Shown: positions 1 to 64,000 of the stretch, one piece after another | Numbering within the stretch: the stretch's first letter is position 1 | How the letters are laid out: the number at the start of each line of letters is the position of its first letter | Assembly: GCA_003020985.1 (NCBI GenBank) | Contig: PXRM01000008.1 | Span: 1-64,000 of the forward strand | Source of the DNA: Halobacteriales archaeon QS_4_70_19 | Lineage (GTDB): Archaea; Halobacteriota; Halobacteria; Halobacteriales; Haloarculaceae | DNA length: 64,000 nucleotides | Reading direction: 5' to 3' | Made by a program: the position numbers and the translations under genes | The notes under the pieces: model-generated | Databases searched by the model: none | What the model was told of the DNA's origin: nothing | Seen by the model: only the letters and a program-made list of their open reading frames with translations

Positions 1-125
1 CCTCGGCCCCCCTCGGCTCGTTCGAGGTCCCGTAGGGATTCGCAACAACCCCGGAACCCGGGCAGCCGCGGGCCCGGCTACGGAACCCGCCAACATTCAA
101 GCGGCCGGCCACGGTAGGCGGGGGC

Positions 126-1808
126 ATGTTCGACGAGGAGGACCTCGAAGCGATCCAGGAGGGCCACGAGGAGTGGAAGGAGGAGACCTACGGCCCCACC
201 GTGGAGCGCTTCGGGGAGCGCAAGGAGTCGTTCACCACCGACACCGGCGGGACGGAGGTGGACCCGCTCTACACGCCCGCCGACGTGGCCGATCTCGACT
301 ACGAGGAGGACCTGGGCAACCCCGCCGAGGAGCCGTACACCCGGGGGGTCTACTCCACGATGTACCGCGGGCGGCTCTGGACGATGCGCCAGTACGCCGG
401 GATGGGGACCGCCCGCGAGACGAACGAGCGGTTCAACTACCTCATGGACGAGGGGCAGACCGGACTCTCGATGGCGTTCGACCTCCCCACCCAGATGGGG
501 TACGACTCCGACGCCGCGATGGCCGAGGGGGAGGTGGGGAAGTCGGGCGTCGCCATCGACTCGCTGGACGACTTTGAGACCGTCTTCGACGGCATCCCAC
601 TTGACGAGGTCTCCACGAGCATGACCATCAACGCGCCCGCCTCGGTCCTGCTGGCGATGTACATCGCCGTCGGTGACAAGCAGGGCGTCCCGCGCGAGGA
701 ACTCCGGGGGACCATCCAGAACGACGTGCTCAAGGAGTACGTCGCGCGCAACACGTACATCTACCCGCCGGAACCGTCGATGCGGCTCATCACGGACATC
801 TTCGAGTTCTGTGCCGAGGAGGTGCCGAACTTCAACACCATCTCCATCTCCGGCTACCACATCCGCGAGGCCGGGTCGACGGCGGCCCAGGAGATCGCCT
901 TCACGCTCGGCGACGGCATCGAGTACGTGAACGCGGCCATCGAGGCCGGGCAGGACGTCGACGAGTTCGCCCCCCAGCTGAGCTTCTTCTTCGCCTCATA
1001 CAACAACATCCTGGAGGAGGTGGCGAAGTTCCGGGCCGCCCGCCGGATGTGGTACCGGATCATGGAGGAGCGGTTCGACGCCGAGAACCCGGCCTCCAAA
1101 CAGCTCAAGTTCCACACCCAGACCGCGGGGTCGACACTGACCGCACAGCAGATCGAGAACAACGTCGTCCGGGTCGCGTACCAGGCACTCGCCGCGGTGC
1201 TCGGCGGGACGCAGTCGCTGCACACGAACGGGAAGGACGAGGCACTCAGTCTCCCGACCGAGCAGTCGGTGCGGACGGCACTCCGGACCCAGCAGATCCT
1301 GGCCCACGAGTCGGGCGCGGCCGACACCATCGACCCGCTCGCGGGGAGCTACTACGTGGAAGCGCTGACGGACGAACTCGAGGAGGAGGCGTTTGCCATC
1401 CTCGAGGAGGTCGACGAGCGGGGCGGGATGCGGCAGGCCATCGAGGCCGGCTGGGTCCAGCGGCAGATCCAGGACACGGCGTTCGAACGCCAGCGCGAGA
1501 TCGAGAACGACGAGCGGATCATCGTCGGCGTCAACGAGTACCGCGTCGATGACGAGGAGAAGTCCGAGGACATTGAGGAGGTCTCCGAGGAGGAACAGCA
1601 GCACCAGCGCGAGACCGTCCAGCAGCTCCGCGCGAAGCGTGACGACGCCGCGGTCGAGGAGGCGCTGGACGACCTCCGCACGGCCTGCGAGGGCGACGAG
1701 AACGTGATGCCGTACATCGTGACGGCGGTCAAGGCGTACGCGACGACGGGCGAGATCTGCGACGCCATGCGGGACGTGTTCGGGGAGTACCGCGGCGCGA
1801 CCATCTGA
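126..1808 (+). CDS. mcmA1: Methylmalonyl-CoA mutase, large (catalytic) subunit
   Basis: This is the substrate-binding TIM-barrel half of coenzyme B12-dependent methylmalonyl-CoA mutase, which interconverts (R)-methylmalonyl-CoA and succinyl-CoA in the cytoplasm. At 560 residues it matches the stand-alone archaeal large subunit: the barrel is present (for example [20 protein letters not shown] near residue 65 and [14 protein letters not shown] near 329), but the C-terminal cobalamin-binding domain of the one-chain bacterial enzyme is absent. That domain is encoded separately about 27 kb away (28654-29076). The first ATG gives the usual N-terminus. The epimerase gene follows 127 bp downstream on the same strand with its own promoter-like box. 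Identity is very secure from family similarity; the symbol follows haloarchaeal usage. Confidence 0.95.
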
Positions 1809-1904
1809 CGGCCGGGGCTGCCGGCTCCCCCATTGACGACGGAATCACCCGGCCGTCGGTCTCCGCGCTGTGACCTCGACCCCGGGTCGCTCCTCGTGGC
1901 GTCA

Positions 1905-1911
1905 GTTATTC
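1905..1911 (+). promoter_or_regulatory. TATA-like box for the epimerase gene
   Basis: A GTTATTC box ends 25 nt before the epimerase ATG at 1936. The same spacing recurs at several other genes here, which supports a leaderless transcript and this start codon rather than the longer in-frame start at 1870. Confidence 0.5.
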
Positions 1912-1935
1912 CTCACCGCCGGATGGACACCGTGT

Positions 1936-2322
1936 ATGCACATCGACCACGCCGGCGTCGCGACCGACGACGCGGCCGGGCTCGCCGACCTGTACGTCGA
2001 CCTGCTCGGATGCGAGGCGGTCCACAGCGAGGAGTTCGACGGGATGGACGTCCACTTCCTCGACTGCGGGAACGGCTATCTCGAACTCCTGGAACCACTG
2101 GACGACGAGGGCGCCATCGCGCGCTACCTCGACCGGAACGGGCCGGGCGTCCAGCACATCGCGTTCGCCACCGAGGACGCCGGCGCCGCACTGGACCGAG
2201 CACGCGACATGGGCATCGGGTGCATCGACGAGGAGCCCCGCAGGGGTGCCTGGGGTCACGATGTCGCCTTCCTCCATCCGCGGGATACGGGCGGCGTGCT
2301 CGTCGAGTTCGTGGAACACTGA
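1936..2322 (+). CDS. mce: Methylmalonyl-CoA epimerase (VOC family)
   Basis: A 128-residue glyoxalase/VOC-fold protein that epimerises (S)- to (R)-methylmalonyl-CoA, linking the carboxylase and mutase steps of propionyl-CoA catabolism. Visible family features are the N-terminal MHIDHAGVATDD with the first metal-ligand His, the GNGYLELLEP strand, GVQHIAFATED with the second His, and the C-terminal HPRDTGGVLVEFVEH strand with the last metal Glu. I chose ATG 1936 because it begins directly with the conserved first strand and lies 25 nt behind a TATA-like box. It sits just after the mutase large subunit, as expected for this pathway. A short gap separates it from a convergent gene on the minus strand. 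Confidence 0.93.
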   Translation: MHIDHAGVATDDAAGLADLYVDLLGCEAVHSEEFDGMDVHFLDCGNGYLELLEPLDDEGAIARYLDRNGPGVQHIAFATEDAGAALDRARDMGIGCIDEEPRRGAWGHDVAFLHPRDTGGVLVEFVEH

Positions 2323-2331
2323 CCGCCGGGC

Positions 2332-3069
2332 TCAGAGCACCGCGTCCGCTGCGAGCGTCCGGCGCTCGGGCGCCCCCTCCACGCCGGGACTGACGACCGC
2401 GGCGTCCGCGGTCGCGTCACCGTCAGGGAGAAGTACCGTCCCACCGGCCAGCAGCGGTGCCGCGACACCTGCGGCGACCACCCCCGGGTGGGTGAGCGGC
2501 CCCCGGACCGCGACTGTCGTGTCCGCGTCCAGATTCCACTGTTCCACGGTGGCACGCGCAGCGTCCATGACTGCCCCGTGGGAGACGGCCCGCTCGTCGA
2601 CGGCCAGCAGCGCCGTCTCCGGGCGAACGATGTCCGGCGGGGCAGTCGGGTTCTCGCTCCAGACCTCACGCTCGAAGTAGGTGTGGCTCGGGTCGGCCGG
2701 TTCGGCCCCGTACGCCACGTACCGCGTCCCCGGCGGGTGGTCGTACTCCCCGATGCGTGCCGTCGGGACGACGAGCGCCTTGAGCGATCCCTGCTCGCCA
2801 ACCCGTGGTGGGTCGAACCGGACGGTCGCTCCAAGCAGCGAGGTACCGACGAGCGTCAGCACGGACTCGGGAACCGGATCGGCCGCGACGCCGACGACCG
2901 CGCCCTCACGGACACCCTCGTTCCGGAGGTAGTTCCCGACCTTCCACGCCGTCGTGCAGAACCGCCGCCAGTCGTACGCCCGACCCGAGCCGGGATGGCG
3001 GAGCGCCGGTCGGTCGCTCCGGCGTTCCCGGGCGACGCAGTCTCCCAGGACTGCGAACTCGTCGGTCAT
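2332..3069 (-). CDS. Half-length AMP-binding (acyl-CoA synthetase-like) protein
   Basis: A 245-residue protein resembling the N-terminal part of AMP-forming acyl-CoA synthetases. It starts with a region like the ligase N-terminus (DRPALRHPGSGRAYDWRRF, then WKVGNYLRNEGVREGAVVGV near residue 60, typical of the 'GDRVA' segment). It is far shorter than the usual 500-600 residues: the Ser/Thr/Gly-rich P-loop and the C-terminal lid with the catalytic Lys are missing. It therefore should not catalyse adenylation by the known mechanism. The frame is clean, so it looks like a stable short protein, not fresh decay. It is convergent with the methylmalonyl-CoA epimerase gene. Its role is unknown; binding or regulation of CoA-pathway partners is only a guess. 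Confidence 0.72.
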   Translation of the reverse strand: MTDEFAVLGDCVARERRSDRPALRHPGSGRAYDWRRFCTTAWKVGNYLRNEGVREGAVVGVAADPVPESVLTLVGTSLLGATVRFDPPRVGEQGSLKALVVPTARIGEYDHPPGTRYVAYGAEPADPSHTYFEREVWSENPTAPPDIVRPETALLAVDERAVSHGAVMDAARATVEQWNLDADTTVAVRGPLTHPGVVAAGVAAPLLAGGTVLLPDGDATADAAVVSPGVEGAPERRTLAADAVL

Positions 3070-3434
3070 AGCGCCTGCTACGGGCGGGCGGACGAAAAGA
3101 GACGCGACAGCGGAAGCCGGTGCTGTGACTGGCGAACAGGCAGTACCGCTCCGCACGCCGGACCGTGGTACTGCACGAACGGAACCGACCAGCGAACGGC
3201 GTGCCCACCGGTCGGGTCGGCGGTCCGGCGATGGCTCGTCAGGTCATGCGAGGGGTTCGTCCCGTTCCCGTACTTGAATCTACGTGCGGATAGATATATA
3301 ATAAGCCACACCCCTAGATAGAAAATCATAGTTTTCGGCGCTTGTATCCAATATATTAATTATATTGTCGTTTTCTTCACGTTATCGACTGTATACAGGC
3401 GAGCGGGGCGAGCGCGTTTCCCCGCTCCGAGCAG

Positions 3435-3455
3435 CGTGGCGGCGTCGCCGCCACG
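3435..3455. repeat. Perfect inverted repeat, 9-bp arms, 3-nt loop
   Basis: Arms CGTGGCGGC and GCCGCCACG surround a GTC loop. An outer stem (3431-3436 with 3465-3470, GCAGCG/CGCTGC) extends the structure. This is part of the structured block downstream of pccB. Confidence 0.7.
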
Positions 3456-3533
3456 TGCGAGCGGCGCTGCGTGCCGTGAGTGCCCGCAGGGCGCGAGGAG
3501 CGGCCTTTTTTGGTGCAGATTTTCTGCGGGAGC

Positions 3534-3558
3534 GGTCCCGCGCCTGTGGCGCGGGACC
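3534..3558. terminator. Perfect 11-bp inverted repeat just beyond the pccB stop
   Basis: Arms GGTCCCGCGCC and GGCGCGGGACC with a 3-nt loop lie 20 nt past the end of pccB (minus strand). The position suits a transcript 3' end or stability hairpin, but no U-run follows it in the pccB direction, so terminator function is inferred. Confidence 0.45.
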
Positions 3559-3577
3559 CGACCGCAAGAGAGGTGCG

Positions 3578-5284
3578 TTAGAAGAAGACGGTTCCGTGGT
3601 GTCGCGGTCGCTCCTCGCGGCGCTTGTTTCCACAGTAGGTGTCGAGCCGGCGCTCGAGCTGCTGGCGGAGATCGCCCGCCGGCAGCAGTTCGTCGACCTG
3701 CATCGTGCTCGCCTGCGCGCGGATGTCGATGTACCTGTCGAACTCCTGTTTGGCCGACTCGATGAACGCGTCCTTCGCGTCCTCGTCCATGTCCTCGATC
3801 TGGTCGGCGAACAGGGCGTTGACGGCGGCATCGGGGCCCATCACGCTGATCTCGGCGGAGGGGAGCGCGAGCGTGGCGTCCGGGCCGAAGGAGGGGCCGG
3901 CCATCGCATAGATGCCCGCGCCGTACGCCTTGCGGGTGATGACACAGAACTTCGGCACCTGCGCGTTGGAGGTGGCGTAGATGAACTTCCGGCCCTTCCG
4001 GAGGACGCCCTCCTTCTCGACCTGCGAGCCAATCATGAACCCGGGGGTGTCACAGAGGTAGACCAGCGGGATGTTGTAGGCGTCGCAGGTCCAGACGAAG
4101 CCAGCGCCCTTGTCCGCCGAGTCCGGGAAGATGGCGCCGGAGATGTGGTTGGGCTGGTTGGCGACGATACCGACCGTGCGGCCGTCGATGCGCGCGAGGC
4201 CGGTCACGAGTTCCGGCCGGAAGTCCGGCTTCAGTTCGAGCCAGGAGTCCCGGTCGACGATGCGGTCGATGACGTCGTGGACGTCGTAGGCCTTGTTCGG
4301 CTCGTCGGGAACTACCTGGTCGAGCCCCTTCGGGTTCTTCTTCGGTGGCGTGGCCGGCACCTGCGGGGGACGCTCGGAGTAGTTCTGCGGGATGAGCCCG
4401 AGCACGTCCTTCACCCGCTGGGCGGCCGTCTCCTCGTCCGGGACGACGAGGTCCGTGCTCCCCGAGTGCCGGGCGTGGACCTCGGGCCCGCCGAGTTCCT
4501 GCATCCCGGAGACGTCCTCGCCGGTCATCGCGCGGACGATGCGCGGTGAGGCGATGGCCATCCCGGAGATGTCCTCGACCATGATGAGGTAGTCACAGAA
4601 GACCGGCGTGTACGCCGACCCGGCGACGTCCGGACCGTACAGCACCCCGATCTGGGGGATCTGGCCGGACATGATACACTGGTTGTAGAACATCCTGCCG
4701 CCGCGGTAGCGGTCCATGTGCGTGTCGCCGGGCTCGCGCTCCTCGGCGTTGAGGCGGGCGCCCGTCGAGTCCACGAGCCGCAGCATCGGGATGTCCAGAT
4801 CCATCGCCCGCTCCTGGATACGGATGACCTTCTCGACGCCCATCTGCCCGAGCGATCCCGCCTTCACGGTGTAGTCGTTGGCGGTGAAGGCGACCTTCCG
4901 GCCGTCGATGGTGCCGATGCCCGTGAGGAGCCCGTCCGACGGGAGTTCGTCGTCGTCGGAGTGACGGGCGAAGGTGCCGTCCTCGTACTCGATGCGGTCG
5001 AAGATCATGTCGAGCCGCTCGCGGACGAACAGCTTCCCCAGCTCGTCGATCTTGTCGAAGCCGCGGTCCGGCCCGCCGGACATGATAGCCTCGACCTCCT
5101 CGCGGATCTGCTCCTCCCGCTCGGTGACGACGGCGGCCTCCTCGTCCCAGTTCTCGCCCGCGGCCGCCAGGTCGCCGCCGCTGCGGTCTTTCAGTTCGAC
5201 GGGCACCCCGAGATGCTCGGAGACGGCCGTCGCGATGGCCTGTGCGATCTCCTCGTCGGTCTCGTCCTCGATGGTGATGTCCAT
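3578..5284 (-). CDS. pccB: Acyl-CoA (propionyl/acetyl-CoA) carboxylase carboxyltransferase beta subunit
   Basis: A 568-residue biotin-dependent carboxyltransferase subunit that moves CO2 from carboxybiotin to propionyl-CoA (or acetyl-CoA), giving methylmalonyl-CoA. Both crotonase-like halves are present: the N half with VAFTANDYTVKAGSLG and the C half with VYLCDTPGFMIGSQVEKEG and YGAGIYAMAGPSFGPD, which form the two oxyanion holes. It has an extra acidic N-terminal segment of about 60 residues and a basic tail. The biotin carboxylase/carrier subunit is not in the window. The epimerase and mutase genes on the other side of a short interval favour a propionyl-CoA role, although substrate choice cannot be read from sequence alone. 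A palindrome sits in its promoter region. Confidence 0.9.
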   Translation of the reverse strand: MDITIEDETDEEIAQAIATAVSEHLGVPVELKDRSGGDLAAAGENWDEEAAVVTEREEQIREEVEAIMSGGPDRGFDKIDELGKLFVRERLDMIFDRIEYEDGTFARHSDDDELPSDGLLTGIGTIDGRKVAFTANDYTVKAGSLGQMGVEKVIRIQERAMDLDIPMLRLVDSTGARLNAEEREPGDTHMDRYRGGRMFYNQCIMSGQIPQIGVLYGPDVAGSAYTPVFCDYLIMVEDISGMAIASPRIVRAMTGEDVSGMQELGGPEVHARHSGSTDLVVPDEETAAQRVKDVLGLIPQNYSERPPQVPATPPKKNPKGLDQVVPDEPNKAYDVHDVIDRIVDRDSWLELKPDFRPELVTGLARIDGRTVGIVANQPNHISGAIFPDSADKGAGFVWTCDAYNIPLVYLCDTPGFMIGSQVEKEGVLRKGRKFIYATSNAQVPKFCVITRKAYGAGIYAMAGPSFGPDATLALPSAEISVMGPDAAVNALFADQIEDMDEDAKDAFIESAKQEFDRYIDIRAQASTMQVDELLPAGDLRQQLERRLDTYCGNKRREERPRHHGTVFF

Positions 5285-5301
5285 GGCTCGTTGTACCGGG
5301 C

Positions 5302-5316
5302 AACTATCCTATAGTT
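5302..5316 (-). promoter_or_regulatory. Perfect palindrome in the pccB promoter region
   Basis: AACTAT and ATAGTT arms separated by CCT form a perfect inverted repeat 18-32 nt upstream of the pccB start codon. This overlaps the expected TATA/transcription-start zone for a leaderless haloarchaeal gene, so it may be a repressor or activator operator, or may include the TATA box itself. Confidence 0.5.
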
Positions 5317-5459
5317 CAAAGTTGCACCGATAGTCTACGATGGGTTTCCCCGCCCGTCGGCAAATAGGTACTGGTGGTCGCGATACCCCGCCCGGCGGGC
5401 GGATGACGAGCAGCCGTAGTATGAACAGGGCGTCAGTTGCCGGCTGTCGGCCGCCGGGA

Positions 5460-5467
5460 GTATTTAA
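5460..5467 (+). promoter_or_regulatory. TATA-like box for the MFS gene
   Basis: GTATTTAAAC-type sequence is the best TATA match between the divergent pccB and MFS genes. It lies about 56 nt before the MFS ATG, so a short 5' leader is expected there. Confidence 0.45.
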
Positions 5468-5522
5468 ACCGAGGGCCCAGCCCGGGGAAAGAGTTAGGGC
5501 CGTGTGCCCGGCTGTCACGGCC

Positions 5523-6836
5523 ATGGCCTTCTCGACGCGTGCAGGGTTGCGGCCTGGGACGTACCGCTGGGTCGTCCTCGGAGTCGCCTTCCTCGTCCAC
5601 GCGACCTGCATCGCGCTCATCTGGCAGGCGGTGCCGCCGCTGAAGCAGGCGATGGCGCCGACGCTCGGGACGGAGTGGGGCGCGGTCGTCGTCGTGTACG
5701 CCGCCTTCAGCTTCGGGATGCTGCTGACGCAGCTACCCGGCGGCGCGCTCGGTGACAGGTACCCGCTCCGGTACGTGGTGGCCGTCGGTGCGGTGTTCGC
5801 GGGCGGCGCGACCGTGGTCCGGGCGCTGGTCCCCACGCTGGAGGGACAGATCGCCCTGAGCCTCCTCGCCACGATCGGGATGGGCCTGGTCAACCCGAAC
5901 CTCATCAAGGTCGTCACGGAGTGGTTCCCGCCGGAGCGCCTGGGACTCGGCCAGGGCATCCTCATGTCCGGAAACACGCTGGCCTCCGGGCTCGCGTTCT
6001 CCCTCTCGGCCGGGGTCGTCCTCTCGGCCGTCGGCACCTGGCAGTTCGTGTTCGTCCTCTACGGCGGCCTCACCGTCGTCGCCGGGCTGCTCTGGCTGGT
6101 CACCGTCCGCTCGCCCACCGACTCCGAGCGCCCGCTTGACCCCGAGACCGGGGTGCCGTTCCAGGTGGATACGGGGGTCCCCCTGCGCGAGTCACTCGGC
6201 GCGGTCGCCCGGTCACCTTCGACCCCGTGGGTCGTCCTCCTCTCGGTACTCGCGTTCTGGGCCATCATCGGCTCGCTGTCGGTCCTCCCGGAGTTCGCCG
6301 ACGCGATGCCGTACGCGGTGCCCGAACTCCTCCTCGGGACGCCGCTCTTCCTCGCGACGCTGGGCGCGCTCTGTCTCCCCGTCCTCTCGGATCGGTTCGG
6401 CCGCGGACCCGTCCTCCGCGTCGGTGTCGTCGGCCTCGCGGCCGGCATCCTCCTCACGGGCTTTGCACCCGCGCTCCCCGTGTTCATCCTCGGGATGGTC
6501 GTCGCCGGCGTGTTCGGCGGCGGCCTCAACGCCATGTTCTACCTCCTCCCCGGCGCGCTCGCGGACATCGACAACGCCCACGTCGGGACGATGGCCGGCG
6601 TCATCCTCTCGCTCGGCCAGATCGGTGCGACCGTCGCCTCCGTGCTGGGCGCGCAGGTACTGGAGAACGCGGACGTCCTGCCGGGCGTCCCCGCGGTCGC
6701 CGAGTCCGCGATGACGGTGGCGCTGCCGGTGCTGCTGGGCCTCGTGTGTGTCCGTCGGCTACATCTCCAGGAGGCGGTGCTGGAGGAGTCGGACGCGACC
6801 GTCGACGACGAGGACGCCGTCGTGACTGACGGGTAG
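5523..6836 (+). CDS. Major facilitator superfamily transporter
   Basis: A 437-residue integral membrane protein with about 12 hydrophobic segments, consistent with an MFS carrier in the cytoplasmic membrane. The cytoplasmic loop after TM2 reads GGALGDRYPLRYV, a good match to the G-x-L-a-D-r-x-G-r family signature, and a related loop (LSDRFGRGPVLR) follows TM8, showing the two-fold repeat. I chose ATG 5523 since it directly precedes the first membrane segment; the upstream in-frame extension is Arg/Pro-rich and has no family look. Substrate cannot be told. It is divergent from pccB, which makes an organic acid substrate conceivable, but that is only context. Confidence 0.85.
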   Translation: MAFSTRAGLRPGTYRWVVLGVAFLVHATCIALIWQAVPPLKQAMAPTLGTEWGAVVVVYAAFSFGMLLTQLPGGALGDRYPLRYVVAVGAVFAGGATVVRALVPTLEGQIALSLLATIGMGLVNPNLIKVVTEWFPPERLGLGQGILMSGNTLASGLAFSLSAGVVLSAVGTWQFVFVLYGGLTVVAGLLWLVTVRSPTDSERPLDPETGVPFQVDTGVPLRESLGAVARSPSTPWVVLLSVLAFWAIIGSLSVLPEFADAMPYAVPELLLGTPLFLATLGALCLPVLSDRFGRGPVLRVGVVGLAAGILLTGFAPALPVFILGMVVAGVFGGGLNAMFYLLPGALADIDNAHVGTMAGVILSLGQIGATVASVLGAQVLENADVLPGVPAVAESAMTVALPVLLGLVCVRRLHLQEAVLEESDATVDDEDAVVTDG

Positions 6837-6936
6837 GAGGTGGAATTCTCTCGGTTTAACCCGCGATATCGTCGTACCGGAACGACAGGTCCGGAATTCC
6901 CCGTATATCTCCTTCAGGTGGCCGTTATCGAGGATA

Positions 6937-8055
6937 TCACTCCCGCTGTCGGTCCCGCTGTCGTGCCAGCAGCCGCATCGCACCCGCTCCGGGGCCGCCG
7001 TCGATGGGCCACCCCTGCGTCCGCCAGGCGGGCGGCTCGGGTTCGAACTCCGGGCACGAGCCCGAGCACTCCCGGGCCGTCACACATCGTCCCTTCGCCG
7101 CACACGCCGGGAGCGTCGCCCCGGGGTCGGCGAGCCGGAACTGCCGGCAGTCCGTCCGGACGTGGTCGCGGTAGCCACGCCAGCCCCGCTCGTAGGCGCG
7201 CTCGGAGATTTCGCGGCGCTTCGCGGCCTTCCACGCCGGGTCGGCGTACTCGAATCGCGCGGCCGAGTGGTCGTGGTCGCCGCCCACGGGCCGGTCGAGG
7301 ATGCGCGTCCCCGGCCGGTCGACGGCGAGCGACCTGGGGTGCCAGACGGGGTCGACGGCGAGTCCACCCGGACCGTCCCCCTCGTGGACCGCGAGGATGC
7401 CGGCCTCGACCGGGAGCCGCTCCAGCAGCGACGGCTCGACGCCACGCCCCCCGTCCCCCGCGTCGCCGTTCCCGTCCCCGGTCGCGCGTGTCGCGACCCA
7501 CACCTCGTCCGCGAGGCCGAGCGCCACGTCCCGCTCCAGCTGGTCTGCGAGCGCGCGGGCGGCGCTGGCGTCCAGGTCCGGCTTGTTCTCGATGGCGACG
7601 ACGCGCTCGACCCACTCGGGGTAGCGCCAGCGCCGCCGCAACTCGATCCGGTTCCCGCGCTTGCGCTTCTCGATTAGGCCCCGGTCGGCGGCCTGATGGA
7701 CCGCCTCGCGGACGTACTGCCACGGGTACCCCGGGTCGGGGAGCGCGTCCCGGTACCACGCCCAGTCGGCCGGCGCGTGCCGGACGACGTGGAGCAGGTC
7801 CGAGTCCAGCGCCCGCTCGCCGAAGACGGCGCGCTGGGCGAACTTTGCCCGGTCGCACTCCAGGACGAGCGTGTCCCACCGGCGGTCCCGGATTCCGAGC
7901 TGGCGGGCGACCACGACGGTCCGGTCGTCGGGCAACGTCTCCCCGGGTGGCCAGCACGCCTCCGCCCAGCGGCAGACCCGGAGCTCGAAGGGGAACTCGC
8001 GGTCCGGGAGCGGCCAGCCGCCCACCGTCGGCGCACCGTCGCCAGCGTCGGTCAC
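6937..8055 (-). CDS. DUF5787-like protein, possible PD-(D/E)XK nuclease with C-terminal Cys cluster
   Basis: A 372-residue soluble protein, probably of the haloarchaea-specific DUF5787 group (from memory). It begins with FPFELRVCRWAEACWPPG, has a winged-helix-like middle (VREAVHQAADRGLIEKRKRGNR) and a central segment ERVVAIENKPDLD near residue 170. The E-x-K spacing between hydrophobic strands resembles the core of PD-(D/E)XK nucleases. The last 90 residues carry at least five clustered cysteines (DCRQF, PACAAKGRC, ECSGSCPEF), suggesting a zinc or Fe-S site, as in some RecB/Cas4-type nucleases. The start is GTG. It is convergent with the MFS gene. Nuclease activity is inference. Confidence 0.7.
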   Translation of the reverse strand: MTDAGDGAPTVGGWPLPDREFPFELRVCRWAEACWPPGETLPDDRTVVVARQLGIRDRRWDTLVLECDRAKFAQRAVFGERALDSDLLHVVRHAPADWAWYRDALPDPGYPWQYVREAVHQAADRGLIEKRKRGNRIELRRRWRYPEWVERVVAIENKPDLDASAARALADQLERDVALGLADEVWVATRATGDGNGDAGDGGRGVEPSLLERLPVEAGILAVHEGDGPGGLAVDPVWHPRSLAVDRPGTRILDRPVGGDHDHSAARFEYADPAWKAAKRREISERAYERGWRGYRDHVRTDCRQFRLADPGATLPACAAKGRCVTARECSGSCPEFEPEPPAWRTQGWPIDGGPGAGAMRLLARQRDRQRE

Positions 8056-8163
8056 GGACGGCGGGAGGGAGGCGCCCGGCTAAACGGTTCCGTCGAGGCA
8101 GCAGAGTAGGGCTCGAAGCCGACGGCTCACCCAGACGGCGTCGGGGCGGCGGTCCGAGTCCTC

Positions 8164-8676
8164 CTACGTCGCTCCGTCCGTCGTCTCGCCCGCTTCCTCG
8201 GCGGCCTCGCCCGCTTCCTCGGCGGCTCCCTCGTCTGCCTCGTCGTCCGCGTCCTCCTCCAGCACCTCGTCGAGGTACTCGTGGGCGTCGCGGAGGATGT
8301 CCCGCGGGCCGTCCTGGGTGATGGTGTTGATGGCCTGCTCGTAGTCGCGCCACTGGAGATCGCGGTGCTCCTTCGAGAGTTCCGCGGACGCCTCGAACGA
8401 GCGGGCGATGAACAGGTGGACGGTCTTGTGGATGGTCTCGCCGTTCGCCTCGAACACGTAGTCGTAGTCCTGGCGGAAGCCGTCGATCAGCCGGAAGTCC
8501 GCGATTCCGGCCTCCTCCTCGACCTCTCGGATGGCCGTCTGCTGTAACTCCTCGTCCCCCTCGACGCCGCCCTTCGGGAACTCCCAGTCCCCCGGCCGGG
8601 ACTTGAGCAGGAGGTACTCACGACAGCCACGGGTGTCACGAAAGAGGATGGCTCCCGCACTCGTGGCTTCTATCAT
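8164..8676 (-). CDS. Nudix hydrolase, Ap4A-pyrophosphatase-like
   Basis: A 170-residue Nudix protein. The catalytic box GX5EX7REUXEEXGU is complete (GGVEGDEELQQTAIREVEEE then AGI, near residues 34-56), and the flanking LLLKSRPGDWEFPKGG is typical of archaeal bis(5'-nucleosyl)-tetraphosphatases, which remove signalling dinucleotides or damaged nucleotides. The C-terminal 40 residues are an acidic Glu/Ala-rich tail outside the fold. I chose ATG 8676, in front of the conserved EATSAGAILFRDTR. The longer start (8697) would place an AT-rich ATTTAA box inside or too near the start, whereas 8676 lies at the usual leaderless distance from it. Divergent from tfs. Confidence 0.87.
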   Translation of the reverse strand: MIEATSAGAILFRDTRGCREYLLLKSRPGDWEFPKGGVEGDEELQQTAIREVEEEAGIADFRLIDGFRQDYDYVFEANGETIHKTVHLFIARSFEASAELSKEHRDLQWRDYEQAINTITQDGPRDILRDAHEYLDEVLEEDADDEADEGAAEEAGEAAEEAGETTDGAT

Positions 8677-8830
8677 TGCCTTCGGGTATACGACCATGAG
8701 TTAAATCGGTATCGGAGCCTAGACCTGTTGGATTCCGGATGGCAGGTCCGGGCGATGGAGGCACCGATAGCGTATCACACGCGCTCGGGGTGCTCGAACG
8801 GCGACACGTCGGTGCTGGATTACCGGTGTG

Positions 8831-8837
8831 TTTAGTA
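8831..8837 (+). promoter_or_regulatory. TATA-like box for tfs
   Basis: TTTAGTA lies 25-31 nt before the tfs ATG at 8862, supporting a leaderless transcript and that start codon. Confidence 0.5.
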
Positions 8838-8861
8838 CCGCCAGTCGACAAAGGTTCCGGC

Positions 8862-9188
8862 ATGGAGTTCTGCGACGAATGCGGCTCGATGATGCGAACC
8901 GAGGGCGAGGAGTGGAAGTGCACGTCCTGCGGGGAGACGAAACCCCGCGACAGCGCGAAGGAGGCCACCATGACGACCACGCAGGGCCAGGACACCGACA
9001 GCGGCCCGGTCGACATGTCCGAGGTCGACGACGAGGAGATCGGGCCGACGACGAAGGTCATCTGCCCGGAGTGTGGCCACGACCGCGCGCGTTACGAGAT
9101 GAAACAAATCCGGGCCGCCGACGAGTCCGAGACGCGGTTCTTCACCTGTACGGAGTGCGGACAGAAGTGGCGCGAGGACGACCACTGA
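8862..9188 (+). CDS. tfs: Transcription factor S (TFIIS/RPB9-like)
   Basis: A 108-residue two-zinc-ribbon protein that rescues backtracked archaeal RNA polymerase by stimulating transcript cleavage. The N-terminal ribbon has CDEC and CTSC pairs (residues about 4-22), and the C-terminal ribbon has CPEC and CTEC pairs. Between the last pairs sits RAADESETRFF, which carries the Asp-Glu acidic finger that enters the polymerase secondary channel; its presence argues for true cleavage factor activity and not an RPB9-like subunit. The acidic linker (about residues 35-60) is typical of haloarchaea. Monocistronic, divergent from the Nudix gene. Start chosen by the conserved MEFCDECG beginning and the upstream box. 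Confidence 0.95.
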   Translation: MEFCDECGSMMRTEGEEWKCTSCGETKPRDSAKEATMTTTQGQDTDSGPVDMSEVDDEEIGPTTKVICPECGHDRARYEMKQIRAADESETRFFTCTECGQKWREDDH

Positions 9189-9222
9189 CCCCGGCCCCGA
9201 GAGCACTGAACGAGCGACACGT

Positions 9223-9228
9223 TTTATC
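9223..9228 (+). promoter_or_regulatory. TATA-like box upstream of the Cys leader ORF and cysE
   Basis: TTTATC, the same hexamer found before the LSm and FAD-oxidase genes. Here it ends 28 nt before the leader ORF ATG (25 nt in those leaderless genes), so transcription should start at or just before the leader ORF and about 165 nt before cysE. Confidence 0.6.
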
Positions 9229-9255
9229 CGCTGGACGATTCAAGGGGTGACACCC

Positions 9256-9345
9256 ATGGGCAGCACGCGCACCTCGCGCCGACGCCGCAGCGTCCGCCAG
9301 CCCGCGGTCCGCTCGGTGCCGTGCTGCCGTTGTCGACTCTCCTGA
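9256..9345 (+). CDS. Putative Cys-rich leader peptide upstream of cysE
   Basis: A 29-codon ORF (ATG to TGA) that is first on the predicted cysE transcript and nearly leaderless with respect to the TTTATC box. The peptide is Arg-rich in the middle and ends [10 protein letters not shown]: two adjacent Cys codons (TGC TGC), Arg, then a third Cys (TGT), four codons before the stop. A hairpin begins 3 nt after the stop codon. Position before a serine acetyltransferase (the cysteine-pathway entry step) suggests an attenuator that senses Cys-tRNA supply through ribosome stalling. Poly-Cys leaderless short ORFs with this role are known from mycobacteria; none is known to me in archaea. No independent proof of translation here. 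Confidence 0.55.
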
Positions 9346-9348
9346 CCC

Positions 9349-9366
9349 GGTGGCCTTCCGGCCGCC
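9349..9366 (+). promoter_or_regulatory. Hairpin directly after the Cys leader ORF
   Basis: GGTGGCC and GGCCGCC pair over 7 bp (one G-U) around a TTCC loop, starting 3 nt after the leader stop codon and 50 nt before cysE. A ribosome stalled on the Cys codons or finishing the leader would alter its folding. No U-run follows. Confidence 0.45.
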
Positions 9367-9415
9367 CGCGCCGCCCGCATCATCCGTCGACCACCTTCCC
9401 CCCACGCAACCCCAC

Positions 9416-10024
9416 ATGTTCGACCGCATCCGCGAGGACGTCCGTACCGCCAGAGAGACCGACCCCGCCGCCACCAACACCACGGAGGTACTGCTCTACC
9501 CCGGGCTGCACGCCGTCTGGTGCCACCGCATCGCCCACACCCTCTCACGACGCGGCCACGGGTTCGCCGCCCGGCTCCTCTCCCAGCTCGTCCGGCTGTT
9601 CACCGGCGTCGAGATCCACCCCGGAGCGACCATCGGCCGCCGATTCTTCATCGACCACGGGATCGGCGTCGTCGTCGGCGAGACCGCTGAGATCGGCGAC
9701 GGCGTGACCTGCTATCACGGTGTGACGCTCGGCGGCGACTCGCCCCGCCCGGTGAAGCGCCACCCGACCGTCGAGGACGACGTCACACTGGGTGCCAACG
9801 CGACCATCATCGGCGACATCACGGTCGGTACGGGCGCTACCGTCGGGGCCGGTGCCGTCGTCACGGAGGACGTTCCGGCCGGAGCGACCGTGGTCGGGAA
9901 CCCGGCACGGCCGGTCGGCAGCGACGGGACGACGGGGACCGAACCAGCCCCGCCCGAGCCGGTCGACCACGAGGAGCTGTCGGTCTGTGGCCCGGGCTGC
10001 CCGGGCGGGGAGCCCGCGGACTGA
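9416..10024 (+). CDS. cysE: Serine O-acetyltransferase
   Basis: A 202-residue acetyl-CoA-dependent serine acetyltransferase, the first committed step of cysteine biosynthesis in the cytoplasm. An N-terminal helical part ([19 protein letters not shown], then [14 protein letters not shown]) leads into the left-handed beta-helix with hexapeptide repeats: [30 protein letters not shown] (catalytic His), YHGVTLGG, and [20 protein letters not shown]. The short form lacks the long N-terminal domain of enterobacterial CysE. The acidic/Cys-containing tail (CGPGCPGG near the end) is unusual. I chose ATG 9416 by homology; a longer in-frame GTG start at 9350 would overlap the leader hairpin. No Shine-Dalgarno is visible, so coupling with the leader ORF is possible. 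Confidence 0.92.
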
Positions 10025-10051
10025 ACAGCAGCGGTCAGGGACAGTCGCAGG

Positions 10052-10447
10052 TCAGTAGCAGAACATGAACGGGTACATCAGTGCCACCCGATCCCCGTCC
10101 TCGAGTTCGGTGGCGAACCCGTCGAGATGCCCGTTGAACGTCCCGTTGACGACCACACGGACGTAGGGCCGGATCTGCTCGCCCTCGGGGTTCTTCGCCC
10201 AGTCGCCCGGGAGTTCGGACACGTCGACCCAGCCCCCGGTGCCCGCCTCGGCCTCGGTCTCCGCGACCAGCATCTCCTCCAGCGCGGGATGCTCGACGAA
10301 CAGCGCGTTGAGGAACTCGCCGAGGGTGTCCCCCTCGAAGGTGAAGTCGAACCGGTGCTCGTCCAACTCGCGACGGACGTGACCGGTCGCCTTCACGTCG
10401 ACTGTCGTCGTCTCGTCCCCGGTCGTCGTGCCGGTGGTCGTGCTCAT
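10052..10447 (-). CDS. MoaD/ThiS-like ubiquitin-fold protein without C-terminal Gly-Gly (copy A)
   Basis: A 131-residue protein of the MoaD/ThiS (beta-grasp) family. After a Thr-rich N-terminus comes VKATGHVRRELDEHRFDFTF, the helix TLGEFLNALFVEHPALEEML, an inserted acidic loop (residues about 70-90), then RPYVRVVVNGTFN and DGDRVALMYPF. Canonical MoaD and SAMP proteins end in Gly-Gly for thiocarboxylation or protein conjugation; this one ends FMFCY. It therefore probably cannot act as a sulfur carrier or modifier in the usual way. A similar protein is encoded 116 bp upstream on the same strand with a related promoter sequence. ATG 10447 is preferred over an in-frame GTG three codons earlier. 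Confidence 0.8.
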   Translation of the reverse strand: MSTTTGTTTGDETTTVDVKATGHVRRELDEHRFDFTFEGDTLGEFLNALFVEHPALEEMLVAETEAEAGTGGWVDVSELPGDWAKNPEGEQIRPYVRVVVNGTFNGHLDGFATELEDGDRVALMYPFMFCY

Positions 10448-10472
10448 ACGCTCCACTTCGATAGCATCCGTG

Positions 10473-10486
10473 TGAACCTACTCCCG
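10473..10486 (-). promoter_or_regulatory. Conserved 14-nt element upstream of MoaD-like copy A
   Basis: TGAACCTACTCCCG on the plus strand differs by one base from the element before copy B, at nearly the same distance from the start codon (25 versus 26 nt). The adjacent CCGAAC-GT-GTTCGG inverted repeat (10484-10497) overlaps its distal end. The position fits the BRE/TATA zone or an overlapping operator. Confidence 0.5.
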
Positions 10487-10563
10487 AACGTGTTCGGAGC
10501 ACGAGCGCCCAGTCGTCGCTCTGCGGGGTGCATCGACAGGCGGGAGGAATCCTCGGGAGGTAT

Positions 10564-10959
10564 TCAGACCGTCAGCGGTTCGACCAACTCGACCCGATCG
10601 CCGTCAGTCAGGTCGGCGTCGGCGCCGCCGTGGTACTCGTTGAACGTCCCGTTGATCATCACCCGGACGAACGGCCGCTCGCCCTCCGGGGTATCGTCCC
10701 GGAGGTCGGTCCAGCCGGCGTCGTCGTCGGCTCGGGTCTCGCCGATCAGGAGGTCGGCCAGTTCCGGTCGGCTTCCGAGGAGCGCCCCGACGAACTCGCG
10801 GAGGGTCGTGCCCTCGAACGTGAACCCGAAGCGCTGGTCGTCGAACTGGCGGCGGAAACGGCCACGGGCACGGACCGCCACGGTCGTCTGCTCGGACTCG
10901 TCCGCGGACTGCTCGGCCGGCGGTGTGGACTCCGCGAGGCCGGTAGCGTTAGGGGTCAT
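10564..10959 (-). CDS. MoaD/ThiS-like ubiquitin-fold protein without C-terminal Gly-Gly (copy B)
   Basis: A 131-residue paralog of the adjacent copy A, same length and same order of elements: RARGRFRRQFDDQRFGFTFEG, the helix TLREFVGALLGSRPELADLL, RPFVRVMINGTFNEYHGG and DGDRVELVEPLTV. It too lacks the C-terminal Gly-Gly required of MoaD, ThiS or SAMP modifiers, ending EPLTV. The N-terminal 25 residues are low-complexity and acidic. The two genes are in tandem and each has the same promoter-proximal element, so they look like a duplication kept under common control rather than one operon. Function is unknown; related haloarchaeal proteins are loosely linked to Mo/W-pterin enzymes, but none is encoded nearby. 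Confidence 0.78.
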   Translation of the reverse strand: MTPNATGLAESTPPAEQSADESEQTTVAVRARGRFRRQFDDQRFGFTFEGTTLREFVGALLGSRPELADLLIGETRADDDAGWTDLRDDTPEGERPFVRVMINGTFNEYHGGADADLTDGDRVELVEPLTV

Positions 10960-10985
10960 GTATCAACGTTGCAACTACGTTCCTA

Positions 10986-10999
10986 TGAACCTGCTCCCG
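10986..10999 (-). promoter_or_regulatory. Conserved 14-nt element upstream of MoaD-like copy B
   Basis: TGAACCTGCTCCCG on the plus strand, 13 of 14 bases shared with the element before copy A. A CCGGT-TCTC-ACCGG inverted repeat (10997-11010) overlaps its distal end, as an inverted repeat does at copy A. Confidence 0.5.
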
Positions 11000-11152
11000 G
11001 TTCTCACCGGATAGGAGAATTACCTCTCAGACATCCTGCCGCCGTGATACCGTATCCAGCGAGACGACGGGGCGACCGTGGAAAGCGCGCAGGAAGCGAC
11101 GCCGCACGCCGCCTTCGTGGAGGTTTTCAACCGGGGGTGTGGACCGACGAGT

Positions 11153-11527
11153 ATGGCGCGGAACCCGCGCTCGGAGTCGCCGCCGCCCCTGGACAACGTC
11201 CTCACAGCGCTCGACGACGAGGACTGTCGAGCCATCATCCGGGCGATAGACGAGCCGCTGTCGGCCGGAGAGGTGTCCGAGCAGTGCGACATCCCGTCGT
11301 CGACGGCCTACCGGAAACTGGACCTCCTGACGGAGGCGGAACTCCTCCGGAAAGCGACTGAGATCCGCCCCGACGGACACCACACGACCCTGTACGACAT
11401 CGACTTCGAGCGCGTCGTCATCGCGCTCGAGGAGGACCGGAACCTGACGGTCGGCATCGACCGACCGACCCGGTCGGCGGACGAACAACTGGCGGCGATG
11501 TGGGAGGAAGTACGGAGGGAGAGCTGA
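11153..11527 (+). CDS. Winged-helix HTH transcriptional regulator
   Basis: A 124-residue protein with a central ArsR-like winged helix: LTALDDEDCRAIIRAIDEPLSAGEVSEQCDIPSSTAYRKLDLLTEAELL (residues about 16-65) contains the helix-turn-helix, followed by the wing (IRPDGHHTTLYDIDF). The C-terminus is helical and could dimerise. No metal-binding cysteine pattern is seen apart from isolated Cys residues. ATG 11153 was chosen because a TTTTCA box ends about 24 nt upstream. The gene is followed 2 nt later by a small membrane protein gene, so the pair is almost surely co-transcribed, and the regulator may control this module. Confidence 0.82.
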   Translation: MARNPRSESPPPLDNVLTALDDEDCRAIIRAIDEPLSAGEVSEQCDIPSSTAYRKLDLLTEAELLRKATEIRPDGHHTTLYDIDFERVVIALEEDRNLTVGIDRPTRSADEQLAAMWEEVRRES

Positions 11528-11529
11528 CC

Positions 11530-11802
11530 ATGGTACATCCGTTCGCAATCACGGCTGCGAAGGCGGCGACGTTGTTGCTGGGCGGCCTCATCACGTACCT
11601 GACCGCGAAGGCATACCGACGGACCGGCGCTCCGGCGCTCCGGGCGCTCGCGATCGGGTTCGGCATCGTGGCATTCGGTGGGGTGATGGCCGGTATCGGC
11701 GACCTCACCGGCGTCGCCGACCTCCGGACGAGCGTCCTGATCCAGAGTACCGTCACCGCCATCGGGTTCGCCGTCATCACCTACTCCCTCTACCGGGAGT
11801 GA
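11530..11802 (+). CDS. Small three-helix membrane protein (DUF7521-like)
   Basis: A 90-residue hydrophobic protein with about three predicted membrane segments (residues about 5-25, 38-58, 66-86). The loop TAKAYRRTGAPALRALAIGFGIVAFGG is shared in pattern with the second small membrane protein encoded 74 bp downstream (AHRAYKRTGHQSLRALAVGFAL), so they are paralogs. It follows the HTH regulator gene by 2 nt. The arrangement of an ArsR-like regulator with one or two such membrane proteins recurs in haloarchaea as far as I recall; the DUF number is from memory. No enzymatic motif is visible. It could sense or respond to membrane state. Confidence 0.75.
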   Translation: MVHPFAITAAKAATLLLGGLITYLTAKAYRRTGAPALRALAIGFGIVAFGGVMAGIGDLTGVADLRTSVLIQSTVTAIGFAVITYSLYRE

Positions 11803-11875
11803 GCGGCGTGTGACTCGTTCCCAGCCACTGGGAGCCGGCGAAGGGGGATTCAGCTACTGGTGACGATGCTCCGCC

Positions 11876-12208
11876 ATGCTTCCCAGTGAATCGCTGCTCG
11901 CGGCCACGAAACTGGCCACGCTGGCACTCGGGACCGCAGTCGCCGTCGTCGCCCACCGCGCCTACAAGCGGACGGGCCATCAGTCGCTCAGAGCGCTCGC
12001 GGTCGGCTTCGCGCTGCTGGCGACCGGCGCGATCGCCGCCGGATTGCTCCACACCGTCGTCGAGCTGCCGGTCGTCCAGAGCCGGACCGTCGAGAGCCTG
12101 TTCACTGCGGCCGGGCTCGCGGTCATCGTCCACGCCCTGCTGCTGGACGACGACGTACCCGACCACGGCCTCGAGCGGGACCGTTACTCCACGGGCAGAC
12201 AGAACTGA
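11876..12208 (+). CDS. Small three-helix membrane protein, paralog of the preceding one
   Basis: A 110-residue membrane protein with three hydrophobic segments and the shared AYKRTGHQSLRALAVGF pattern between segments 1 and 2. The acidic, charged C-terminal tail (about residues 92-110, DDDVPDHGLERDRYSTGRQN) is longer than in its neighbour. A CCCAG-CCA-CTGGG hairpin (11820-11832) lies in the 73-bp gap between the two genes and could separate or stabilise transcripts. The gene is convergent with the DNA glycosylase gene, only 6 bp apart. Function unknown; it is probably part of the same regulator/membrane module. Confidence 0.72.
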   Translation: MLPSESLLAATKLATLALGTAVAVVAHRAYKRTGHQSLRALAVGFALLATGAIAAGLLHTVVELPVVQSRTVESLFTAAGLAVIVHALLLDDDVPDHGLERDRYSTGRQN

Positions 12209-12214
12209 CGGGAC

Positions 12215-12868
12215 TCAGGCAGTCGGGACGTTCGGGTCCCCGTCCTCGTAGTGGTGCCAGAGGTAGAGCGCGGCGTACGACCGGACCGGACGCCAGGGGT
12301 CGGCCCGTTCGACCATCGCCTCGCGCGAGGGGGTGTCGCACAGCGACTCCATCGCGCGGCGGATGGCGAGATCCTCGACCGGGAAGACGTCCGCCCGCCC
12401 GAGGACGAACATCGCGAACATCTCCGCGGTCCAGGTGCCGACGCCGTGGATGTCGGTCAGGTCGTCGACCACGGCGGCGTCGTCCATCACGGCGAAGCGG
12501 TCGCGGGCCAGGCGGCCCTCGCGTGCGGCCTCGGCGGCGCTCCGGATGTAGTCCACCTTCTGGCCGGAGAGCCCCACCTCACGGAGCGCGGCCTCGTCGA
12601 CGGCGAGCAGCCCGTCGGGAGTCACGGTGAACCGGTCGAACAGCCGCTCGCGGATGGCGGCCGCGGAGGCCGTGGAGAGCTGCTGGTTGACCAGCGAGAC
12701 GACCAGCCGCTCGAACGGGTCACCCTCCGGGTCGAGTTCGAGCGGGCCGTACGCCTCGACCAGCGGCGCCAGCGTCTCGTCCCGGGCGAGATGGGCGTGC
12801 GGGACCGGCTCCTCGACGCGCCGGGAGGTATCATGCTCGGTGTCCGAGTCGTCGGCGTCGGGGGCCAT
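12215..12868 (-). CDS. DNA-3-methyladenine glycosylase, HhH-GPD family
   Basis: A 217-residue base-excision repair glycosylase related to AlkA. The core runs from FERLVVSLVNQQLSTASAAAI (residues about 50-70), through the helix-hairpin-helix DDLTDIHGVGTWTAEMFAMF (about 140-160), to the catalytic Asp in RADVFPVEDLAIRRAM. There is no C-terminal Fe-S cysteine cluster, so this is AlkA-like rather than EndoIII/MutY-like. It would remove alkylated purines from DNA. ATG 12868 starts just before an acidic N-terminal tail; the longer in-frame extension upstream is Pro/Arg-rich and not family-like. Convergent with the small membrane protein gene. Confidence 0.9.
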   Translation of the reverse strand: MAPDADDSDTEHDTSRRVEEPVPHAHLARDETLAPLVEAYGPLELDPEGDPFERLVVSLVNQQLSTASAAAIRERLFDRFTVTPDGLLAVDEAALREVGLSGQKVDYIRSAAEAAREGRLARDRFAVMDDAAVVDDLTDIHGVGTWTAEMFAMFVLGRADVFPVEDLAIRRAMESLCDTPSREAMVERADPWRPVRSYAALYLWHHYEDGDPNVPTA

Positions 12869-13250
12869 CGACACTGACTGGAGGGGCCGACAGGGATAGG
12901 CCCCTCGCTCACGACGGGGACTGCGGACGACCAGTGCGCCTGGCGGGTCAGTGGACAACAGGCTCCCATTGTGGACAGGCGGCGCGACTGTGGACCCCGG
13001 GCCGGGCGCCGCACTGGCGGAACCACGGGCGGGTGCGACCCCTCCCGCGGGCCGGCGGCCCGGGGGTGACTCGTCAGGGCACGGGGGCGCTGGTCCCGTC
13101 CTCGTATGTGAACCTTCGTCCGGCTCCATGTCCGGGGGCGACCGGGGACCGGTAGGTCGTCCGCTCGCAGGCGCGATTACAGAGATATGTTCCGGAGATG
13201 CGGCGAACGCCCGATGTTTCGGGGAAGTTATCTATCTCTATCAGTTACTG
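12869..13250. other. Non-coding interval with an AT-rich patch
   Basis: No supported gene. 12869-13170 is GC-rich and holds only short overlapping frames. 13170-13250 is AT-richer and contains a GATGTTTCGGGGAA sequence at 13213, close to a motif tandemly repeated (minus strand) at 18572-18625. It may hold the glycosylase promoter on the left and the 3' region of the broken retropepsin-like gene on the right. Confidence 0.5.
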
Positions 13251-13518
13251 TCACTCCTCGCCGGACCGCTCGGCCGGCTGGTCGCTGTCCGCGCGGCGAC
13301 GGACGTCAACGCGGTAGTGCTCGAGGATGTCCCGGCCGAGCAGCATCGGGTAGTCCATGTGCGAGCGGTCCTCGACGGAGACCGAGACGGTGTGCTGGGC
13401 GCCGCCGACACCGACGGTCGTGATGGTCGCGGAGAGGTCCGGCACGCCGGCGACTGCCAGTGGGCCGGCCGCGAGCGGCAGGTGGATGGGCGCGCCAGCG
13501 CCCGTCGTCCTGTGCCAT
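13251..13518 (-). pseudogene. Broken retropepsin-like (RimK/LysX-type 'zinc protease') gene
   Basis: The minus strand encodes a good C-terminal match to the small haloarchaeal retropepsin-like family (often annotated ATP-dependent zinc protease): VGVGGAQHTVSVSVEDRSHMDY, then PMLLGRDILEHYRVDV. Upstream in this frame the sequence reads WHRTTGAGAPIHLPLA, where the family has a D-T-G-A active-site motif; the catalytic Asp is replaced and the expected first strand is missing. The only nearby ATG (13516-13518) is out of frame by one base. A one-base frameshift plus loss of the N-terminal strand would explain this. It could also be a real short protein with a non-canonical start, but an active protease seems unlikely. 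Confidence 0.5.
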
Positions 13519-13673
13519 AGTGGGTCCCGTGGTCCGTTCCGCCGTCGACCCCACACCCACGAGCGCGCGTGTCGAGAGGACGGACCGATTGTATCGGGGA
13601 GGAGCGCCCGTGGACCCTGCAGTTGCGCCGGGCAAGCAGGGCCGGTCAAGCCACGCCGCCGCGAGTCGGGTGC

Positions 13674-13680
13674 TTTTGTA
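13674..13680 (+). promoter_or_regulatory. TATA-like box for the succinylglutamate desuccinylase-like gene
   Basis: TTTTGTA ends 23 nt before ATG 13703, fitting a leaderless transcript. Confidence 0.45.
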
Positions 13681-13702
13681 GTTGCGCCTCCCGCTCCCGG
13701 GC

Positions 13703-14776
13703 ATGAGCGACGACGAGGGGGGGGCCGACTCGCCGCCCGAGCTGCCAGGTCCGGACGATGAACCGGAGCCGTTCACCTACGACGGCGGCCGCGTCGACCC
13801 CAGCGAGGTCCAGAACCTCCGCTACAGCGTCAGCGAGACGTACCTCGGCGACCCGGTCCGCATGCCGGTCACCATCGTCAACGGTGCGCAGGCGGGGCCC
13901 ACGGTGTTCCTCTCGGCGGCGGCCCACGGCGACGAGCTGAACGGCATCGAGGTGGTGCGGGAGGTGGCCCACGAGTGGGACCACTCGGGGCTGGTGGGGA
14001 CGCTGGTCTGCCTGCCCGTACTGAACGTCCCCGGGTTCATCGCCCAGCAGCGCTACCTCCCCATCTACGACCGGGACCTGAACCGGTCGTTCCCCGGCGA
14101 CCCGGACAGTACCTCCGCCAAGCGGATCGCCCACAGCATCTACCGCAACTTCGTCGCGCCCTGCGACCTCGGCATCGACTTCCACACGTCGACGCGGGGG
14201 CGGAGCAACACGCTCCACGTCCGCGCCGACATGGACCACGAGCGGACGGCCCGCGTTGCCAACGCGTTCGCCTCGAACGTCATCATCGCGGACGAGGGGC
14301 CGTCGGGCACGCTCCGGCACGAGGCCACCGAGGGGGGGACCCCGACCATCACCGTCGAGATGGGCGAGGCCCACCGGTTCCAGCGCCACTTCATCGACCG
14401 CGCGCTGGCGGGGACGCTGTCGGTGCTGTCCGAGTTCGGTCTCCGCACCGAGAAGGCGGTCGCGTGGCCCGGCTGGCGCACCGTCGTCGACGGCTCGGCG
14501 GAGAAGACCTGGCTCCGGGCCGACGCCGGCGGCCTCGTGGAGATGCACCACGACCGCGGCTCGCTGGTCCACGAGGGCGACGCCGTCTGCACCATCACCA
14601 ACCCGTTCAAGACCGACTCGACGACCATCCAGGCGCCGTTCACGGGGCTGCTGGTCGGCATCGTCGAGAACCCGCTGGTCTACCCCGGGAACCCCATCTG
14701 CCACCTCGTCCACCTGGACGAACGGACCCGCCGCGCGTTCAAGCGGGACTCCGGGACGATGGCCCACGAGAACTGA
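13703..14776 (+). CDS. Succinylglutamate desuccinylase/aspartoacylase family zinc hydrolase
   Basis: A 357-residue M14-like zinc-dependent deacylase. Zinc ligands are visible in SAAAHGDELNGIE (His and Glu, near residue 75) and in DLGIDFHTSTRGR (second His). The catalytic Glu is in TPTITVEMGEAHRF. The C-terminal 80 residues form a beta-barrel-like domain (DAGGLVEMHHDRGSLVHEGDAVC) found in AstE/AspA relatives. It should cleave an N-acyl or amide bond of a small substrate; which one is not clear. The first 35 residues are acidic and disordered. Start at 13703 follows a TATA-like box. Alone in its direction; the next gene is convergent. Confidence 0.87.
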   Translation: MSDDEGGADSPPELPGPDDEPEPFTYDGGRVDPSEVQNLRYSVSETYLGDPVRMPVTIVNGAQAGPTVFLSAAAHGDELNGIEVVREVAHEWDHSGLVGTLVCLPVLNVPGFIAQQRYLPIYDRDLNRSFPGDPDSTSAKRIAHSIYRNFVAPCDLGIDFHTSTRGRSNTLHVRADMDHERTARVANAFASNVIIADEGPSGTLRHEATEGGTPTITVEMGEAHRFQRHFIDRALAGTLSVLSEFGLRTEKAVAWPGWRTVVDGSAEKTWLRADAGGLVEMHHDRGSLVHEGDAVCTITNPFKTDSTTIQAPFTGLLVGIVENPLVYPGNPICHLVHLDERTRRAFKRDSGTMAHEN

Positions 14777-14782
14777 GTCGGG

Positions 14783-15037
14783 TCAGTCGTAGCTGTCGAA
14801 CTCGTACTCCACCTCGTCCTCCTCGGCCGGGAACCGCGTCTTCACTAGGTACGCCACGACGGCGAGGAAGACGAGCCCTACGAGCGCGGCGATCACGGTA
14901 CCCTTCGAACTGCCGCTCTCGGGCGGGTGGTCCCCGGCGGCAGCCTCGAACGCCACGTCCTCGTCCGCGTCCTGCCCGCCGCCCTTGGTGAACGAGGCGT
15001 CCTGTACGTGGACCTCCAGGAAGGTGAGCTCGACCAT
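14783..15037 (-). CDS. Small single-pass membrane protein, function unknown
   Basis: An 84-residue protein with an N-terminal soluble part starting VELTFLEVHVQDASF, an acidic middle, one strong membrane helix (about residues 47-64, VIAALVGLVFLAVVAYLV) and an acidic cytosolic tail (EEDEVEYEFDSYD). The lack of a signal sequence suggests a membrane anchor with the N-terminus outside or a tail-anchored orientation. It is convergent with the zinc hydrolase gene (6 bp apart) and divergent from LSm/L37e. Small proteins of this type are widespread in haloarchaea, but I do not know a function. Confidence 0.7.
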   Translation of the reverse strand: MVELTFLEVHVQDASFTKGGGQDADEDVAFEAAAGDHPPESGSSKGTVIAALVGLVFLAVVAYLVKTRFPAEEDEVEYEFDSYD

Positions 15038-15204
15038 GGACGGGGTTCAGTCGGCTGGGGTTTAGCGATTGTGGGGCCAGGGGCGGGACGAGCCCCGGAC
15101 GGTAGGCACCCGGTCCCCACCACCCGTGGGGCGGCTCTCGAGACCCCCGTCATCCCGTGTCAGCGGGGGGATTCGCGGGACGGCACGTGCCGGGTGTCGG
15201 TGCG

Positions 15205-15210
15205 TTTATC
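15205..15210 (+). promoter_or_regulatory. TATA-like box for the LSm-L37e operon
   Basis: TTTATC ends 25 nt before the LSm ATG at 15235, the archetypal leaderless spacing in this window. Confidence 0.6.
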
Positions 15211-15234
15211 CGGGCGGCGCGCGCTAACTGTGGT

Positions 15235-15417
15235 ATGCCGGGGCGACCGCTCGACGTGCTCGAGGAGACGCTCGGAGACCAAGTGACGGTCCATCTGAAG
15301 GGCGGCGAGGTGTACGAGGGTATCCTCGAGGGGTACGACCAGCACATGAACCTGGTCGTCGAGGGCGATAACACAACGATTATCCGCGGCGACAACGTCG
15401 TCTCGATTCAACCGTAA
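15235..15417 (+). CDS. lsm: Sm-like archaeal protein (LSm)
   Basis: A 60-residue Sm-fold RNA-binding protein that forms a heptameric ring and binds U-rich RNA; it acts as an RNA chaperone in the cytoplasm. The two Sm motifs are present: [26 protein letters not shown] (Sm1) and [10 protein letters not shown] (Sm2, with the RGD/N). It is unusually short, as is typical of haloarchaeal LSm. The rpl37e gene starts 2 nt after its stop codon, the conserved haloarchaeal LSm-L37e pair, showing co-transcription. ATG 15235 is set by the upstream TTTATC box. Confidence 0.95.
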
Positions 15418-15419
15418 TC

Positions 15420-15596
15420 ATGACTGGAGCCGGCACGCCCTCGCAGGGGAAGAAGAACAAGACGACCCACGTGAAGTGCCGTCGCTGCGGCGAGAAGTCC
15501 TACCACAAGCAGAAGAAGGTCTGCTCGTCCTGTGGCTTCGGCAAGTCCGCGAAGCGGCGCGACTACGCCTGGCAGGACAAGACCGGCGACCACTGA
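15420..15596 (+). CDS. rpl37e: 50S ribosomal protein L37e
   Basis: A 58-residue zinc-ribbon protein of the large ribosomal subunit. It starts [19 protein letters not shown] and has the four zinc cysteines as CRRC and CSSC pairs, followed by the basic [14 protein letters not shown] region that contacts rRNA. Length and motif order match archaeal L37e exactly. The gene begins 2 nt after the LSm stop, so it is translated from the same mRNA. It is too short for many gene callers, but the match is clear. Confidence 0.95.
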
Positions 15597-15771
15597 ACGC
15601 ACGACCGACCGCGCGTCACGTTCCTCCCGCGCTCGACCCGCGAGCAGCGCGGCTGTTCTCGTCGCGTCGCGGGCCGCTCAGATCGCGGCCGTCTCACGCC
15701 GGTGACGGTCGTGTCACCTGAGATAGCCCAGTTGCGAATCTTTTTGCCGGTTCGACCGTTCCCTCCGCACA

Positions 15772-17244
15772 ATGACAGGCCGGGATGGAGACCTGGGCGG
15801 CCCCACGGAGAAGTGCGGCGTCGTCGGGGTGTCCCTCGACGACCGGGCCGCCGCGCGGCCGCTCTACTACGCGCTCTACGCGCTCCAGCATCGGGGGCAG
15901 GAGTCCGCAGGCATCGTCACACACGACGGCTTCCAGCAGCACTCCCACGTCGAGATGGGGCTGGTCGGGGACGCCTTCGAGGAGGACGACCTCGACCAGC
16001 TGAACGGGCCGGTCGGCATCGGCCACATCCGCTACCCTACGGCGGGGAGCGTCAACACCTGCTGCGCGCAGCCGTTCTCCGTCTCGTTCAAGTCCGGGTC
16101 ACTGGGACTGAGCCACAACGGCAACCTCGTCAACGCGGGCGAGATCCGCGACGAACTCGCCGGGCTCGGCCACGCGTTCACCTCCGACGGCGACACGGAG
16201 GTCATCGCGCACGACCTCGCGCGCAACCTGCTGGAGGAGGATCTCGTCCGCGCGGTCAAGCGCACGATGAGCCGCATCCACGGGTCGTACTCGCTCACCA
16301 TCATGCACGACGACACGGTGCTGGGCGTACGCGACCCCGAGGGCAACCGGCCGCTCTGCATCGGCGAGACCGACGACGGCTACGTGCTGGCCTCCGAGTC
16401 GGCCGCCATCGACGTCCTCGACGGAGAGCTCGTCCGCGACGTGAAGCCAGGCGAGCTGGTCATCCTCCAGCCCGGCGGCGAGGGGTTCGACGCCTACCAG
16501 CTGTTCGAGCGGGAGAACTCGGCCCACTGTTTCTTCGAGCACGTCTACTTCGCACGCCCCGACTCGGTCATCGACGAGCAGCTCGTCTACGACGTGCGAC
16601 GGGACCTCGGTCGCGCCCTCTGGGCCGAGAACGGGGTCGACACGGACGTCGTCATGCCGGTACCCGACTCGGGCCGCGCGTTCGCCTCCGGCTACGCCGA
16701 GGCCGCCCAGGAGGACGGCGCCGACGTGGAGTTCGCGGAGGGGCTGATGAAGAACCGCTACGTCGGCCGCACGTTCATCATGCCGACACAGGACGCCCGC
16801 GAGCGCGCGGTCCGCCTGAAGCTCAACCCAATCAAGGACGTCGTCGAGGACCGGACCGTCACCCTCATCGACGACTCCATCGTCCGCGGGACGACCTCCA
16901 CGCAGCTCGTCCAGCTGATGCGCGACGTCGGTGCCGGGGAGGTCCACGTCCGGATCGGCGCGCCTCCCATCGTCGCCCCGTGCTACATGGGAATCGACAT
17001 GGCCTCGCGCGAGGAGCTCATCGCGGCGGACCGCACGACCGATGAGATCGGCGACGAGATCAACGCGGACTCGCTGGAGTACCTCTCCATCGACGCCGTC
17101 GCGGCGGCGCTGGACCAGTCGCGCGCGGACCTCTGCCTGGGCTGTGTCACCGGCGAGTACCCCTACGACATCGACGGGGAGAGCGCCGACCGCGACGTGG
17201 AGCGACCGGCCATCGGCGGGGAACCCGCGACGGCCGACGACTGA
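15772..17244 (+). CDS. purF: Amidophosphoribosyltransferase (glutamine PRPP amidotransferase)
   Basis: A 490-residue enzyme that catalyses the first committed step of purine synthesis, PRPP plus glutamine to phosphoribosylamine. The N-terminal Ntn glutaminase domain begins at Cys15 (EKCGVVGVSL); the preceding 14 residues are a propeptide that must be removed so that Cys15 becomes the N-terminal nucleophile. ALQHRGQESAGI follows. The phosphoribosyltransferase domain has the PRPP loop VTLIDDSIVRGTTSTQLV (near residue 365). Cysteines near the C-terminus (DLCLGCVTGEYP) resemble those of the Fe-S-type enzymes. A T-rich box 25-30 nt before the ATG supports leaderless expression. Monocistronic. Confidence 0.96.
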   Translation: MTGRDGDLGGPTEKCGVVGVSLDDRAAARPLYYALYALQHRGQESAGIVTHDGFQQHSHVEMGLVGDAFEEDDLDQLNGPVGIGHIRYPTAGSVNTCCAQPFSVSFKSGSLGLSHNGNLVNAGEIRDELAGLGHAFTSDGDTEVIAHDLARNLLEEDLVRAVKRTMSRIHGSYSLTIMHDDTVLGVRDPEGNRPLCIGETDDGYVLASESAAIDVLDGELVRDVKPGELVILQPGGEGFDAYQLFERENSAHCFFEHVYFARPDSVIDEQLVYDVRRDLGRALWAENGVDTDVVMPVPDSGRAFASGYAEAAQEDGADVEFAEGLMKNRYVGRTFIMPTQDARERAVRLKLNPIKDVVEDRTVTLIDDSIVRGTTSTQLVQLMRDVGAGEVHVRIGAPPIVAPCYMGIDMASREELIAADRTTDEIGDEINADSLEYLSIDAVAAALDQSRADLCLGCVTGEYPYDIDGESADRDVERPAIGGEPATADD

Positions 17245-17289
17245 GGCAGGCCCCACCCGCTTCCGACTCGACCGCCGCCCCGTCCTCTC

Positions 17290-17559
17290 TCACTCCTGTT
17301 CGTCCCGTCCGTCCGTCAGCCGCCGGTACTCGTGTCGCAGCGGGTCGATCAGCGTCGGCAGGAGCACGAAGGCGACTCCGAGCACGACCAGCGCGAGCCA
17401 GAACGCCCGGGTCGTCCCGGTGACGCTCCGCGGGAGGAGAAGGGAGGTCCCGACCAGCAGCACTGCAACGACGACCAGTTCCCCCAGCCCACGGATCACC
17501 ACCCGCGGCTGCTCGCGGAACTGGTCGCGGAGCTCCGCGAGTTCGGCGCCGAGGTCCAT
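17290..17559 (-). CDS. Small two-helix membrane protein
   Basis: An 89-residue protein with a short amphipathic N-terminus (DLGAELAELRDQFREQPRVV), two membrane segments (about residues 25-43 and 53-71) and a basic then acidic tail (LRHEYRRLTDGRDEQE). I chose the ATG at 17559 since the in-frame start ten codons upstream adds only KGSAPVPWG. It is convergent with purF and lies about 70 bp downstream of the DUF420 gene on the same strand, so they could be co-transcribed. No function can be given. Confidence 0.65.
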   Translation of the reverse strand: MDLGAELAELRDQFREQPRVVIRGLGELVVVAVLLVGTSLLLPRSVTGTTRAFWLALVVLGVAFVLLPTLIDPLRHEYRRLTDGRDEQE

Positions 17560-17628
17560 ACCCCACGGGACCGGGGCGGAGCCCTTCAACGCTCCGTCCG
17601 GAGCGTCGCTCCCCGGACGGGACGGCCG

Positions 17629-18219
17629 TCAGTAGACCACGTACAGCAGCGCGTAGACGACGATGCCCAGCGAGAACGAGACGAGCCACAGCGACGCCGC
17701 CACGCGCCCCACGCGGGGGTGGAGCGAGCCGTACACCTCGCTCGTCGGGCGAGTGGCCGCGACCAGCAGCACGTAGTACAGCAGCGGCACGCAGACGATG
17801 GCCAGCAGGACGTGGATGCCCAGCACCGGGAGGTAGACGAACTGCTCGACGACTGCTGGCCCGGGGAACTCCGTCGGCCCCAGCAGCGCCACCCGGTAGA
17901 GGTAGAGCACCAGGAACGTGGCGAACAGCGCGAAGCTCGCCACCATCAGCCGCGCGTGGCGGCGGGCGTCCCCGCGGCGGATGGCCCGCCACCCGCCGAC
18001 GATGGTCCCGATGGCGACGAGACTGATGACGGCGTTCACCGGCGGGATGGCGTCCAGCACCGCGTCCGGGGCCCGGGGCAGGAGCCCGGCGGGGACCGCG
18101 CCCAGCGCGGCGGCGAAGACCAGCGCCAGCGAGACGACCGACAGCACCGCCGTCACGGCCGGGACGTGGTGTCGGAGCTGCGGGAGCGCCGCGCCACCGC
18201 CCGACTCGGAAGTGGTCAT
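17629..18219 (-). CDS. DUF420 family membrane protein
   Basis: A 196-residue protein with five to six membrane segments and two conserved histidine sites in the expected style of DUF420 (GDARRHARLMVASF in one loop and LPVLGIHVLLAIVCVP in a later helix). DUF420/CtaM-like proteins are often found near haem-copper oxidases and haem synthesis genes, where they help oxidase maturation; no oxidase gene is in this window, so the role here is not settled. ATG 18219 was chosen because upstream sequence in frame is Arg/Pro-rich without homology. Divergent from the small zinc ribbon gene at 18362. Confidence 0.8.
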   Translation of the reverse strand: MTTSESGGGAALPQLRHHVPAVTAVLSVVSLALVFAAALGAVPAGLLPRAPDAVLDAIPPVNAVISLVAIGTIVGGWRAIRRGDARRHARLMVASFALFATFLVLYLYRVALLGPTEFPGPAVVEQFVYLPVLGIHVLLAIVCVPLLYYVLLVAATRPTSEVYGSLHPRVGRVAASLWLVSFSLGIVVYALLYVVY

Positions 18220-18361
18220 ACCCGGTCGTACACGCCGAGGGGTAATGGAAGTTACAAGACCGGAAACCGGAAACCCAGGAACCCGACTGGCCGTTCGTCC
18301 GGTTCCGTCGGGAGTGTGGCAACACTTAACATATGTCGTGTGCAAGCGGCCCGTACGGGAC

Positions 18362-18505
18362 ATGACCTACACCGACCCCCACCACGCGGACGACCCGATC
18401 TACGAGTGCATGGACTGCGGGAACCGGCCGTCGGATATCGACGGCCGTCTCTGCCCGGACTGTGGCGGGTATCTGACGAACCTCGGGATGGCCCGGGACC
18501 GTTGA
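18362..18505 (+). CDS. Small rubredoxin-like zinc ribbon protein (DUF7129-like)
   Basis: A 47-residue protein with two CxxC knuckles, YECMDCGN and LCPDCGGY, spaced 13-15 residues apart. The pattern and length match the 'rubrerythrin-like domain' mini-proteins common in haloarchaea. A single zinc is the likely ligand. An AT-rich CTTAAC box lies about 32-37 nt upstream of the ATG. Role unknown; such micro-proteins often act in regulation or as partners of larger proteins. The gene is followed by a repeat-rich non-coding region. Confidence 0.78.
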   Translation: MTYTDPHHADDPIYECMDCGNRPSDIDGRLCPDCGGYLTNLGMARDR

Positions 18506-18571
18506 ACGTACTCTCGAATCACCACCGATATACCAAATATTATCGCTGATCTCCCTATATATCCCCAATAC

Positions 18572-18625
18572 ACTCGCCATTTCCTCGAAACATCCGATAT
18601 ACTCGCCAGTTCCTCGAAACATCCG
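18572..18625. repeat. Tandem 29-bp-period direct repeat in an AT-rich island
   Basis: A 25-bp sequence at 18572-18596 recurs at 18601-18625 with one mismatch (period 29). The core, TTCCTCGAAACATCCG, appears in both. The island 18519-18625 is the most AT-rich sequence nearby and carries no gene. Its reverse complement resembles GATGTTTCGGGGAA at 13213. Confidence 0.75.
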
Positions 18626-18695
18626 TTCAGGACACCCCCGGTATCGCCCGCCAGCGTCGGCCGGTCCCCGTCGGACCGCAGGTGGAGCAACCCGT

Positions 18696-18809
18696 CGCTG
18701 TCGGAGGGGCGTTCGGTGAGCGTTTGCGCGTGTGCCGTCCTAAAGGGACGCCACCTGCACTGGGTGACGCGAAGAGCGCGTCGGGCAGTGCGTGGGACCG
18801 GATTCGAAC
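18696..18809. repeat. 114-bp direct repeat, copy A (contains the tRNA-Leu 3' end)
   Basis: Aligns without gaps to 18939-19052 with 8 mismatches in 114 bp by eye. The last 20 bp are identical to the tRNA-Leu acceptor 3' strand and T arm. Copy A is 243 bp from copy B. Confidence 0.9.
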
Positions 18810-18920
18810 TTCCGTCGTTCCGCTCGCGTCGCTCGCTCCACGACGGCCCTCGCGCCCTGCCGGGCGCTCGGCGGCGGACCCCTACCAATGCCCGGAACTC
18901 GCGATGCAGTTGGGCCTGGC
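18790..18920 (-). pseudogene. Interrupted tRNA-Leu remnant
   Basis: Copy A continues past the tRNA 3' strand and T arm (18790-18809) into about 60 bp of unrelated GC-rich sequence with a CGTCGT-type inverted repeat, then resumes with GGCGGACCCCTAC (variable-arm region) and a degenerate stretch ending GGGCCTGGC, similar to the tRNA D-arm region, near 18920. The acceptor 5' strand is absent. It cannot give a mature tRNA and looks like a decayed, interrupted duplicate of the tRNA-Leu gene next door. Confidence 0.6.
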
Positions 18921-18938
18921 GCCGGGCGACGGAGTCGC

Positions 18939-19031
18939 CGCTGTCGGAGGAGCGTTCGGTGAGAGTTTGCGTGGGTGCCGTCCCAGAGGGACGTCACCTG
19001 CACTGGATGACGCGAAGAGCGCGTCGGGCAG

Positions 19032-19052
<21 letters not shown>
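18939..19052. repeat. 114-bp direct repeat, copy B (overlaps the intact tRNA-Leu 3' end)
   Basis: Second copy of the repeat described at 18696-18809. Its distal 21 bp are the 3' end of the functional tRNA-Leu gene; the other 93 bp are the flank directly downstream of the tRNA. Confidence 0.9.
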
Positions 19053-19116
<64 letters not shown>

Positions 19117-19285
19117 ACGCTGCCGTGTGCCGAAGCCAACCGGACCGAGGGTGGATTTGCTCATATGGTTTTCGTTCCACCGGCGGGACGGGGCGGGATG
19201 ACACGGGGCGGGCGTCCGGAACGGGAAGCGTCCGGAGAGCGGGGGGAGCGCGAATTTGAAGTGGCTGGGTCGGTTCTGTGGCGGC

Positions 19286-19780
19286 ATGGCGAAGTACTCG
19301 ACCGGGGGACGAAGCGGGGGTGCCAGCGACAGCTGCGAGCTGTGCGGCGCCGAGGACCGCGACCTCCGGACGGCGACGGTCGCGGGCGCGGAACTCCAGG
19401 TGTGCGGGGAGTGCGCCCGTCACGGCGAGGACGACGACGCGCGCGAGCAGGGCGAGGAGCAGGAGCGCCGGCGCGAGGCCGCCCGCAACGCCGCGAAGCT
19501 CAACGACGCCCGGAAGGGGAACCCCGAGCACTGGGAGCAGGGCGGGGCCGACTACGACGACGACCCGCTCCCCTACCTCGTTCGGGGCTACGGCGACCGG
19601 CTGGAGTCGGCCCGACAGGAGGCCGGCCTCCAGACCGACGAACTCGCGGGCGAACTCGGCGTCGACGAGGCGGACGTGCTGGCCGTCGAGCAGGGGCGCG
19701 CGACCCGCGCCGGCGTCGGCGGCTCGCTCATCACCGCGCTCGAGGAGCGGCTCAACGTCCAGCTCGCCGAGGAGACCTGA
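19286..19780 (+). CDS. mbf1: Multiprotein-bridging factor 1 homolog (aMBF1)
   Basis: A 164-residue archaeal MBF1: N-terminal zinc ribbon with CELCG and CGEC pairs (residues about 17-45), an acidic/helical linker, and a C-terminal cro/C1-type helix-turn-helix (LESARQEAGLQTDELAGELGVDEADVLAVEQG, about 112-143). Archaeal MBF1 binds the ribosomal small subunit and possibly TBP, acting as a translation or transcription cofactor. The start MAKYSTGG matches haloarchaeal homologs, and a GAATTTGAA box lies about 30 nt upstream. Divergent from the tRNA-Leu gene. Confidence 0.9.
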   Translation: MAKYSTGGRSGGASDSCELCGAEDRDLRTATVAGAELQVCGECARHGEDDDAREQGEEQERRREAARNAAKLNDARKGNPEHWEQGGADYDDDPLPYLVRGYGDRLESARQEAGLQTDELAGELGVDEADVLAVEQGRATRAGVGGSLITALEERLNVQLAEET

Positions 19781-19882
19781 GGCGACGTTCTCCCCTCTCG
19801 TCCCGTCCTCCGGTGGAGCCGCGGCTCCACTTCCGCCGCGGGCTCCGAACGTTGAAGCGGGTCGCTCACGTCCCGTGTGACG

Positions 19883-21379
19883 ATGGAAGGAGGGTCGGCC
19901 AGACTGCTCGCACTCCCGCCGTCGGTCGTCGCCGACCGGTCGGCCGACGCCGTCGCTGACGCCTGTGACTACTTCGACCCGGACGGCGTCTGGGTCCTCG
20001 CCACCGAGCGAGCGCCGCGTGCGCACGCGACCGTCCGCTCGGTCACCGACGAGGGGACGCCCGTGGTCCACACGCCGCTCGGCCGCGGGGCGGCAGTGCG
20101 CTACGACCGCCTGCCGGACGACGAGGGGAGCGTGGAGGTGGGTAGCGTCCACGACCCGGCGCTGCTCCCGGACGTCGGCGAGCGACGCCGCGATGGCGAC
20201 CTCGGGGAACGTGGCAGCGCGGAGCCGGAGACCGACCGCACGACGTTCGTCGCCTGCCCCGTCGAGGTGGCAGTCGACGAGACGCGGCTGTCGGCGACGC
20301 TGCCGGCCGCCGACGAACTGGCCGCGCTCGCCGCGAACGTCCCGGGCGACGTGGTCGTCCTGAGTGCTCTGCTCCCGGCGGACTACGACCACGCGTGGTC
20401 GCTGGACGCGCCGGACGGCGGTGAGGTGACCGTCCGTCTCCACGGCCTGGGCGCGACGGAGGGGTACGGGAGCCGGGACGTGGCCTGCCTCACGCTCTCG
20501 CCGTCGGGCGCGGTCGGCACCGAGCGCGTCGGCACGGACCGGTTCGGCCTGCGCGCACTGGAGGGCGTCGGGCCGCGGACCGCCGAGCGCCTCCGCGATG
20601 CCGGCATCCGCTCGCGGGCGGCGCTGCGCCGGACCCCGCTGCGCGAACTCGCGGACGTCCGCGGCGTCGGTCGCGAGACCGCCGAGCGCGCCCACGAGCA
20701 CGCGGAAGTGCTCGCGACGGGCGAACCGCTCCGGCTGACGACGGCGCCGCTCCCCGGCGGACCGGCGTCGCGCCCGCCGCTCTGCCTCGACATCGAGACG
20801 GACGGCCTCTCGCCGACGATCATCTGGCAGGTCGGCGTCTACGACCCCGCCACCGACGAGCATCGCGCGTTCACCGAGCGCGAGAGGCCGGACGAGCCCG
20901 GCCGGGTCATCGAGCGGTTCCTGACCTGGCTGCTCGGCAGCCACCCGGACCGCGACCTGCTGACGTGGAACGGGCACCGGTTCGACTACCGCCACCTGAC
21001 GAGCTTCGTCGAGCGGTACTGTCCGTCGTACGCGGCTGCCTGGGGGGAGTACCGGACCCACGACCTCTACGACTGGGCCGTCCGGCGGGACAACGCACTC
21101 CTGCCGGGGCGGACGAACAAGCTCGACCACGTCGCGCGCCGGCTGGAACACACGGGTTCCGATACGGGGCTCGACGGCGCCGCCACCGCCGCCGCGTACG
21201 AGCGGTTCGTGCGAACGGGCGAACCGCTCGACTGGGCGCGCCACGAAGCGTACTGCGAGGACGACTGCCGTGCGCTCTGGCACGTCTACGGGGCGCTCCG
21301 CGACGCCGACCGGCGGGACGGCTCCGCCGCCGACGCCCGGAACGTCGACTCCGAACAGGCCGGACTGGGGGACTTCTGA
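19883..21379 (+). CDS. HhH plus DEDD exonuclease, MrfB/YprB-like
   Basis: A 498-residue protein: an N-terminal haloarchaeal domain (about 1-215), a tandem helix-hairpin-helix region (LRALEGVGPRTAERLRDAGI and LADVRGVGRETAERAHEH, about 220-275), and a C-terminal RNase H-like DEDD exonuclease (about 295-485). Exonuclease motifs are LCLDIETDGL (Asp-Glu), LLTWNGHRFDYRHL (Asp) and EAYCEDDCRALWHVY (Asp). This matches the YprB/MrfB superfamily. The next gene, 1 nt after the stop, is an MrfA/YprA-like helicase. In Bacillus subtilis the same pair (MrfA helicase, MrfB exonuclease) repairs mitomycin C damage without UvrABC. ATG 19883 is preferred over a GTG two codons earlier. Confidence 0.85.
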   Translation: MEGGSARLLALPPSVVADRSADAVADACDYFDPDGVWVLATERAPRAHATVRSVTDEGTPVVHTPLGRGAAVRYDRLPDDEGSVEVGSVHDPALLPDVGERRRDGDLGERGSAEPETDRTTFVACPVEVAVDETRLSATLPAADELAALAANVPGDVVVLSALLPADYDHAWSLDAPDGGEVTVRLHGLGATEGYGSRDVACLTLSPSGAVGTERVGTDRFGLRALEGVGPRTAERLRDAGIRSRAALRRTPLRELADVRGVGRETAERAHEHAEVLATGEPLRLTTAPLPGGPASRPPLCLDIETDGLSPTIIWQVGVYDPATDEHRAFTERERPDEPGRVIERFLTWLLGSHPDRDLLTWNGHRFDYRHLTSFVERYCPSYAAAWGEYRTHDLYDWAVRRDNALLPGRTNKLDHVARRLEHTGSDTGLDGAATAAAYERFVRTGEPLDWARHEAYCEDDCRALWHVYGALRDADRRDGSAADARNVDSEQAGLGDF

Positions 21380-21380
21380 C

Positions 21381-24134
21381 ATGGCGGGTGACCACTCCGA
21401 GACCGGGGAGGCCGACAGGCACGATGGACAGGTCAGCGCGACGAGCGACGGGGACGCCCTGCCGCTGACGGGGCACGAACTGGTCGAGACGTTCCCCCGC
21501 GCCGCGCTGACGGAGCACACCACCGTCCGCGGGCTGGCGCCGCGCGAGGCCCGCACGGTCCCCGTCGACGAGGTGCTCCGGCCCGCGCTCGCGGCGGAGT
21601 ACCCGTACGACCCGTTCGTCCACCAGGCCCGGGCGCTGGACGCGCTGGAGCGGGGGGAGAACGTCTGCGTCGCGACGAGCACCTCCTCCGGGAAGACGGA
21701 CGTCTACGCGCTCCAGATCGCCCGGGACGTTCTGGACGCCCGGGCCGCCGGGGAGTCGTCGACCGCGTACGTCGTCTATCCCACGAAGGCGCTCGCCCGG
21801 GACCAGCAGCGCGAACTCGCGGCGCTGTACGACCGGCTCGGGCTGGACATCGAGGTGGCCGTCTACGACGGCGACACGGAGACCGGGGAGCCCCGCCGGC
21901 GCATCCGCGAGACGGCGGACGTCATCATCTCGAACTTCATGGGCGTCAACACGTATCTCCACGACCACGACCGCTGGTCGCGGTTCTTCGGCGCCTGCGA
22001 CCTCGTCGTCGTCGACGAGTCACACACGCACACGGGCGTTCAGGGGATGCACGTCGCCTGGATCATCCGGCGGCTGAAGCGGGTGCTCGATTACTACGGG
22101 AGCGACCCGTCGTTCGTCTGCACCTCGGCGACCGTGGGCAACCCGCGCGAGCACAGCGAGGCGCTGCTCGGGGAGCCCGTCACCGTGGTCGACGAGGACG
22201 GCAGCCCCCGCGGCCGTCGCGACCTCGTGCTGTGGAACCCGCCGCCGACGGACCGACGGGAGAGCGACGAGGGAGCGGGGACGGGGGAGGCGGACACCGG
22301 CGAGGACGGGGGGACGTTCGAGCGACAGCCGGCCTCCGTCGAGGCCCCGCGGCTCCTCTCGCACCTGACCGCCCACGACGTACGGACGCTCATGTTCGTC
22401 CCGTCGCGGAAGCTCGCGGAGCTGTCGGTGGGTCGGGCGCGAGAGCACCGGCGCGAGCACCCACGCGTCTACGGCGGGCGCGGCCCGAGCAGCCTGGAGC
22501 CGTACCACGCGGGCCAGGGCAAGCGCAAGCGGCACGCGACCGAGAGGTCGCTGAAGTCCGGCGCGCTGGACGGTGTGGCCGCCACGTCGGCGCTCGAACT
22601 GGGTATCAACGTCGGCGAGATCGACGCGACGCTGCTGATGGGCTACCCCGGCCAGCGCCAGTCGTTCTGGCAGCGCGTCGGCCGTGCGGGACGGGACGCG
22701 GCGGATGCCCTCTCCGTCCTCGTCGCCGACTACGCCACACTGGACCAGTACGTCGTCGACAACCCGGAGTACCTGCTGGAGACGGACGTCGAGGACGCCG
22801 TCGTGGACACGGCCAACGACCGCGTCTTCGCACAGCACCTGCTCTGTGCGGCGGACGAGGTGGCCGTCGACGGGACGGACGCGGGGCCGGTCGGGTTCGC
22901 CGACCGCAACCGGCTCGAGCGCGCGGTGGAGATGTGGCGCCGCGCCGGCCGGCTGACTGGCCACCTGGAGACGGGCGTCTCGTACACGGGGCCGCCGCGC
23001 CCGCAGACGGACGTGAACCTCTACGCGACCGACGACGAGCAGTACCAGGTCCGCGTCACCGAGGGGACGCCGGAGGCGCAGGCGCCGGACCTCGAACCGC
23101 TCTCGCAGGCACGCGCCTTCCGCGATTACCACGAGGGCGCCGTCCGTGTCCACGACGACCGCCAGTACGAGGTCGTCGAGATCGAACACGGCGGCCAGCA
23201 GCCGTCCGTCCGGCTCCAGCCCGTCGACGTGGACTACTACACCCGGACGCGCTCGGAGGTGACGGTGCTCGACGCGACGAGCGAGGCCACCCGCGAGGTG
23301 AACGGCTTCACCTTCCACTTCGGCACGGGGACCGTCCTCGTCCACCACGCCGAGTACGACCGCGTGCGGATCAGCGACAACGAGCGCCTGGGCGTCGGCA
23401 TCCCCACGGAGCTGCCGCCGCTGACGATGGAGACGCAGCTCTGCTGGGTCGCGGTGCCCGAGCCGGTCGAGCGGAGCCTCGTGGAGCGCTACGCTGACTA
23501 CCGCGTACCGGACCTGCCCGAGGCGAGCCAGTCGCCGCACCTGGGCTACGTGGGCGGGCTCCACGCCGCCGAGCACGGGATGATCGGCGCGGCGCCGCTG
23601 GAGCTGATGCTCGACCCCGGCGACCTCGGAGGGCTGTCGACGCTCGTCCTCGACGGCCACCTCGCACCGAGCGAGCGTGCCGGCGCCAGCGCGGACGGTG
23701 CGAGCGACGACGCGACCGACGGCCGACTCGTCGACGGGACGGGTGGGCCGGGCGAGCGGGCGGACGGCCCCGGCAGCGTCGAGGCCGTCCGGACCGCGCT
23801 GGAGCGGCGCCAGCGCGAGGGCGACCTCGAACGCTCCGCCTCCGGCTGGTTCGTCTACGACGGCGTCGAGGGCGGCCTGGGCTTCTCGCGGGCCGTCTAC
23901 GAGGAGTTCGAGGCGCTCGCCCTGCGGACCCGCGAGCGCATCGCGGCCTGCACCTGTGGCCGGCCCGAGGGCTGCCCGGCCTGCGTGATGGACGAGAACT
24001 GCGGCAACGACAACCAGCCGCTCCACCGCGAGGCGGCCGTCGACGTGCTGGACCACCTCCTTGGTGACGCCGACGGCCCGGCACCCACCGAGGAGGGCGG
24101 GTCCGAGCGCCGGCCGCCGCTGTTCTACTCGTAG
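21381..24134 (+). CDS. DEAD/DEAH-box helicase with C-terminal Cys domain, MrfA/Hrq1-like
   Basis: A 917-residue superfamily 2 helicase. Motif I is VATSTSSGKTDVYAL (about residue 95), the Walker B/DExH motif is LVVVDESHTHTGVQGMH (about 212), motif III CTSATVGN, motif V region TSALELGINVGEIDATLLMGYPG (about 405) and motif VI QRVGRAGR. The C-terminal DUF1998-type domain has the four-cysteine site ACTCGRPEGCPACVMDENCG (about 855), as in Hrq1 and bacterial MrfA/YprA. An acidic low-complexity insert (about 295-315) and another near 770-795 are haloarchaeal additions. It starts 1 nt after the exonuclease stop codon and is surely co-expressed with it. Likely role: unwinding for excision repair of bulky or crosslink DNA damage. 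Confidence 0.9.
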   Translation: MAGDHSETGEADRHDGQVSATSDGDALPLTGHELVETFPRAALTEHTTVRGLAPREARTVPVDEVLRPALAAEYPYDPFVHQARALDALERGENVCVATSTSSGKTDVYALQIARDVLDARAAGESSTAYVVYPTKALARDQQRELAALYDRLGLDIEVAVYDGDTETGEPRRRIRETADVIISNFMGVNTYLHDHDRWSRFFGACDLVVVDESHTHTGVQGMHVAWIIRRLKRVLDYYGSDPSFVCTSATVGNPREHSEALLGEPVTVVDEDGSPRGRRDLVLWNPPPTDRRESDEGAGTGEADTGEDGGTFERQPASVEAPRLLSHLTAHDVRTLMFVPSRKLAELSVGRAREHRREHPRVYGGRGPSSLEPYHAGQGKRKRHATERSLKSGALDGVAATSALELGINVGEIDATLLMGYPGQRQSFWQRVGRAGRDAADALSVLVADYATLDQYVVDNPEYLLETDVEDAVVDTANDRVFAQHLLCAADEVAVDGTDAGPVGFADRNRLERAVEMWRRAGRLTGHLETGVSYTGPPRPQTDVNLYATDDEQYQVRVTEGTPEAQAPDLEPLSQARAFRDYHEGAVRVHDDRQYEVVEIEHGGQQPSVRLQPVDVDYYTRTRSEVTVLDATSEATREVNGFTFHFGTGTVLVHHAEYDRVRISDNERLGVGIPTELPPLTMETQLCWVAVPEPVERSLVERYADYRVPDLPEASQSPHLGYVGGLHAAEHGMIGAAPLELMLDPGDLGGLSTLVLDGHLAPSERAGASADGASDDATDGRLVDGTGGPGERADGPGSVEAVRTALERRQREGDLERSASGWFVYDGVEGGLGFSRAVYEEFEALALRTRERIAACTCGRPEGCPACVMDENCGNDNQPLHREAAVDVLDHLLGDADGPAPTEEGGSERRPPLFYS

Positions 24135-24152
24135 CCCTCAACCGTCCGCCCA

Positions 24153-25148
24153 CTACGGCGACTCGTCACCGGGTTCCGGATTGGGCTCGTACGCCTCGCC
24201 GACGCGGAGCCAGAGGGCCTGGTGGTCGGTCTCGACCGTGAGTGTCCGGGCGGTGAGCATCTCCCCGTCGAGGCTGAAGGTGGCTGGCTCCTCGCCGGCC
24301 ACCGTGACCTCCAGCGCCGGCGTGTCCAGCCGGACGACGTCGGCGGCGCTATCGTCGAGCAGGCGCTCGATGGTCGCGCTGCCGGCGAGGTCCAGCGCCC
24401 CCTCTCCCTCGAAGATGGTCACCTCCAGCAGGCCGTCCTCCATGTCCGCCTGCGTGCGGCCGTCGCCGAGGAACCGCCGGCCGTTCCCGACGAGGATGCA
24501 GGTGGTGGTGCCGTCCCACTGCCGCTCGATCCCGTCGCTCGTCCGCACCTCCATCCGGATGCCGTCGAACTCGACGGCCTCCTGGAAGGTGTTCACGACG
24601 TACGCCAGGACGCCGATCCGGCTCTTCTCGTCGGGGTCGGTGCTGGCGCTGGCCTCGGCCGTGAGGCCGCCGACGCAGGAGTTGACGAACGGGAGGCTGC
24701 GGTCGCTCTCGCCGGGCGTCTCGGCGGTCGCGACGCCGACGTCGACGCGGCGGGCCTCCCCGTCGGTCAGCACGTCGAAGCCCTCCTCGATGCTCCCGAC
24801 GCCGATGTTTCCCGCGAAGTTGTTACCCGTCCCCGCCGGGAGCACGCCGAGCGTCACGTCGTCGAGCGCGTTCGCGCGGCTGGCTCCCCGGAGCACCTCC
24901 TGGATGGTCCCGTCGCCGCCGCAGGCGACGAGGAGGTCGGTCTCGGGCGCGGCCCGCGCGGCGAGGTCGGTCGCGTCGCCCGCGCCCTCCGTCTCGTGGA
25001 TGTCGTAGCCGGCTCGCTCGGCCAGTTCGTGGATTCGTGGCGCGTGGTCTCCGCTCCCGGCCACCGGGTTGAGGACGATCGTGCCAGTGGTCACGGAGCC
25101 GGAATCCGGCGGTACTGCACGCTCGGCGGCGTCACGGTCGTTGCTCAT
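24153..25148 (-). CDS. Diacylglycerol/lipid kinase family protein (YegS-like)
   Basis: A 331-residue DAGK-catalytic-domain protein. Nucleotide-binding motifs are IVLNPVAGSGDH (about 24-35), the hallmark LLVACGGDGTIQEVL (about 75), and GVLPAGTGNNFAGNIG (about 105). The C-terminal beta-sandwich is complete (GLLEVTIFEGEGALDL to the LTARTLTVE strand). It would phosphorylate a lipid or lipid-like alcohol at the membrane, perhaps an archaeol precursor; substrate is unknown. ATG 25148 begins the family-like protein; the much longer frame upstream is a shadow of the PHP gene region. A second, divergent DAGK-like gene is at 36199. Confidence 0.88.
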   Translation of the reverse strand: MSNDRDAAERAVPPDSGSVTTGTIVLNPVAGSGDHAPRIHELAERAGYDIHETEGAGDATDLAARAAPETDLLVACGGDGTIQEVLRGASRANALDDVTLGVLPAGTGNNFAGNIGVGSIEEGFDVLTDGEARRVDVGVATAETPGESDRSLPFVNSCVGGLTAEASASTDPDEKSRIGVLAYVVNTFQEAVEFDGIRMEVRTSDGIERQWDGTTTCILVGNGRRFLGDGRTQADMEDGLLEVTIFEGEGALDLAGSATIERLLDDSAADVVRLDTPALEVTVAGEEPATFSLDGEMLTARTLTVETDHQALWLRVGEAYEPNPEPGDESP

Positions 25149-25307
25149 CGCTCGCAGGGTTCGGGGCGGGGAGAAAAAGGGCCTCACCTTGCGTACTCGG
25201 CTCACGCGGATGGGCTCCACACCGTCTCGCGGCGTCGCTCGGCCCGTACAGGCCGTCTCCAGTTTGCAACCCCGGACCGTATCCGGGTGGCTCACCTCGG
25301 TCCGCCC

Positions 25308-26018
25308 GTGTACGATATCGACCTCCACGCACACACCCGGTTCTTCCACAGTTTCCCCGGGAGACCGACAGCCTACGACCCCATCGGAGCCGAACTCCTG
25401 GGACGTGTAGCGAGCACACGCGGCATGGACGCCGTGGCGACCACTAACCACGACTACTACGAGGAGTTCGAGCACGACGACGTGACGTTCATCCCCGGCA
25501 TCGAGATCACGACGACGCGGGGACACGTGCTCGTGGTCGGCCCCGACCCGCCGGAGGGGACCGCACCCGGAGAGCTCAGGCCGGAGGAGGCCGTCGACCT
25601 GGCGCGCGACCACGACTGCGCGGTCATCCTCCCGCATCCGTTCCGCAACAGCACGGTCCGACACAGCGACGCGACGTTCGACGCCTTCGAGCTGAACGGC
25701 AAGCATGCCGACACCCACACCCGCGTCCGGCCGATGGCCGACGACCGGTCCATCCCGATGACCGGCGGCAGTGACGCCCACTTCCCGTTCGAGGTCGGCC
25801 GGGCCTACACCCGCGTCGACGCCGACGAGCTGACCCCGGAGAGCGTCGCGGACGCCATCAGGGATGGCCGCGTGGAGCCGGTGTACCAGGGTGGCGCCAT
25901 CGACCGCGTGCTCTCCCCCATCTACAAGCTCATCCACCAGGGCAAGGGCCAACGTGCGCCCCCGGATGTCGACATCGAGGAGGGCGGGGACGGCGGCGCA
26001 CCCCGGTCCGACTCCTGA
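25308..26018 (+). CDS. PHP domain phosphoesterase
   Basis: A 236-residue polymerase-and-histidinol-phosphatase domain protein. Metal-binding motifs are in order: VYDIDLHAHTRFFH (N-terminus), AVATTNHDYYEEF, IPGIEITTTRGH, VILPHPFRNST and MTGGSDAHFPFEVG. This full set suggests an active metal-dependent phosphoesterase, probably on nucleotides or phosphorylated metabolites. The start is taken as GTG 25308, giving the N-terminus normal for the family; the earlier in-frame sequence belongs to the region antisense to the lipid kinase. The last codons and stop lie in a perfect 32-bp tandem duplication. Divergent from the lipid kinase gene. Confidence 0.85.
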   Translation: MYDIDLHAHTRFFHSFPGRPTAYDPIGAELLGRVASTRGMDAVATTNHDYYEEFEHDDVTFIPGIEITTTRGHVLVVGPDPPEGTAPGELRPEEAVDLARDHDCAVILPHPFRNSTVRHSDATFDAFELNGKHADTHTRVRPMADDRSIPMTGGSDAHFPFEVGRAYTRVDADELTPESVADAIRDGRVEPVYQGGAIDRVLSPIYKLIHQGKGQRAPPDVDIEEGGDGGAPRSDS

Positions 26019-26058
26019 GCCGGCTCGGCGCACCCCGGTCCGACTCCTGAGCCGGCTC
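25995..26058. repeat. Perfect 32-bp tandem duplication across the PHP gene stop codon
   Basis: Two identical adjacent copies (25995-26026 and 26027-26058) and the start of a third. The TGA of the PHP gene is in the first copy, so the second is downstream of it. Identity without mismatch suggests a recent event. Confidence 0.92.
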
Positions 26059-26172
26059 GGCGCGCTGCAGCCGTCCCGACGCCTGAGTCACCGGCCCCGG
26101 TCGGGGACCGGGCGACCCTGTCGCGGGCGACGTCCGATGGAGACTTGTCGGTCGGCCGCCGACCGCTCGCCC

Positions 26173-26649
26173 ATGACCGACGCACGTGGTTCGCTACGGC
26201 GCGCGTTCATCGAGTCCGACGCCTCGCCCGACGGCAAGTGGTGGGTCGACGTGCCGGCCGGACTGTCGCTCGGCGACGAGGGCGACCACCACGTCGTCGA
26301 CGCCGTCTGTCTCACCGACCGCGAGCAGGAGCTCCCCGAGGTGTACACCGCCCACCCCGGGACGGAGTACGTCAACCCCGAGGGCCAGCCTGAGGTGACG
26401 AAGGCGGACCTGTTCCGGACGCTCCGTGGGAAGGGGACGTTCGCCGAGGAGGCGGTCCGGCTGGTCGCGTTCGACCCCGGCGCGGCCCGGGTCGGGACGC
26501 TCGGCGACCTGCTGGCCGCCCGGGAACTCGTCCGGACCGACTGGCCCGGCTGGGAGGTCGAGGGACTCGTCTACGTCAGCGACGAGGACCGCGCGCACGT
26601 CACGCGGGCGGCGAAAGAACTGGGCGTGCGGGTCGTGCGGGTATCGTAG
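26173..26649 (+). CDS. Conserved haloarchaeal protein of unknown function
   Basis: A 158-residue acidic soluble protein with no motif I recognise. The frame has normal haloarchaeal codon use and the protein reads well: RRAFIESDASPDGKWWVDVP at the start, a repeat-free middle, VRLVAFDPGAARVGTLGDLL, and an ending LVYVSDEDRAHVTRAAKELGVRVV that looks like an alpha/beta fold terminal unit. It is preceded by the PHP gene on the same strand (154 bp away) and followed by gltX. No membrane or signal segment. A small nucleotide-binding or regulatory protein is possible, but nothing shows it. Confidence 0.65.
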   Translation: MTDARGSLRRAFIESDASPDGKWWVDVPAGLSLGDEGDHHVVDAVCLTDREQELPEVYTAHPGTEYVNPEGQPEVTKADLFRTLRGKGTFAEEAVRLVAFDPGAARVGTLGDLLAARELVRTDWPGWEVEGLVYVSDEDRAHVTRAAKELGVRVVRVS

Positions 26650-26721
26650 GTCGGCCGCCCGGCTCGACGCGCTCCCCGCCAATCCACACCCGTTTTCACC
26701 CCCACCCGCGAACCATCCGTC

Positions 26722-28437
26722 ATGGACGAGGACCTTCGCGAGCGGGTCGAGCGCGAGGCCGAGACGGCCGCGCTGTTCAACGCGCTCAAGCACGGTAGCG
26801 ACGCGCAGGTGGGGGCCATCATGGGCCCGCTGATGGGCGAGAACCCCGAGTTCCGCCAGCACGGCGACGAGATACCGGGCATCGTTGGCCCGGTCTGCGA
26901 GCGCGTCAACGGGCTCTCCGACGGGGAGAAGCGCGAGCGCCTCGCCGAACTCGACCCGGACGCCGTCGCCGAACTCGAGACCGAGGCCGGGGCTGACGAG
27001 CAGGTCCTCCCGGACCTGCCGAACGTCGAGGCGGACGACGAGGTGCGGATGCGGCTCGCGCCGAACCCGAACGGCCCGTGGCACCTGGGCAACGCCCGGA
27101 TGCCCGCGGTCATCGGCTCCTACAAGGAGATGTACGACGGCTGGATGTGCTGCCGGTTCGACGACACCGACCCCGAGACGAAGCGGCCGGACCTGGACGC
27201 GTACGACGGCATCCTCGACGCCATCGACTACCTCGGCTTCGAGCCCGACGAGGTCGTCCGGGCCAGCGACCGCGTCGAGACCTACTACGAGCACGCGCGG
27301 AACCTCATCGACGAGGGGGGCGCCTACGCCTGCTCCTGTCCGCAGGGGGAGTTCTCCGACCTGAAGAACGGCGGCGAGTCGTGCCCGCACCGCGACCAGG
27401 ATCCCGAGACGATCCACGAGGAGTTCGACCGGATGGTCGCCGGCGAGTACGACTCCGGCGAGATGGTGCTGCGCGTGCGGACCGACATCGAGCACAAGAA
27501 CCCCGCGCTCCGGGACTGGGTCGCCTTCCGGATGGTCGACACGCCCCACCCGCGCGAGGCGGCCGCCGAGTACCGTTGCTGGCCGATGCTGGACTTCCAG
27601 TCGGCCGTCGACGACCACCTGTTCGAGGTCACGCACATCATCCGCGGCATCGACCTGCAGGACTCGGCCAAGCGGCAGGGGTTCCTCTACGACTACTTCG
27701 GCTGGGAGTACCCGGAGGTGACCCACTGGGGTCGCATCGAGGTCGACGAGTACGACGTGCCCCTCTCCACGTCGAGCATCAAGGAACTCGTCGCCGAGGG
27801 CGAACTGGACGGCTGGGACGACCCGCGCGCGCCAACGCTCGCGTCGCTCGAACGCCGGGGCATCCGCGGCGACGCCGTCGTCGAGGCGATGACGGAACTC
27901 GGCGTCTCCACCTCCAGTGCCGACCTCGCGATGTCGTCGGTGTACAGCGCGAACCGCGAGCGGGTGGACGACGGGACGGACCGGGCGTTCCTCGTCCGCG
28001 ACGGCGAACGGGTCCCGGTCGAGGGCGGGCCGGACGAGGGGCACCCGCCAGTCCACCCCGAGCACGAGGACCGTGGGACGCGCGACGTGCCGCTCGGCGA
28101 GGCGGTCCTGCTGGAGCCGGCCGACGTGCCCGCCGACGGCGAGCGCGTCTGGCTGAAGGGCTGGGGGCCGGTCCGGAACGAGGACGGCACCCTGGTCTAC
28201 ACCGACGAGTCCATCGACGTGGTGCGCGAGGGCGACGTGGACGTGGTCCACTGGGTCGACGCCGGCGAGAACGTCCCCGTGCGGATGCGGACGATGGACG
28301 GGGACATCGCCGGCCACGCCGAGCGGGGCGTCGCCGGCTACGACGTGGACGACCTGCTCCAGTTCGAGCGCGTCGGCTTCGTCCGCGTGGATTCCACCGA
28401 GGGCGACGAGTTCGTCGTGTACTTCACGCACAGGTAG
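26722..28437 (+). CDS. gltX: Glutamyl-tRNA synthetase, archaeal type
   Basis: A 571-residue class I aminoacyl-tRNA synthetase that charges tRNA-Glu (and in archaea also tRNA-Gln, later corrected by GatDE). The N-terminal 100 residues are the archaeal/eukaryotic-type extension. The HIGH-type motif is APNPNGPWHLGNARM, and the KMSKS loop is degenerate in the usual GluRS way, DVPLSTSSIKELV. The C-terminal beta-barrel anticodon domain (from about 420) marks the archaeal/GlnRS-like form rather than the bacterial one. A GTTTTC-type box is about 25 nt upstream. Monocistronic, with an AT-rich gap of 216 bp after it. Confidence 0.95.
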   Translation: MDEDLRERVEREAETAALFNALKHGSDAQVGAIMGPLMGENPEFRQHGDEIPGIVGPVCERVNGLSDGEKRERLAELDPDAVAELETEAGADEQVLPDLPNVEADDEVRMRLAPNPNGPWHLGNARMPAVIGSYKEMYDGWMCCRFDDTDPETKRPDLDAYDGILDAIDYLGFEPDEVVRASDRVETYYEHARNLIDEGGAYACSCPQGEFSDLKNGGESCPHRDQDPETIHEEFDRMVAGEYDSGEMVLRVRTDIEHKNPALRDWVAFRMVDTPHPREAAAEYRCWPMLDFQSAVDDHLFEVTHIIRGIDLQDSAKRQGFLYDYFGWEYPEVTHWGRIEVDEYDVPLSTSSIKELVAEGELDGWDDPRAPTLASLERRGIRGDAVVEAMTELGVSTSSADLAMSSVYSANRERVDDGTDRAFLVRDGERVPVEGGPDEGHPPVHPEHEDRGTRDVPLGEAVLLEPADVPADGERVWLKGWGPVRNEDGTLVYTDESIDVVREGDVDVVHWVDAGENVPVRMRTMDGDIAGHAERGVAGYDVDDLLQFERVGFVRVDSTEGDEFVVYFTHR

Positions 28438-28653
28438 CGGACCCTCGATATTACTCAGTAATCTCGGACAGTATCGAATAATCGCCGGGCGCCGTCCCTC
28501 TCCGTTCTCGCCACGGTCGCGTGGGCCGGCCGCACGACGCTCCTGTGGCGGGAGACGCCCCGTTGCACAACTGCGATTGAAACAGGACAAGTAGGCTCGA
28601 TACGGCCGAAGGCTCCGTCAGAGTCAAACGCTCCCCGGTGCAGAGTGTGACGT

Positions 28654-29076
28654 ATGAGCACGGAACAGGAACCCGGGCAGCGGACCATCCGCTGTCTGGT
28701 GGCCAAGGTGGGACTCGACGGGCACGACCGCGGCGCACACGTCATCGCACGGGCGTTCCGGGACGCCGGCTTCGAGGTCATCTACTCCGGCCTCCACAAG
28801 GCACCCGACGAGATCGTGCAGGCGGCCGTCCAGGAGGACGTCGACGCGCTCGGCATCTCCATCCTCTCGGGGGCACACAACACGCTGGTCCCGAAGATCG
28901 TCGGGGGCCTGAAGGAGTACGGCGCCTTCGAGGACACGCTCATCATCGTCGGCGGGATCATCCCGGAGGAGGACCGACCGGGGCTGAAGGAGGAGGGCGT
29001 CGCGGCCATCTTCGGGCCGGGGGCGTCCATGCAGGAGACCATCGACTTCGTCCGCGAGAACGCGCCCGAACGGTAA
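28654..29076 (+). CDS. mcmA2: Methylmalonyl-CoA mutase, small (cobalamin-binding) subunit
   Basis: A 140-residue B12-binding domain, the partner of the large subunit at 126-1808. The Co-ligating DxHxxG motif is seen as LDGHDRG (residues 21-27, His24), followed by the conserved SGLHKAPDEIV, DALGISILSGAH (S-x-L segment) and GGIIPEED. Its stand-alone state is typical of archaeal split mutases. The meaB chaperone gene starts 1 nt after the stop, so the pair is co-translated. The large subunit gene is about 27 kb away in this window, so subunit levels must be matched across two loci. Confidence 0.95.
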   Translation: MSTEQEPGQRTIRCLVAKVGLDGHDRGAHVIARAFRDAGFEVIYSGLHKAPDEIVQAAVQEDVDALGISILSGAHNTLVPKIVGGLKEYGAFEDTLIIVGGIIPEEDRPGLKEEGVAAIFGPGASMQETIDFVRENAPER

Positions 29077-29077
29077 G

Positions 29078-30238
29078 ATGGTGGAGCTGATCGACGACCT
29101 CCTCGCAGGCGAGCACCGGGCGCTCGCGCGGGTCATCACCGAGATCGAGAACCGCTCGCCCGGCTATCGCGACCTGGTCCGCGAACTCCACCAGCACACC
29201 GGCCACGCCGACGTGGTCGGCATCACCGGCTCGCCGGGCGCGGGGAAGTCGACGCTGGTGGACAAGATGGCCGCCACCTACCGGGACCGCGGCCTCACCG
29301 TCGGCGTCATCGCCATCGACCCGTCCTCGCCGTTCACGGGCGGCGCCGTGCTGGGCGACCGCATCCGCATGGCCTCCAACGTCGGCGACATGGACGTGTT
29401 CTTCCGGTCGATGTCCGCGCGCGGGCAGCTCGGCGGCGTCTCCACGGCGACCACGGACGCCGTCAAGGCGCTCGACGCCTTCGGCAAGGACAAGATCATC
29501 GTCGAGACGGTCGGCGCCGGGCAGAACGAGATCGACATCGTCCGCACGGCCGACACGGTCGCCGTCCTCGTCCCACCGTCGTCGGGCGACGACGTGCAGA
29601 TGCTGAAGGCCGGCATCCTCGAGATCGGCGACGTGTTCGTCGTCAACAAGGCCGACCTCGACGGGGCCGACCGGACCGTCTCCGAACTGAAGGAGATGAT
29701 CATGATGCGCGACGCCTCGCCCGCCGCCGGGACCGGCGGCTACCACGGCGCCGGGACGGACGTGACGGGCCACCACGGCCCCGACGAGGGCGGGGCGCCC
29801 GACGGTGGGGACGACGGCCCCGACCACGACCCGGCCAGCCAGATCACCGGGCCCGGCAGCGCCGGCACGCCCGGGAGCACGACCGACCAGGGCGGCCCCG
29901 TCGAGACCGAGCAGGGCGAGGCGTGGGTTCCGCCGGTCGTCCAGTCGGTCGCGGACACCGGCGAGGGCGTCGAGGGGTTCCTCGACACGCTCGACGGGCA
30001 CCGGGCGTTCCTCGAGCGGACCGGTACGCTGGACGCGAAGGCCCGCAGCCGCTACGCCGAGGAGATCCGTCGCCTCCTCCGCGAGGACACGCGCTCGCTC
30101 CTCGAGCGCGAACTGGAGGCCCGGGGCGGCATCGAGGCGTTCGTCAACGACGTGGTCGCGCGCGAGACCGACCCCTACACCGTCGCGGACGAGGTGGTCC
30201 AGCCGCTCCGAGACTGTCTGGACCACGAGGAGGAGTGA
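29078..30238 (+). CDS. meaB: Methylmalonyl-CoA mutase-associated GTPase MeaB
   Basis: A 386-residue G3E-family P-loop GTPase (old name ArgK) that loads and protects adenosylcobalamin in methylmalonyl-CoA mutase. Walker A is TGSPGAGKSTL (51-60), followed by AIDPSSPFTGGAVLGDRIRM, the switch region ETVGAGQNEID (143-153) and the base-specifying VNKADLD (189-195). An unusual Gly/Asp/Pro/His-rich insert of about 70 residues (213-281) separates the GTPase core from the C-terminal dimerisation helices; most MeaB proteins have only a short loop there. It is translated 1 nt after mcmA2, confirming function. Confidence 0.94.
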   Translation: MVELIDDLLAGEHRALARVITEIENRSPGYRDLVRELHQHTGHADVVGITGSPGAGKSTLVDKMAATYRDRGLTVGVIAIDPSSPFTGGAVLGDRIRMASNVGDMDVFFRSMSARGQLGGVSTATTDAVKALDAFGKDKIIVETVGAGQNEIDIVRTADTVAVLVPPSSGDDVQMLKAGILEIGDVFVVNKADLDGADRTVSELKEMIMMRDASPAAGTGGYHGAGTDVTGHHGPDEGGAPDGGDDGPDHDPASQITGPGSAGTPGSTTDQGGPVETEQGEAWVPPVVQSVADTGEGVEGFLDTLDGHRAFLERTGTLDAKARSRYAEEIRRLLREDTRSLLERELEARGGIEAFVNDVVARETDPYTVADEVVQPLRDCLDHEEE

Positions 30239-30286
30239 GCGGCTCCCGGAGACGACGGGCTCTTCCGGCGGCCGCGGTCGGTACGA

Positions 30287-30292
30287 TTTAAC
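30287..30292 (+). promoter_or_regulatory. TATA-like box for the alpha/beta hydrolase
   Basis: TTTAAC ends 25 nt before ATG 30317, supporting a separate leaderless transcript from meaB. Confidence 0.55.
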
Positions 30293-30316
30293 CGGACGGC
30301 GGCCGTCCGGCCGGGT

Positions 30317-31396
30317 ATGAAGCTCCGGAACACCCTGCCGGGTGCTGCTGGCGTCGTCGGTGCGGTCGCCGGGGGGAACGCGCTGCTCCGCGGGGACGCC
30401 GGTGAACTGGACGTGCCGCTGGGCCGGCCGCTCTCGACCTACCGCTGGCGCGGCTTCGACGTGGCCTACACCGAAGCCGGCGACCCGGCGGACCCGACGC
30501 TCGTCCTGCTGCACGGTGTCAACGCCGCCGGCTCCAGCCACGAGTTCCGCTACGTCGTCGACGACCTGGCCGAGGACCACCACGTCCTCGCGCCGGACCT
30601 GCCCGGCTTCGGACACTCCGATCGCCCGCCGCTCCTCTACTCGGGGACGCTGTACGTCACCTTCGTGGCGGACTTCCTCCGGGACGTGGCCGACGGGACG
30701 CTCGGCGCCGAGGGGGGCGAGGACGCGCCCACCGGGGAGCGGGCTGGCGACACCGACGGCGACCGGACGAACGGCACCGGCGAGGAGGGCGAGCGGAGCC
30801 GGGAGCCGCCGGCGGTCGTCGCCTCGTCGCTGTCGGCCGCCTACACCGCTGCTGCGGTGGCGGAGAAGGGAGCATCCGCCAGGGAGCTGTTCCTCGTCTG
30901 TCCGACGGCGACGGCGTTCCCGGGACGCTCGCCGGCCATCCGGTCGCTCGTCCGGGCGCCGCTGGTCGGTGAGGCCGTCCACAATCTCATCAGCTCCGGG
31001 GCGTCCATCCGGTACTTCCTCGCGGACCACGGGTTCTCCTCCGCGGCGGCCGTGCCCGAGGAGTGGGTCGAGTACGACTACGCCACGACCCACGTGCCGG
31101 GTGCCCGGTACGCGCCGGCCTCGTTCCTGAGTGGCTTCCTCAACCTCGACGCCGACCTGGGGGCGCTCCTGACGGCGCTCCGCGAGTCCGGCGTCCCGAT
31201 CACGATCTGCTGGGGCGGCGCGGCCGAGGTGACGCCGCTCGAGCAGGGCCGGGAGCTGGCCGAGAGCGCCGCCGTGAAGCTGGTCGTCCTTGAGGACGCC
31301 GACCTCCTGCCGCACGGGGAGTTCCCCGACGAGTTCCTGTCCGTGCTCCGCGACGAGCTGTCCGTCGAATCCAGTACGCCCGGCGCGCGGGTCTGA
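30317..31396 (+). CDS. Alpha/beta hydrolase fold protein
   Basis: A 359-residue alpha/beta hydrolase. The N-terminal 30 residues are hydrophobic and Gly/Ala-rich and may anchor it to the membrane. [16 protein letters not shown] carries the oxyanion hole (HG), and [15 protein letters not shown] the next family block. The nucleophile elbow is [12 protein letters not shown], where the usual G-x-S-x-G is A-S-S-L-S, so activity may differ from standard esterases. A Glu/Gly/Thr-rich acidic loop (about 130-165) precedes the elbow. The end of the protein ([18 protein letters not shown]) holds a likely catalytic His. Same strand as meaB but with its own promoter box. Substrate unknown. Confidence 0.78.
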
Positions 31397-31405
31397 GTCC
31401 GGGCG

Positions 31406-32683
31406 TCAGTCGTCAGAGCCGGCGTCGGATTCCGTGACGGTGTCGGCATCCGCCGAGCCGTCGACGCCCTCCTCCGGACTGTCCGCCCACCCGTCGCCGG
31501 CGGTCCCGGTCCGGAGTCGGTTCTGCGCGTGGCTCGTCGTCGCGGTGGTCGGCCAGATCCCCTCGTCGGTCTCGACCTCGATACGGAGGCCGCCCTCGGC
31601 GCTGAGTCCGGCGGTGACCTCCCAGTCGTGCGCGGCCGCGATACGCTCGATGCCGTCGAGGCTCGCCGTCCCGTTCTCCGGGCGGTCTGCGCTCTCGCCC
31701 GGGAAGCCCGGGCCGTCGTCGGCGACGGAGAAGCCGGGGCGGTCGTCGAGCGAGGTGACGCGGACCCGGAGGTCGTCGCCGCCCGTCTCCAGGCAGAAGC
31801 GGAACGTCTCGGCCAGCAGTTGCTTCAGCAGCGACTCGTCCGCGGGGACGCGGACGCCGGCCTCGGTCGTCAGGCGGGCACCCGAGGTTCCGCCGGTGGT
31901 CTCCGCCCAGGCGTGCTCCGCGGCCGAGCGAACATCCACCGGGGCGACGCCCCCGGCACGCTCGGAATCGCTGGCCAGTCGGAGCAGGTCGGCCACCAGC
32001 CGCTCGGTCCGCGAGAGCGCGGTCACGGTCGCCTCCGTGTGGCGCGTGACCTCGTCGGCGTCCGCATCGGCGGCCGCCTCGTGGGCGAGCTGTGCGTGTC
32101 CCCGGGCGGCCGACAGCGGCTCCCGGATGTCGTGGTCGATCATCGCGGCGAAGCCGTCGACGCGGTCCCCCTCGGAGGTGAGTGCCAGCTTCCGGGCCCG
32201 GGCGGTGAGCCCGTCGCTCATCCAGCTCGCGAGTGCCGCCACCAGTTCGCGCTCCCGATCGGCGAACGCCTCGCGGGGCTCGCGGGCGGTGAAACAGCAG
32301 GTACCGTAGACCCGCTCGTCGACGGTGACGGGCGCGCCGACGTAGCAGGAGAACCCCTCCTCCGTGTGGGCGCCCCGGTCGGCGGCGCCGGGCGGGGCGT
32401 CGTCGAGACGGCCGAAGGCGACCGTCTCGCGCTCGGCCACGGTGTGTTCACAGAACGTCTCTCCCAGAGGCCGGTGGTCGCCCGGCGCCCCCGGGAGGTC
32501 CCCCTCCCTGGCGATGGCGAGGACCGTGTGCTCCCCGTCGTCGACGCGGGCGAGGAAGCCGTACTCGACGTCCAGCGCCGACCGGCAGAGCTCTAGGCCC
32601 TCGTTGACGCGCTCGACGAACGACCCGTCCCGCCGCCGCACGAGGGTCGCGAACTCGCGGAACGCGCGATCCCCAGTCTCCAT
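31406..32683 (-). CDS. GAF-domain sensor histidine kinase (divergent ATPase domain)
   Basis: A 425-residue soluble sensor kinase. Residues about 10-160 are a GAF domain (LCRSALDVEYGFLARVDDGEH to YVGAPVTVDERVYGTCCFTA). The dimerisation helix has the phospho-acceptor H in GFAAMIDHDIREPLSAARGH (about 195). The ATPase part has a recognisable G1 box, FSVADDGPGFPGE, but the N-box (LKQLLAETFRFCLETG) lacks the usual Asn, so the Mg/ATP site is altered. The last 60 residues are an acidic disordered tail. No response regulator is adjacent. ATG 32683 gives the usual N-terminus. Convergent with the hydrolase gene. Confidence 0.78.
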   Translation of the reverse strand: METGDRAFREFATLVRRRDGSFVERVNEGLELCRSALDVEYGFLARVDDGEHTVLAIAREGDLPGAPGDHRPLGETFCEHTVAERETVAFGRLDDAPPGAADRGAHTEEGFSCYVGAPVTVDERVYGTCCFTAREPREAFADRERELVAALASWMSDGLTARARKLALTSEGDRVDGFAAMIDHDIREPLSAARGHAQLAHEAAADADADEVTRHTEATVTALSRTERLVADLLRLASDSERAGGVAPVDVRSAAEHAWAETTGGTSGARLTTEAGVRVPADESLLKQLLAETFRFCLETGGDDLRVRVTSLDDRPGFSVADDGPGFPGESADRPENGTASLDGIERIAAAHDWEVTAGLSAEGGLRIEVETDEGIWPTTATTSHAQNRLRTGTAGDGWADSPEEGVDGSADADTVTESDAGSDD

Positions 32684-32813
32684 ACCCGGGCACGGGGACG
32701 CCCGAGCAAAAACCTCCCGGCCGTTCCAGCGCACTCACGGGTTGACGGGGCAGGCAGGGTGTTGGTCGGAGCCACGCCCCGGGACCGACGCGCGTCGGAC
32801 GGACCCGCGTGGG

Positions 32814-32820
32814 TTTATAA
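32814..32820 (+). promoter_or_regulatory. TATA box for the RDD family gene
   Basis: TTTATAA lies 24-30 nt before ATG 32844. Confidence 0.6.
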
Positions 32821-32843
32821 TGGGTGGTGACGCACCCGGCCCC

Positions 32844-33287
32844 ATGGCGCTGTTCGAGCGACCGAAGCCGCAGATGGGAACGCAGGGGGACGTGGTGCCT
32901 CGCCGCGTCGGTGCGTTCCTGGTCGACCTGATCGTCATCAGTGTGGTCGGGGGGTTGCTGACGGCCGCCCTCGGGATCGAAGCGCTCGCCAGCGGTGCCC
33001 TGCTGACGCTCCTCTACCTGCTCTACTTCATCGGGTTCGAGGGGGCCTACGGCAGGACGCCGGGGAAGCATCTGCTGGGCCTCGTGGTGGTGACCGAGCG
33101 CGGCGAGCCCTGCGAGTACCGGGCAGCGACGATCCGGACCCTGCTCCGGCTCATCGACGGCCTGCCCGGGGCCCTGTACCTCGTCGGCCTGGTCGCCATC
33201 TACCTCACCGACGACAGGCAGCGACTGGGCGACCTGGCGGCCGACACGGTGGTCGTCCGGGCGGCCGACCGCGGCGAACGGCTGTGA
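32844..33287 (+). CDS. RDD family membrane protein
   Basis: A 147-residue membrane protein of the RDD family (Arg, Asp, Asp pattern). The family signature is seen in VVPRRVGAFLVDLIVI (Arg-Arg and Asp in TM1), EGAYGRTPGKHLLGLVVV, and LTDDRQRLGDLAADTVVV after the last membrane segment. Three to four membrane helices are predicted. RDD proteins have been proposed as small transporters, including Na+/Li+/H+ antiport in one bacterial case; that is not established here. A clear TTTATAA box is 25 nt upstream. A T-run after the stop also serves as the box for the next kinase gene. Confidence 0.87.
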   Translation: MALFERPKPQMGTQGDVVPRRVGAFLVDLIVISVVGGLLTAALGIEALASGALLTLLYLLYFIGFEGAYGRTPGKHLLGLVVVTERGEPCEYRAATIRTLLRLIDGLPGALYLVGLVAIYLTDDRQRLGDLAADTVVVRAADRGERL

Positions 33288-33310
33288 CGAGTGGTCTTTT
33301 CACGCCCTGA

Positions 33311-33330
33311 AAACGGCCCGCCGGTTTTTT
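33311..33330 (+). terminator. Hairpin plus T-run after the RDD gene, overlapping the next promoter
   Basis: AAACGG-CCCG-CCGGTTTTTT forms a short stem followed by six T 24 nt after the RDD stop. The T-run with TTTTTTACC is also 25-31 nt before the next ATG (33356), so it may act both as terminator and TATA-like element. Confidence 0.4.
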
Positions 33331-33355
33331 ACCACGGGGAGCGATACTCTCGGCG

Positions 33356-34369
33356 ATGAGAGGCTTCAGACGGATGGCCAGCGCGGCCGTGCTGATGGTC
33401 CTGGGACTGACGGGGCTGGCCGTCATCTGGAGCGCCTACGACCCGGCCCAGAGCTGGCTGGCGGTCACGCTGGGGACGGTCCTTCCTTCCTTCCTCGCGG
33501 TGGGCCTCGTCGTCGCCGGATTCTGGGTGGTGGTCACGGACGAACTCGACGGGCAGACGGCGACGCGGATGCTGGAGTGGAGCGTCGCCGGGATGGCCGG
33601 GGTCGGCACGCTCGGCGGACTGGCCCTGTTCCTCCAGCGCCAGGGCTACGTCATCCACCGGCCGCTGTACGTCGTGACGAGCACCGTCGTCAGCGGGGCG
33701 CTGGCGGGGTTCGGCATCGGCTTCTACGAGGTCTGGACCGACCGGCAGCGGCGTGAGCTGGAGCGCGAACGCGAGAAGCTCGACCACCTGAACCGGCTGC
33801 TCCGCCACCACCTCCTCAACGGGATGAACGTCCTGCTGGCGAAGGTCGACCTGGCGCGCGAGCGGACCGACGACCTGCAGGTCACCGCCGACCTCGACGA
33901 CGCCCACGTCCGCGGCGAGGAGATCGTCACGCTCGTCGAGCAGGTAAGCGCCATCGCGGGACCGGACAACGACCCGCCGAGCGAGGTCGACCTCCCGCAG
34001 CTGCTCCACGGCGAGGTCGAGCGGCTCCGGGCGACCCGCAACGACGACGCGATCTCGGTGGCCGAGCCGCTCCCGGAGGTGACCGTCCGGTCCTCGCCGG
34101 CGCTGGGCGAGGCCGTGAGCGTCCTGCTGAAGGACGCACTCGCGGACGGCGGGCGGGCGACGGTCTCGGCGGCCATCGACGGCGACGGCATCTTGGTCAA
34201 CGTCACGGACCCCGGGAAGACGAAGGCCGATGGCGGCGAGCAGTTCCTCGGTGGCCCGGGCAGCGACGTCGGGCTCTCGGTCGCGGACGTGCTCGTCGAA
34301 CGGGCCGGCGGCGAACTCGAGGTCGGCAAACCCCACGGTTCGGTCACCATCCGCCTGGAGACGGTCTGA
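33356..34369 (+). CDS. Membrane sensor histidine kinase-like protein (degenerate G box)
   Basis: A 337-residue protein with four N-terminal membrane helices (about residues 8-28, 38-60, 72-92, 102-124) and no extracellular sensor domain, followed by a coiled segment (RQRRELEREREKLDHLNRLL) and a kinase core. The phospho-acceptor box is LLRHHLLNGMNVLLAKVDL, matching the haloarchaeal HK class. The ATP site is degenerate: the N-box is VLLKDAL without Asn, and the G1 box reads VTDPGKTK, not D-x-G-x-G. The final G2-like segment, SDVGLSVADVLVERAGGELE, is preserved. It may be an impaired kinase that acts as a sensor or phosphatase. It lies downstream of the RDD gene. Confidence 0.75.
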   Translation: MRGFRRMASAAVLMVLGLTGLAVIWSAYDPAQSWLAVTLGTVLPSFLAVGLVVAGFWVVVTDELDGQTATRMLEWSVAGMAGVGTLGGLALFLQRQGYVIHRPLYVVTSTVVSGALAGFGIGFYEVWTDRQRRELEREREKLDHLNRLLRHHLLNGMNVLLAKVDLARERTDDLQVTADLDDAHVRGEEIVTLVEQVSAIAGPDNDPPSEVDLPQLLHGEVERLRATRNDDAISVAEPLPEVTVRSSPALGEAVSVLLKDALADGGRATVSAAIDGDGILVNVTDPGKTKADGGEQFLGGPGSDVGLSVADVLVERAGGELEVGKPHGSVTIRLETV

Positions 34370-34478
34370 ACGTCCCACCACGGGACGCCCCCGCGAAGAA
34401 CTGGCATCCGACAGCGTCGCGACCCGCGTCCCTCCGCCGACCGACACCGATTAGTCGCTCGTCGGCCCACCGGACGGT

Positions 34479-34526
34479 ATGCGACCGTCTATCACGACCC
34501 GTCCGACCGGAGGGAGGGCCGCCTGA
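34479..34526 (+). CDS. Possible 15-codon ORF coupled to the MmgE/PrpD gene
   Basis: ATG to TGA, encoding a 15-residue peptide beginning MRPSITTRPTG. Its stop overlaps the next start codon as TGATG, which favours translational coupling. An AT-rich GATTAGTC patch lies just over 20 nt upstream, so this could be the first, leaderless, ORF of the transcript. There is no sequence support beyond position, and a random short frame is a real alternative. Confidence 0.3.
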   Translation: MRPSITTRPTGGRAA

Positions 34527-36202
34527 TGTCGGCCGACGCGACCGACGAGCGCGAGGACGGCACGGCCGCGGACCGGCCGGGAGCGGCCGCGCCCGACGCG
34601 GACGGCGACGCCGGGGCGGCCGAGGCACGACCGTTCATCGAGACGGCGGCCGAGTGGGCGACCGGCCTCCGGTTCGGCCGCATCCCGGCGGCGGTCCGCC
34701 GAGCGGCGGCCGCCCAGCTGACGAGCACCGTCGGCGCCGCCGTCTGGACTCTGGACCACCCAGTCGGCGACCGGGTCGTCGACACGGTACGCGCGGAGTT
34801 CCCCGCCGGCGAGGGGGCGACCGCGACGCTCCCGGGTGCGGGTCCCGTCCCCGTCCGCGGCGCGTGCTACGGCGGGGCCGCACTCGCCATCGCGATGGAC
34901 TTCGACGACACCGTTCTCGGCGGCCACACCGGCCACAGCGCCGCGCTGGTCCCGTACCTGTACGCGGAGGCGCGGGCCGCCGCGGGCGACCTCGACGAGC
35001 CCGGGAAGCGGGCGCTGACCGCTCACGTCGCGGCCAACGAGATCTCGGCGCGGATCGCGAGCGCGGCCGCCGTCGGGCCGTTCCGCGGCCAGCAGACGGC
35101 GTACGTCCACAGCGTCGCCGCGGCCGTCGCGCGCGGCGTCGTGGAGGGAGACGACGCGGAGACGCTCGCCGACGCCGTCGCCATCGGGCTCGGCCAGCCG
35201 CCGTGGCCGCTCGTATCGGACTTCCTCGGGTCGGACGCGAAGATCCTCTCCGCGGCGGAGCCGACGCTCGCCGGGCTGTCGGCCGTCTCCGCGGCCCGGA
35301 ACGGGCTCGCCGGAAACACGGGCGTGCTGGCCGCCGAAGATGGCTTCCTCGACGCGTTCGCTGACCTGCCGCTCCCGGAGTTCCTCGGCGGGCTGGGCGA
35401 CCGCTGGCACACCCGCGCGGTCACGGTGAAGCCGTACCCGGGGTGTGCGTACGTGACAGCGCCCGTCCACGCGGCGCTCCGGGTCCGCGAACGGGTCCGC
35501 GAGGCGGTCTCGCCGGCGAGCGACCGCGTCGAGATCACGGGCATCCGCGTCGACGGCTCGCTGTTCAGCCACGAGGTCGACGAGCTGGCCGGGCGGTACA
35601 CGGACCGCACGGGGAGTCCGCTCGCGTCGCTCAACTTCTCCATCCCGTACAACGTCGCCGTGGCGTTCCGGGACGGCGAGCACACGCCGCGGCAGCTGCG
35701 GCCCGACCGCGTGGCCGACGAAACCGTCTGGGAGCTCGCGGACCGCGTCGCCGTCGAGCACGATCCCGAGTTCACGATGCGGGCGCTGGCGTCGGAGGTG
35801 CCGCTGGGGGCGATGCTCCGCCGCGTCGGGTGGAAGGTGCTGCCCTACTCGGCGAAGAGCGTCGGGCCCGTGACGGCGCTGCGGAACCTGCCGACGCTGC
35901 TGCGGTTCGTCCGGAAGCGCCCGCTGCCGGAGGACCTCTCCGGCGCCGACAAGGCGATGGGCGCACGCGTCACCGTCCGGCTCGCGGATGGGCGCCAGTT
36001 CGCCGAGACGGTCGAGCACCCGCCCGGGTTCGCCGGGCGCGCGCTCGACGAGACCCGCGCCATCGCGCGCCGGAAGCTCTCCGATGCGATGGTCGCCCGG
36101 GGGGCCGCGACCGACGACGCCGAGCGGGTCGCTCGCGACCTGCGCGACGGACACGAGACGGACACCATGCTGGCGGCCGTCGACGCCGTGCTGGAGCCAT
36201 GA
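34526..36202 (+). CDS. MmgE/PrpD family protein
   Basis: A 558-residue member of the 2-methylcitrate dehydratase (PrpD)/MmgE/IDS-epimerase superfamily. After a 35-residue acidic N-terminus it shows AMDFDDTVLGGHTGHSAALVPYL (the conserved D-D-T-h segment of the all-helical domain, near 123-145) and KPYPGCAYVTAPVHAAL (the K-x-Y-P-x-C motif of the active site, near 308). The second alpha/beta domain is present to about 530. PrpD relatives act on methylcitrate or related acids. A propionate link would fit the methylmalonyl genes, but no methylcitrate synthase is seen. ATGA overlap with the next gene shows an operon. Confidence 0.87.
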   Translation: MSADATDEREDGTAADRPGAAAPDADGDAGAAEARPFIETAAEWATGLRFGRIPAAVRRAAAAQLTSTVGAAVWTLDHPVGDRVVDTVRAEFPAGEGATATLPGAGPVPVRGACYGGAALAIAMDFDDTVLGGHTGHSAALVPYLYAEARAAAGDLDEPGKRALTAHVAANEISARIASAAAVGPFRGQQTAYVHSVAAAVARGVVEGDDAETLADAVAIGLGQPPWPLVSDFLGSDAKILSAAEPTLAGLSAVSAARNGLAGNTGVLAAEDGFLDAFADLPLPEFLGGLGDRWHTRAVTVKPYPGCAYVTAPVHAALRVRERVREAVSPASDRVEITGIRVDGSLFSHEVDELAGRYTDRTGSPLASLNFSIPYNVAVAFRDGEHTPRQLRPDRVADETVWELADRVAVEHDPEFTMRALASEVPLGAMLRRVGWKVLPYSAKSVGPVTALRNLPTLLRFVRKRPLPEDLSGADKAMGARVTVRLADGRQFAETVEHPPGFAGRALDETRAIARRKLSDAMVARGAATDDAERVARDLRDGHETDTMLAAVDAVLEP

Positions 36203-37074
36203 CTGACGACGACGCGGTGGTGCGGGCGGGCGACCCGCCGACGGTCCCCGAGCGTGTCGGCGCGGTCGTCAACCCGACCTCCGGTGACGGCGAGGGACGG
36301 ACCCTCGCGCGAACCTTCGCGGCGCGCTACGGTGACGAGGTACGGCGCGAGGTGACGCGCGGCCCGGACGACGTGGGGCGAGCGACCCGCGCGCTGGCGG
36401 GCGAGGTGGACCTGCTCGTCAGTGTGGGCGGCGACGGCACCCTCCGCGAGGTGGCGAGCGCGCTGCACGGCTGGGCGACGGAAACCGGTCGGGACCCGCC
36501 GCCGCTGTTCGTCGTCCCGGCGGGGCGGGGCAATAGCGTCCACCGGCATCTGTACGGCGACTCGGACTGGCGGGAACTTGCGGCACGCCTCGGCGACGGC
36601 GTCGTCGGCAGGCCGCTGGAGCTGACCCTCGGGACCGCCACCGCGACACTGCCGGCCGACCCGGTCGCCGTCAGGCTCGGCCGGGCGGACGAGCGGCTGT
36701 TTGCCGGCGAGGCCCGTCTCGTCGCCGTCGGCGGCGGCCGCTACCGCGGCGGGACGACGCAACTGCTCCCGGAGTCACGACCCGGCGACGGGCGCCTCCA
36801 CGCGGTCGTCCTCGAACCAGTGGGCGGCCGCGAAGCGCTCGCCATCGCCCGGGCGGCCCGCACCGGCGACCACCTCGACCACCCCGCGGTCCACTACTTC
36901 ACCGGCGAGACGTTCGACGTGCGCGCCGGCGCCGGCACGGGCGAGTCGGTCGGGTCGCTCCCCGCCGAGATCGACGGGACGCCGCTCCCGGACCTGTCGG
37001 ACCTCCACTGCAGGGTCGTCCCGGCGGCGCTGTCGGTGGCGTACCCGGCGTCGGTGGTGCAGGGCGGGCGGTGA
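36199..37074 (+). CDS. Diacylglycerol kinase-like protein, divergent
   Basis: A 291-residue DAGK-catalytic-domain protein. It has the phosphate-binding VVNPTSGDGEGR (about 25-36), VDLLVSVGGDGTLREVAS (the GGDGT hallmark, about 73) and FVVPAGRGNSVHRHLYGD, where the usual P-A-G-T-G-N-N is P-A-G-R-G-N-S. The C-terminal part is short and reads as a beta-sandwich. It overlaps the MmgE/PrpD stop by 4 nt (ATGA), so both are translated together, an unusual pairing of a dehydratase-like enzyme with a lipid/NAD-kinase-fold protein. It could be a lipid kinase or another small-molecule kinase. Confidence 0.78.
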   Translation: MTDDDAVVRAGDPPTVPERVGAVVNPTSGDGEGRTLARTFAARYGDEVRREVTRGPDDVGRATRALAGEVDLLVSVGGDGTLREVASALHGWATETGRDPPPLFVVPAGRGNSVHRHLYGDSDWRELAARLGDGVVGRPLELTLGTATATLPADPVAVRLGRADERLFAGEARLVAVGGGRYRGGTTQLLPESRPGDGRLHAVVLEPVGGREALAIARAARTGDHLDHPAVHYFTGETFDVRAGAGTGESVGSLPAEIDGTPLPDLSDLHCRVVPAALSVAYPASVVQGGR

Positions 37075-37168
37075 GGACGGACCGGGAACGGAGGCCGTGT
37101 GAGCGGCCGGACAGGGACGACCGGAAGCGGTTTGGCCGCGCCCGCCCGAGCACGGACAACAGCGGACG

Positions 37169-38830
37169 ATGAGCACTGACACCGACCAGCCACCGGAGGA
37201 GACCGAGGCGTTCCAGCGCGTCGTCGAGGAGCTCGCCGAGCGCGTGCTGGCGGGCGACCTCGAACGCGACGACGTCGAGAGCGCCAAGCTCGAGGCCTGC
37301 TCGCGACACGGCGCGCCGAAGGTGCCCCGTAACAGCGACATCATGGACGCCATCCCGGAGCGCCGGTCGGAGCTGGAGCAGGTGCTCCGGCGCAAGCCCG
37401 TCCGGACAGCGTCGGGCGTCTCGCCGGTCGCGGTGATGACGGCACCGCACAACTGCCCGCACGGGCAGTGTCTCTACTGCCCCGGCGGCCCGGACAGCGA
37501 GTTCTCCAGCGCGCAGTCGTACACGGGCGACGAGCCCGCGGCCGCGCGGGGCCAGCAGAACGACTACGACCCGTACGGGCAGGTCACCCTGCGGCTCAAC
37601 CAGCTCCGGAAGATCGGTCACCCGGTCGACAAGGTCGAACTCATCGTGATGGGCGGGACGATGACCGCCCGGTCGCACGACTACCAGGAGTGGTTCGTCA
37701 AGCGCGCGCTGGAGGCGATGAACGACTTCGACCCCGAGGCGGAGGCGACACCGTCGGAGTCAGAGAGCTTCGCGCCGGCGGAGCCGCCGGAGTTCCGGTA
37801 CCTGGAGGACGTCATCGGCGAGAACGAGACGGGCGACGTACGCTGCATCGGCGTGACCTTCGAGACGAAGCCGGACTGGTGTGACCCCGAGCAGGTGGAC
37901 CGGATGCTCTCGCTCGGCGGGACGAAGGTCGAGGTCGGGGTCCAGACCACGTTCGAGCGCGTCAACCGCGAGATGCACCGCGGCCACGGCGTGCAGGCGT
38001 CGGTGGACGCCACCCGTCGGCTCCGCGATGCCGCATTCAAGGTCGGCTTCCACACGATGCCCGGCCAGCCCGGCATGAGCGAGCGGATGGTGGTCGAGGA
38101 CTTCCGGCAGCTGTTCGCGGACCCGGCCTGGCGCCCGGACTACCTGAAGATCTACCCGACGCTCGTCGTCGACGACACGGTCACCTACGACATGTGGCGA
38201 CGGGGCGAGTTCGAGCCCCTCTCCAGCGAGCGCGCCGCGGAACTCGTCGCCGAGGTGATGCGGGACCTCCCGCGCTACGTCCGGCTCCAGCGCGTCCAGC
38301 GTGACATCCCCGCCGACCACATCCAGGCCGGCGTCCGGAAGTCGAACCTCCGGCAGCTCGCGTGGCAGGTCATGGACGACCACGGGTGGGAGTGTGAGTG
38401 CATCCGCTGTCGCGAGGTGGGCATGAACGACGCCGAGCCCGACACCGTCGAACTGGAAACCATCGAGTACGAGGCCGCCGGCGGCACGGAGCAGTTCATC
38501 AGCTACGAGGACTTCGACCGGGACCTCCTCGTCGGGTTCTGCCGGCTCCGGTTCCCGGACGCCCCCGTCCGGCGCGAACTACAGGACGCCGCCCTCGTGC
38601 GGGAGCTCCACGTCTACGGCAACGAGGTCGGCGTCGGTCGGACGGAGGGCGACGCCGGCTCCCACCAGCACCGGGGCTACGGCCGGCGGCTGCTGCGGGA
38701 GGCCGAACGCCGCGCCCGCGAGGCGGGCTACCGGAAGCTCTCGGTCATCTCCGGCATCGGCGTCCGCGAGTACTACCGCGAGAAACTGGGCTACTTCCAG
38801 GACGGGCCGTACGTCTCGACGTATCTCTGA
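37169..38830 (+). CDS. elp3: tRNA uridine(34) carboxymethylation enzyme Elp3
   Basis: A 553-residue archaeal Elp3. The radical SAM domain has the cluster-binding cysteines in APHNCPHGQCLYCPGG (residues about 92-107), and further conserved blocks ELIVMGGTMTAR, GVTFETKPDW and VEVGVQTTFERVN. The C-terminal GNAT acetyltransferase domain (about 430-553) ends with HRGYGRRLLREAERRAREAGY and REYYREKLGYFQDGPYVSTYL. It makes the cm5U-type modification at wobble uridine using acetyl-CoA and SAM. Archaea carry Elp3 without the other Elongator subunits. Convergent with the following alpha/beta hydrolase gene. Confidence 0.95.
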   Translation: MSTDTDQPPEETEAFQRVVEELAERVLAGDLERDDVESAKLEACSRHGAPKVPRNSDIMDAIPERRSELEQVLRRKPVRTASGVSPVAVMTAPHNCPHGQCLYCPGGPDSEFSSAQSYTGDEPAAARGQQNDYDPYGQVTLRLNQLRKIGHPVDKVELIVMGGTMTARSHDYQEWFVKRALEAMNDFDPEAEATPSESESFAPAEPPEFRYLEDVIGENETGDVRCIGVTFETKPDWCDPEQVDRMLSLGGTKVEVGVQTTFERVNREMHRGHGVQASVDATRRLRDAAFKVGFHTMPGQPGMSERMVVEDFRQLFADPAWRPDYLKIYPTLVVDDTVTYDMWRRGEFEPLSSERAAELVAEVMRDLPRYVRLQRVQRDIPADHIQAGVRKSNLRQLAWQVMDDHGWECECIRCREVGMNDAEPDTVELETIEYEAAGGTEQFISYEDFDRDLLVGFCRLRFPDAPVRRELQDAALVRELHVYGNEVGVGRTEGDAGSHQHRGYGRRLLREAERRAREAGYRKLSVISGIGVREYYREKLGYFQDGPYVSTYL

Positions 38831-38931
38831 GACGCCGGCCCGACACCCCGACAATCTCGCATCCTGTCCGTCTATTCCGGGTACAATTATTCTATCTCCG
38901 TCATTATACTTCTATCATCTCCATATCCCTA

Positions 38932-39942
38932 TTACCGTCCCTCGCCCGGCTGTTCCGCCAGGAACCGTCGTATGTCGGCGGCCGTCCGCTCCGGGAACTC
39001 CTCCATCGGCGCGTGGCCGGCGTCCTCGTAGGTCACCACCTCGGCGTCCGGGATGGTGTCGGCGAACTTCTCCGCGAACCGGGGTGGGATCCAGTAGTCC
39101 TCCTCGCCCCACAGCACGAGCGTCGGCACGCGGAGGTTCGCGAGTTCCTCGTGTCGGTGGACCGGGTCGGCGTCCCGCCTGACGAGTTCGAGGGAGGCGT
39201 CGCGGTTGCCCTCCCGCCGGAGGAGGTCGTGGTAGCGGTCCACGAGGTCGTCCGGGACGCGCTCGGGATTGCCGTACACGTCCCGGACGCTGCGACGGAC
39301 GAGCCAGCGGGGTGTCAGTCGGCTCAGGAGCGCCGGCAGGACCGGCAGCTCCAGCAGTCCGAGCGGGTCGTCGACCTCGAGGGGGAACCCCATCGAGTCG
39401 ACGAGCACGAGCGCCGACGCGCGGTCGGGGTGGTCGAGCGCGAACTGCCAGGCCACCTCGCCGCCGCGGCTGTTCCCCGCGAGTGCGCACTCCTCGATGC
39501 CGAGTTCGTCGAGGAAGGCCCCCAGGAACTCGACGTAGGCGGCCATCTCGTAGCTGTTCTCGGGGTGCGGGCCGGTGAGGCCGTGGCCCGGGAGGTCGGG
39601 GCGGACGACCCGGTACTCGTCGGCGAGGGCGGCTGCCCAGCCGTCCCAGGTGTGGAGCGACGAGAAGGTGCCGTGGAGGCAGACGAGGACCGGCGCGTCA
39701 CGGGGCCCGTCGTCGCGGTAGTGGACCCGTATCCCCGCCACGTCGACGAAGTCGTCGTCCCCGCGGGCGTACTTGCGCTCCAGTTCGTCGGCGGGGAGGT
39801 CGCGGTGGTGGGCCCGGGCCAGTCCCGCGCCGACCACGCCGGCCACGCCGGCGAGCGCCAGCCCCCCGAGTACGAGGCGGCGGCGCCAGTTGCTGCCGTC
39901 GGCGCGTTCCGCCGGCGCCCCGGTGTCGTCCTGTCCGAGCAC
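38932..39942 (-). CDS. Membrane-anchored alpha/beta hydrolase
   Basis: A 336-residue alpha/beta hydrolase with an N-terminal hydrophobic helix (residues about 22-42, RLVLGGLALAGVAGVVGAGL) that probably anchors it to the membrane. The hydrolase core shows VLVCLHGTFSSLHTWDGW (oxyanion region), VVRPDLPGHGLTGP, the nucleophile elbow CALAGNSRGGEVAWQ (G-N-S-R-G-G), the acid-bearing VPTLVLWGEEDYWIPP and the His in EDAGHAPMEEFPE. All three catalytic residues are visible, so it should be active. Substrate unknown. The upstream in-frame extension of the coding region is not needed. Divergent from a GTG-starting zinc ribbon gene. Confidence 0.85.
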   Translation of the reverse strand: MLGQDDTGAPAERADGSNWRRRLVLGGLALAGVAGVVGAGLARAHHRDLPADELERKYARGDDDFVDVAGIRVHYRDDGPRDAPVLVCLHGTFSSLHTWDGWAAALADEYRVVRPDLPGHGLTGPHPENSYEMAAYVEFLGAFLDELGIEECALAGNSRGGEVAWQFALDHPDRASALVLVDSMGFPLEVDDPLGLLELPVLPALLSRLTPRWLVRRSVRDVYGNPERVPDDLVDRYHDLLRREGNRDASLELVRRDADPVHRHEELANLRVPTLVLWGEEDYWIPPRFAEKFADTIPDAEVVTYEDAGHAPMEEFPERTAADIRRFLAEQPGEGR

Positions 39943-40061
39943 GGTCGAGGGGACGACGGCGCCCGGGCAAAAATCCCGCGTCTCCGGTCTGGAGAACCGG
40001 GAACGCCGCTACTGGCACCTGCAGCCACGAGACACTTACCCGTGCAGCCGCAAGGACCAGT

Positions 40062-40271
40062 GTGTCCGACACTCCCGACCAGCGCGTCGACAGCGGCGAG
40101 GGGCCGACCGCCTGCATCCCTCCACAGACCCCCGAGGTAGCCGCGAAACTCCGCGACGGCGACAACCGGCTCCTCCACTGCCTGGACTGCGGCCGCCAGG
40201 TCGTCGCCCGGCGCCACGGCGACGGCTGCATGCTCTGTGGCTCGACGGCGATCGTCGTCGAGACGCCCTGA
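40062..40271 (+). CDS. Small zinc ribbon protein with GTG start
   Basis: A 69-residue protein with two CxxC knuckles, LLHCLDCGRQ and GCMLCGSTA (residues about 39-62), and an N-terminal acidic/Pro-rich part (SDTPDQRVDSGEGPTACIPPQ). Likely binds one zinc. The GTG start at 40062 is favoured by an ACTTAC box about 25-30 nt upstream. Between the two CxxC pairs lies VVARRHGDG, possibly for nucleic acid contact. It resembles haloarchaeal micro-proteins of unknown function. Convergent with menD. Confidence 0.72.
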   Translation: MSDTPDQRVDSGEGPTACIPPQTPEVAAKLRDGDNRLLHCLDCGRQVVARRHGDGCMLCGSTAIVVETP

Positions 40272-40383
40272 GCCTCGCCGACTCCACCCCTCCGGAGCGC
40301 CACCGAGACGCCCCCTTCCGGAGCGTCCCGAGAGCGCCACGTCGTCGAGAGGGCTCGACGGCGGGAGCGCCGAGTGGCCGACC

Positions 40384-42255
40384 TTACTCCGCCGTCGGTT
40401 CCTCCGTGACCGCCTCGCCGACGCGCTCGTGGAGCGCCTCCCGTGTCCGGTGTGAGGCCTCGCCGTCGACGATCACCTCGACGACGTGGCCCCCCGGCGC
40501 GCCGACGGCGGCGTCGAACAGGTCCGCGAAGGCGTCCAGCCCGTCGTGCTCGGCGTGGACCCGCCCGAAGTCGTAGCCGTACATGCGGGCGAGATGGGAG
40601 AGGTCCACGCCCAGCGGCGTCCGGAAGAACTCCGTGAACCCCTCGTACGACTCGATGGGGAGGACGTGGAAGATGCCGCCGCCGTCGTTGTTGACCACGA
40701 CGACCGTCGCGTCGAGGTCGTTGCGGGGGAGCGCGAGCAGCCCGTTCGCGTCGTGGTAGAAGGCGAGGTCGCCGGTCACCAGCACCAGCGGGTCGTCGCT
40801 GTCGGCACCCGCACCCAGCGCCGAGGAGGTGATGCCGTCGATGCCCGAGGCCCCACGGTTACCCAGCACCTGCAGGTCGGCGGCCCGCGGCTCGCCGAAC
40901 CGGTCGAGGTCGCGGACGGGCATGGAGTTCGAGACGAACAGCGTCGCCGGAGCCGGCGTCCGCCGAGCGACCGTCGCGAGCACCTGTCCCTCGTAGGGGG
41001 CCTCGCCGTCGGCCGGCGCGTCCGCGACCGTCTCCCAGTGGGCCCGCTCGGCGGCGCGGAACCGGTCGCGCCACGCGGGGTCGGTACGCGACTCGACGCG
41101 CCCGGAGATCGAGGCCGCGAGCCGCGTCGGGTCGGCCACGACCGCGTCCGAGGCGGTGAACGTGGCCTCCCGCCAGCCACCCGCCGGGTCGACCACGACC
41201 TGCCGCGTGCCCGCCTCGCGGGTCGCGTCCCGGAGGTAGTGCCGGAGCGGTTTCGAGGTCGGCGAGGCGCCAAAGCGGAGGACGAGGTCCGGCGCCGGGA
41301 CGGCCTCGCTCGCCGGGGCCGTCTCGCCACCGGTCGGGTCGAACGCCGGCGAACCGAGAAAGGAGTCGTAGCCGCCACACACCAGCACGCCGTCGGCGGC
41401 GACGTGGTCGCCGAACCGTAGCCCCGAGAGCGGGTCTGCCAGCACGGGAAAGCCCGTCGCGCGGGCGAGCCCGAGCAGTGCGTCGCGGTCGGGCGTCGGC
41501 GCGTCCGCGGGACCGGCCACGACGAGCCCCCGGTCGGCTGCCTCGACGGCCTCCAGGACGCGGGCGCGGTCCGCCGCGGAGAGGTCCGGGCGACCGGCCG
41601 TCGTCACGACGTACGGTCGGTCGTCCGCGCGCCCGGTCGCGGCCAGCGTCGACTCGGCCCAGTCGTCCGGCACGTCGCCCGCGACGGGTGTCGGCTCCAG
41701 CGGCTTCTCGAAGGGGACGTTGAGGTGGACGGGACCGGGTGGACCCGCATCGCGGGTGGCCGTGGCGACGCTCCGCGAGACGGCCGTCCGGAGGGCCCGG
41801 ACCGTCCGGTCCTCCACGTGGGGCTCCGGGAGGGTGCGGTACGCCCGGACCGCGTCGCCGTACAGCTTCTCCTGGTCGACGGTCTGGTTGGCGCCCGAGT
41901 GCTGCAGTACGCGCGGGCGGTCGGCCGTCAGCAGGAGCATCGGCACCCGCGCGCTGTCGGCCTCCATCACGGCGGGATGGTAGTTGGCGAGCGCGGTCCC
42001 CGAGGTGCAGACCAGCGGCGTCGGCCGGCCCGTCGCCTTCGCCCGTCCGAGCGCGAAGAACGCCGAACTCCGCTCGTCGATGTGGGTGTAGGCCCGCACG
42101 TCGGGATGCTCCCGGAAGGCGTTCGTCAGCGGCGTACAACGGCTCCCGGGGGTGAGACAGACCTCCGTCACGCCGCTCCGGACGAGCTCCTGAACGATGA
42201 CCCGCCCCCAGAGCGTGTTCCGGTTCGGGGCGCCGGTCGTGTCCGGGCCAGTCAC
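40384..42255 (-). CDS. menD: 2-succinyl-5-enolpyruvyl-6-hydroxy-3-cyclohexene-1-carboxylate synthase
   Basis: A 623-residue thiamine-diphosphate enzyme that joins isochorismate and 2-oxoglutarate in menaquinone synthesis. The N-terminal Pyr domain starts NTLWGRVIVQELVRSGVTEV with CLTPGSRCTPLTNAF and HIDERSSAFFALG (the catalytic Glu that activates ThDP). The C-terminal PP domain has VLVTGDLAFYHDANGLLAL (GDL...N metal-diphosphate motif) and VVNNDGGGIFHVLPIE. The gene is downstream of menF on the same strand, with a 103-bp gap, as a small men operon. menC, menE and menA lie about 17 kb away; menB is not in the window. Confidence 0.95.
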   Translation of the reverse strand: MTGPDTTGAPNRNTLWGRVIVQELVRSGVTEVCLTPGSRCTPLTNAFREHPDVRAYTHIDERSSAFFALGRAKATGRPTPLVCTSGTALANYHPAVMEADSARVPMLLLTADRPRVLQHSGANQTVDQEKLYGDAVRAYRTLPEPHVEDRTVRALRTAVSRSVATATRDAGPPGPVHLNVPFEKPLEPTPVAGDVPDDWAESTLAATGRADDRPYVVTTAGRPDLSAADRARVLEAVEAADRGLVVAGPADAPTPDRDALLGLARATGFPVLADPLSGLRFGDHVAADGVLVCGGYDSFLGSPAFDPTGGETAPASEAVPAPDLVLRFGASPTSKPLRHYLRDATREAGTRQVVVDPAGGWREATFTASDAVVADPTRLAASISGRVESRTDPAWRDRFRAAERAHWETVADAPADGEAPYEGQVLATVARRTPAPATLFVSNSMPVRDLDRFGEPRAADLQVLGNRGASGIDGITSSALGAGADSDDPLVLVTGDLAFYHDANGLLALPRNDLDATVVVVNNDGGGIFHVLPIESYEGFTEFFRTPLGVDLSHLARMYGYDFGRVHAEHDGLDAFADLFDAAVGAPGGHVVEVIVDGEASHRTREALHERVGEAVTEEPTAE

Positions 42256-42358
42256 GGTCGACCCCCAGGCCGGAACCCGATTCGCTCGTGCATGCCCGTG
42301 GCTACGCGCGGTCGGCGCTAAGAACCTCCGGACGAGCGTCGTCGGGCGGCGGCCGGCG

Positions 42359-43810
42359 TCACTCCAGTTCGTCCAGGATGGGTCGGTACTTGAGCTGGAC
42401 CTCGTCCCACTCGCGGTCGGGGTCGGAGTCGGCCACGAGCCCGACGCCCGCGAACATCGTCACCCGCCCGTCGTCCGGGCTGGCGACGGCCGAGCGGATG
42501 GCGACCGCGAACGAGCCGTAGCCCGCGGCGTCGAACCAGCCGACGGGGGCGGCGTACCAGCCCCGGTCGAACGGCTCCGTGTCGCGGATGGTCCGGAGCG
42601 CGCGGTCCGGGGGGAGCCCCCCCACGGCGGGCGTGGGGTGGAGCGCCTCCACCAGGTCGAGGACGTGGTGGTCCGCGGCGAGCCGGGCGGTGATCGGCGT
42701 CTCGATGTGCTGGACCGTCGCCAGCCGACGGATGCGGCGCTCGCCCGTCGAGACGGCGGCGGCGTACGGTGCCAGCTGGTCACGGATGGCGTCCGCCACG
42801 AGTTCGTGCTCGTGGACGTTCTTGTCGTCGTTCAGGAGTTCCCGGGCGAGCCACTCGTCCTCGGCGGGCGTCTCGCCGCGCCCCGTGGTGCCGGCGAGCG
42901 CGCCCGTCTCGACGGTGCGGCCGGTGAGGTCGACCAGCCGCTCCGGCGTCGCCCCGAAGAACCCCGGCCGGCCCCCCGTGTCCGCGTCGTCGACCCCGTC
43001 GGTGTCGCCCGCGCGGATCGGCTCCAGCAGGAACCGGTAGCAGTCGGGGTAGCGCCCGGCCAGCCGGGTCAGCGTGTCCGGCAGGGTCAGCGACCGTTCG
43101 AGGTCGGCCTCCAGTGCCTGCGCCAGCACGACCTTCCGGAGGTCGCCGGCCTCGATGCGGTCGAGAGCGGCGTTCACGGAGTCGTGCCAGGCGTCGCGGT
43201 CGGTGGTCCGCCGGCGGGCCGTCACGCCAGAGGGGTCGGCGACCGGGTCCGGGTCCGGGAGCGCCGCGAGTTCCTCGCGTGCCGCGTCGAGCCGTCGCTC
43301 GACCGCCTCGGGCGAGGCGTCCGGCCCGACGGCGGTGACGGTCAGCCACGCCTCCCCCCCGGCGTCCGGGTCGCCCGTCGTCGGGTCCGTGCCCGTGTAC
43401 GTGACCTGCACCCGGGGGAGGAGAAAGCCCGCCGACGGGTACTCGTTCCACGGCGGGTCGCAGTCCCCGTCCGTGTGCTCCTCGTGGAAGGCGAACCCCC
43501 CGAAAAGGCGGGGGCGCGCGGCCAGCGTCCCGGCGTGGACGTCGCCGCTGGCGAACAGCTCGTCGGCCGCCCCGCGGATCGCCTCGAAGCGGTCCGTCCC
43601 CGTGGCCGTGAGGGCCGCCGCGGCACCGCTCGCCACGACGGTCGCCTCCTCCGGTGCTGCCCACACCGTCCGCGGACTGTCGGCCGCCGCGACGACCGCC
43701 CGGAACGGCGGTGTCGGGATGCGGACGGACCGGCTGATCAGGGCCGCGTCCGTCTCGGCGTCCGCCGTCCGACCGCCGCGAACCGACGATTCGCCGCGCG
43801 GAGGTTCCAT
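42359..43810 (-). CDS. menF: Isochorismate synthase
   Basis: A 483-residue chorismate-utilising enzyme that makes isochorismate for menaquinone. The chorismate-binding domain (about 220-480) has LRKVVLAQALEADL, PERLVDLTGRTVETGALAGTTG, KNVHEHELVADAIRDQL, VQHIETPITARL and the final LHPTPAVGG block, all typical of MenF/EntC. The Lys/Glu base residues are within these blocks. The N-terminal half is the expected alpha/beta extension of MenF. It is upstream of menD on the minus strand. Its own upstream region (43811-44212) is taken up by an IS200/IS605-type remnant, so its promoter may lie within or next to that remnant. Confidence 0.94.
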   Translation of the reverse strand: MEPPRGESSVRGGRTADAETDAALISRSVRIPTPPFRAVVAAADSPRTVWAAPEEATVVASGAAAALTATGTDRFEAIRGAADELFASGDVHAGTLAARPRLFGGFAFHEEHTDGDCDPPWNEYPSAGFLLPRVQVTYTGTDPTTGDPDAGGEAWLTVTAVGPDASPEAVERRLDAAREELAALPDPDPVADPSGVTARRRTTDRDAWHDSVNAALDRIEAGDLRKVVLAQALEADLERSLTLPDTLTRLAGRYPDCYRFLLEPIRAGDTDGVDDADTGGRPGFFGATPERLVDLTGRTVETGALAGTTGRGETPAEDEWLARELLNDDKNVHEHELVADAIRDQLAPYAAAVSTGERRIRRLATVQHIETPITARLAADHHVLDLVEALHPTPAVGGLPPDRALRTIRDTEPFDRGWYAAPVGWFDAAGYGSFAVAIRSAVASPDDGRVTMFAGVGLVADSDPDREWDEVQLKYRPILDELE

Positions 43811-44120
43811 CGACCCATCGTTGGAGTTCCAGTGGTTTGACGCTAACCCTCCCGGACGACGCGTCGGTCGCCCGCACGACGGCTCCGATACCGAGCGGGA
43901 AACGACAGGACACTCGGGACGCCCTCGTGGCTCCGTGCCCGTTACAGAGTTTCGAGGCGAAAGCCCTCCCGTTCACGGGGTGATGAAGCCGACAGCCGGC
44001 GAAACGTTGATCGTATCGGCACACGTTGATTGTGGTGCCGAGTCCGAGGTACGGATACGCACCCTTTGCGGGGGTAGCTGAAGCCCGCTATCTCGGTCGG
44101 GGGCCGCACTGGCACGGCCC
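43811..44120. other. Interval between menF and the IS right end
   Basis: No intact gene. A plus-strand frame ending at 44081 (reading GETLIVSAHVDCGAESEVRI near its end) leads into the structured right end. It could be the worn C-terminal coding tail of a TnpB-type gene, but no RuvC or zinc-finger motif remains, so I do not call it. Confidence 0.4.
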
Positions 44121-44212
44121 ACAACCCCACCGCGGACGAGTGGGGAACCTCCCGAAGTCGGGGCACGGTCTGTGACCGTGGAACACCACGACTTCAATCG
44201 TGGGAGGATGTC
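44121..44212 (+). mobile_element. Orphan right end of an IS200/IS605-type element with omegaRNA-like fold
   Basis: Four successive inverted repeats on the plus strand: CCCCAC/GTGGGG (44125-44130 with 44140-44145), CCCG/CGGG around 44151-44162, CACGGTC/GACCGTG (44164-44170 with 44174-44180) and CCACGA/TCGTGG (44186-44191 with 44198-44203). The last is followed by GAGGATGTC (to 44212), which I recognise as the typical right-end sequence of haloarchaeal IS200/IS605 (IS1341-type) elements, where the 3' end of the tnpB transcript forms the omegaRNA/sotRNA. No tnpA or tnpB is left here, so this is an orphan remnant or a minimal derivative. Confidence 0.65.
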
Positions 44213-44517
44213 GGTGCACGGCGCTCCGGTCGAACCCCCCAGAGATGAATTTTTCCATATACCCCACACAATAGGATTATTCGAGAGTTTTTCGATCAGA
44301 TACCGTTTTTCGAGGCGGCTATCGCAACTACGTCGAGAACCAGATGTGGCTCCCACGGTACCGACCGCGGAGCACCTCGGGGCCGGCTCCACGCGGACGA
44401 CGTTCCGCGGCAGGGAGTGGTCCGCGTCGCGGAGGGACGGGAGCGAACACGTCCGCCCCGACGGCCGCGCACCGGCAGTGAGTCGGGTCTATATGCCGTT
44501 CGCCGGAGGCCCTGCCC
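44213..44517. other. Interval with AT-rich promoter-like sequence
   Basis: 44240-44330 is AT-rich with several T-runs; 44330-44485 is GC-rich and without a convincing gene. TCTATATGC at 44488-44496 lies about 22-30 nt before the next ATG and is a good TATA box for the membrane protein at 44518. Confidence 0.5.
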
Positions 44518-44931
44518 ATGACCCGGTGGAGTCAGCAGCTGTCGGTCGTCGCGGCCCTCGCCGGCCTCGACCCAGGCATGCTGGGGCTGGCGCTTGCCGC
44601 CGCGACCGCCTCGCCCAGGTTCCGCTACCTCTCGCTGATGGTGCTGCTGGACGTCCCCGTCTCGTTCGACTCCGGCCCGGCGTTCCTGCGTGGCACCTAC
44701 GCCAAGTTGCTCCTCCCCGGCGGCGTCGCGCCGCTCCTGACCGCCTACTCGATGCGCCGGACCACCAGTGTCTCCGTCGACCGGGGGCTGGCGGGGACGC
44801 TCGTCGCCTTCACCGGGATGGGCCTCGCGCTCGCCGCGGTGGTCGCGTTCTCCCACCGGCTCCGTACCTACTGGTTCGTCCTGCTCCTCGGCGGCGGCGC
44901 CACGGCCCTCCTCCCGACCCGGTCGAACTGA
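44518..44931 (+). CDS. Hydrophobic membrane protein of unknown function
   Basis: A 137-residue protein with three to four predicted membrane segments (about residues 8-28, 64-76, 88-108, 114-131). Loops are short and contain Arg residues (ASPRFRYLS, AYSMRRTTSVSVDRG, FSHRLRTYW), suggesting cytoplasmic sides. There is no known motif. Start ATG 44518 lies behind a TATATG box. It is convergent with the MaoC gene. Codon use looks native and frame-consistent, so it is likely real, but function is unknown. Confidence 0.65.
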   Translation: MTRWSQQLSVVAALAGLDPGMLGLALAAATASPRFRYLSLMVLLDVPVSFDSGPAFLRGTYAKLLLPGGVAPLLTAYSMRRTTSVSVDRGLAGTLVAFTGMGLALAAVVAFSHRLRTYWFVLLLGGGATALLPTRSN

Positions 44932-44973
44932 CCCGCCCCGCGGAGAACAGTGACGGGAGCGGCGGGCCGGGGA

Positions 44974-45438
44974 CTACCTCACCAGCGACAGCATTGAGCA
45001 GGAGATGGCCGTCGAGCCGTCCTGCCTGACGACCGCCACGTCGTACTTGATGGTGCCCGTCGCGGCGGGGTTGTCCGACTCGCGCTTCTCGACCACCTCG
45101 GCCTCGACGTGGATGGTGTCGCCGGCGAAGACGGGCCCGCGGAAGCGCAGGTCGTCGACGCCGTAGAACGCGACGACGGCGTCGCGCTCATCCGGGGTGC
45201 GGTTCTGCCACAGGAGGCCCGTCGCCGCGGAGAAGACGAGCATCCCGTGGGCGATGCGCTCCCCGAACATCGAGTCCGCCATCGCCTCCTCGTCCATGTG
45301 GAGATGGTTGAAGTCCCCACTGACGCCGGCGAAGTTGGCGATGTCGGCCTCCGTGATGGTCCGACCGCCGGTGGTGTCGGTGTCGCCCTCCTCGGTGTTG
45401 TGGTAGATGCTGTACCCGTCGTCGTCGGTGTCTGTCAT
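44974..45438 (-). CDS. MaoC family (R)-specific enoyl-CoA hydratase
   Basis: A 154-residue hotdog-fold dehydratase. The hydratase motif is seen as DIANFAGVSGDFNHLHMDEEAM (residues about 32-53) with catalytic Asp and His, followed by RIAHGMLVFSAATGLL. It hydrates trans-2-enoyl-CoA, giving the (R)-3-hydroxyacyl-CoA. The first 25 residues are acidic and Thr-rich. It is the last gene of a minus-strand operon: the thioesterase gene ends 5 nt before its start. In haloarchaea such enzymes can feed beta-oxidation or polyhydroxyalkanoate synthesis; no PHA synthase gene is in this window. Confidence 0.9.
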   Translation of the reverse strand: MTDTDDDGYSIYHNTEEGDTDTTGGRTITEADIANFAGVSGDFNHLHMDEEAMADSMFGERIAHGMLVFSAATGLLWQNRTPDERDAVVAFYGVDDLRFRGPVFAGDTIHVEAEVVEKRESDNPAATGTIKYDVAVVRQDGSTAISCSMLSLVR

Positions 45439-45443
45439 CGGTA

Positions 45444-46109
45444 TCAGTCCTCGTCTGCCGCCGCGTCCGTGTCGGCGCCGTCAGCGCCACCGTCGGTGCC
45501 GTCGGCACCGCCGTCCTTGAACAGCCGATACGTCGTGCCGCCGGTCGCGACGACCTTCCGCTCGCCACCGTCGGACTCGCTCCGCTCGTCCGACGAGGAT
45601 CGGCTCGCGTCGCTTGCCTCACCCTCGTGGGCGGTGGTGACCTCGCACTCCGTGACGCCCATGCTCGACCCGGCGCGCACGACCTCGGCACTGACGCGGA
45701 GGTCGCCGCGTGCGGGTCGGACGTAGCGCACGTTGAGGTCGGTCGTCGTCAGCGCGGCCCGTGCCGGGTCCTCGAACGTCGACCGGAGGGCGAAGCCGCT
45801 GGCCGTGTCGATGACCGTCGCGGTGATGCCGCCGTGGACGGTCCCCGACGAGACGTTCGCGAACTTCTCGTCGAACGGCAGGTCGAACACCGCCCGCCCG
45901 GGCTCGACCGTGACGATGTCGAGATCGAGCCAGTGGAACAGGCCGTGCTCCTGGAGTTCCCGCTCCAGTTCCTCGGAGGCGGGCAGGTCGGCCGCGTCCG
46001 CGTGCCCGCTCGCCCCGCCATCGGTCGCGCTGCCGACGAGGTCCGACGAGCGGGTCGCCTCCGCGGCGTCCGGACGGTCGCCCGCGCCGCCGCCCTCCGT
46101 GTCGGTCAC
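45444..46109 (-). CDS. PaaI-type hotdog-fold thioesterase
   Basis: A 221-residue protein whose core (about 60-160) is a hotdog thioesterase of the PaaI/4HBT class: LDIVTVEPGRAVFDLPF, FANVSSGTVHGGITATVIDTASGFAL (HGG motif with the His-Gly-Gly and the catalytic Asp), and LNVRYVRPARGDLRVSAEVV. Both N- and C-termini are long acidic low-complexity tails. It probably releases CoA from acyl or aryl-CoA intermediates. The start is GTG 46109, overlapping the upstream gene's TAG stop by 1 nt (TAGTG), so the operon is tightly coupled. Upstream ATG-less extension in frame has no homology. Confidence 0.85.
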   Translation of the reverse strand: MTDTEGGGAGDRPDAAEATRSSDLVGSATDGGASGHADAADLPASEELERELQEHGLFHWLDLDIVTVEPGRAVFDLPFDEKFANVSSGTVHGGITATVIDTASGFALRSTFEDPARAALTTTDLNVRYVRPARGDLRVSAEVVRAGSSMGVTECEVTTAHEGEASDASRSSSDERSESDGGERKVVATGGTTYRLFKDGGADGTDGGADGADTDAAADED

Positions 46110-48070
46110 TATTTCCCCTCGAACTCCGGCTCGCGGTCGCCCATGAACGCCATCGCGCCCTCCTCCATGTCGTCGGTCGTGAGGAGGAGGCCGAACGCCT
46201 GGGACTCCATCTCGAGACCGGTCTCCATGTTCTCGTCGGCGCCCTTGTTCATCACCTGCTTGGCCTTCCGGAGCGCGATGGGCGGCCCGTTGACGAGGTC
46301 GTCGACGAACTCCTGGCACTTCTCATCGAAGTCCTCGCTGTCGACGGCACAGTTGATGAGGCCCCACTTGTGGGCGCGCTCGGCGGAGATACGCTCGCCG
46401 CGGAAGACGAGCTCCTTCGCGCGGGCCTCCGGCAGCATCCGGATGGCACGCTGGGTGCCGCCACCGCCGGGGAGGAGCCCGAGGTTGATCTCCGGGAAGC
46501 CGAACTCCGAGTCCTCCGTCGCGACACGGAGGTCACACGCCAGCGCCAGCTCGTGACCGCCGCCCAGACAGAAGCCGTCGATCTTCGCCAGCGTCGGCCG
46601 CGGGAAGTCGTTGACTGTCCCGAAGAACTCCGTCACCTCGACCTCGTGCGGGGCGATGCCGGAGAAACCGGTGATGTCCGCACCCGCGGAGAACGCGCGG
46701 TCGCCCGCTCCCTCGAACGTCACCGCACGGACCTCGTTGACGTCCACGTTGTTCAGCAGGTGGACCGTCTCCTGCATCAGGTCGTCGTTGAGGGCGTTCA
46801 TCCGGGACGGCCGGTCGAGCTCGATCTCCAGCAGCCCGTCGTCGTGAAGAGAGTGGTTGATGGTGGTGTAGTCGCGGGTTCCGTCCTCGCCGCCGTAGTC
46901 GAAGAAGCCGCTGCCGGCCTCCTCGCCGGTCTCGTCGGCCTCGACCTTCTCGACGAGCCACGGGTCCGGCTCGTAGCGCTCGGCCCCGTACTCCTCGTGG
47001 AGGTCCTGCAGCTTCTCGAGGATGGCGTCGAGGCCGATCTTGTCGGCGCGGCGGCACGGCCCCTCGGGGAAGCCCGTGCCCAGCCGCATCCCGGTGTCGA
47101 TGGCCTCCGGCGTGGCCACGTCCTCGCGGACGAGGTACGCCGCGCGGTTGACGATGCGGGCCTCGATGCGGAGCGTGTCGACGCCCTCGCCGTCACCCGG
47201 CTCATAGGTAGTACCCTCGCCGTCCTCGTAGTCGTAGTAGCCCTCGCCCGTCTTCTGCCCGAGGTCGCCGGCCTCGACCTTCTCCTCCACGATGGGGGCG
47301 ACCTCGCGGCCGGCCTCCTCGGCCACGTCGTAGCCGATGTCGATGCCGGTCATGTCCGACAGCTCGAAGGGGCCCATCGGGTAGCCCCGCTGGTGGACCA
47401 TCGCGGCGTCGATGGCCTCGACGCCGGCGACGCCCTCGCTGGCCATCCAGGCAGCCTCGTCGCCGAACGGCCCGAGGACGGTGTTGACGACGAACCCGCG
47501 GACGTCCTTCTTCACGTAGATGGGCGTCTTGTCGATGTCCTCGACGAACTCGTAGGCGAGTTCGGCGGTCCCGTCGGTGGTCTCCTCGCCGTAGATGACC
47601 TCGACGAGGTCCATCTTCACGGGCGGGTTGAAGAAGTGGGTCCCGACGACCTGCTCCGGCCGGTCGGTCGCCTCGGCGATCTGCGTGATCGGCAGCGACG
47701 ACGTGTTCGAGGCGAAGACGGTGTGGTCGGGGGCGAACTCCTCGAGGTCGCCGTAGATGTCCCGCTTCAGGTCGAGCTTCTCGGGGGCGGCCTCGATGAC
47801 GAGGTCGGCGTCCGCCACCGACTCCTCCAGGTCGACGGCGGTCGAGACGCGGTCGAGTACCTCGTCGGGGTCCTGGTCGACGAGCCCTTTCTCGCTGAGC
47901 TTCTCCAGCGACCATTCGATGTCCTCGTACCCGTCCTCGACGATCTCCTCCTCGATGTCCCGCATCGTCACGTCGTAGCCGCCGAGCGCGACCACCTCGG
48001 TGATGCCGTGACCCATGCTCCCCGCGCCGAGCACGGTCACACGGTCGATGTCCTCGAGTTCAAGCGTCAT
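46109..48070 (-). CDS. 3-hydroxyacyl-CoA dehydrogenase / enoyl-CoA hydratase fusion
   Basis: A 653-residue bifunctional beta-oxidation enzyme. Domain order is dehydrogenase first: Rossmann NAD domain (VTVLGAGSMGHGITEVVALGGY, about 10-31), catalytic VVGTHFFNPPVKMDLVEVI (about 142), two C-terminal dehydrogenase domains (about 190-385), then a crotonase domain (about 395-653) with GDRAFSAGADITGF and IDGFCLGGGHELALACDLRV forming the oxyanion hole and EINLGLLPGGGGTQR. This order is the reverse of bacterial FadB (hydratase first) and is the form known from archaea. First gene of the operon with a thioesterase and MaoC. Starts with an ATG at the edge of an AT-rich promoter region. Confidence 0.93.
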   Translation of the reverse strand: MTLELEDIDRVTVLGAGSMGHGITEVVALGGYDVTMRDIEEEIVEDGYEDIEWSLEKLSEKGLVDQDPDEVLDRVSTAVDLEESVADADLVIEAAPEKLDLKRDIYGDLEEFAPDHTVFASNTSSLPITQIAEATDRPEQVVGTHFFNPPVKMDLVEVIYGEETTDGTAELAYEFVEDIDKTPIYVKKDVRGFVVNTVLGPFGDEAAWMASEGVAGVEAIDAAMVHQRGYPMGPFELSDMTGIDIGYDVAEEAGREVAPIVEEKVEAGDLGQKTGEGYYDYEDGEGTTYEPGDGEGVDTLRIEARIVNRAAYLVREDVATPEAIDTGMRLGTGFPEGPCRRADKIGLDAILEKLQDLHEEYGAERYEPDPWLVEKVEADETGEEAGSGFFDYGGEDGTRDYTTINHSLHDDGLLEIELDRPSRMNALNDDLMQETVHLLNNVDVNEVRAVTFEGAGDRAFSAGADITGFSGIAPHEVEVTEFFGTVNDFPRPTLAKIDGFCLGGGHELALACDLRVATEDSEFGFPEINLGLLPGGGGTQRAIRMLPEARAKELVFRGERISAERAHKWGLINCAVDSEDFDEKCQEFVDDLVNGPPIALRKAKQVMNKGADENMETGLEMESQAFGLLLTTDDMEEGAMAFMGDREPEFEGK

Positions 48071-48357
48071 GCGGGCACGAATGGCACACGAACCGGCTTA
48101 ATACCATCGGCATGGATTACAGGTGTTAGGCCATCCCCCACGTCGGCTGACCAGCGTAAACTCCAGGTCCGCGGTCCGCTGTTCCCGCCAGCCGACCGAC
48201 GGCCCGGCGGTCCGTGTCCCGGAAGGACATCCGGCCGGGCGAGGAACAGCACAGCTGCATGCCTGGCGGGCACCTGAACGCCCGTCTCCAGGGCCCGAGA
48301 CCGTGGGCGTCCGCGGTGCCCGGAAGGTCTTTCACCGGACCGCCCGCACGGCCGGGC

Positions 48358-50517
48358 ATGACGACCCGCGCGGTCGACGAGATACGTGAGTGGGACACTC
48401 GCCCGTACGCCGGCGGGTTCGACGGGTTGCACGACCTCGCCGACCGGGAGTTCACGGGCGCCGTCGAGAGCGACGACGCCGTCCTGTACATGCTCCGGGG
48501 ACGCGTGGTCGGCGTCTTCGACTACGAGGGAGGCGGTGGCGGGGTGGCCACCGACGCCGACGACGGGACGCTACGGCCAGCCGACATCGACAGCTTCGAG
48601 AACGCCACTGGAACCGCGTACGAGGCCCCGCACCCGGCGCTCCCGCTGCTGTTCGCGATGCGGGCGACCGGCGGCGAGGAGCGCGGCCGCTACTACACGG
48701 AGGACACGCCACTGGAGGAGGTCCACGAACGGCTCTCCGGGGGGTTCACCGGCTACGTCGAGCTCAGCGAGAACGTCCTCTCGGGGGACTACTTCTCCGT
48801 CTACCACGGCGGGCGAGCGAAACACGCCGCCTTCGTCGGGCAGTCCGAGCGCCTCGTCGAGGACGACGAGGCGTTCGAGCGCGCCTGCGACGAGGTCGGC
48901 ATCTACACCGTCACGGCCGTCGAGCTCGAGGTGGTCGACATCCCCGGCGAGCGACAGTCGAGCAGCGGCACCACGGGCGCTGCGGGTACCGCCGGCGCTG
49001 CCGGAGCGGGCGCCGCTGGCTCCGCGGGCGCCGCCGAATCGACCAATGATCCCCTCGATACCCCGACCGGCGCAGCCGGGGCGACCGAGGAGCGTGACGC
49101 CGGGGTCGGCGGCGACGGCGTGCCGGAGCCGGACGCGACACCGGACGCCACGGACGACGAAACGGCCGATGAGTCGGTAGCATCGGGCAGCACCGCCGAC
49201 CACGGGGACACCCGGCTGGACGCCGACATCCCGGACCCCGACCCCGATGCCGCACCGACCACCGGGCCGTCGGACTCCGGAACCATGGCCGGGGCGGACC
49301 GGACGGACGAGGAGTCGCCGACAGCGGACGCGCCGACACCACGTGATGCCGGTACGGACACGTCGGTCAGCGAGGCCGTCACGTCCGTCGAAGGGGCCGG
49401 CGACGCCGGGGGCGCGGGGGACGCGGCGACGGTGGACGAGCCGCGGGACGCGGACGGGACCACACCGAACGAGACGGCGGACGGGACGGATATCGAGTCG
49501 GCCGTGGAGGCCGCGGAGGCTGCGCCGGCCGGTGTCGAGGAGGCGGGGCCGGAGGACGAGAACGCTGCCACCGACTCGTCGGATGCCGCTGGCGTGTCGG
49601 ACACTGCCCTCGATCAGTCGGCTGGAGCGACAGCGGAGGATACGGAGGCGCTCCGGAGCGCGCTCGCGGCGCGCGAGACCGAGGTGGAGCGCCTGGAGTC
49701 AGAGGTCGACCGCCTCGAGACCGCCCTGCAGGAGGTCCGTGACGAACGGGACGATCTGGCCGCCCGCGTCGAGAGCCTGGAGGGCCGGCTCCGTGACCTG
49801 GGGGCGGGGGACAGCGCCCCCGAGACCGCGATGACGCCGGAGGAGGCGCTCGACGGCACGAGCATCTTCATCCGCTACCGCTCGAAGAGCGAGCCCACGC
49901 TCGACGACCTCCACGCCGGCGTCAGCCGCGAGGGGGTCGTGGGGAACCTCCGGCTCGAACACCACACGGAGTTCGACGAGGCGGCCGTCGCGGTCGACGG
50001 TCGTCGCTTCGAGGCCTTCCTCGAGGACAGCCAGGAGTACCAGTTCGTCCGGTGGCTGGTGACCGACCTCCCGCTGGAGATCCGGGAGACGGGGAGCCAG
50101 AAGTCGCTGGGCGACCTGTACGCCGCCATCCCACGGATCGACCGGATGGAGTTCGACGCGACGCTCGCCGACGACCGAACGTTCGACCTCGTCGCGCGCA
50201 ACCGGATGGGCGAGCCGCTGCTCGTCGCGACGCTGGACACCTCGCGCGAGCCGATGCGCGAGGCGGCGATGGCGGACCTGGTGAAGGGTGCCTCCGCGGT
50301 GTCGGAGGCGTCGGAGACGCTGGCCGGTGCGATGGCCGTCACGGAGGCGTTCTTCGAACCGGAGGCGCTGGCGACCGCCGAGGACGCGACCGGCGGGAGC
50401 CTCCTCAGCCGGGACAGGCGCGAGAGCTACGTGAAGCTGTCGCGGTCGCGAGGGTTCCACCTCTGCCTGGTGGAAGATCGGGAGGAGTCGTTCTACCTCT
50501 CGATACCGGAGCTGTAG
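48358..50517 (+). CDS. Large haloarchaeal protein with central disordered region (DUF7527-like)
   Basis: A 719-residue protein. The N-terminal 200 residues form a conserved domain (EIREWDTRPYAGGFDGLHDL, then SDDAVLYMLRGRVVGVFDYEG, GYVELSENVLSGDYFSVYHGG). Residues about 205-480 are a long Gly/Ala/Asp/Thr-rich disordered region. About 470-530 is a coiled coil (LRSALAARETEVERLESEVDRLETALQEVRDERDDL, split across heptads). The last 180 residues are a second folded domain (GTSIFIRYRSKSEP to EESFYLSIPEL). I recall this architecture as DUF7527, sometimes labelled a regulator, but activity is unknown. GTCTTTCACC about 25 nt upstream of ATG is the likely box. Confidence 0.75.
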   Translation: MTTRAVDEIREWDTRPYAGGFDGLHDLADREFTGAVESDDAVLYMLRGRVVGVFDYEGGGGGVATDADDGTLRPADIDSFENATGTAYEAPHPALPLLFAMRATGGEERGRYYTEDTPLEEVHERLSGGFTGYVELSENVLSGDYFSVYHGGRAKHAAFVGQSERLVEDDEAFERACDEVGIYTVTAVELEVVDIPGERQSSSGTTGAAGTAGAAGAGAAGSAGAAESTNDPLDTPTGAAGATEERDAGVGGDGVPEPDATPDATDDETADESVASGSTADHGDTRLDADIPDPDPDAAPTTGPSDSGTMAGADRTDEESPTADAPTPRDAGTDTSVSEAVTSVEGAGDAGGAGDAATVDEPRDADGTTPNETADGTDIESAVEAAEAAPAGVEEAGPEDENAATDSSDAAGVSDTALDQSAGATAEDTEALRSALAARETEVERLESEVDRLETALQEVRDERDDLAARVESLEGRLRDLGAGDSAPETAMTPEEALDGTSIFIRYRSKSEPTLDDLHAGVSREGVVGNLRLEHHTEFDEAAVAVDGRRFEAFLEDSQEYQFVRWLVTDLPLEIRETGSQKSLGDLYAAIPRIDRMEFDATLADDRTFDLVARNRMGEPLLVATLDTSREPMREAAMADLVKGASAVSEASETLAGAMAVTEAFFEPEALATAEDATGGSLLSRDRRESYVKLSRSRGFHLCLVEDREESFYLSIPEL

Positions 50518-50530
50518 CGAGAACCGGGGT

Positions 50531-50836
50531 TCAGCCCTCGATCTCCGGGATGTCCTCGATCTTCATCCCATCGAGTTTCTCGACGATCTCGTCGATCTTC
50601 ACGTCCAGATCGTCGACGAAGTCGGCGGTGTCTTCGGTCGTGATGGCGCCCTGGCTGGAGGGCTCGATGAGGTTCTCCTCCTCGAGCACGCGGAGCGAGT
50701 AGCGGACCTTGTGGTGGGGGTAGCCGGTCTCGTTCGACATCTTCACGATGCCGATGGGTTCGTTCTCGATCACCATCCGCAAGACCTGCAGATGACGTTC
50801 GAGCATGTCGACTTCCTTCTCGAGCCGATCTATCAT
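50531..50836 (-). CDS. Small winged-helix regulator
   Basis: A 101-residue protein with an N-terminal coiled-coil helix (IDRLEKEVDMLERHLQVLRMVIE) for dimerisation and a winged helix (EPIGIVKMSNETGYPHHKVRYSLRVLEEENLI, about 28-60). Strongly conserved in haloarchaea. The C-terminus is acidic (FVDDLDVKIDEIVEKLDGMKI). ATG 50836 is supported by a TTTTAAAC box about 28-35 nt upstream on the minus strand. The upstream start in frame adds residues encoded by the promoter. It is convergent with the large DUF7527-like gene and divergent from purA, whose expression it might influence, although nothing shows that directly. Confidence 0.82.
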   Translation of the reverse strand: MIDRLEKEVDMLERHLQVLRMVIENEPIGIVKMSNETGYPHHKVRYSLRVLEEENLIEPSSQGAITTEDTADFVDDLDVKIDEIVEKLDGMKIEDIPEIEG

Positions 50837-51097
50837 GGCACTTGTTAACTCGTAAGACGACGGTTTAAAAGTTGCCCTCACGCCGGACGTTCGAACGCGG
50901 CGTTCGGCGCTCGTCAGTCTCGATAACGCGTATCACTCGTTCGTTGTTAACCCTTGCGACCCTGGTCGAGAGCATGTCTACGGCGGGCAGGAGCCGGAGA
51001 CGCGCTCGGTCGTCCGGACAGGAGAGGAGATGGGAGTGGGACACGGCGGTCGTGGAACCGCAACCGGTTTGTTCGGCCACGCCGCACGCTGGGCCGA

Positions 51098-52507
51098 ATG
51101 ACTGTCACTATCGTCGGTTCACAGTTCGGCGACGAGGGGAAGGGGGGGATCGTCGACGTGTTCGGCGAGGCGGCGGACGTGGTCGTGCGGTACCAGGGCG
51201 GCGACAACGCGGGCCATACGGTGGTCCACGAGGGGGAGAAGTACAAGCTCTCGCTGGTCCCGTCGGGGACCGTCCGGGGGAAGGTGGGCGTGCTCGGCAA
51301 CGGCTGCGTGGTCAACCCGGCCACGCTGTTCGACGAACTCGACACGCTTCGGGAGCGCGGCCTCGAGCCCGACGTCCGCGTCGCCGAGCGTGCCCACGTC
51401 ATCCTCCCGTACCACCGCGTCCTCGACGGACTAGAGGAGGACGTCAAGAGCAAGGACGACATCGCCGTCGGTACCACTGGCCGGGGTATCGGCCCGACCT
51501 ACGAGGACAAGGCCGGCCGTCGCGGCGTCCGGGTCGGCGACCTGCTCGACCCCGACGTGCTCCGGGACCGCCTCGCGTACGTGGTCTCGCAGAAGCGGGC
51601 ACTCGTCGAGGACGTGTACGACCTCGACCTCGCGGCGCTCGACGCCGACGACTTCGGCATCGGCCTCGCCGTCCCGGAGGCGTTCGACGAGGACGCACTG
51701 TTCGAGCGCTACCGCTCGTTCGGCGAACGGCTCGCGGACGAGGGGATGACGGTCAACTGCGGCGCCTTCCTGGCGCGCCGGCGCGACGCCGGCGAGCAGG
51801 TGATGATGGAGGGCGCACAGGGGACCGGCATCGACATCGACCACGGGAGCTACCCGTACGTCACCTCCTCGAACCCCACCGCCGGCGGCGCGTCCGTCGG
51901 GACGGGACTGGGCCCGACCGTCGTCGGCGACGGTGCCGTTGTCGGCATCGTGAAGGCGTATATCACGCGCGTCGGGACCGGCCCGCTCCCGACCGAACTC
52001 GGCCACGTGGAGGGACAGACCCCGCCGGAGGGCGGCGACACCTCCGAGCGCGGCCAGGAGCTCGCCACCTACATCCGCGACGAGGGCGGCGAGTACGGCA
52101 CGGTCACCGGCCGTCCCCGGCGGGTCGGCTGGCTCGACATGCCGATGCTCCGACACGCCGCCGCCGCGAGCGGCTTCACCGGCATCGCCGTCAACCACGT
52201 CGACACGCTCGCCGGGCTGGACACGGTGAAGGTCGGCCACGCGTACGAGCACGACGGCGAGGAGCTGCTGACAATCCCCGCGACGACGGAGGAGTGGGCC
52301 GACTGCGAGGCGCGGTACCGCGAGTTCGACGGCTGGCCCGACGTCGACTGGGACGACGTGGCCCGGCAGGGGTACGACGCCATCCCGGAGAGCGCGCAGG
52401 AGTACCTCGGCTACGTCTCGGCCGAACTCGACGCCGACATCTACGCCGTCGGCGTCGGCCCCGGCCGCGAGGACACGGTCGTCGTCGCGGACCCCTTCGA
52501 GGTGTAG
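51098..52507 (+). CDS. purA: Adenylosuccinate synthetase
   Basis: A 469-residue enzyme that makes adenylosuccinate from IMP, aspartate and GTP, the first step of the AMP branch. Motifs: TIVGSQFGDEGKGGIVDVFG (P-loop with the catalytic Asp), YQGGDNAGHTVVHEG (His), TGRGIGPTYEDKAGRRGVRVGDL, MMEGAQGTGIDIDHGSYPYVTSSNP, and the C-terminal IAVNHVDTLAGLDTVKV. Length is slightly greater than the bacterial enzyme because of acidic inserts in the second half. Start ATG 51098 lies 25 nt after a GGTTTGTTC box. Another purine gene, purK, is 2.4 kb downstream, separated by agl23. Confidence 0.96.
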   Translation: MTVTIVGSQFGDEGKGGIVDVFGEAADVVVRYQGGDNAGHTVVHEGEKYKLSLVPSGTVRGKVGVLGNGCVVNPATLFDELDTLRERGLEPDVRVAERAHVILPYHRVLDGLEEDVKSKDDIAVGTTGRGIGPTYEDKAGRRGVRVGDLLDPDVLRDRLAYVVSQKRALVEDVYDLDLAALDADDFGIGLAVPEAFDEDALFERYRSFGERLADEGMTVNCGAFLARRRDAGEQVMMEGAQGTGIDIDHGSYPYVTSSNPTAGGASVGTGLGPTVVGDGAVVGIVKAYITRVGTGPLPTELGHVEGQTPPEGGDTSERGQELATYIRDEGGEYGTVTGRPRRVGWLDMPMLRHAAAASGFTGIAVNHVDTLAGLDTVKVGHAYEHDGEELLTIPATTEEWADCEARYREFDGWPDVDWDDVARQGYDAIPESAQEYLGYVSAELDADIYAVGVGPGREDTVVVADPFEV

Positions 52508-52657
52508 CTCGCCCGGTGACGACCCCCCGACGTGTCCCCTGTCCCGGGACGGACCACGCGTTCACGGCCCACGGACCGGCTCTTCCCGGGGGGACGACCC
52601 GGCCGGGGCGACGAGCGACCGGAAGGATTCTAAGGCCGCCGGCAACAGTGCGTAGCG

Positions 52658-54886
52658 ATGGTGGCCGCCCCCGACGACGATTCCCCCGCGTCGACCGACG
52701 CCAGCGGAGACGCCGACGGTGATTCGGCGCCCGACGGCGCGTCCCCGCCCGACGAGACCGGTTCCGGCCCGGACGACGGATCCACCTCCCCCTCCACCTC
52801 CCCCGCGGCCGAACCGGCGAGCGACGCGCCCGAGCGCAGCGACCCAGCGTCCACGGGCCGACGCCCGTTCCTGGCCGGGCCCCTCGGGACCGGCCCGGAA
52901 CGGACCCTTCGGCTCGTTCTGGGTGTGACGGTCCTCGCCGTGGTCCTCCGGCTCCTCCTGCTGGGCGACCGCGTCCAGCACTTCGACGAGGCCCGGGTCG
53001 CCTGGTGGACGCTGGAGTTCATGCGAACGGGCTCGTTCGAGTATCGCTACATCATCCACGGCCCGTTCATCCAGCACGTGAACACCCTCCTGTTCTCGCT
53101 GCTGGGGACGACGGACTTCGCCACGCGGCTCCTCCCAGCACTCGTGGGCGGGCTGCTCCCCCTGACGGCGCTCCTGTTCCGCGAGCACCTCCGCCGGACC
53201 GAACTCGTGGCGCTCGCGCTGTTCCTCGGCTTCAACCCCGTCCTGCTGTACTACTCGCGGTTCTCCCGGTCGACCGTCCTCGTCGCCGGGTTCTCGTTCG
53301 TTGCGTTCGGGCTCTTCGTCCGGGCGTTCGACGCCCGCCGGGCGCGGCGGACGATGGGACGGGAGGTCGTGACCGACGGCGCCGGCGTGACCGCCCGGAC
53401 TGCCACGGCGACCGGCACGCTGTCGAACCTCGTCGACCTCGACCGGACCCGGTCGGCCGCCCTGTACGCGCACGTCGGCGTGTTCTTCGTCGCGCTGGCG
53501 TTCGCCGCGAAGGAGAACGCGCTGGTCTACCTGCTCTGCTGGGCGGGCGCCGGCGTGCTCGTCTCGGACCGGCTCCTCTCGACGCCCGGCACGGACGGGT
53601 TCGACCGGATCGAGGCAGCCGTCGAGCGGGTCGTCCTCCGCCCCGGCCACTACCTCGCCCACGCCCTCATCGCGCTCGGCATCGTCGTGGTCGTGACGCT
53701 GTTCTTCTATGCACCCCGGGGCGGGGCCGCGCCGGACGGTGTCGGCCTGTTCGCCGCGCTCGGCCAGCCCGGCCAGCTCCCCGCGGTCGTCGACGCGACC
53801 GTCGTGGACATCCAGGCCGGCCTGGACTACTGGTTCGGCGGCTCCACGGAGCCGGGCTGCAACAAGGACAACCTGGTCGACGGCTACGCCTGCTACCTCG
53901 GCCGGTTCATGGAGTCGCTGGCGCTCTACGCCGGGCCGCTCGCCACCCTGTCGGTGGTCGGATTCATCGCGGACCGCTACGCCGGCGGCCAGCCCCGCGG
54001 CCTGGTCATGTTCGCGGCGTTCTGGGGGTTCGCCTCGGTCGTTGGCTACCCCCTGGGGACTGACATCTACGGCGCCTGGATTGTCGTGAACGCGCTGCTG
54101 CCGCTGGCGATTCCGGCCGCTGTCGGTGCGGCGCTGCTGTACCGCTGGGGCGTCGACGCCTACCGCGAGGACGACGGCATCAGTCTCCTGCTCGTCCTGG
54201 TGCTGGCGCTGGTCGCGACGAGTGCGACCGGCTACCAGGGCGTCACCGGCGTCTACGGCTCCCCCGAGGAGGGGCCCGACTCGCTGGTCCAGTACGCCCA
54301 GCCCGACGGCGACTGGCGGCCGCTGCTGGCGGAGATGCGGGCCGTCTCCGGGGCCAACGACCCCGGTGCCGACGACGTGCTCGTCCACGGCTCCTACTAC
54401 GTCGACGGCGACGAGTCGGCCGTCCGGACGCCCGCCTGCATCAGGTGGTTCAAGGCGTTGCCGTTGCCGTGGTACATGGACAAGGACCGGATGCAGGTGA
54501 CCTGCACGAACTCGACGGCCGAACTCGACGCCCGCCAGTCCACGCCGCCCGTCGTGATCGCGCGGGCCTCGCATGCCGAGGAACTCGACCAGCGCCTCGG
54601 CGAGAACTACCGCAAGGAGACCGCCCGCATCCGGCGGGGCGCCATCACCACCGTGGTCTACATCGAGCGGTCGGCGCCACGGGCCGACATGGAGCGGTCG
54701 GCGCCACGGGCCGACACGAAGCGGTCGGCGCCACGGGCCGATATCGACCGAGCGGCCTCGCGGAGCGCCGTCCGGCAGTCACGGGCCGACCGGCCGCCGC
54801 GCGCTGCCCTCCAGGCCCCCGCGGACCACCGCAGGGCCGTGCGCGAGGTCCGCGCTGCCCGCGCGGGGCTCGACGCCGGCGGCTGA
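52658..54886 (+). CDS. agl23: Flippase activity-associated protein Agl23 (TIGR03663 family)
   Basis: A 742-residue membrane protein of the ArnT/PMT-like superfamily. The first 75 residues are disordered (Asp/Ser/Pro-rich); then about 13 membrane helices follow. The conserved loop after TM1 reads VQHFDEARVAWWTLEFMRTGSFEYRY (split by TM), and FGFNPVLLYYSRFSRSTVLV-like and LAFAAKENALVYL blocks are characteristic of TIGR03663. In Haloferax the homolog takes part in N-glycosylation of surface proteins by transfer of dolichol phosphate-linked sugars. Its C-terminal tail contains three 9-residue repeats (SAPRADMER-type), encoded by a 27-bp tandem array, and then a basic stretch. Confidence 0.85.
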   Translation: MVAAPDDDSPASTDASGDADGDSAPDGASPPDETGSGPDDGSTSPSTSPAAEPASDAPERSDPASTGRRPFLAGPLGTGPERTLRLVLGVTVLAVVLRLLLLGDRVQHFDEARVAWWTLEFMRTGSFEYRYIIHGPFIQHVNTLLFSLLGTTDFATRLLPALVGGLLPLTALLFREHLRRTELVALALFLGFNPVLLYYSRFSRSTVLVAGFSFVAFGLFVRAFDARRARRTMGREVVTDGAGVTARTATATGTLSNLVDLDRTRSAALYAHVGVFFVALAFAAKENALVYLLCWAGAGVLVSDRLLSTPGTDGFDRIEAAVERVVLRPGHYLAHALIALGIVVVVTLFFYAPRGGAAPDGVGLFAALGQPGQLPAVVDATVVDIQAGLDYWFGGSTEPGCNKDNLVDGYACYLGRFMESLALYAGPLATLSVVGFIADRYAGGQPRGLVMFAAFWGFASVVGYPLGTDIYGAWIVVNALLPLAIPAAVGAALLYRWGVDAYREDDGISLLLVLVLALVATSATGYQGVTGVYGSPEEGPDSLVQYAQPDGDWRPLLAEMRAVSGANDPGADDVLVHGSYYVDGDESAVRTPACIRWFKALPLPWYMDKDRMQVTCTNSTAELDARQSTPPVVIARASHAEELDQRLGENYRKETARIRRGAITTVVYIERSAPRADMERSAPRADTKRSAPRADIDRAASRSAVRQSRADRPPRAALQAPADHRRAVREVRAARAGLDAGG
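54667..54747 (+). repeat. 27-bp tandem repeat, three copies, in the agl23 3' end
   Basis: Units start at 54667, 54694 and 54721, and each codes for nine residues of the type RSAPRADME/K. Copies differ only at the end. The array is in frame and extends the protein's cytoplasmic tail. Confidence 0.9.
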
Positions 54887-54945
54887 CGGTCCCGTCGCGA
54901 CCCGGAAGCGAAAGCGGTACCTCCGGGGACGGTGGACCGACGCAC

Positions 54946-56148
54946 ATGCAGGAATCCGACGGCGCCGGGGCCGGCACGCTGCCAGTCCCCGGCCCGACAC
55001 TGGGCGTTGTCGGCGGGGGACAGCTGGGACGGATGCTCGGAGAGGCGGCCGGCCCGCTCGGAGTCGAACTCGTCGTCTCGGACCCGACGCCGGACTGTCC
55101 GGCCCGCTCGGTCGTCCGCGATCAGGTCGTCGGTGACTTCGACGACTACGAGACGCTCCGCGAGTTGGCCGAGCGCGCCGACGTGCTCACGTTCGAGATC
55201 GAGCTGGCCGACCCGGACACGCTGGACCGGGTCAGCGAGGAGACCGGCACACCCGTCCATCCCGCGCCGGAGACGCTCCGCACCATCCAGGACAAGTACG
55301 TCCAGAAGGAGGCCCTGGCCGACCGCGGCATCCCGGTTCCCGCCTACCGGCGGGTCGACACGGTCGAGGACCTGCTGGCCGCCGGCGACGACCTCGGGTG
55401 GCCGCTGATGCTGAAGGCCCGCCGCGGCGGCTACGACGGCCGCGGGAACGTCCCCGTCGAGGGGCCCGACGGTGCCGAGGCCGCGATGGACGCGGTCGCC
55501 GGCCCCGCGATGGCCGAGGAGATGCTCGACTTCGAGCGCGAACTCGCCGTGATGGGGCTGCGCGGCGCGGGCGAGCGCGACACCTTCCCGGTCACGGAGA
55601 CGATCCACCGCGAGGAGATCCTCCGCGAGAGCATCTCGCCCGCCCGGGCCGCCGACGGCGTCCGCGCCCGCGCCCAGGAGGTCGCCGACGAGGTCCTTGA
55701 CGCGATGGACGGCCGCGGCGCGTTCGGCATCGAACTGTTCCAGGTCGACCCCGACGACTACGACGGCGAGGCCATCCTGGTCAACGAGATCGCCCCGCGG
55801 CCGCACAACTCCGGCCACTGGACCATCGAGGGCTGTCTCACCTCGCAGTTCGAGAACCACGTCCGCGCGGTGCTGGGCTGGCCGCTCGGGGCGACCGACC
55901 GGCGCGCACCCGCCGCGAACGCCAACCTGCTCGGCGACGTGGAGGAGAACCGACCGGCCGAACTGCGCGGCGCGGACCGCGTGCTGGAGGCGGACGGCGC
56001 GGCGCTCCACTGGTACTGCAAGCGCGAGGCCCGACCGCTCCGGAAGCTCGGGCACGTCACGCAGGTCGGCACGGACGGGGACGACGTCGGCGAGCTGCTG
56101 GAGCGGGTCCGCGGGCTGCGCGACGCCACGACGTGCCGACCCGAGTGA
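54946..56148 (+). CDS. purK: N5-carboxyaminoimidazole ribonucleotide synthase
   Basis: A 400-residue ATP-grasp enzyme that carboxylates AIR at N5 in purine synthesis. It has LGVVGGGQLGRMLGEAAGPL (N-terminal Rossmann-like), KEALADRGIPVPAYRRVD, LMLKARRGGYDGRGN (ATP-binding loop), GIELFQVD and VNEIAPRPHNSGHWTIEGC (Mg-ATP site). Length is normal. It starts with ATG 54946, 57 bp after agl23; the 13 N-terminal residues are low complexity. The partner purE usually lies beside purK in haloarchaea, but no purE is seen in the 150 bp after it, where an AT-rich terminator-like region and a convergent gene begin. Confidence 0.95.
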   Translation: MQESDGAGAGTLPVPGPTLGVVGGGQLGRMLGEAAGPLGVELVVSDPTPDCPARSVVRDQVVGDFDDYETLRELAERADVLTFEIELADPDTLDRVSEETGTPVHPAPETLRTIQDKYVQKEALADRGIPVPAYRRVDTVEDLLAAGDDLGWPLMLKARRGGYDGRGNVPVEGPDGAEAAMDAVAGPAMAEEMLDFERELAVMGLRGAGERDTFPVTETIHREEILRESISPARAADGVRARAQEVADEVLDAMDGRGAFGIELFQVDPDDYDGEAILVNEIAPRPHNSGHWTIEGCLTSQFENHVRAVLGWPLGATDRRAPAANANLLGDVEENRPAELRGADRVLEADGAALHWYCKREARPLRKLGHVTQVGTDGDDVGELLERVRGLRDATTCRPE

Positions 56149-56299
56149 GGGGGGCGAGCCGTCCGTCGCCGGATCCCGTTCTCACGGCAGCGGTCGAGAA
56201 GAGCTGTGATACTTCGCGCATATTACACCTATTACGGAGTCTTCTGGACAACGGTCCAGATTGCGAATAATTAGAAGAATCTATACGATTACCCGACAG

Positions 56300-57268
56300 T
56301 CACGGAACGAGGACGACCTTCCCCGAGGACTTCCGGTCCTCGATGTACTGGTGGGCCTCGGCGGCGTCCCCGAGGGCGAACGACTCGCCGACCTGCACCT
56401 CCAGGGTACCGTCGCCGAGCTGCTGGGTCAGCTCCGGGACCGCGCCCATCACCTTCATCGGCTCGAGCTCGATGCCGCGACCCAGGTGGTAGCCCTCGAC
56501 GGTGACGTTGCCGAAGAGGAGCTTGTCGGTCGGCGGCCGGCCGGGCTGGCCGGAGGCGGCGCCGTAGACGACGAGCGTGCCGAACTCCTTCAGGGCGTCC
56601 AGCGACTGCTCCGTGGTGTCCCCGCCGATGCCGTCGAGCACCATGTCGACGCCGTAGTCAGTCTCGGCCTTGCAGGTCTCGACGAAGTCCTCCTCGGTGT
56701 AGTTGATAGGGTGGTCACAGCCCAGGTCGGCGGCCTTCCGGAGCTTCTCGGGCGTGGAGGCGGTGCCGAACACCTCGGCGCCGGCCTCGCTGGCGAGCTG
56801 GACCGCGGCCGTCCCGACCCCGCCGGCAGCGGCGTGGATGAGCACGGAATCGCCCTCCTCCAGCCCGCCCCACTCGAACAGGCAGTTGTGCGCGGTGAGG
56901 TACTGGACCGGGAAGCCGGCGGCCTCCTCGAGGCTCACGTCCGCCGGGACGTCCATCAGCCCCATCGCGTCCGCGACGGCGTACTCGGCGTACCCGCCCA
57001 TGTTCACCATCGAGACGACCTCCTCGCCGACCTCGCGGCCGACGCCCTCCCCGACGGCGTCGATGACGCCAGCGACCTCCATCCCCGGGACGTACGGCGG
57101 CTCCGGCCCCCCGTGGTAGTGGCCGCGGCGCTGCATGATGTCCGCGAAGTTGATGCCCGCGGCCTTCACCTCGACCCGGACCTGGCCCTCCCCCGGCTCC
57201 GGAACGTCACGCTCGACCCGCTCGATGACCCCACTGTCGCCGAACTCTCGCACCTCGATAGCTCGCAT
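56300..57268 (-). CDS. NADPH:quinone reductase-type zinc-less alcohol dehydrogenase
   Basis: A 322-residue medium-chain dehydrogenase/reductase of the quinone oxidoreductase class. The N-terminal GroES-like domain has VKAAGINFADIMQRRGHYHGGP and PGMEVAGVIDAVGEGV; the nucleotide-binding domain has DSVLIHAAAGGVGTAAVQLA (the A-A-A-G-G-V-G NADP motif) and later GTLVVYGAASGQ. Zinc-binding Cys/His of alcohol dehydrogenases are missing, as in QOR. It would reduce quinones or enoyl-type substrates using NADPH. Convergent with purK; upstream an AT-rich region with the divergent FAD oxidase gene. Confidence 0.9.
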   Translation of the reverse strand: MRAIEVREFGDSGVIERVERDVPEPGEGQVRVEVKAAGINFADIMQRRGHYHGGPEPPYVPGMEVAGVIDAVGEGVGREVGEEVVSMVNMGGYAEYAVADAMGLMDVPADVSLEEAAGFPVQYLTAHNCLFEWGGLEEGDSVLIHAAAGGVGTAAVQLASEAGAEVFGTASTPEKLRKAADLGCDHPINYTEEDFVETCKAETDYGVDMVLDGIGGDTTEQSLDALKEFGTLVVYGAASGQPGRPPTDKLLFGNVTVEGYHLGRGIELEPMKVMGAVPELTQQLGDGTLEVQVGESFALGDAAEAHQYIEDRKSSGKVVLVP

Positions 57269-57454
57269 GCGCCGACGGTCTCGGCCCCGACGTATAAATC
57301 GAACTGTTAGATAATTTCGGCCGAACGTTTATCATTGTTAGCATCGCAGACGGTGGTGGAGCATCCATCTCCGACTCAGGGTGCTCTCCCGGTCGTTCCC
57401 TGCCGGCGCGTGGCATGGCGTGCCGGCTTTCCTTCGCACGGACGCGACCCCGGG

Positions 57455-57517
57455 GCCCCGACCGGCGTTCCGGGGGCCCCGACCGGCGCTCCGGAAGCCC
57501 CGACCGGCGCTCCGGAA
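57455..57517. repeat. 21-bp tandem repeat, three copies
   Basis: Units begin at 57455, 57476 and 57497 with a partial fourth at 57518. Units 2 and 3 are identical; unit 1 differs at three positions. The array is non-coding as far as can be seen. Confidence 0.88.
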
Positions 57518-57601
57518 GCCCCCCGGTCCGGGTCCCGGGAATCCGTGCTACAATCCGCGTGGCACCGGGGACAAGAAGGGCCCCTCGTCCGCGCGGATAC
57601 C

Positions 57602-57607
57602 TTTATC
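57602..57607 (+). promoter_or_regulatory. TATA-like box for the FAD-linked oxidase gene
   Basis: TTTATC ends 25 nt before ATG 57632, identical in sequence and spacing to the LSm promoter box. Confidence 0.6.
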
Positions 57608-57631
57608 ATCGCGTGCCCGTCCACTTCGAGT

Positions 57632-59062
57632 ATGTCGTACGACTGTGAGTTCCTCGCGGACCTCCTCCCGGAGGAGCAGGTCTCGTTCGGGGAGTCCGAC
57701 CGGGACAGCCACGCGGCCGACTGGGGGGCCGAGGAGGCCGGGCGCGGCGTCACCCCCGACGCCGTCGTCTGGCCGGAGTCGACGGCGGACGTGAGCGCCG
57801 TCCTGGAGGCGGCCAACGAGCGGGGCGTCCCCGTGACGCCGTACGCCGCCGGCACGTCGCTGGAGGGGAACGCCGTCCCGCAGTTCCGGGGCATCTCCAT
57901 GGACGTGACCCGGATGAACGACGTGCTGGAGGTCAGACCGGACGACTTCCAGATCGACGTCGAACCCGGCGTGATGGGCTCGAAGGTGAACGACACCGTC
58001 GAGAGCCACGGGATGTTCTTCCCCCCGATGCCGTCCTCCGCGAACATCTCCACCATCGGCGGGATGATCGTCAACGACGCCTCCGGGCAGAAGACGGTGA
58101 AGTACGGGGAGGTGGGCGACTGGGTGCTCGAACTGGAGGCCGTCCTCGCCGACGGCACCGTCATCGAGACGGGCTCGAAGGCGGTCAAGACCAGCGCCGG
58201 CTACAACCTGAAGGACCTCCTCGTGGGGAGCGAGGGGACGCTCGGCGTGGTCACGCGCGCGACGCTGGAGCTAGAGGGGCTACCCGAGCAGATCCGCGGC
58301 GGCCGCGCCGTCTTCGACGACCTCGACGACGCGACCAACGCCATCTTCGACGCCGTCCGCTCCGGCGTCAACGTCGCGAAGATCGAACTCATCGACCCGC
58401 TCGCCGCGGAGATGTCCAACCGCTACCTCGACACGGGACTGCCGGACAAGCCGATGGTGTTCCTGGAGTTCCACGCCAACCACGGCATCCAGGAGGAGAT
58501 CGACTTCTGCGAGACCATCTTCGGGAGCCACGACGTCGAGCTGTTCGACATGAGTGAGGACGAGGACCGGATGGCCGAACTCTGGAAGGCCCGCACGGAA
58601 CTCGCCTTTGCCGTCCAGAGCTACGACCCCGACCTCCGGCCGGTCCACCCCGGCGACGTCACCGTCCCCATCTCGAAGTACCCGGAGATCATCCGCTACG
58701 CGAAGGAGCTCGGCGAGGAGCACGACATCCTCGTGCCCGTCTTCGGCCACGCCGGCGACGGCAACGTCCACTACTCCGTGATGGTCGACCCGGACGACCC
58801 GGAGATGCTCGAGACGGGCGAGGAGATCTACGCCGACATCGTGAAGCGGGCTATTCAGATGGGCGGCACCTGCACCGGCGAGCACGGCATCGGCTTCGGC
58901 AAGCGCGAGTACCTCGAACTGGAGCACGGCGAGGGGGCCGTGGAGGCGATGCGCCGGGTCAAGAACGCCTTCGACCCCAACGACGTCCTCAATCCCGGGA
59001 AGATCTTCCCGGAGACCATCGAGGAGGGCGGGCGCGTCCGGTTGGCCGCGGACGACGACTGA
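57632..59062 (+). CDS. FAD-linked oxidoreductase (D-lactate dehydrogenase/glycolate oxidase GlcD type)
   Basis: A 476-residue FAD enzyme of the VAO/PCMH superfamily that oxidises 2-hydroxy acids such as D-lactate or glycolate. The FAD-binding PCMH domain (about 40-215) has VVWPESTADVSAVLEAANERGVPVTPYAAGTSLEGNA (split), ANISTIGGMIVNDASGQKTVKYG and LLVGSEGTLGVVTRATLELE. The C-terminal cap domain contains PVFGHAGDGNVHYSVMVD and GGTCTGEHGIGFGKREYL with the conserved His/Glu residues. Unlike some fused forms, it has no C-terminal Fe-S (GlcF) domain. ATG 57632 follows a TTTATC box. Divergent from the quinone reductase gene; electron acceptor unknown. Confidence 0.92.
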   Translation: MSYDCEFLADLLPEEQVSFGESDRDSHAADWGAEEAGRGVTPDAVVWPESTADVSAVLEAANERGVPVTPYAAGTSLEGNAVPQFRGISMDVTRMNDVLEVRPDDFQIDVEPGVMGSKVNDTVESHGMFFPPMPSSANISTIGGMIVNDASGQKTVKYGEVGDWVLELEAVLADGTVIETGSKAVKTSAGYNLKDLLVGSEGTLGVVTRATLELEGLPEQIRGGRAVFDDLDDATNAIFDAVRSGVNVAKIELIDPLAAEMSNRYLDTGLPDKPMVFLEFHANHGIQEEIDFCETIFGSHDVELFDMSEDEDRMAELWKARTELAFAVQSYDPDLRPVHPGDVTVPISKYPEIIRYAKELGEEHDILVPVFGHAGDGNVHYSVMVDPDDPEMLETGEEIYADIVKRAIQMGGTCTGEHGIGFGKREYLELEHGEGAVEAMRRVKNAFDPNDVLNPGKIFPETIEEGGRVRLAADDD

Positions 59063-59181
59063 CGAGGCGGTGCCTCGACCGCGCCGGAGCGGTTTGTCGA
59101 GATATCCCCGACATTACACCGAGACTGGAGCGATATCCACCGGAGGACGGTCCTATCTCCTCCGACGGACCGGTAGCTCGG

Positions 59182-59379
59182 TTATTCGAGGATGTCCTTC
59201 ACGCGCCGGGGCTCGCCCGAGAGCGCGGGGTTCTCCTCGATGATCTGGAGCACCTCGTGGTCGGTCACGTCGGGGTAGTCCTTCTGGATGGCCTCCTCGA
59301 TGAGTTCGGCCTCGAGCCGGAACTCCGTCCCCTCGTACACCACGTCGGCACCGTGTTCGTCGAAGGATAGAACGGTCAT
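59182..59379 (-). CDS. DUF5800 family small protein
   Basis: A 65-residue protein: TVLSFDEHGADVVYEGTEFRLEAELIEEAI (split) with KDYPDVTDHEVLQIIEENPALSGEPRRVKDILE. I recall this pattern as the haloarchaeal DUF5800 family. It is soluble and acidic with an N-terminal beta hairpin and a C-terminal helix pair. ATG 59379 is preferred over the one nine codons upstream because the family starts MTVLSFDE. Convergent with the FAD oxidase gene. Function unknown; located just after the men cluster genes on the same strand, 82 bp from menE. Confidence 0.8.
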   Translation of the reverse strand: MTVLSFDEHGADVVYEGTEFRLEAELIEEAIQKDYPDVTDHEVLQIIEENPALSGEPRRVKDILE

Positions 59380-59460
59380 ACCGACCGGTAGCTGGCGGGT
59401 GTACAAAAACTGCGCGTCCGGTGGGCACGGGGGACCCGTCCCGACCCCTTCGCGGGCGGC

Positions 59461-61230
59461 TCAGCCGTCGGTCGCCTGGCTCTCGCCCCCGAGTTCGACG
59501 ACGGTCGCGTCGGCGTCCGGGTCGAGCAGGCACTCGCGGGCCGCCTCGCGGTCGACCGTGTCGGAGGCAGTCCGCGGGAGGGAGTCGACGAACCCGACCG
59601 TTCGGGGGAGCTTGTACCCGGCCAGCCGGTCGCGGCAGTGGCGCTCCAGCGTCACCGGGTCGGGGCCGTCGCCGACGACCAGCGCGGCGACGCGCTCGCC
59701 GAACTCCTCGTCCGGGAGCCCGACGACGGCCGCGTCGGTGACGCCGGGGAACGCCCGCAGCACGTCGACCACCTCGCCGGGGTCGACCGTCTCGCCGCCG
59801 GGGTTGAGGCGGTCGTCGAGCCGGTCGAGCACCCGGATTCGGCCGTCCTCGTTGCGGTAGCCGGCGTCGCCCGTGTGGAACCCGTGCGGGCCGAACGCCC
59901 GCTCGGTCGCCCCGGGGTCGTGGTAGTAGCCGGGCGTCACTGCGGGCCCGCTGACGACCAGTTCGCCCCGCTCGCCGGGGTCGACCGGCGTGCCGTCGTC
60001 GACCACAGTCACCGTGGAGGTGAGCAGCGGGTATCCGACCGTCCCGGGAGCGGCTCGTGCCGCCTCGGGCCGGGCGGTCGCGATCTGCGAGGCCGTCTCG
60101 GTCATCCCGTAGGTGGGTGCGACGGGGACGTCCCGCTCGAAGCACCGCTCCAGCAGCGCCTCGGTGGCCGGGGCCCCACCCAGCAGCACGAACCGGAGCG
60201 AGTCGGGCAGCGAACCGGCGTCGAGCAGTCGGGAGAGCATCGTCGGCACCAGCGAGATACAGGTCGCACCCGTGTCGTGCAGTGCCGCCAGCGTCGCCTC
60301 GGGGTCGAACCCGCCGACGGCGTACCGGCCGTCGTCGCTCGCCACGGCCCCGGCGGCGTCCGTTCCATCCCCGGTCGCATCCTCGTTGCTCGATCCGTCG
60401 GGCCCCGGCAGCGCCAGCGTCGTCCCGTAGCAGACCGAGCGGTAGACCGGTGCGAGGCCGCCCATGTGCGACATCGGGAGCGGGTCGAACCAGCGGTCGC
60501 CGGGGTCGAGCCCCAGCCGGAACGCCGAGGCCGTGGCACTGGCCAGCACGTTCCCCATCCGTAGGTCGACCGCCTTCGGGTCGCCGGTGGTCCCGGAGGT
60601 GAACAGTAGGCAGAGCCGTCGCGTGGTCGACCACGCCGGGAGGTCGAACGTCTCCGGCGCGGTGTCGCCGACCGCCGTGGCACCTTCGTGCGGCCGGTCG
60701 ACGGTCGCGACGGGGAGCGGTCCGGCTGTGCCCGGCTCGTCGCTCGCGACGGCGCCGCTCTCCCCGGTTGCCGCATCGTCCCCGTCGGCATCGGCCGCAT
60801 CGTCGGCCGTGGCCTCGGCAGCCGTCAGTACGGTCGTCTCGGTGGCGGCGCCACAGCAGAGCAGGTCGCAGTCCGCGGTCGCCGCCCGCGTCGCGAGTTC
60901 GGATGCGGTCGAGCGGGCGTGCAGCGGCACCAGGACGGCCCCGAGCCGCATCGCCGCGTGGACGAGTTCGACGAAGGCCGGCCGCGTCGGGAGGCAGACG
61001 CCGAGGTGGGTGCCGACGCCGACCCCGAGCGCCGAGAGCCGGCCCGCCAGCTCCTCGACCCGGTCGTCCAGCTCCCGGTAGGTCCGGGTCGGGCCGTCGG
61101 CGACGCTGAGTGCCGTCGCTGCCGGCGTCGCCTCCGCCCGGTGGACCAGCCAGTCGCGCACGAGCAAGGCGTTTCCGCGTGGGGATATTCTCACTTTCGC
61201 TCCGCGCCTCGGGCCTGGACGAGCGTTCAC
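59461..61230 (-). CDS. menE: o-Succinylbenzoate-CoA ligase
   Basis: A 589-residue AMP-forming ligase that activates o-succinylbenzoate in menaquinone synthesis. Core motifs: LCLLFTSGTTGDPKAVDL (P-loop, near residue 215), APTYGMTETASQIATA (adenine motif), GFHTGDAGYRNEDG and VLDRLDDRLNPGGETVDP (hinge), and LAGYKLPRTVGFVDSLPRTASDTVDRE; the last block has the catalytic-Lys region, though the position usually G-K is S-D. Long acidic inserts (about 135-185) are haloarchaeal. The start is GTG 61230, which overlaps the menC TGA stop as GTGA, so the two are translationally coupled. Last gene of menA-menC-menE. Confidence 0.88.
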   Translation of the reverse strand: MNARPGPRRGAKVRISPRGNALLVRDWLVHRAEATPAATALSVADGPTRTYRELDDRVEELAGRLSALGVGVGTHLGVCLPTRPAFVELVHAAMRLGAVLVPLHARSTASELATRAATADCDLLCCGAATETTVLTAAEATADDAADADGDDAATGESGAVASDEPGTAGPLPVATVDRPHEGATAVGDTAPETFDLPAWSTTRRLCLLFTSGTTGDPKAVDLRMGNVLASATASAFRLGLDPGDRWFDPLPMSHMGGLAPVYRSVCYGTTLALPGPDGSSNEDATGDGTDAAGAVASDDGRYAVGGFDPEATLAALHDTGATCISLVPTMLSRLLDAGSLPDSLRFVLLGGAPATEALLERCFERDVPVAPTYGMTETASQIATARPEAARAAPGTVGYPLLTSTVTVVDDGTPVDPGERGELVVSGPAVTPGYYHDPGATERAFGPHGFHTGDAGYRNEDGRIRVLDRLDDRLNPGGETVDPGEVVDVLRAFPGVTDAAVVGLPDEEFGERVAALVVGDGPDPVTLERHCRDRLAGYKLPRTVGFVDSLPRTASDTVDREAARECLLDPDADATVVELGGESQATDG

Positions 61231-62381
61231 GTTCCGTGCCAGCGGATCGTCCCCGCGACGCCTGGACCGTCGGGGACCGCCACCCGACCGTCGGTGACGG
61301 GTGCCGGATCGGCGTCGAGCAGGTCCCGCTCTAGCCGGTCGGCAGTCGCGAGCCCGCAGGCCGGGACCTCCCGGATGGCCGCGGCGACGTGGACCGCCGT
61401 CGCGCGGGCCAGCGCCCCGTCGATGGTCGTGGTGACGACTGGCTCGACGCCGGCGGCGCGGGCAGCGTGGGCCGCCGCGAGCGCGCGGTCGGGCCCCCCG
61501 AGTGCCATCGGCTTCAGGACGAGGACGTCCGCCGCGTCCGCGTCGAGAGCCGCCGCGACCGGGTTCGCACCCACGGTCAGCGACTCGTCGAGCGCGATGC
61601 CGACCCCCCGCCCGCGCAGCGCGGCGTGGGCGCGCATGTCACGCCGTGTCCCGTCCTCCCCGGTCGAATCCGCCGGGAGCGGCTGCTCCACGTAGGCCAC
61701 GTCGTACTCCGCGAGAGCTTCGAGGGCCCGGGTCGCTTCGTCGGGCGCCCACGCACCGTTCGCGTCCGCGCGGAGCGTCACGTCCGGCGAACGCTCCCTG
61801 ACTGCCGCGACCCGCTCGATGTCCGCCGGCACCGGCCGCGCACCGACCTTCAGTTTCACCGTCTCGAACCCCCGTTCGACCGCCGCAGCGACCGCCTCCG
61901 CCGTCTCGACCGGGGCGCCGTCGCCGACGGTCGCGTTCACCGGGACGGACTCGACGATGGGCGGTGCGGCGGCTGGTGGGTCGGCAGACGTCTCGCGGGA
62001 CAGTCGCCGGGACAGTGGCTCGTCGGCAGCGCGCGCCCGGGCATCCGTGACTGCGCTCGCGACCGCGTGGCGGGCGGCGGGTGCCCCGGCAAGCGGGTCG
62101 GCCCCGAGAACCCCGGAATCACCCGTGGATGAGGACGCCGCATCGCCGCTGCCGAGAAGGGTAGACGGGTCGGCGCCGTCCGTGACGGCGTCGGCGGTCC
62201 GCGATAGTGCCGCCTCGCACTCCGCCAGCGGCTCCGTCCAGCCCGGCAGGGGCGTGGCCTCCCCGATGCCGGTCGTCCCGCCGACGGACAGTCGGACGAC
62301 GAACCCCTCGCGCTCGGTCAGTTCGCCACGGGCGGTCCCGAGCGGCCCGGCGAGCGCGAGGGCGAACGGCTCGACGTTCAT
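61227..62381 (-). CDS. menC: o-Succinylbenzoate synthase
   Basis: A 384-residue enolase-superfamily enzyme that dehydrates SHCHC to o-succinylbenzoate. The capping domain begins VEPFALALAGPLGTARGELT; the barrel has FETVKLKVGARP (catalytic Lys-x-Lys), VTLRADANGAWAPDEA (metal Asp), YVEQPLPAD (metal Glu), GIALDESLTVGAN (metal Asp/Glu) and VLVLKPMALGG (second Lys). All metal and acid/base residues of MenC are present. Start ATG 62381 overlaps menA's stop (ATGA). A Thr/Ser/Gly/Asp-rich insertion (about 75-110) is unusual but in a surface loop. A dipeptide epimerase reading is possible but context favours MenC. Confidence 0.92.
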   Translation of the reverse strand: MNVEPFALALAGPLGTARGELTEREGFVVRLSVGGTTGIGEATPLPGWTEPLAECEAALSRTADAVTDGADPSTLLGSGDAASSSTGDSGVLGADPLAGAPAARHAVASAVTDARARAADEPLSRRLSRETSADPPAAAPPIVESVPVNATVGDGAPVETAEAVAAAVERGFETVKLKVGARPVPADIERVAAVRERSPDVTLRADANGAWAPDEATRALEALAEYDVAYVEQPLPADSTGEDGTRRDMRAHAALRGRGVGIALDESLTVGANPVAAALDADAADVLVLKPMALGGPDRALAAAHAARAAGVEPVVTTTIDGALARATAVHVAAAIREVPACGLATADRLERDLLDADPAPVTDGRVAVPDGPGVAGTIRWHGT

Positions 62382-63349
62382 AGGTACCGCGGGAGCGCCA
62401 GCCCGACCGCGAACAGGACCGAGTGGGCCGCGAGCAGTTTGCCCGTCCGCTCCAGCAGCGGGTTGAGCGCGGCGCCGTCCGTCCGCCGGAGGAGCGTCGC
62501 CACGACGCCGGCGGCGACGGGGAGGGTCAGCAGCGGGAGCAGCGTCCACGGCCCCCAGTCCGTCACGGCGAACACCACGGGCACGACGTAGGCCATCCCG
62601 ACCAGCAGCAGGAACTCCACGCGGGAGAAGCGGTAGCCGAACACCACCGTCAGCGTCCGCTTGCCCGCCTTCGCGTCCGTCTCCCGGTCGCGGACGTTGT
62701 TGACGACGAGGATGGCCGAGGAAAGCCCCGCGGCGGGGAGCGCGGCGACGACGGCCGCGAGCGGAACGACCGAGAGCGGCGCGTCGAGCGGTGGGACGTT
62801 GCCGACGGTCGCGACCGCCTGCACGTAGTAGGTCCCCGTCACGGCGACGAGGCCGAAGAAGACGAAGACGAACAGCTCCCCCAGCCCGCGGTAGCCGTAG
62901 GGGTAGGGGCCGCCCGTGTAGAGGATGCCCGCGGCCACCGACGACAGGCCGACGACGACGATGACCGGCCCGCCGACGTAGACGAGGTACGTGCCGAGGA
63001 GGATGGCGAGGCCGAACGTCGCGTACATGGCGCGTTTCACCTGTTCGGCGGGGATGAGCCCGCCCGCGGTGACGCGGGTGAACCCCTCGCGCTCCTCGGT
63101 GTCGGCCCCCTTGACGGCGTCGTAGTAGTCGTTCGCGAAGTTGGTCCCGATCTGCAGGAGGAGGGCGCCGACGAGTGCGCCGAGTGCCGGCAGCGCGGCG
63201 AACTCGCCCAGTCGTAGCGCGAGCCCCGTCCCGACGATGACGGGCGCGGCGCCGGCGGGCAGGGTCCGGGGTCGGGCCGCCATCACCCACGCCTGTCGCT
63301 TCGAGATGTCGGTCTCGGGGCCGCCCTCGGACTCGACCTCCGTGCTCAT
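62378..63349 (-). CDS. menA: 1,4-Dihydroxy-2-naphthoate polyprenyltransferase
   Basis: A 323-residue UbiA-superfamily prenyltransferase with nine membrane helices that attaches the isoprenoid tail to DHNA, giving demethylmenaquinone. The first Asp-rich prenyl-diphosphate motif is in GTNFANDYYDAVKGADTEE (N-D-x-x-D, about residues 70-80) and the second in AILVVNNVRDRETDAKAGKRTL (D-x-x-x-D region, about 215-232). ATG 63349 (STEVESEGGPETDISKRQAWV) was chosen; the longer upstream in-frame stretch is Arg/Pro-rich and overlaps the phosphoesterase gene's 3' part. It is the first gene of menA-menC-menE with ATGA overlaps. Confidence 0.94.
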   Translation of the reverse strand: MSTEVESEGGPETDISKRQAWVMAARPRTLPAGAAPVIVGTGLALRLGEFAALPALGALVGALLLQIGTNFANDYYDAVKGADTEEREGFTRVTAGGLIPAEQVKRAMYATFGLAILLGTYLVYVGGPVIVVVGLSSVAAGILYTGGPYPYGYRGLGELFVFVFFGLVAVTGTYYVQAVATVGNVPPLDAPLSVVPLAAVVAALPAAGLSSAILVVNNVRDRETDAKAGKRTLTVVFGYRFSRVEFLLLVGMAYVVPVVFAVTDWGPWTLLPLLTLPVAAGVVATLLRRTDGAALNPLLERTGKLLAAHSVLFAVGLALPRYL

Positions 63350-63432
63350 TGCCCGATGGTAGGGGTGGACGGGTTGAAGGGTGTACCGGGGTCGCGCTGG
63401 CATGGCCGGGGCGGCCGCGCGCACCGGCGGCG

Positions 63433-64000
63433 TCACCGGCCCAGTTCGAGTCGCTCGGCCGTCCGCTCCGGGAGTCCGGCCTCGCGGCAGGCCTCCTGGA
63501 CGACTGCCACGTCGTACTCGACGCGGTGGAGGTGAGCGACCATCGGCGAGGGAGCGGTATCGACGACCGCGTAGGCGGCGCGCGGGTCCTCGTCGCGCGG
63601 CTGGCCGACGCTCCCCGGATTCAGAATCAACCGGCCGTCGACGGTGGCCTCGTGCTGGACGTGCGTGTGCCCGAGGATGCAGGCCTCGTAGTCGTCGAGG
63701 TAGGGCCGGAGTTGCGGGAACGAGTGGGGGCGGACGTACTGGTCGACGTGCTCGGGGTGGTCGTGGACCAGCAGGACTCCGTTCTCCGTGAGGTCGGCGG
63801 TCCGGGGCAGGTCGCGGAGCCACCGGCGCTGTGCCTCGCTCAGTCGCTCGGAGGCCAGTTTCAGCCCCTCGTGGGCCATCCGGTTCATCGAGTAGGTGTT
63901 CGGCGTGTCCGCGTTCCGGTCGTGGTTCCCCCGGACGGTGACGGCACACCGCTCGCGCACGCGCTCGACGCACTCGGCGGGCCACGGGTTGTAACCGATG
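63433..64000 (-). CDS. Metallophosphoesterase (YfcE/MJ0936-like), 5' end cut by the window
   Basis: A calcineurin-like phosphoesterase; the reading frame continues to the last base of the window, so the N-terminal metal-binding D-x-H part is outside. What is visible includes VGYNPWPAECVERVR-like sequence near the edge (as IGYNPWPAECVERV), AVTVRGNHDRNADTP (G-N-H-D metal motif), VLLVHDHPEHVDQY, and ACILGHTHVQHEATVDGRLILNPGSVGQPRDEDPRAAY (G-H-T-H and N-P-G-S blocks, split). Such proteins hydrolyse phosphodiesters such as cyclic nucleotides. An internal ATG or GTG within the window is not the real start. It lies 83 bp upstream of menA on the same strand. Confidence 0.88.
   Translation of the reverse strand, partial: IGYNPWPAECVERVRERCAVTVRGNHDRNADTPNTYSMNRMAHEGLKLASERLSEAQRRWLRDLPRTADLTENGVLLVHDHPEHVDQYVRPHSFPQLRPYLDDYEACILGHTHVQHEATVDGRLILNPGSVGQPRDEDPRAAYAVVDTAPSPMVAHLHRVEYDVAVVQEACREAGLPERTAERLELGR

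Follow-up and report, generated by a model that had tools for sequence, protein, structure and literature searches.

A short ORF with a cluster of cysteine codons precedes cysE in the haloarchaeal DNA analysed in this study (a stretch of 64,000 nucleotides, referred to here as the window), and its sequence and conservation indicate that it is probably a cysteine-sensing leader of cysE. It would belong to a class of haloarchaeal amino-acid leaders on which stalled ribosomes would raise the expression of the downstream gene. An earlier note on this DNA had suggested a possible archaeal cysteine attenuator; our analyses uphold its main idea, a Cys-codon leader before cysE, by conservation and by gene specificity, but not the two outputs that it proposed, namely refolding of a hairpin and reinitiation at cysE. 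The presence of an ORF with a Cys cluster upstream of cysE far beyond chance was confirmed, and the larger finding is a set of matching leaders beyond cysE.

The leader ORF and its genus relatives

The leader is a predicted leaderless ORF of 29 codons and a TGA stop at 9256..9345 on the plus strand, identified from its sequence and conservation, with its ATG at 9256, its stop at 9343-9345 and a peptide ending in PCCRCRLS. A GTG at 9247 is in frame and represents a possible alternative start, although the ATG is what the compared relatives have in common. Upstream lies a TATA-like box, TTTTATC (9222..9228, plus strand), recognized from the sequence and the A+T profile across loci as the promoter of the leader transcript. 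The putative sensing codons, TGC TGC CGT TGT (9322..9333, plus strand), are codons 23-26 and encode Cys Cys Arg Cys, placing the Cys codons at 23, 24 and 26 (9322-9327 and 9331-9333); three more codons follow the last Cys before the stop is reached. A C-rich untranslated gap of 70 nt (9346..9415, plus strand) separates the leader stop from the presumed controlled gene, cysE (9416..10024, plus strand), whose product matches the serine O-acetyltransferase equivalog TIGR01172 with 218.2 bits against a cut-off of 210.65. The upstream context outside the leader is a transcription factor S gene (8862..9188, plus strand; TIGR01384, 69.4 bits against a cut-off of 64.75). The leader peptide had no NCBIfam match, and Rfam covariance models gave no match up to an E-value of 1 in the window at 9100-9600 and none at the gathering score in ten leader loci. 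Just downstream of cysE, the minus strand encodes two small ThiS-family (sulfur-carrier-like) proteins (10055-10456 and 10567-10959; PF02597), for which a sulfur link to cysE is possible.

The earlier note had made its proposal depend on conservation of the ORF in close relatives, and this was borne out: all four of the genus genomes searched (the window, L003, L004 and L005) carry the leader, as does Haloglomus irregulare (L032), which was grouped with the window's genus by similarity. Both the genus name Haloglomus for the window and the haloarchaeal label of the loci were derived from named records. At the sensing codons, L003 and L004 have CCCC, L005 has CCCCC and H. irregulare has CCCR, in comparison with CCRCRLS in the window. 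L003, L004 and L005 have TGA followed by CTC at the position of CGA CTC in the window, and H. irregulare also stops there; thus, the leader in the window is three codons longer, the extra codons being Arg Leu Ser, which with the stop span 9334..9345 (plus strand). Some features of this copy count against a cysteine leader, since it has only three Cys codons and extends beyond the stop of its relatives. In addition, the pyrimidine tract is absent after its stop, which is followed by CCCGGTGGCC..., and the counterpart of the relatives' CTCTCC sits just before the later stop of the window.

Conservation among haloarchaeal cysE loci

The strict search rule, set after inspection of the ORF lists from some loci and used identically for the controls, accepted an ORF of 15-75 codons that begins with ATG 230-110 nt before cysE and has CC or CxC within codons 15-33. 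A Cys leader was found by this rule in 64 of 129 haloarchaeal cysE loci, in comparison with a mean of 0.7 per 129 in dinucleotide shuffles (maximum of 3 in 20 rounds), one on the reverse strand and none in five shifted search windows. The earlier reading of a Cys-codon ORF ahead of cysE, whose coordinates were correct, is therefore backed by conservation far above chance. A relaxed rule, which allows up to two residues between Cys, scans codons 14-34 and prefers the ATG with the most A/T upstream, raised the count to 69 of 129 (shuffled mean of 0.95, maximum of 3; three on the reverse strand). There was a single ATG candidate in 66 of those 69 loci, and one match, L140 in family f7, is doubtful.

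At least one Cys leader was found in 25 of 47 genus labels, which were hand-copied and count the three named records as separate labels. Relaxed matches were distributed over families f1 (37/59), f6 (8/8), f7 (23/38) and f12 (1/2), and the same rule found no leader in f4 (0/5), f5 (0/9), f14 (0/5), f17 (0/2) or the single Halosegnis locus (0/1). As genomes within a genus are related, these locus counts are not independent events. That 60 of the 129 loci have no leader by the relaxed rule is a point against the cysteine-leader reading. The 129 loci comprise 22 from a first set, three named haloarchaeal records, 24 chosen automatically and 80 picked for genus spread, the latter drawn from the matches listed in a search that had cysE matches in 223 of 392 genomes. 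Outside the leader count are 77 other loci of the named-record set and the lower-scoring loci L024-L031.

Promoter position and two layouts

The position of the Cys cluster is much the same between loci, with the first Cys codon being codon 22 or 23 in 47 of the 69 relaxed loci (range 18-27; codons 14-34 scanned). Its distance to cysE is variable, ranging from 62 to 128 nt with a median of 82 nt over the 69 loci. A peak in A+T content of 0.84-0.91 was found at -30 to -27 relative to the uORF ATG (64 loci), whereas there was no such peak before cysE. Consistent with this, a TATA-like box (at least five A/T in a 6-nt window) preceded 61 of 69 uORF starts but only one of the 69 cysE starts in the same loci; the same criterion was satisfied by 16 of 60 cysE starts in the loci that lack a leader and by 3.9% of random upstream positions. 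Of the 66 loci with one candidate ATG, 58 had the box, and choosing the last ATG instead gave the same 61 of 69. The box before the uORF, and not before cysE, places the start of the transcript at or near the uORF ATG. The box geometry thus supports the earlier description of a nearly leaderless ORF that is first on its transcript after a promoter box, the start itself being predicted.

Two layouts are distinguished by the position of the leader stop. In layout 1 (38/69 loci: 37 of f1, including the window, and the doubtful L140 of f7), the leader terminates 32-104 nt ahead of cysE; in 29 of 38 loci, at most one codon separates the last Cys from the stop, and 18 of 38 peptides end on Cys. The gaps of those 38 loci are 46% C and 19% G and are, taken together, rich in pyrimidines over their first 18 nt. 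In layout 2 (31/69 loci: 22 of f7, eight of f6 and one of f12), the stop is at or inside the start of cysE, either abutting its ATG (2 loci) or ending 4 nt (3), 8 nt (8) or 20 nt (18) into the gene.

Matching leaders at other genes

Matching leaders were identified upstream of three other genes. Before pheS, a leaderless ORF with a Phe cluster occurs in 18 of 27 loci, among which are three species of the window's genus. The cluster begins at codon 20-25, and most peptides end in GFGFFFA or PFFFA; an alternative rule also gave 18 of 27, with L282 replacing L277. At ilvB (L363-L392), 24 of 30 acetolactate synthase loci have a leaderless uORF that ends in Ile/Val/Leu codons and VGA or VGV, mostly followed by CCCC, and the ilvB leader of the window's own genome (L386) ends ...RRLLALLGIVGAA. 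The trpS case is less extensive: Trp clusters were found by rule in 11 of 30 loci, a mixture of paralogues and a few low-scoring relatives, and nine were kept by eye after L338 (which does contain RWRWH) and L362 were dropped. The trpS leaders (L333-L346) have a cluster that is mostly WRW, in most cases followed by an ADS-like motif, and their first Trp codon, at codon 6-10, comes early in the ORF, in contrast to the Cys and Phe leaders. The gaps behind the pheS leaders (L276-L302; for example L293, L294 and L281) have features of their own, with recurring GGTGGAC, GACGAAACC and GAACCGTTAACTGA.

The pheS, trpS and ilvB rules were written after the first matches had been inspected, and the ATG with the best promoter was chosen. 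When a promoter-filtered rule was applied to matching pairs, leaders were found in 57 of 129 loci for Cys and cysE, 12 of 27 for Phe and pheS, 8 of 30 for Trp and trpS, and 23 of 30 for branched-chain VGA ends and ilvB. The non-matching cells held 0 or 1, with the exception of Cys in cysK (3/30). The table is close to diagonal, showing that the amino acid of the leader matches the downstream gene.

No leader was judged real at cysK (30 loci), cysS (28), trpE (30), hisG (28) or pheA (29); the trpE loci are often inside longer open stretches, and the test covered the region before trpE, not the operon head. That the other cysteine genes tested, cysS and cysK, are without a leader judged real counts against the cysteine-leader reading. 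The three Cys ORFs at cysK (L252, L260 and L271) were rejected as leaders as all are zinc-ribbon-like by eye, and stray matches of Phe in hisG (L445), Phe in pheA (L472) and Cys in pheA (L453) were discounted. An ungapped pattern of poly-Cys and stop was also tried across the 392 genomes, but in 18 of 30 fetched loci the match was not preceded by an ATG or GTG in frame, so it provided no route to a regulon.

RNA folding and possible outputs

The 7-bp hairpin that the earlier note saw after the leader stop is present at 9349-9366, and the whole gap, including a second stem of 3 bp, folds at -16.4 kcal/mol. It is unexceptional in comparison with shuffles (z -0.74, with 38/200 folding as well; z -1.53 and 19/200 for 9340-9385 alone) and differs or is missing in the four genus relatives. 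The hairpin was therefore rejected as a conserved attenuator. Across the 38 layout 1 loci, the gaps had no folding signal (mean z -0.02), and the same was found for the ilvB and trpS gaps (mean z -0.14 and -0.26, respectively). The pheS gaps often fold better than shuffles, with 8 of 18 below z -2; four pheS leader loci scanned had no Rfam match.

T-runs within 45 nt downstream of the stop were counted and compared with mononucleotide shuffles (500 rounds). After the cysE leaders, there was no enrichment, with TTTT in 2 of 38 loci versus 2.3 in shuffles and TTT in 12 of 38 versus 10.1; this and the lack of conserved RNA structure are points against the cysteine-leader reading. TTTT was enriched soon after the ilvB leaders (5/23 versus 1.0 shuffled, reached in 0/500 rounds), TTT was mildly enriched after the ilvB (10/23, reached in 11/500 rounds) and trpS leaders (4/9, reached in 12/500), and there was no enrichment after the pheS leaders (1/18). 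As the enrichment is unevenly spread, no shared U-tract terminator is claimed. A trp-type hairpin terminator and antiterminator was likewise rejected at cysE, where the gaps have neither a folding signal nor an excess of TTTT and the hairpin of the window has no T-run and is not conserved.

A different output is that of the mycobacterial-type translational attenuator, in which a helix in the leader RNA hides the start of cysE and is opened by a ribosome stalled on the Cys codons. The genre is the same, a leaderless short poly-Cys ORF before a cysteine gene, and when a ribosome was set to cover the Cys codons, the cysE start was predicted to become more open by over 0.15 in 7 of 68 loci (in f1, f6 and f7), with none losing as much. 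However, there was no such gain in the other 61, the window included (0.68 with or without the ribosome), in predictions made at 37 C without the high salt of the cells. Moreover, the predicted cysE start in f1 is already open (mean of 0.57 versus 0.44 in the 60 loci without a leader), and the folding energy of the leaders is at the level of shuffles (mean z +0.33 for 38 loci and -0.29 for 31 loci). Unmasking of the cysE start was thus rejected as a general output in the predictions, this mechanism is unlikely to be the one at work, and the refolding of the hairpin by a ribosome stalled at the Cys codons that the earlier note envisaged finds no backing in these results.

Slightly less likely still is that the leader is a termination-reinitiation device, a positive coupling in which its translation feeds ribosomes to cysE. 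The evidence for such a device is in layout 2, where all 31 stops abut the cysE ATG or end 4, 8 or 20 nt inside the gene, since short overlaps are the coupling-competent class (PMC10666635). In f6, codon 2 of cysE ends in T in 8 of 8 loci, which creates a TGA at +6 to +8; elsewhere, it ends in T in 12 of 121 (p 8e-8, the genomes being related). The f6 loci in which this T supplies the leader stop are L013, L123, L130, L147, L154, L177, L183 and L188. We rejected selection for the f7 stop position (+18 to +20), as this stop is frequent in loci with a leader (19/23) but also in those without one (9/15). The window and the 37 other layout 1 loci have their stop 32-104 nt before cysE, whereas reinitiation in Haloferax volcanii is described as falling to nil at about 22 nt (PMC10666635). 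Reinitiation at cysE across the 70-nt gap of the window, the second output of the earlier note, is consequently unlikely. Furthermore, cysteine starvation would lower cysE under such a device.

Proposed mechanism

Returning to the cysteine-sensing leader, the promoter position suggests that the cysE transcript starts directly at the short ORF or only a few nt away, so that a ribosome would start on the leaderless ORF at once and reach the Cys codons at codons 22-26. If Cys-tRNA is ample, it would presumably complete the leader and leave at the stop, whereas if Cys-tRNA is scarce, it would stall on the Cys codons and the output of cysE would rise. In layout 1, transcription might otherwise end early in the C-rich gap by factor-dependent termination, as in archaeal polarity, for which a review gives FttA as the likely cause (PMC12548453), and a ribosome parked at the edge of the gap would prevent this. 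We propose early termination blocked by a parked ribosome only tentatively as the output for the layout of the window, at somewhat below even chances. In layout 2, ribosome traffic across the cysE start codon would be the likelier lever. A point against a raised output there is that the overlap allows termination-reinitiation, by which stalling would lower cysE, the opposite sign.

Taken together with the other leaders, it is conceivable, and again rather less than an even proposition, that haloarchaea have a general, ribosome-read control of amino-acid genes. Leaderless leaders whose Cys, Phe, Trp or Ile-Val-Leu codons match cysE, pheS, trpS or ilvB would act without terminator hairpins, a parked ribosome gating the passage of RNA polymerase through the gap under an archaeal termination factor.

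Constraint on codons and peptide

One pair per genus, the closest usable one, was compared in 15 genera: of the single codon changes, 36 were synonymous and 62 non-synonymous, with 27% expected to be synonymous (p 0.02), suggesting weak constraint on the leader peptide. Third codon positions were not significantly the most variable (p 0.07, 15 genus pairs), which counts against the cysteine-leader reading. The Cys cluster is kept in 53 distinct nucleotide forms among 69 loci, with the number of Cys ranging from 2 to 5, and the peptide outside the cluster differs between genera, although the frame is kept within genera. Weak peptide constraint and a Cys cluster in 53 nucleotide forms fit codons mattering more than the peptide.

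These data bear on the explanation of the ORF as the gene for a small functional protein rich in Cys, for metal binding or redox, with cysE merely being downstream. Many small Cys proteins are described for H. volcanii (PMC10716476), and retention of the frame within genera would suit such a protein. Nevertheless, we consider it very improbable, given the difference of the peptide beyond the cluster between genera, the variable number of Cys, the 18 of 38 layout 1 peptides that end on Cys and the lack of an NCBIfam match. The pair of C(P)XCG motifs given as the signature of zinc-finger small proteins in PMC10716476 was not seen by eye in the peptides of the window and its genus. Metal binding also leaves unexplained the parallel Phe or Ile-Val leaders before matching genes. 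Just as improbable is an arrest peptide, with the nascent chain in the exit tunnel, not uncharged tRNA, acting as the sensor of cysteine or another ligand. The peptide length at which the Cys cluster sits is nearly constant, at about 22-26 residues, which is near the length of the exit tunnel, but known arrest peptides have a conserved sequence, unlike the haloarchaeal segment from start to cluster, which is not conserved between genera.

Relation to known systems

Control of amino-acid genes by leader peptides is a textbook bacterial mechanism, and haloarchaeal mRNAs are mostly leaderless. If the reading of the Cys-codon ORF as a cysteine-sensing leader is true, such control would extend to a second domain, in a lineage with mostly leaderless mRNAs, which would suggest that leaderless translation and starvation-sensitive codons are enough for a sensor. 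It would also provide a tractable test of translation-transcription coupling in archaea. At their length, the leaders can be missed by usual gene calls. No report of an archaeal amino-acid leader was found by title or abstract among the matches listed in a search of mostly openly readable literature, and the passages available from two archaeal translation papers mention uORFs in general terms or not at all (PMC11456600, PMC12482152). The leaders at pheS and trpS resemble uORFs of H. volcanii located by start-site mapping, as dRNA-seq revealed uORFs of 26 aa at pheS and of 23 aa at a trpS, both within long 5'-UTRs; their sequences are not given in the part of the paper concerned (PMC4983044). 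The table of that paper for 5'-UTRs of 150-250 nt has no cysE or ilvB entry, and the accompanying section contains neither amino-acid matching nor a reading as attenuation (PMC4983044).

The haloarchaeal Cys leaders have much in common with the attenuators of mycobacteria: both are short ORFs with contiguous Cys codons that precede a cysteine gene, and the haloarchaeal ones, too, are predicted to be leaderless and to open the transcript, with the ribosome reading cysteine. Polycysteine leaderless short-ORF attenuators were reportedly described in mycobacteria by Canestrari et al. in 2020. The polycysteine leaderless ORFs of mycobacteria and M. tuberculosis are also cited in passages of PMC9094748, PMC9031893 and PMC13236596. 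Short ORFs whose Cys codons are adjacent or nearly so were found here ahead of a cysteine metabolic gene, cysE, in 64 (strict) or 69 (relaxed) of 129 loci. However, the haloarchaeal leaders are archaeal, have no start-hiding fold that could be found, and were seen before cysE but not before cysK or cysS in the loci tested. They also differ in having a cluster near-fixed at codon 22-23, a second layout, and companion leaders with Phe, Trp or branched-chain codons. We do not class them as members of the mycobacterial type because the structural output does not appear in the predictions and their response to cysteine is a predicted one.

Comparison can also be made with the leader-peptide transcription attenuators of bacterial trp, his, ilv and pheST, among which ilvB and pheS are classical targets. 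An example is the ilvB1NC leader-peptide attenuator of M. tuberculosis (PMC13236596). In both cases the regulatory codons match the controlled pathway, but no alternating hairpins are evident in the haloarchaeal cysE, ilvB and trpS gaps, whose mean z values are given above. In the tnaC-type leader of E. coli, termination is factor-dependent. The haloarchaeal leaders are similar in having a C-rich, weakly structured stretch immediately behind the stop; a ribosome parked there could keep a termination factor away, although, by analogy, the archaeal factor would be FttA.
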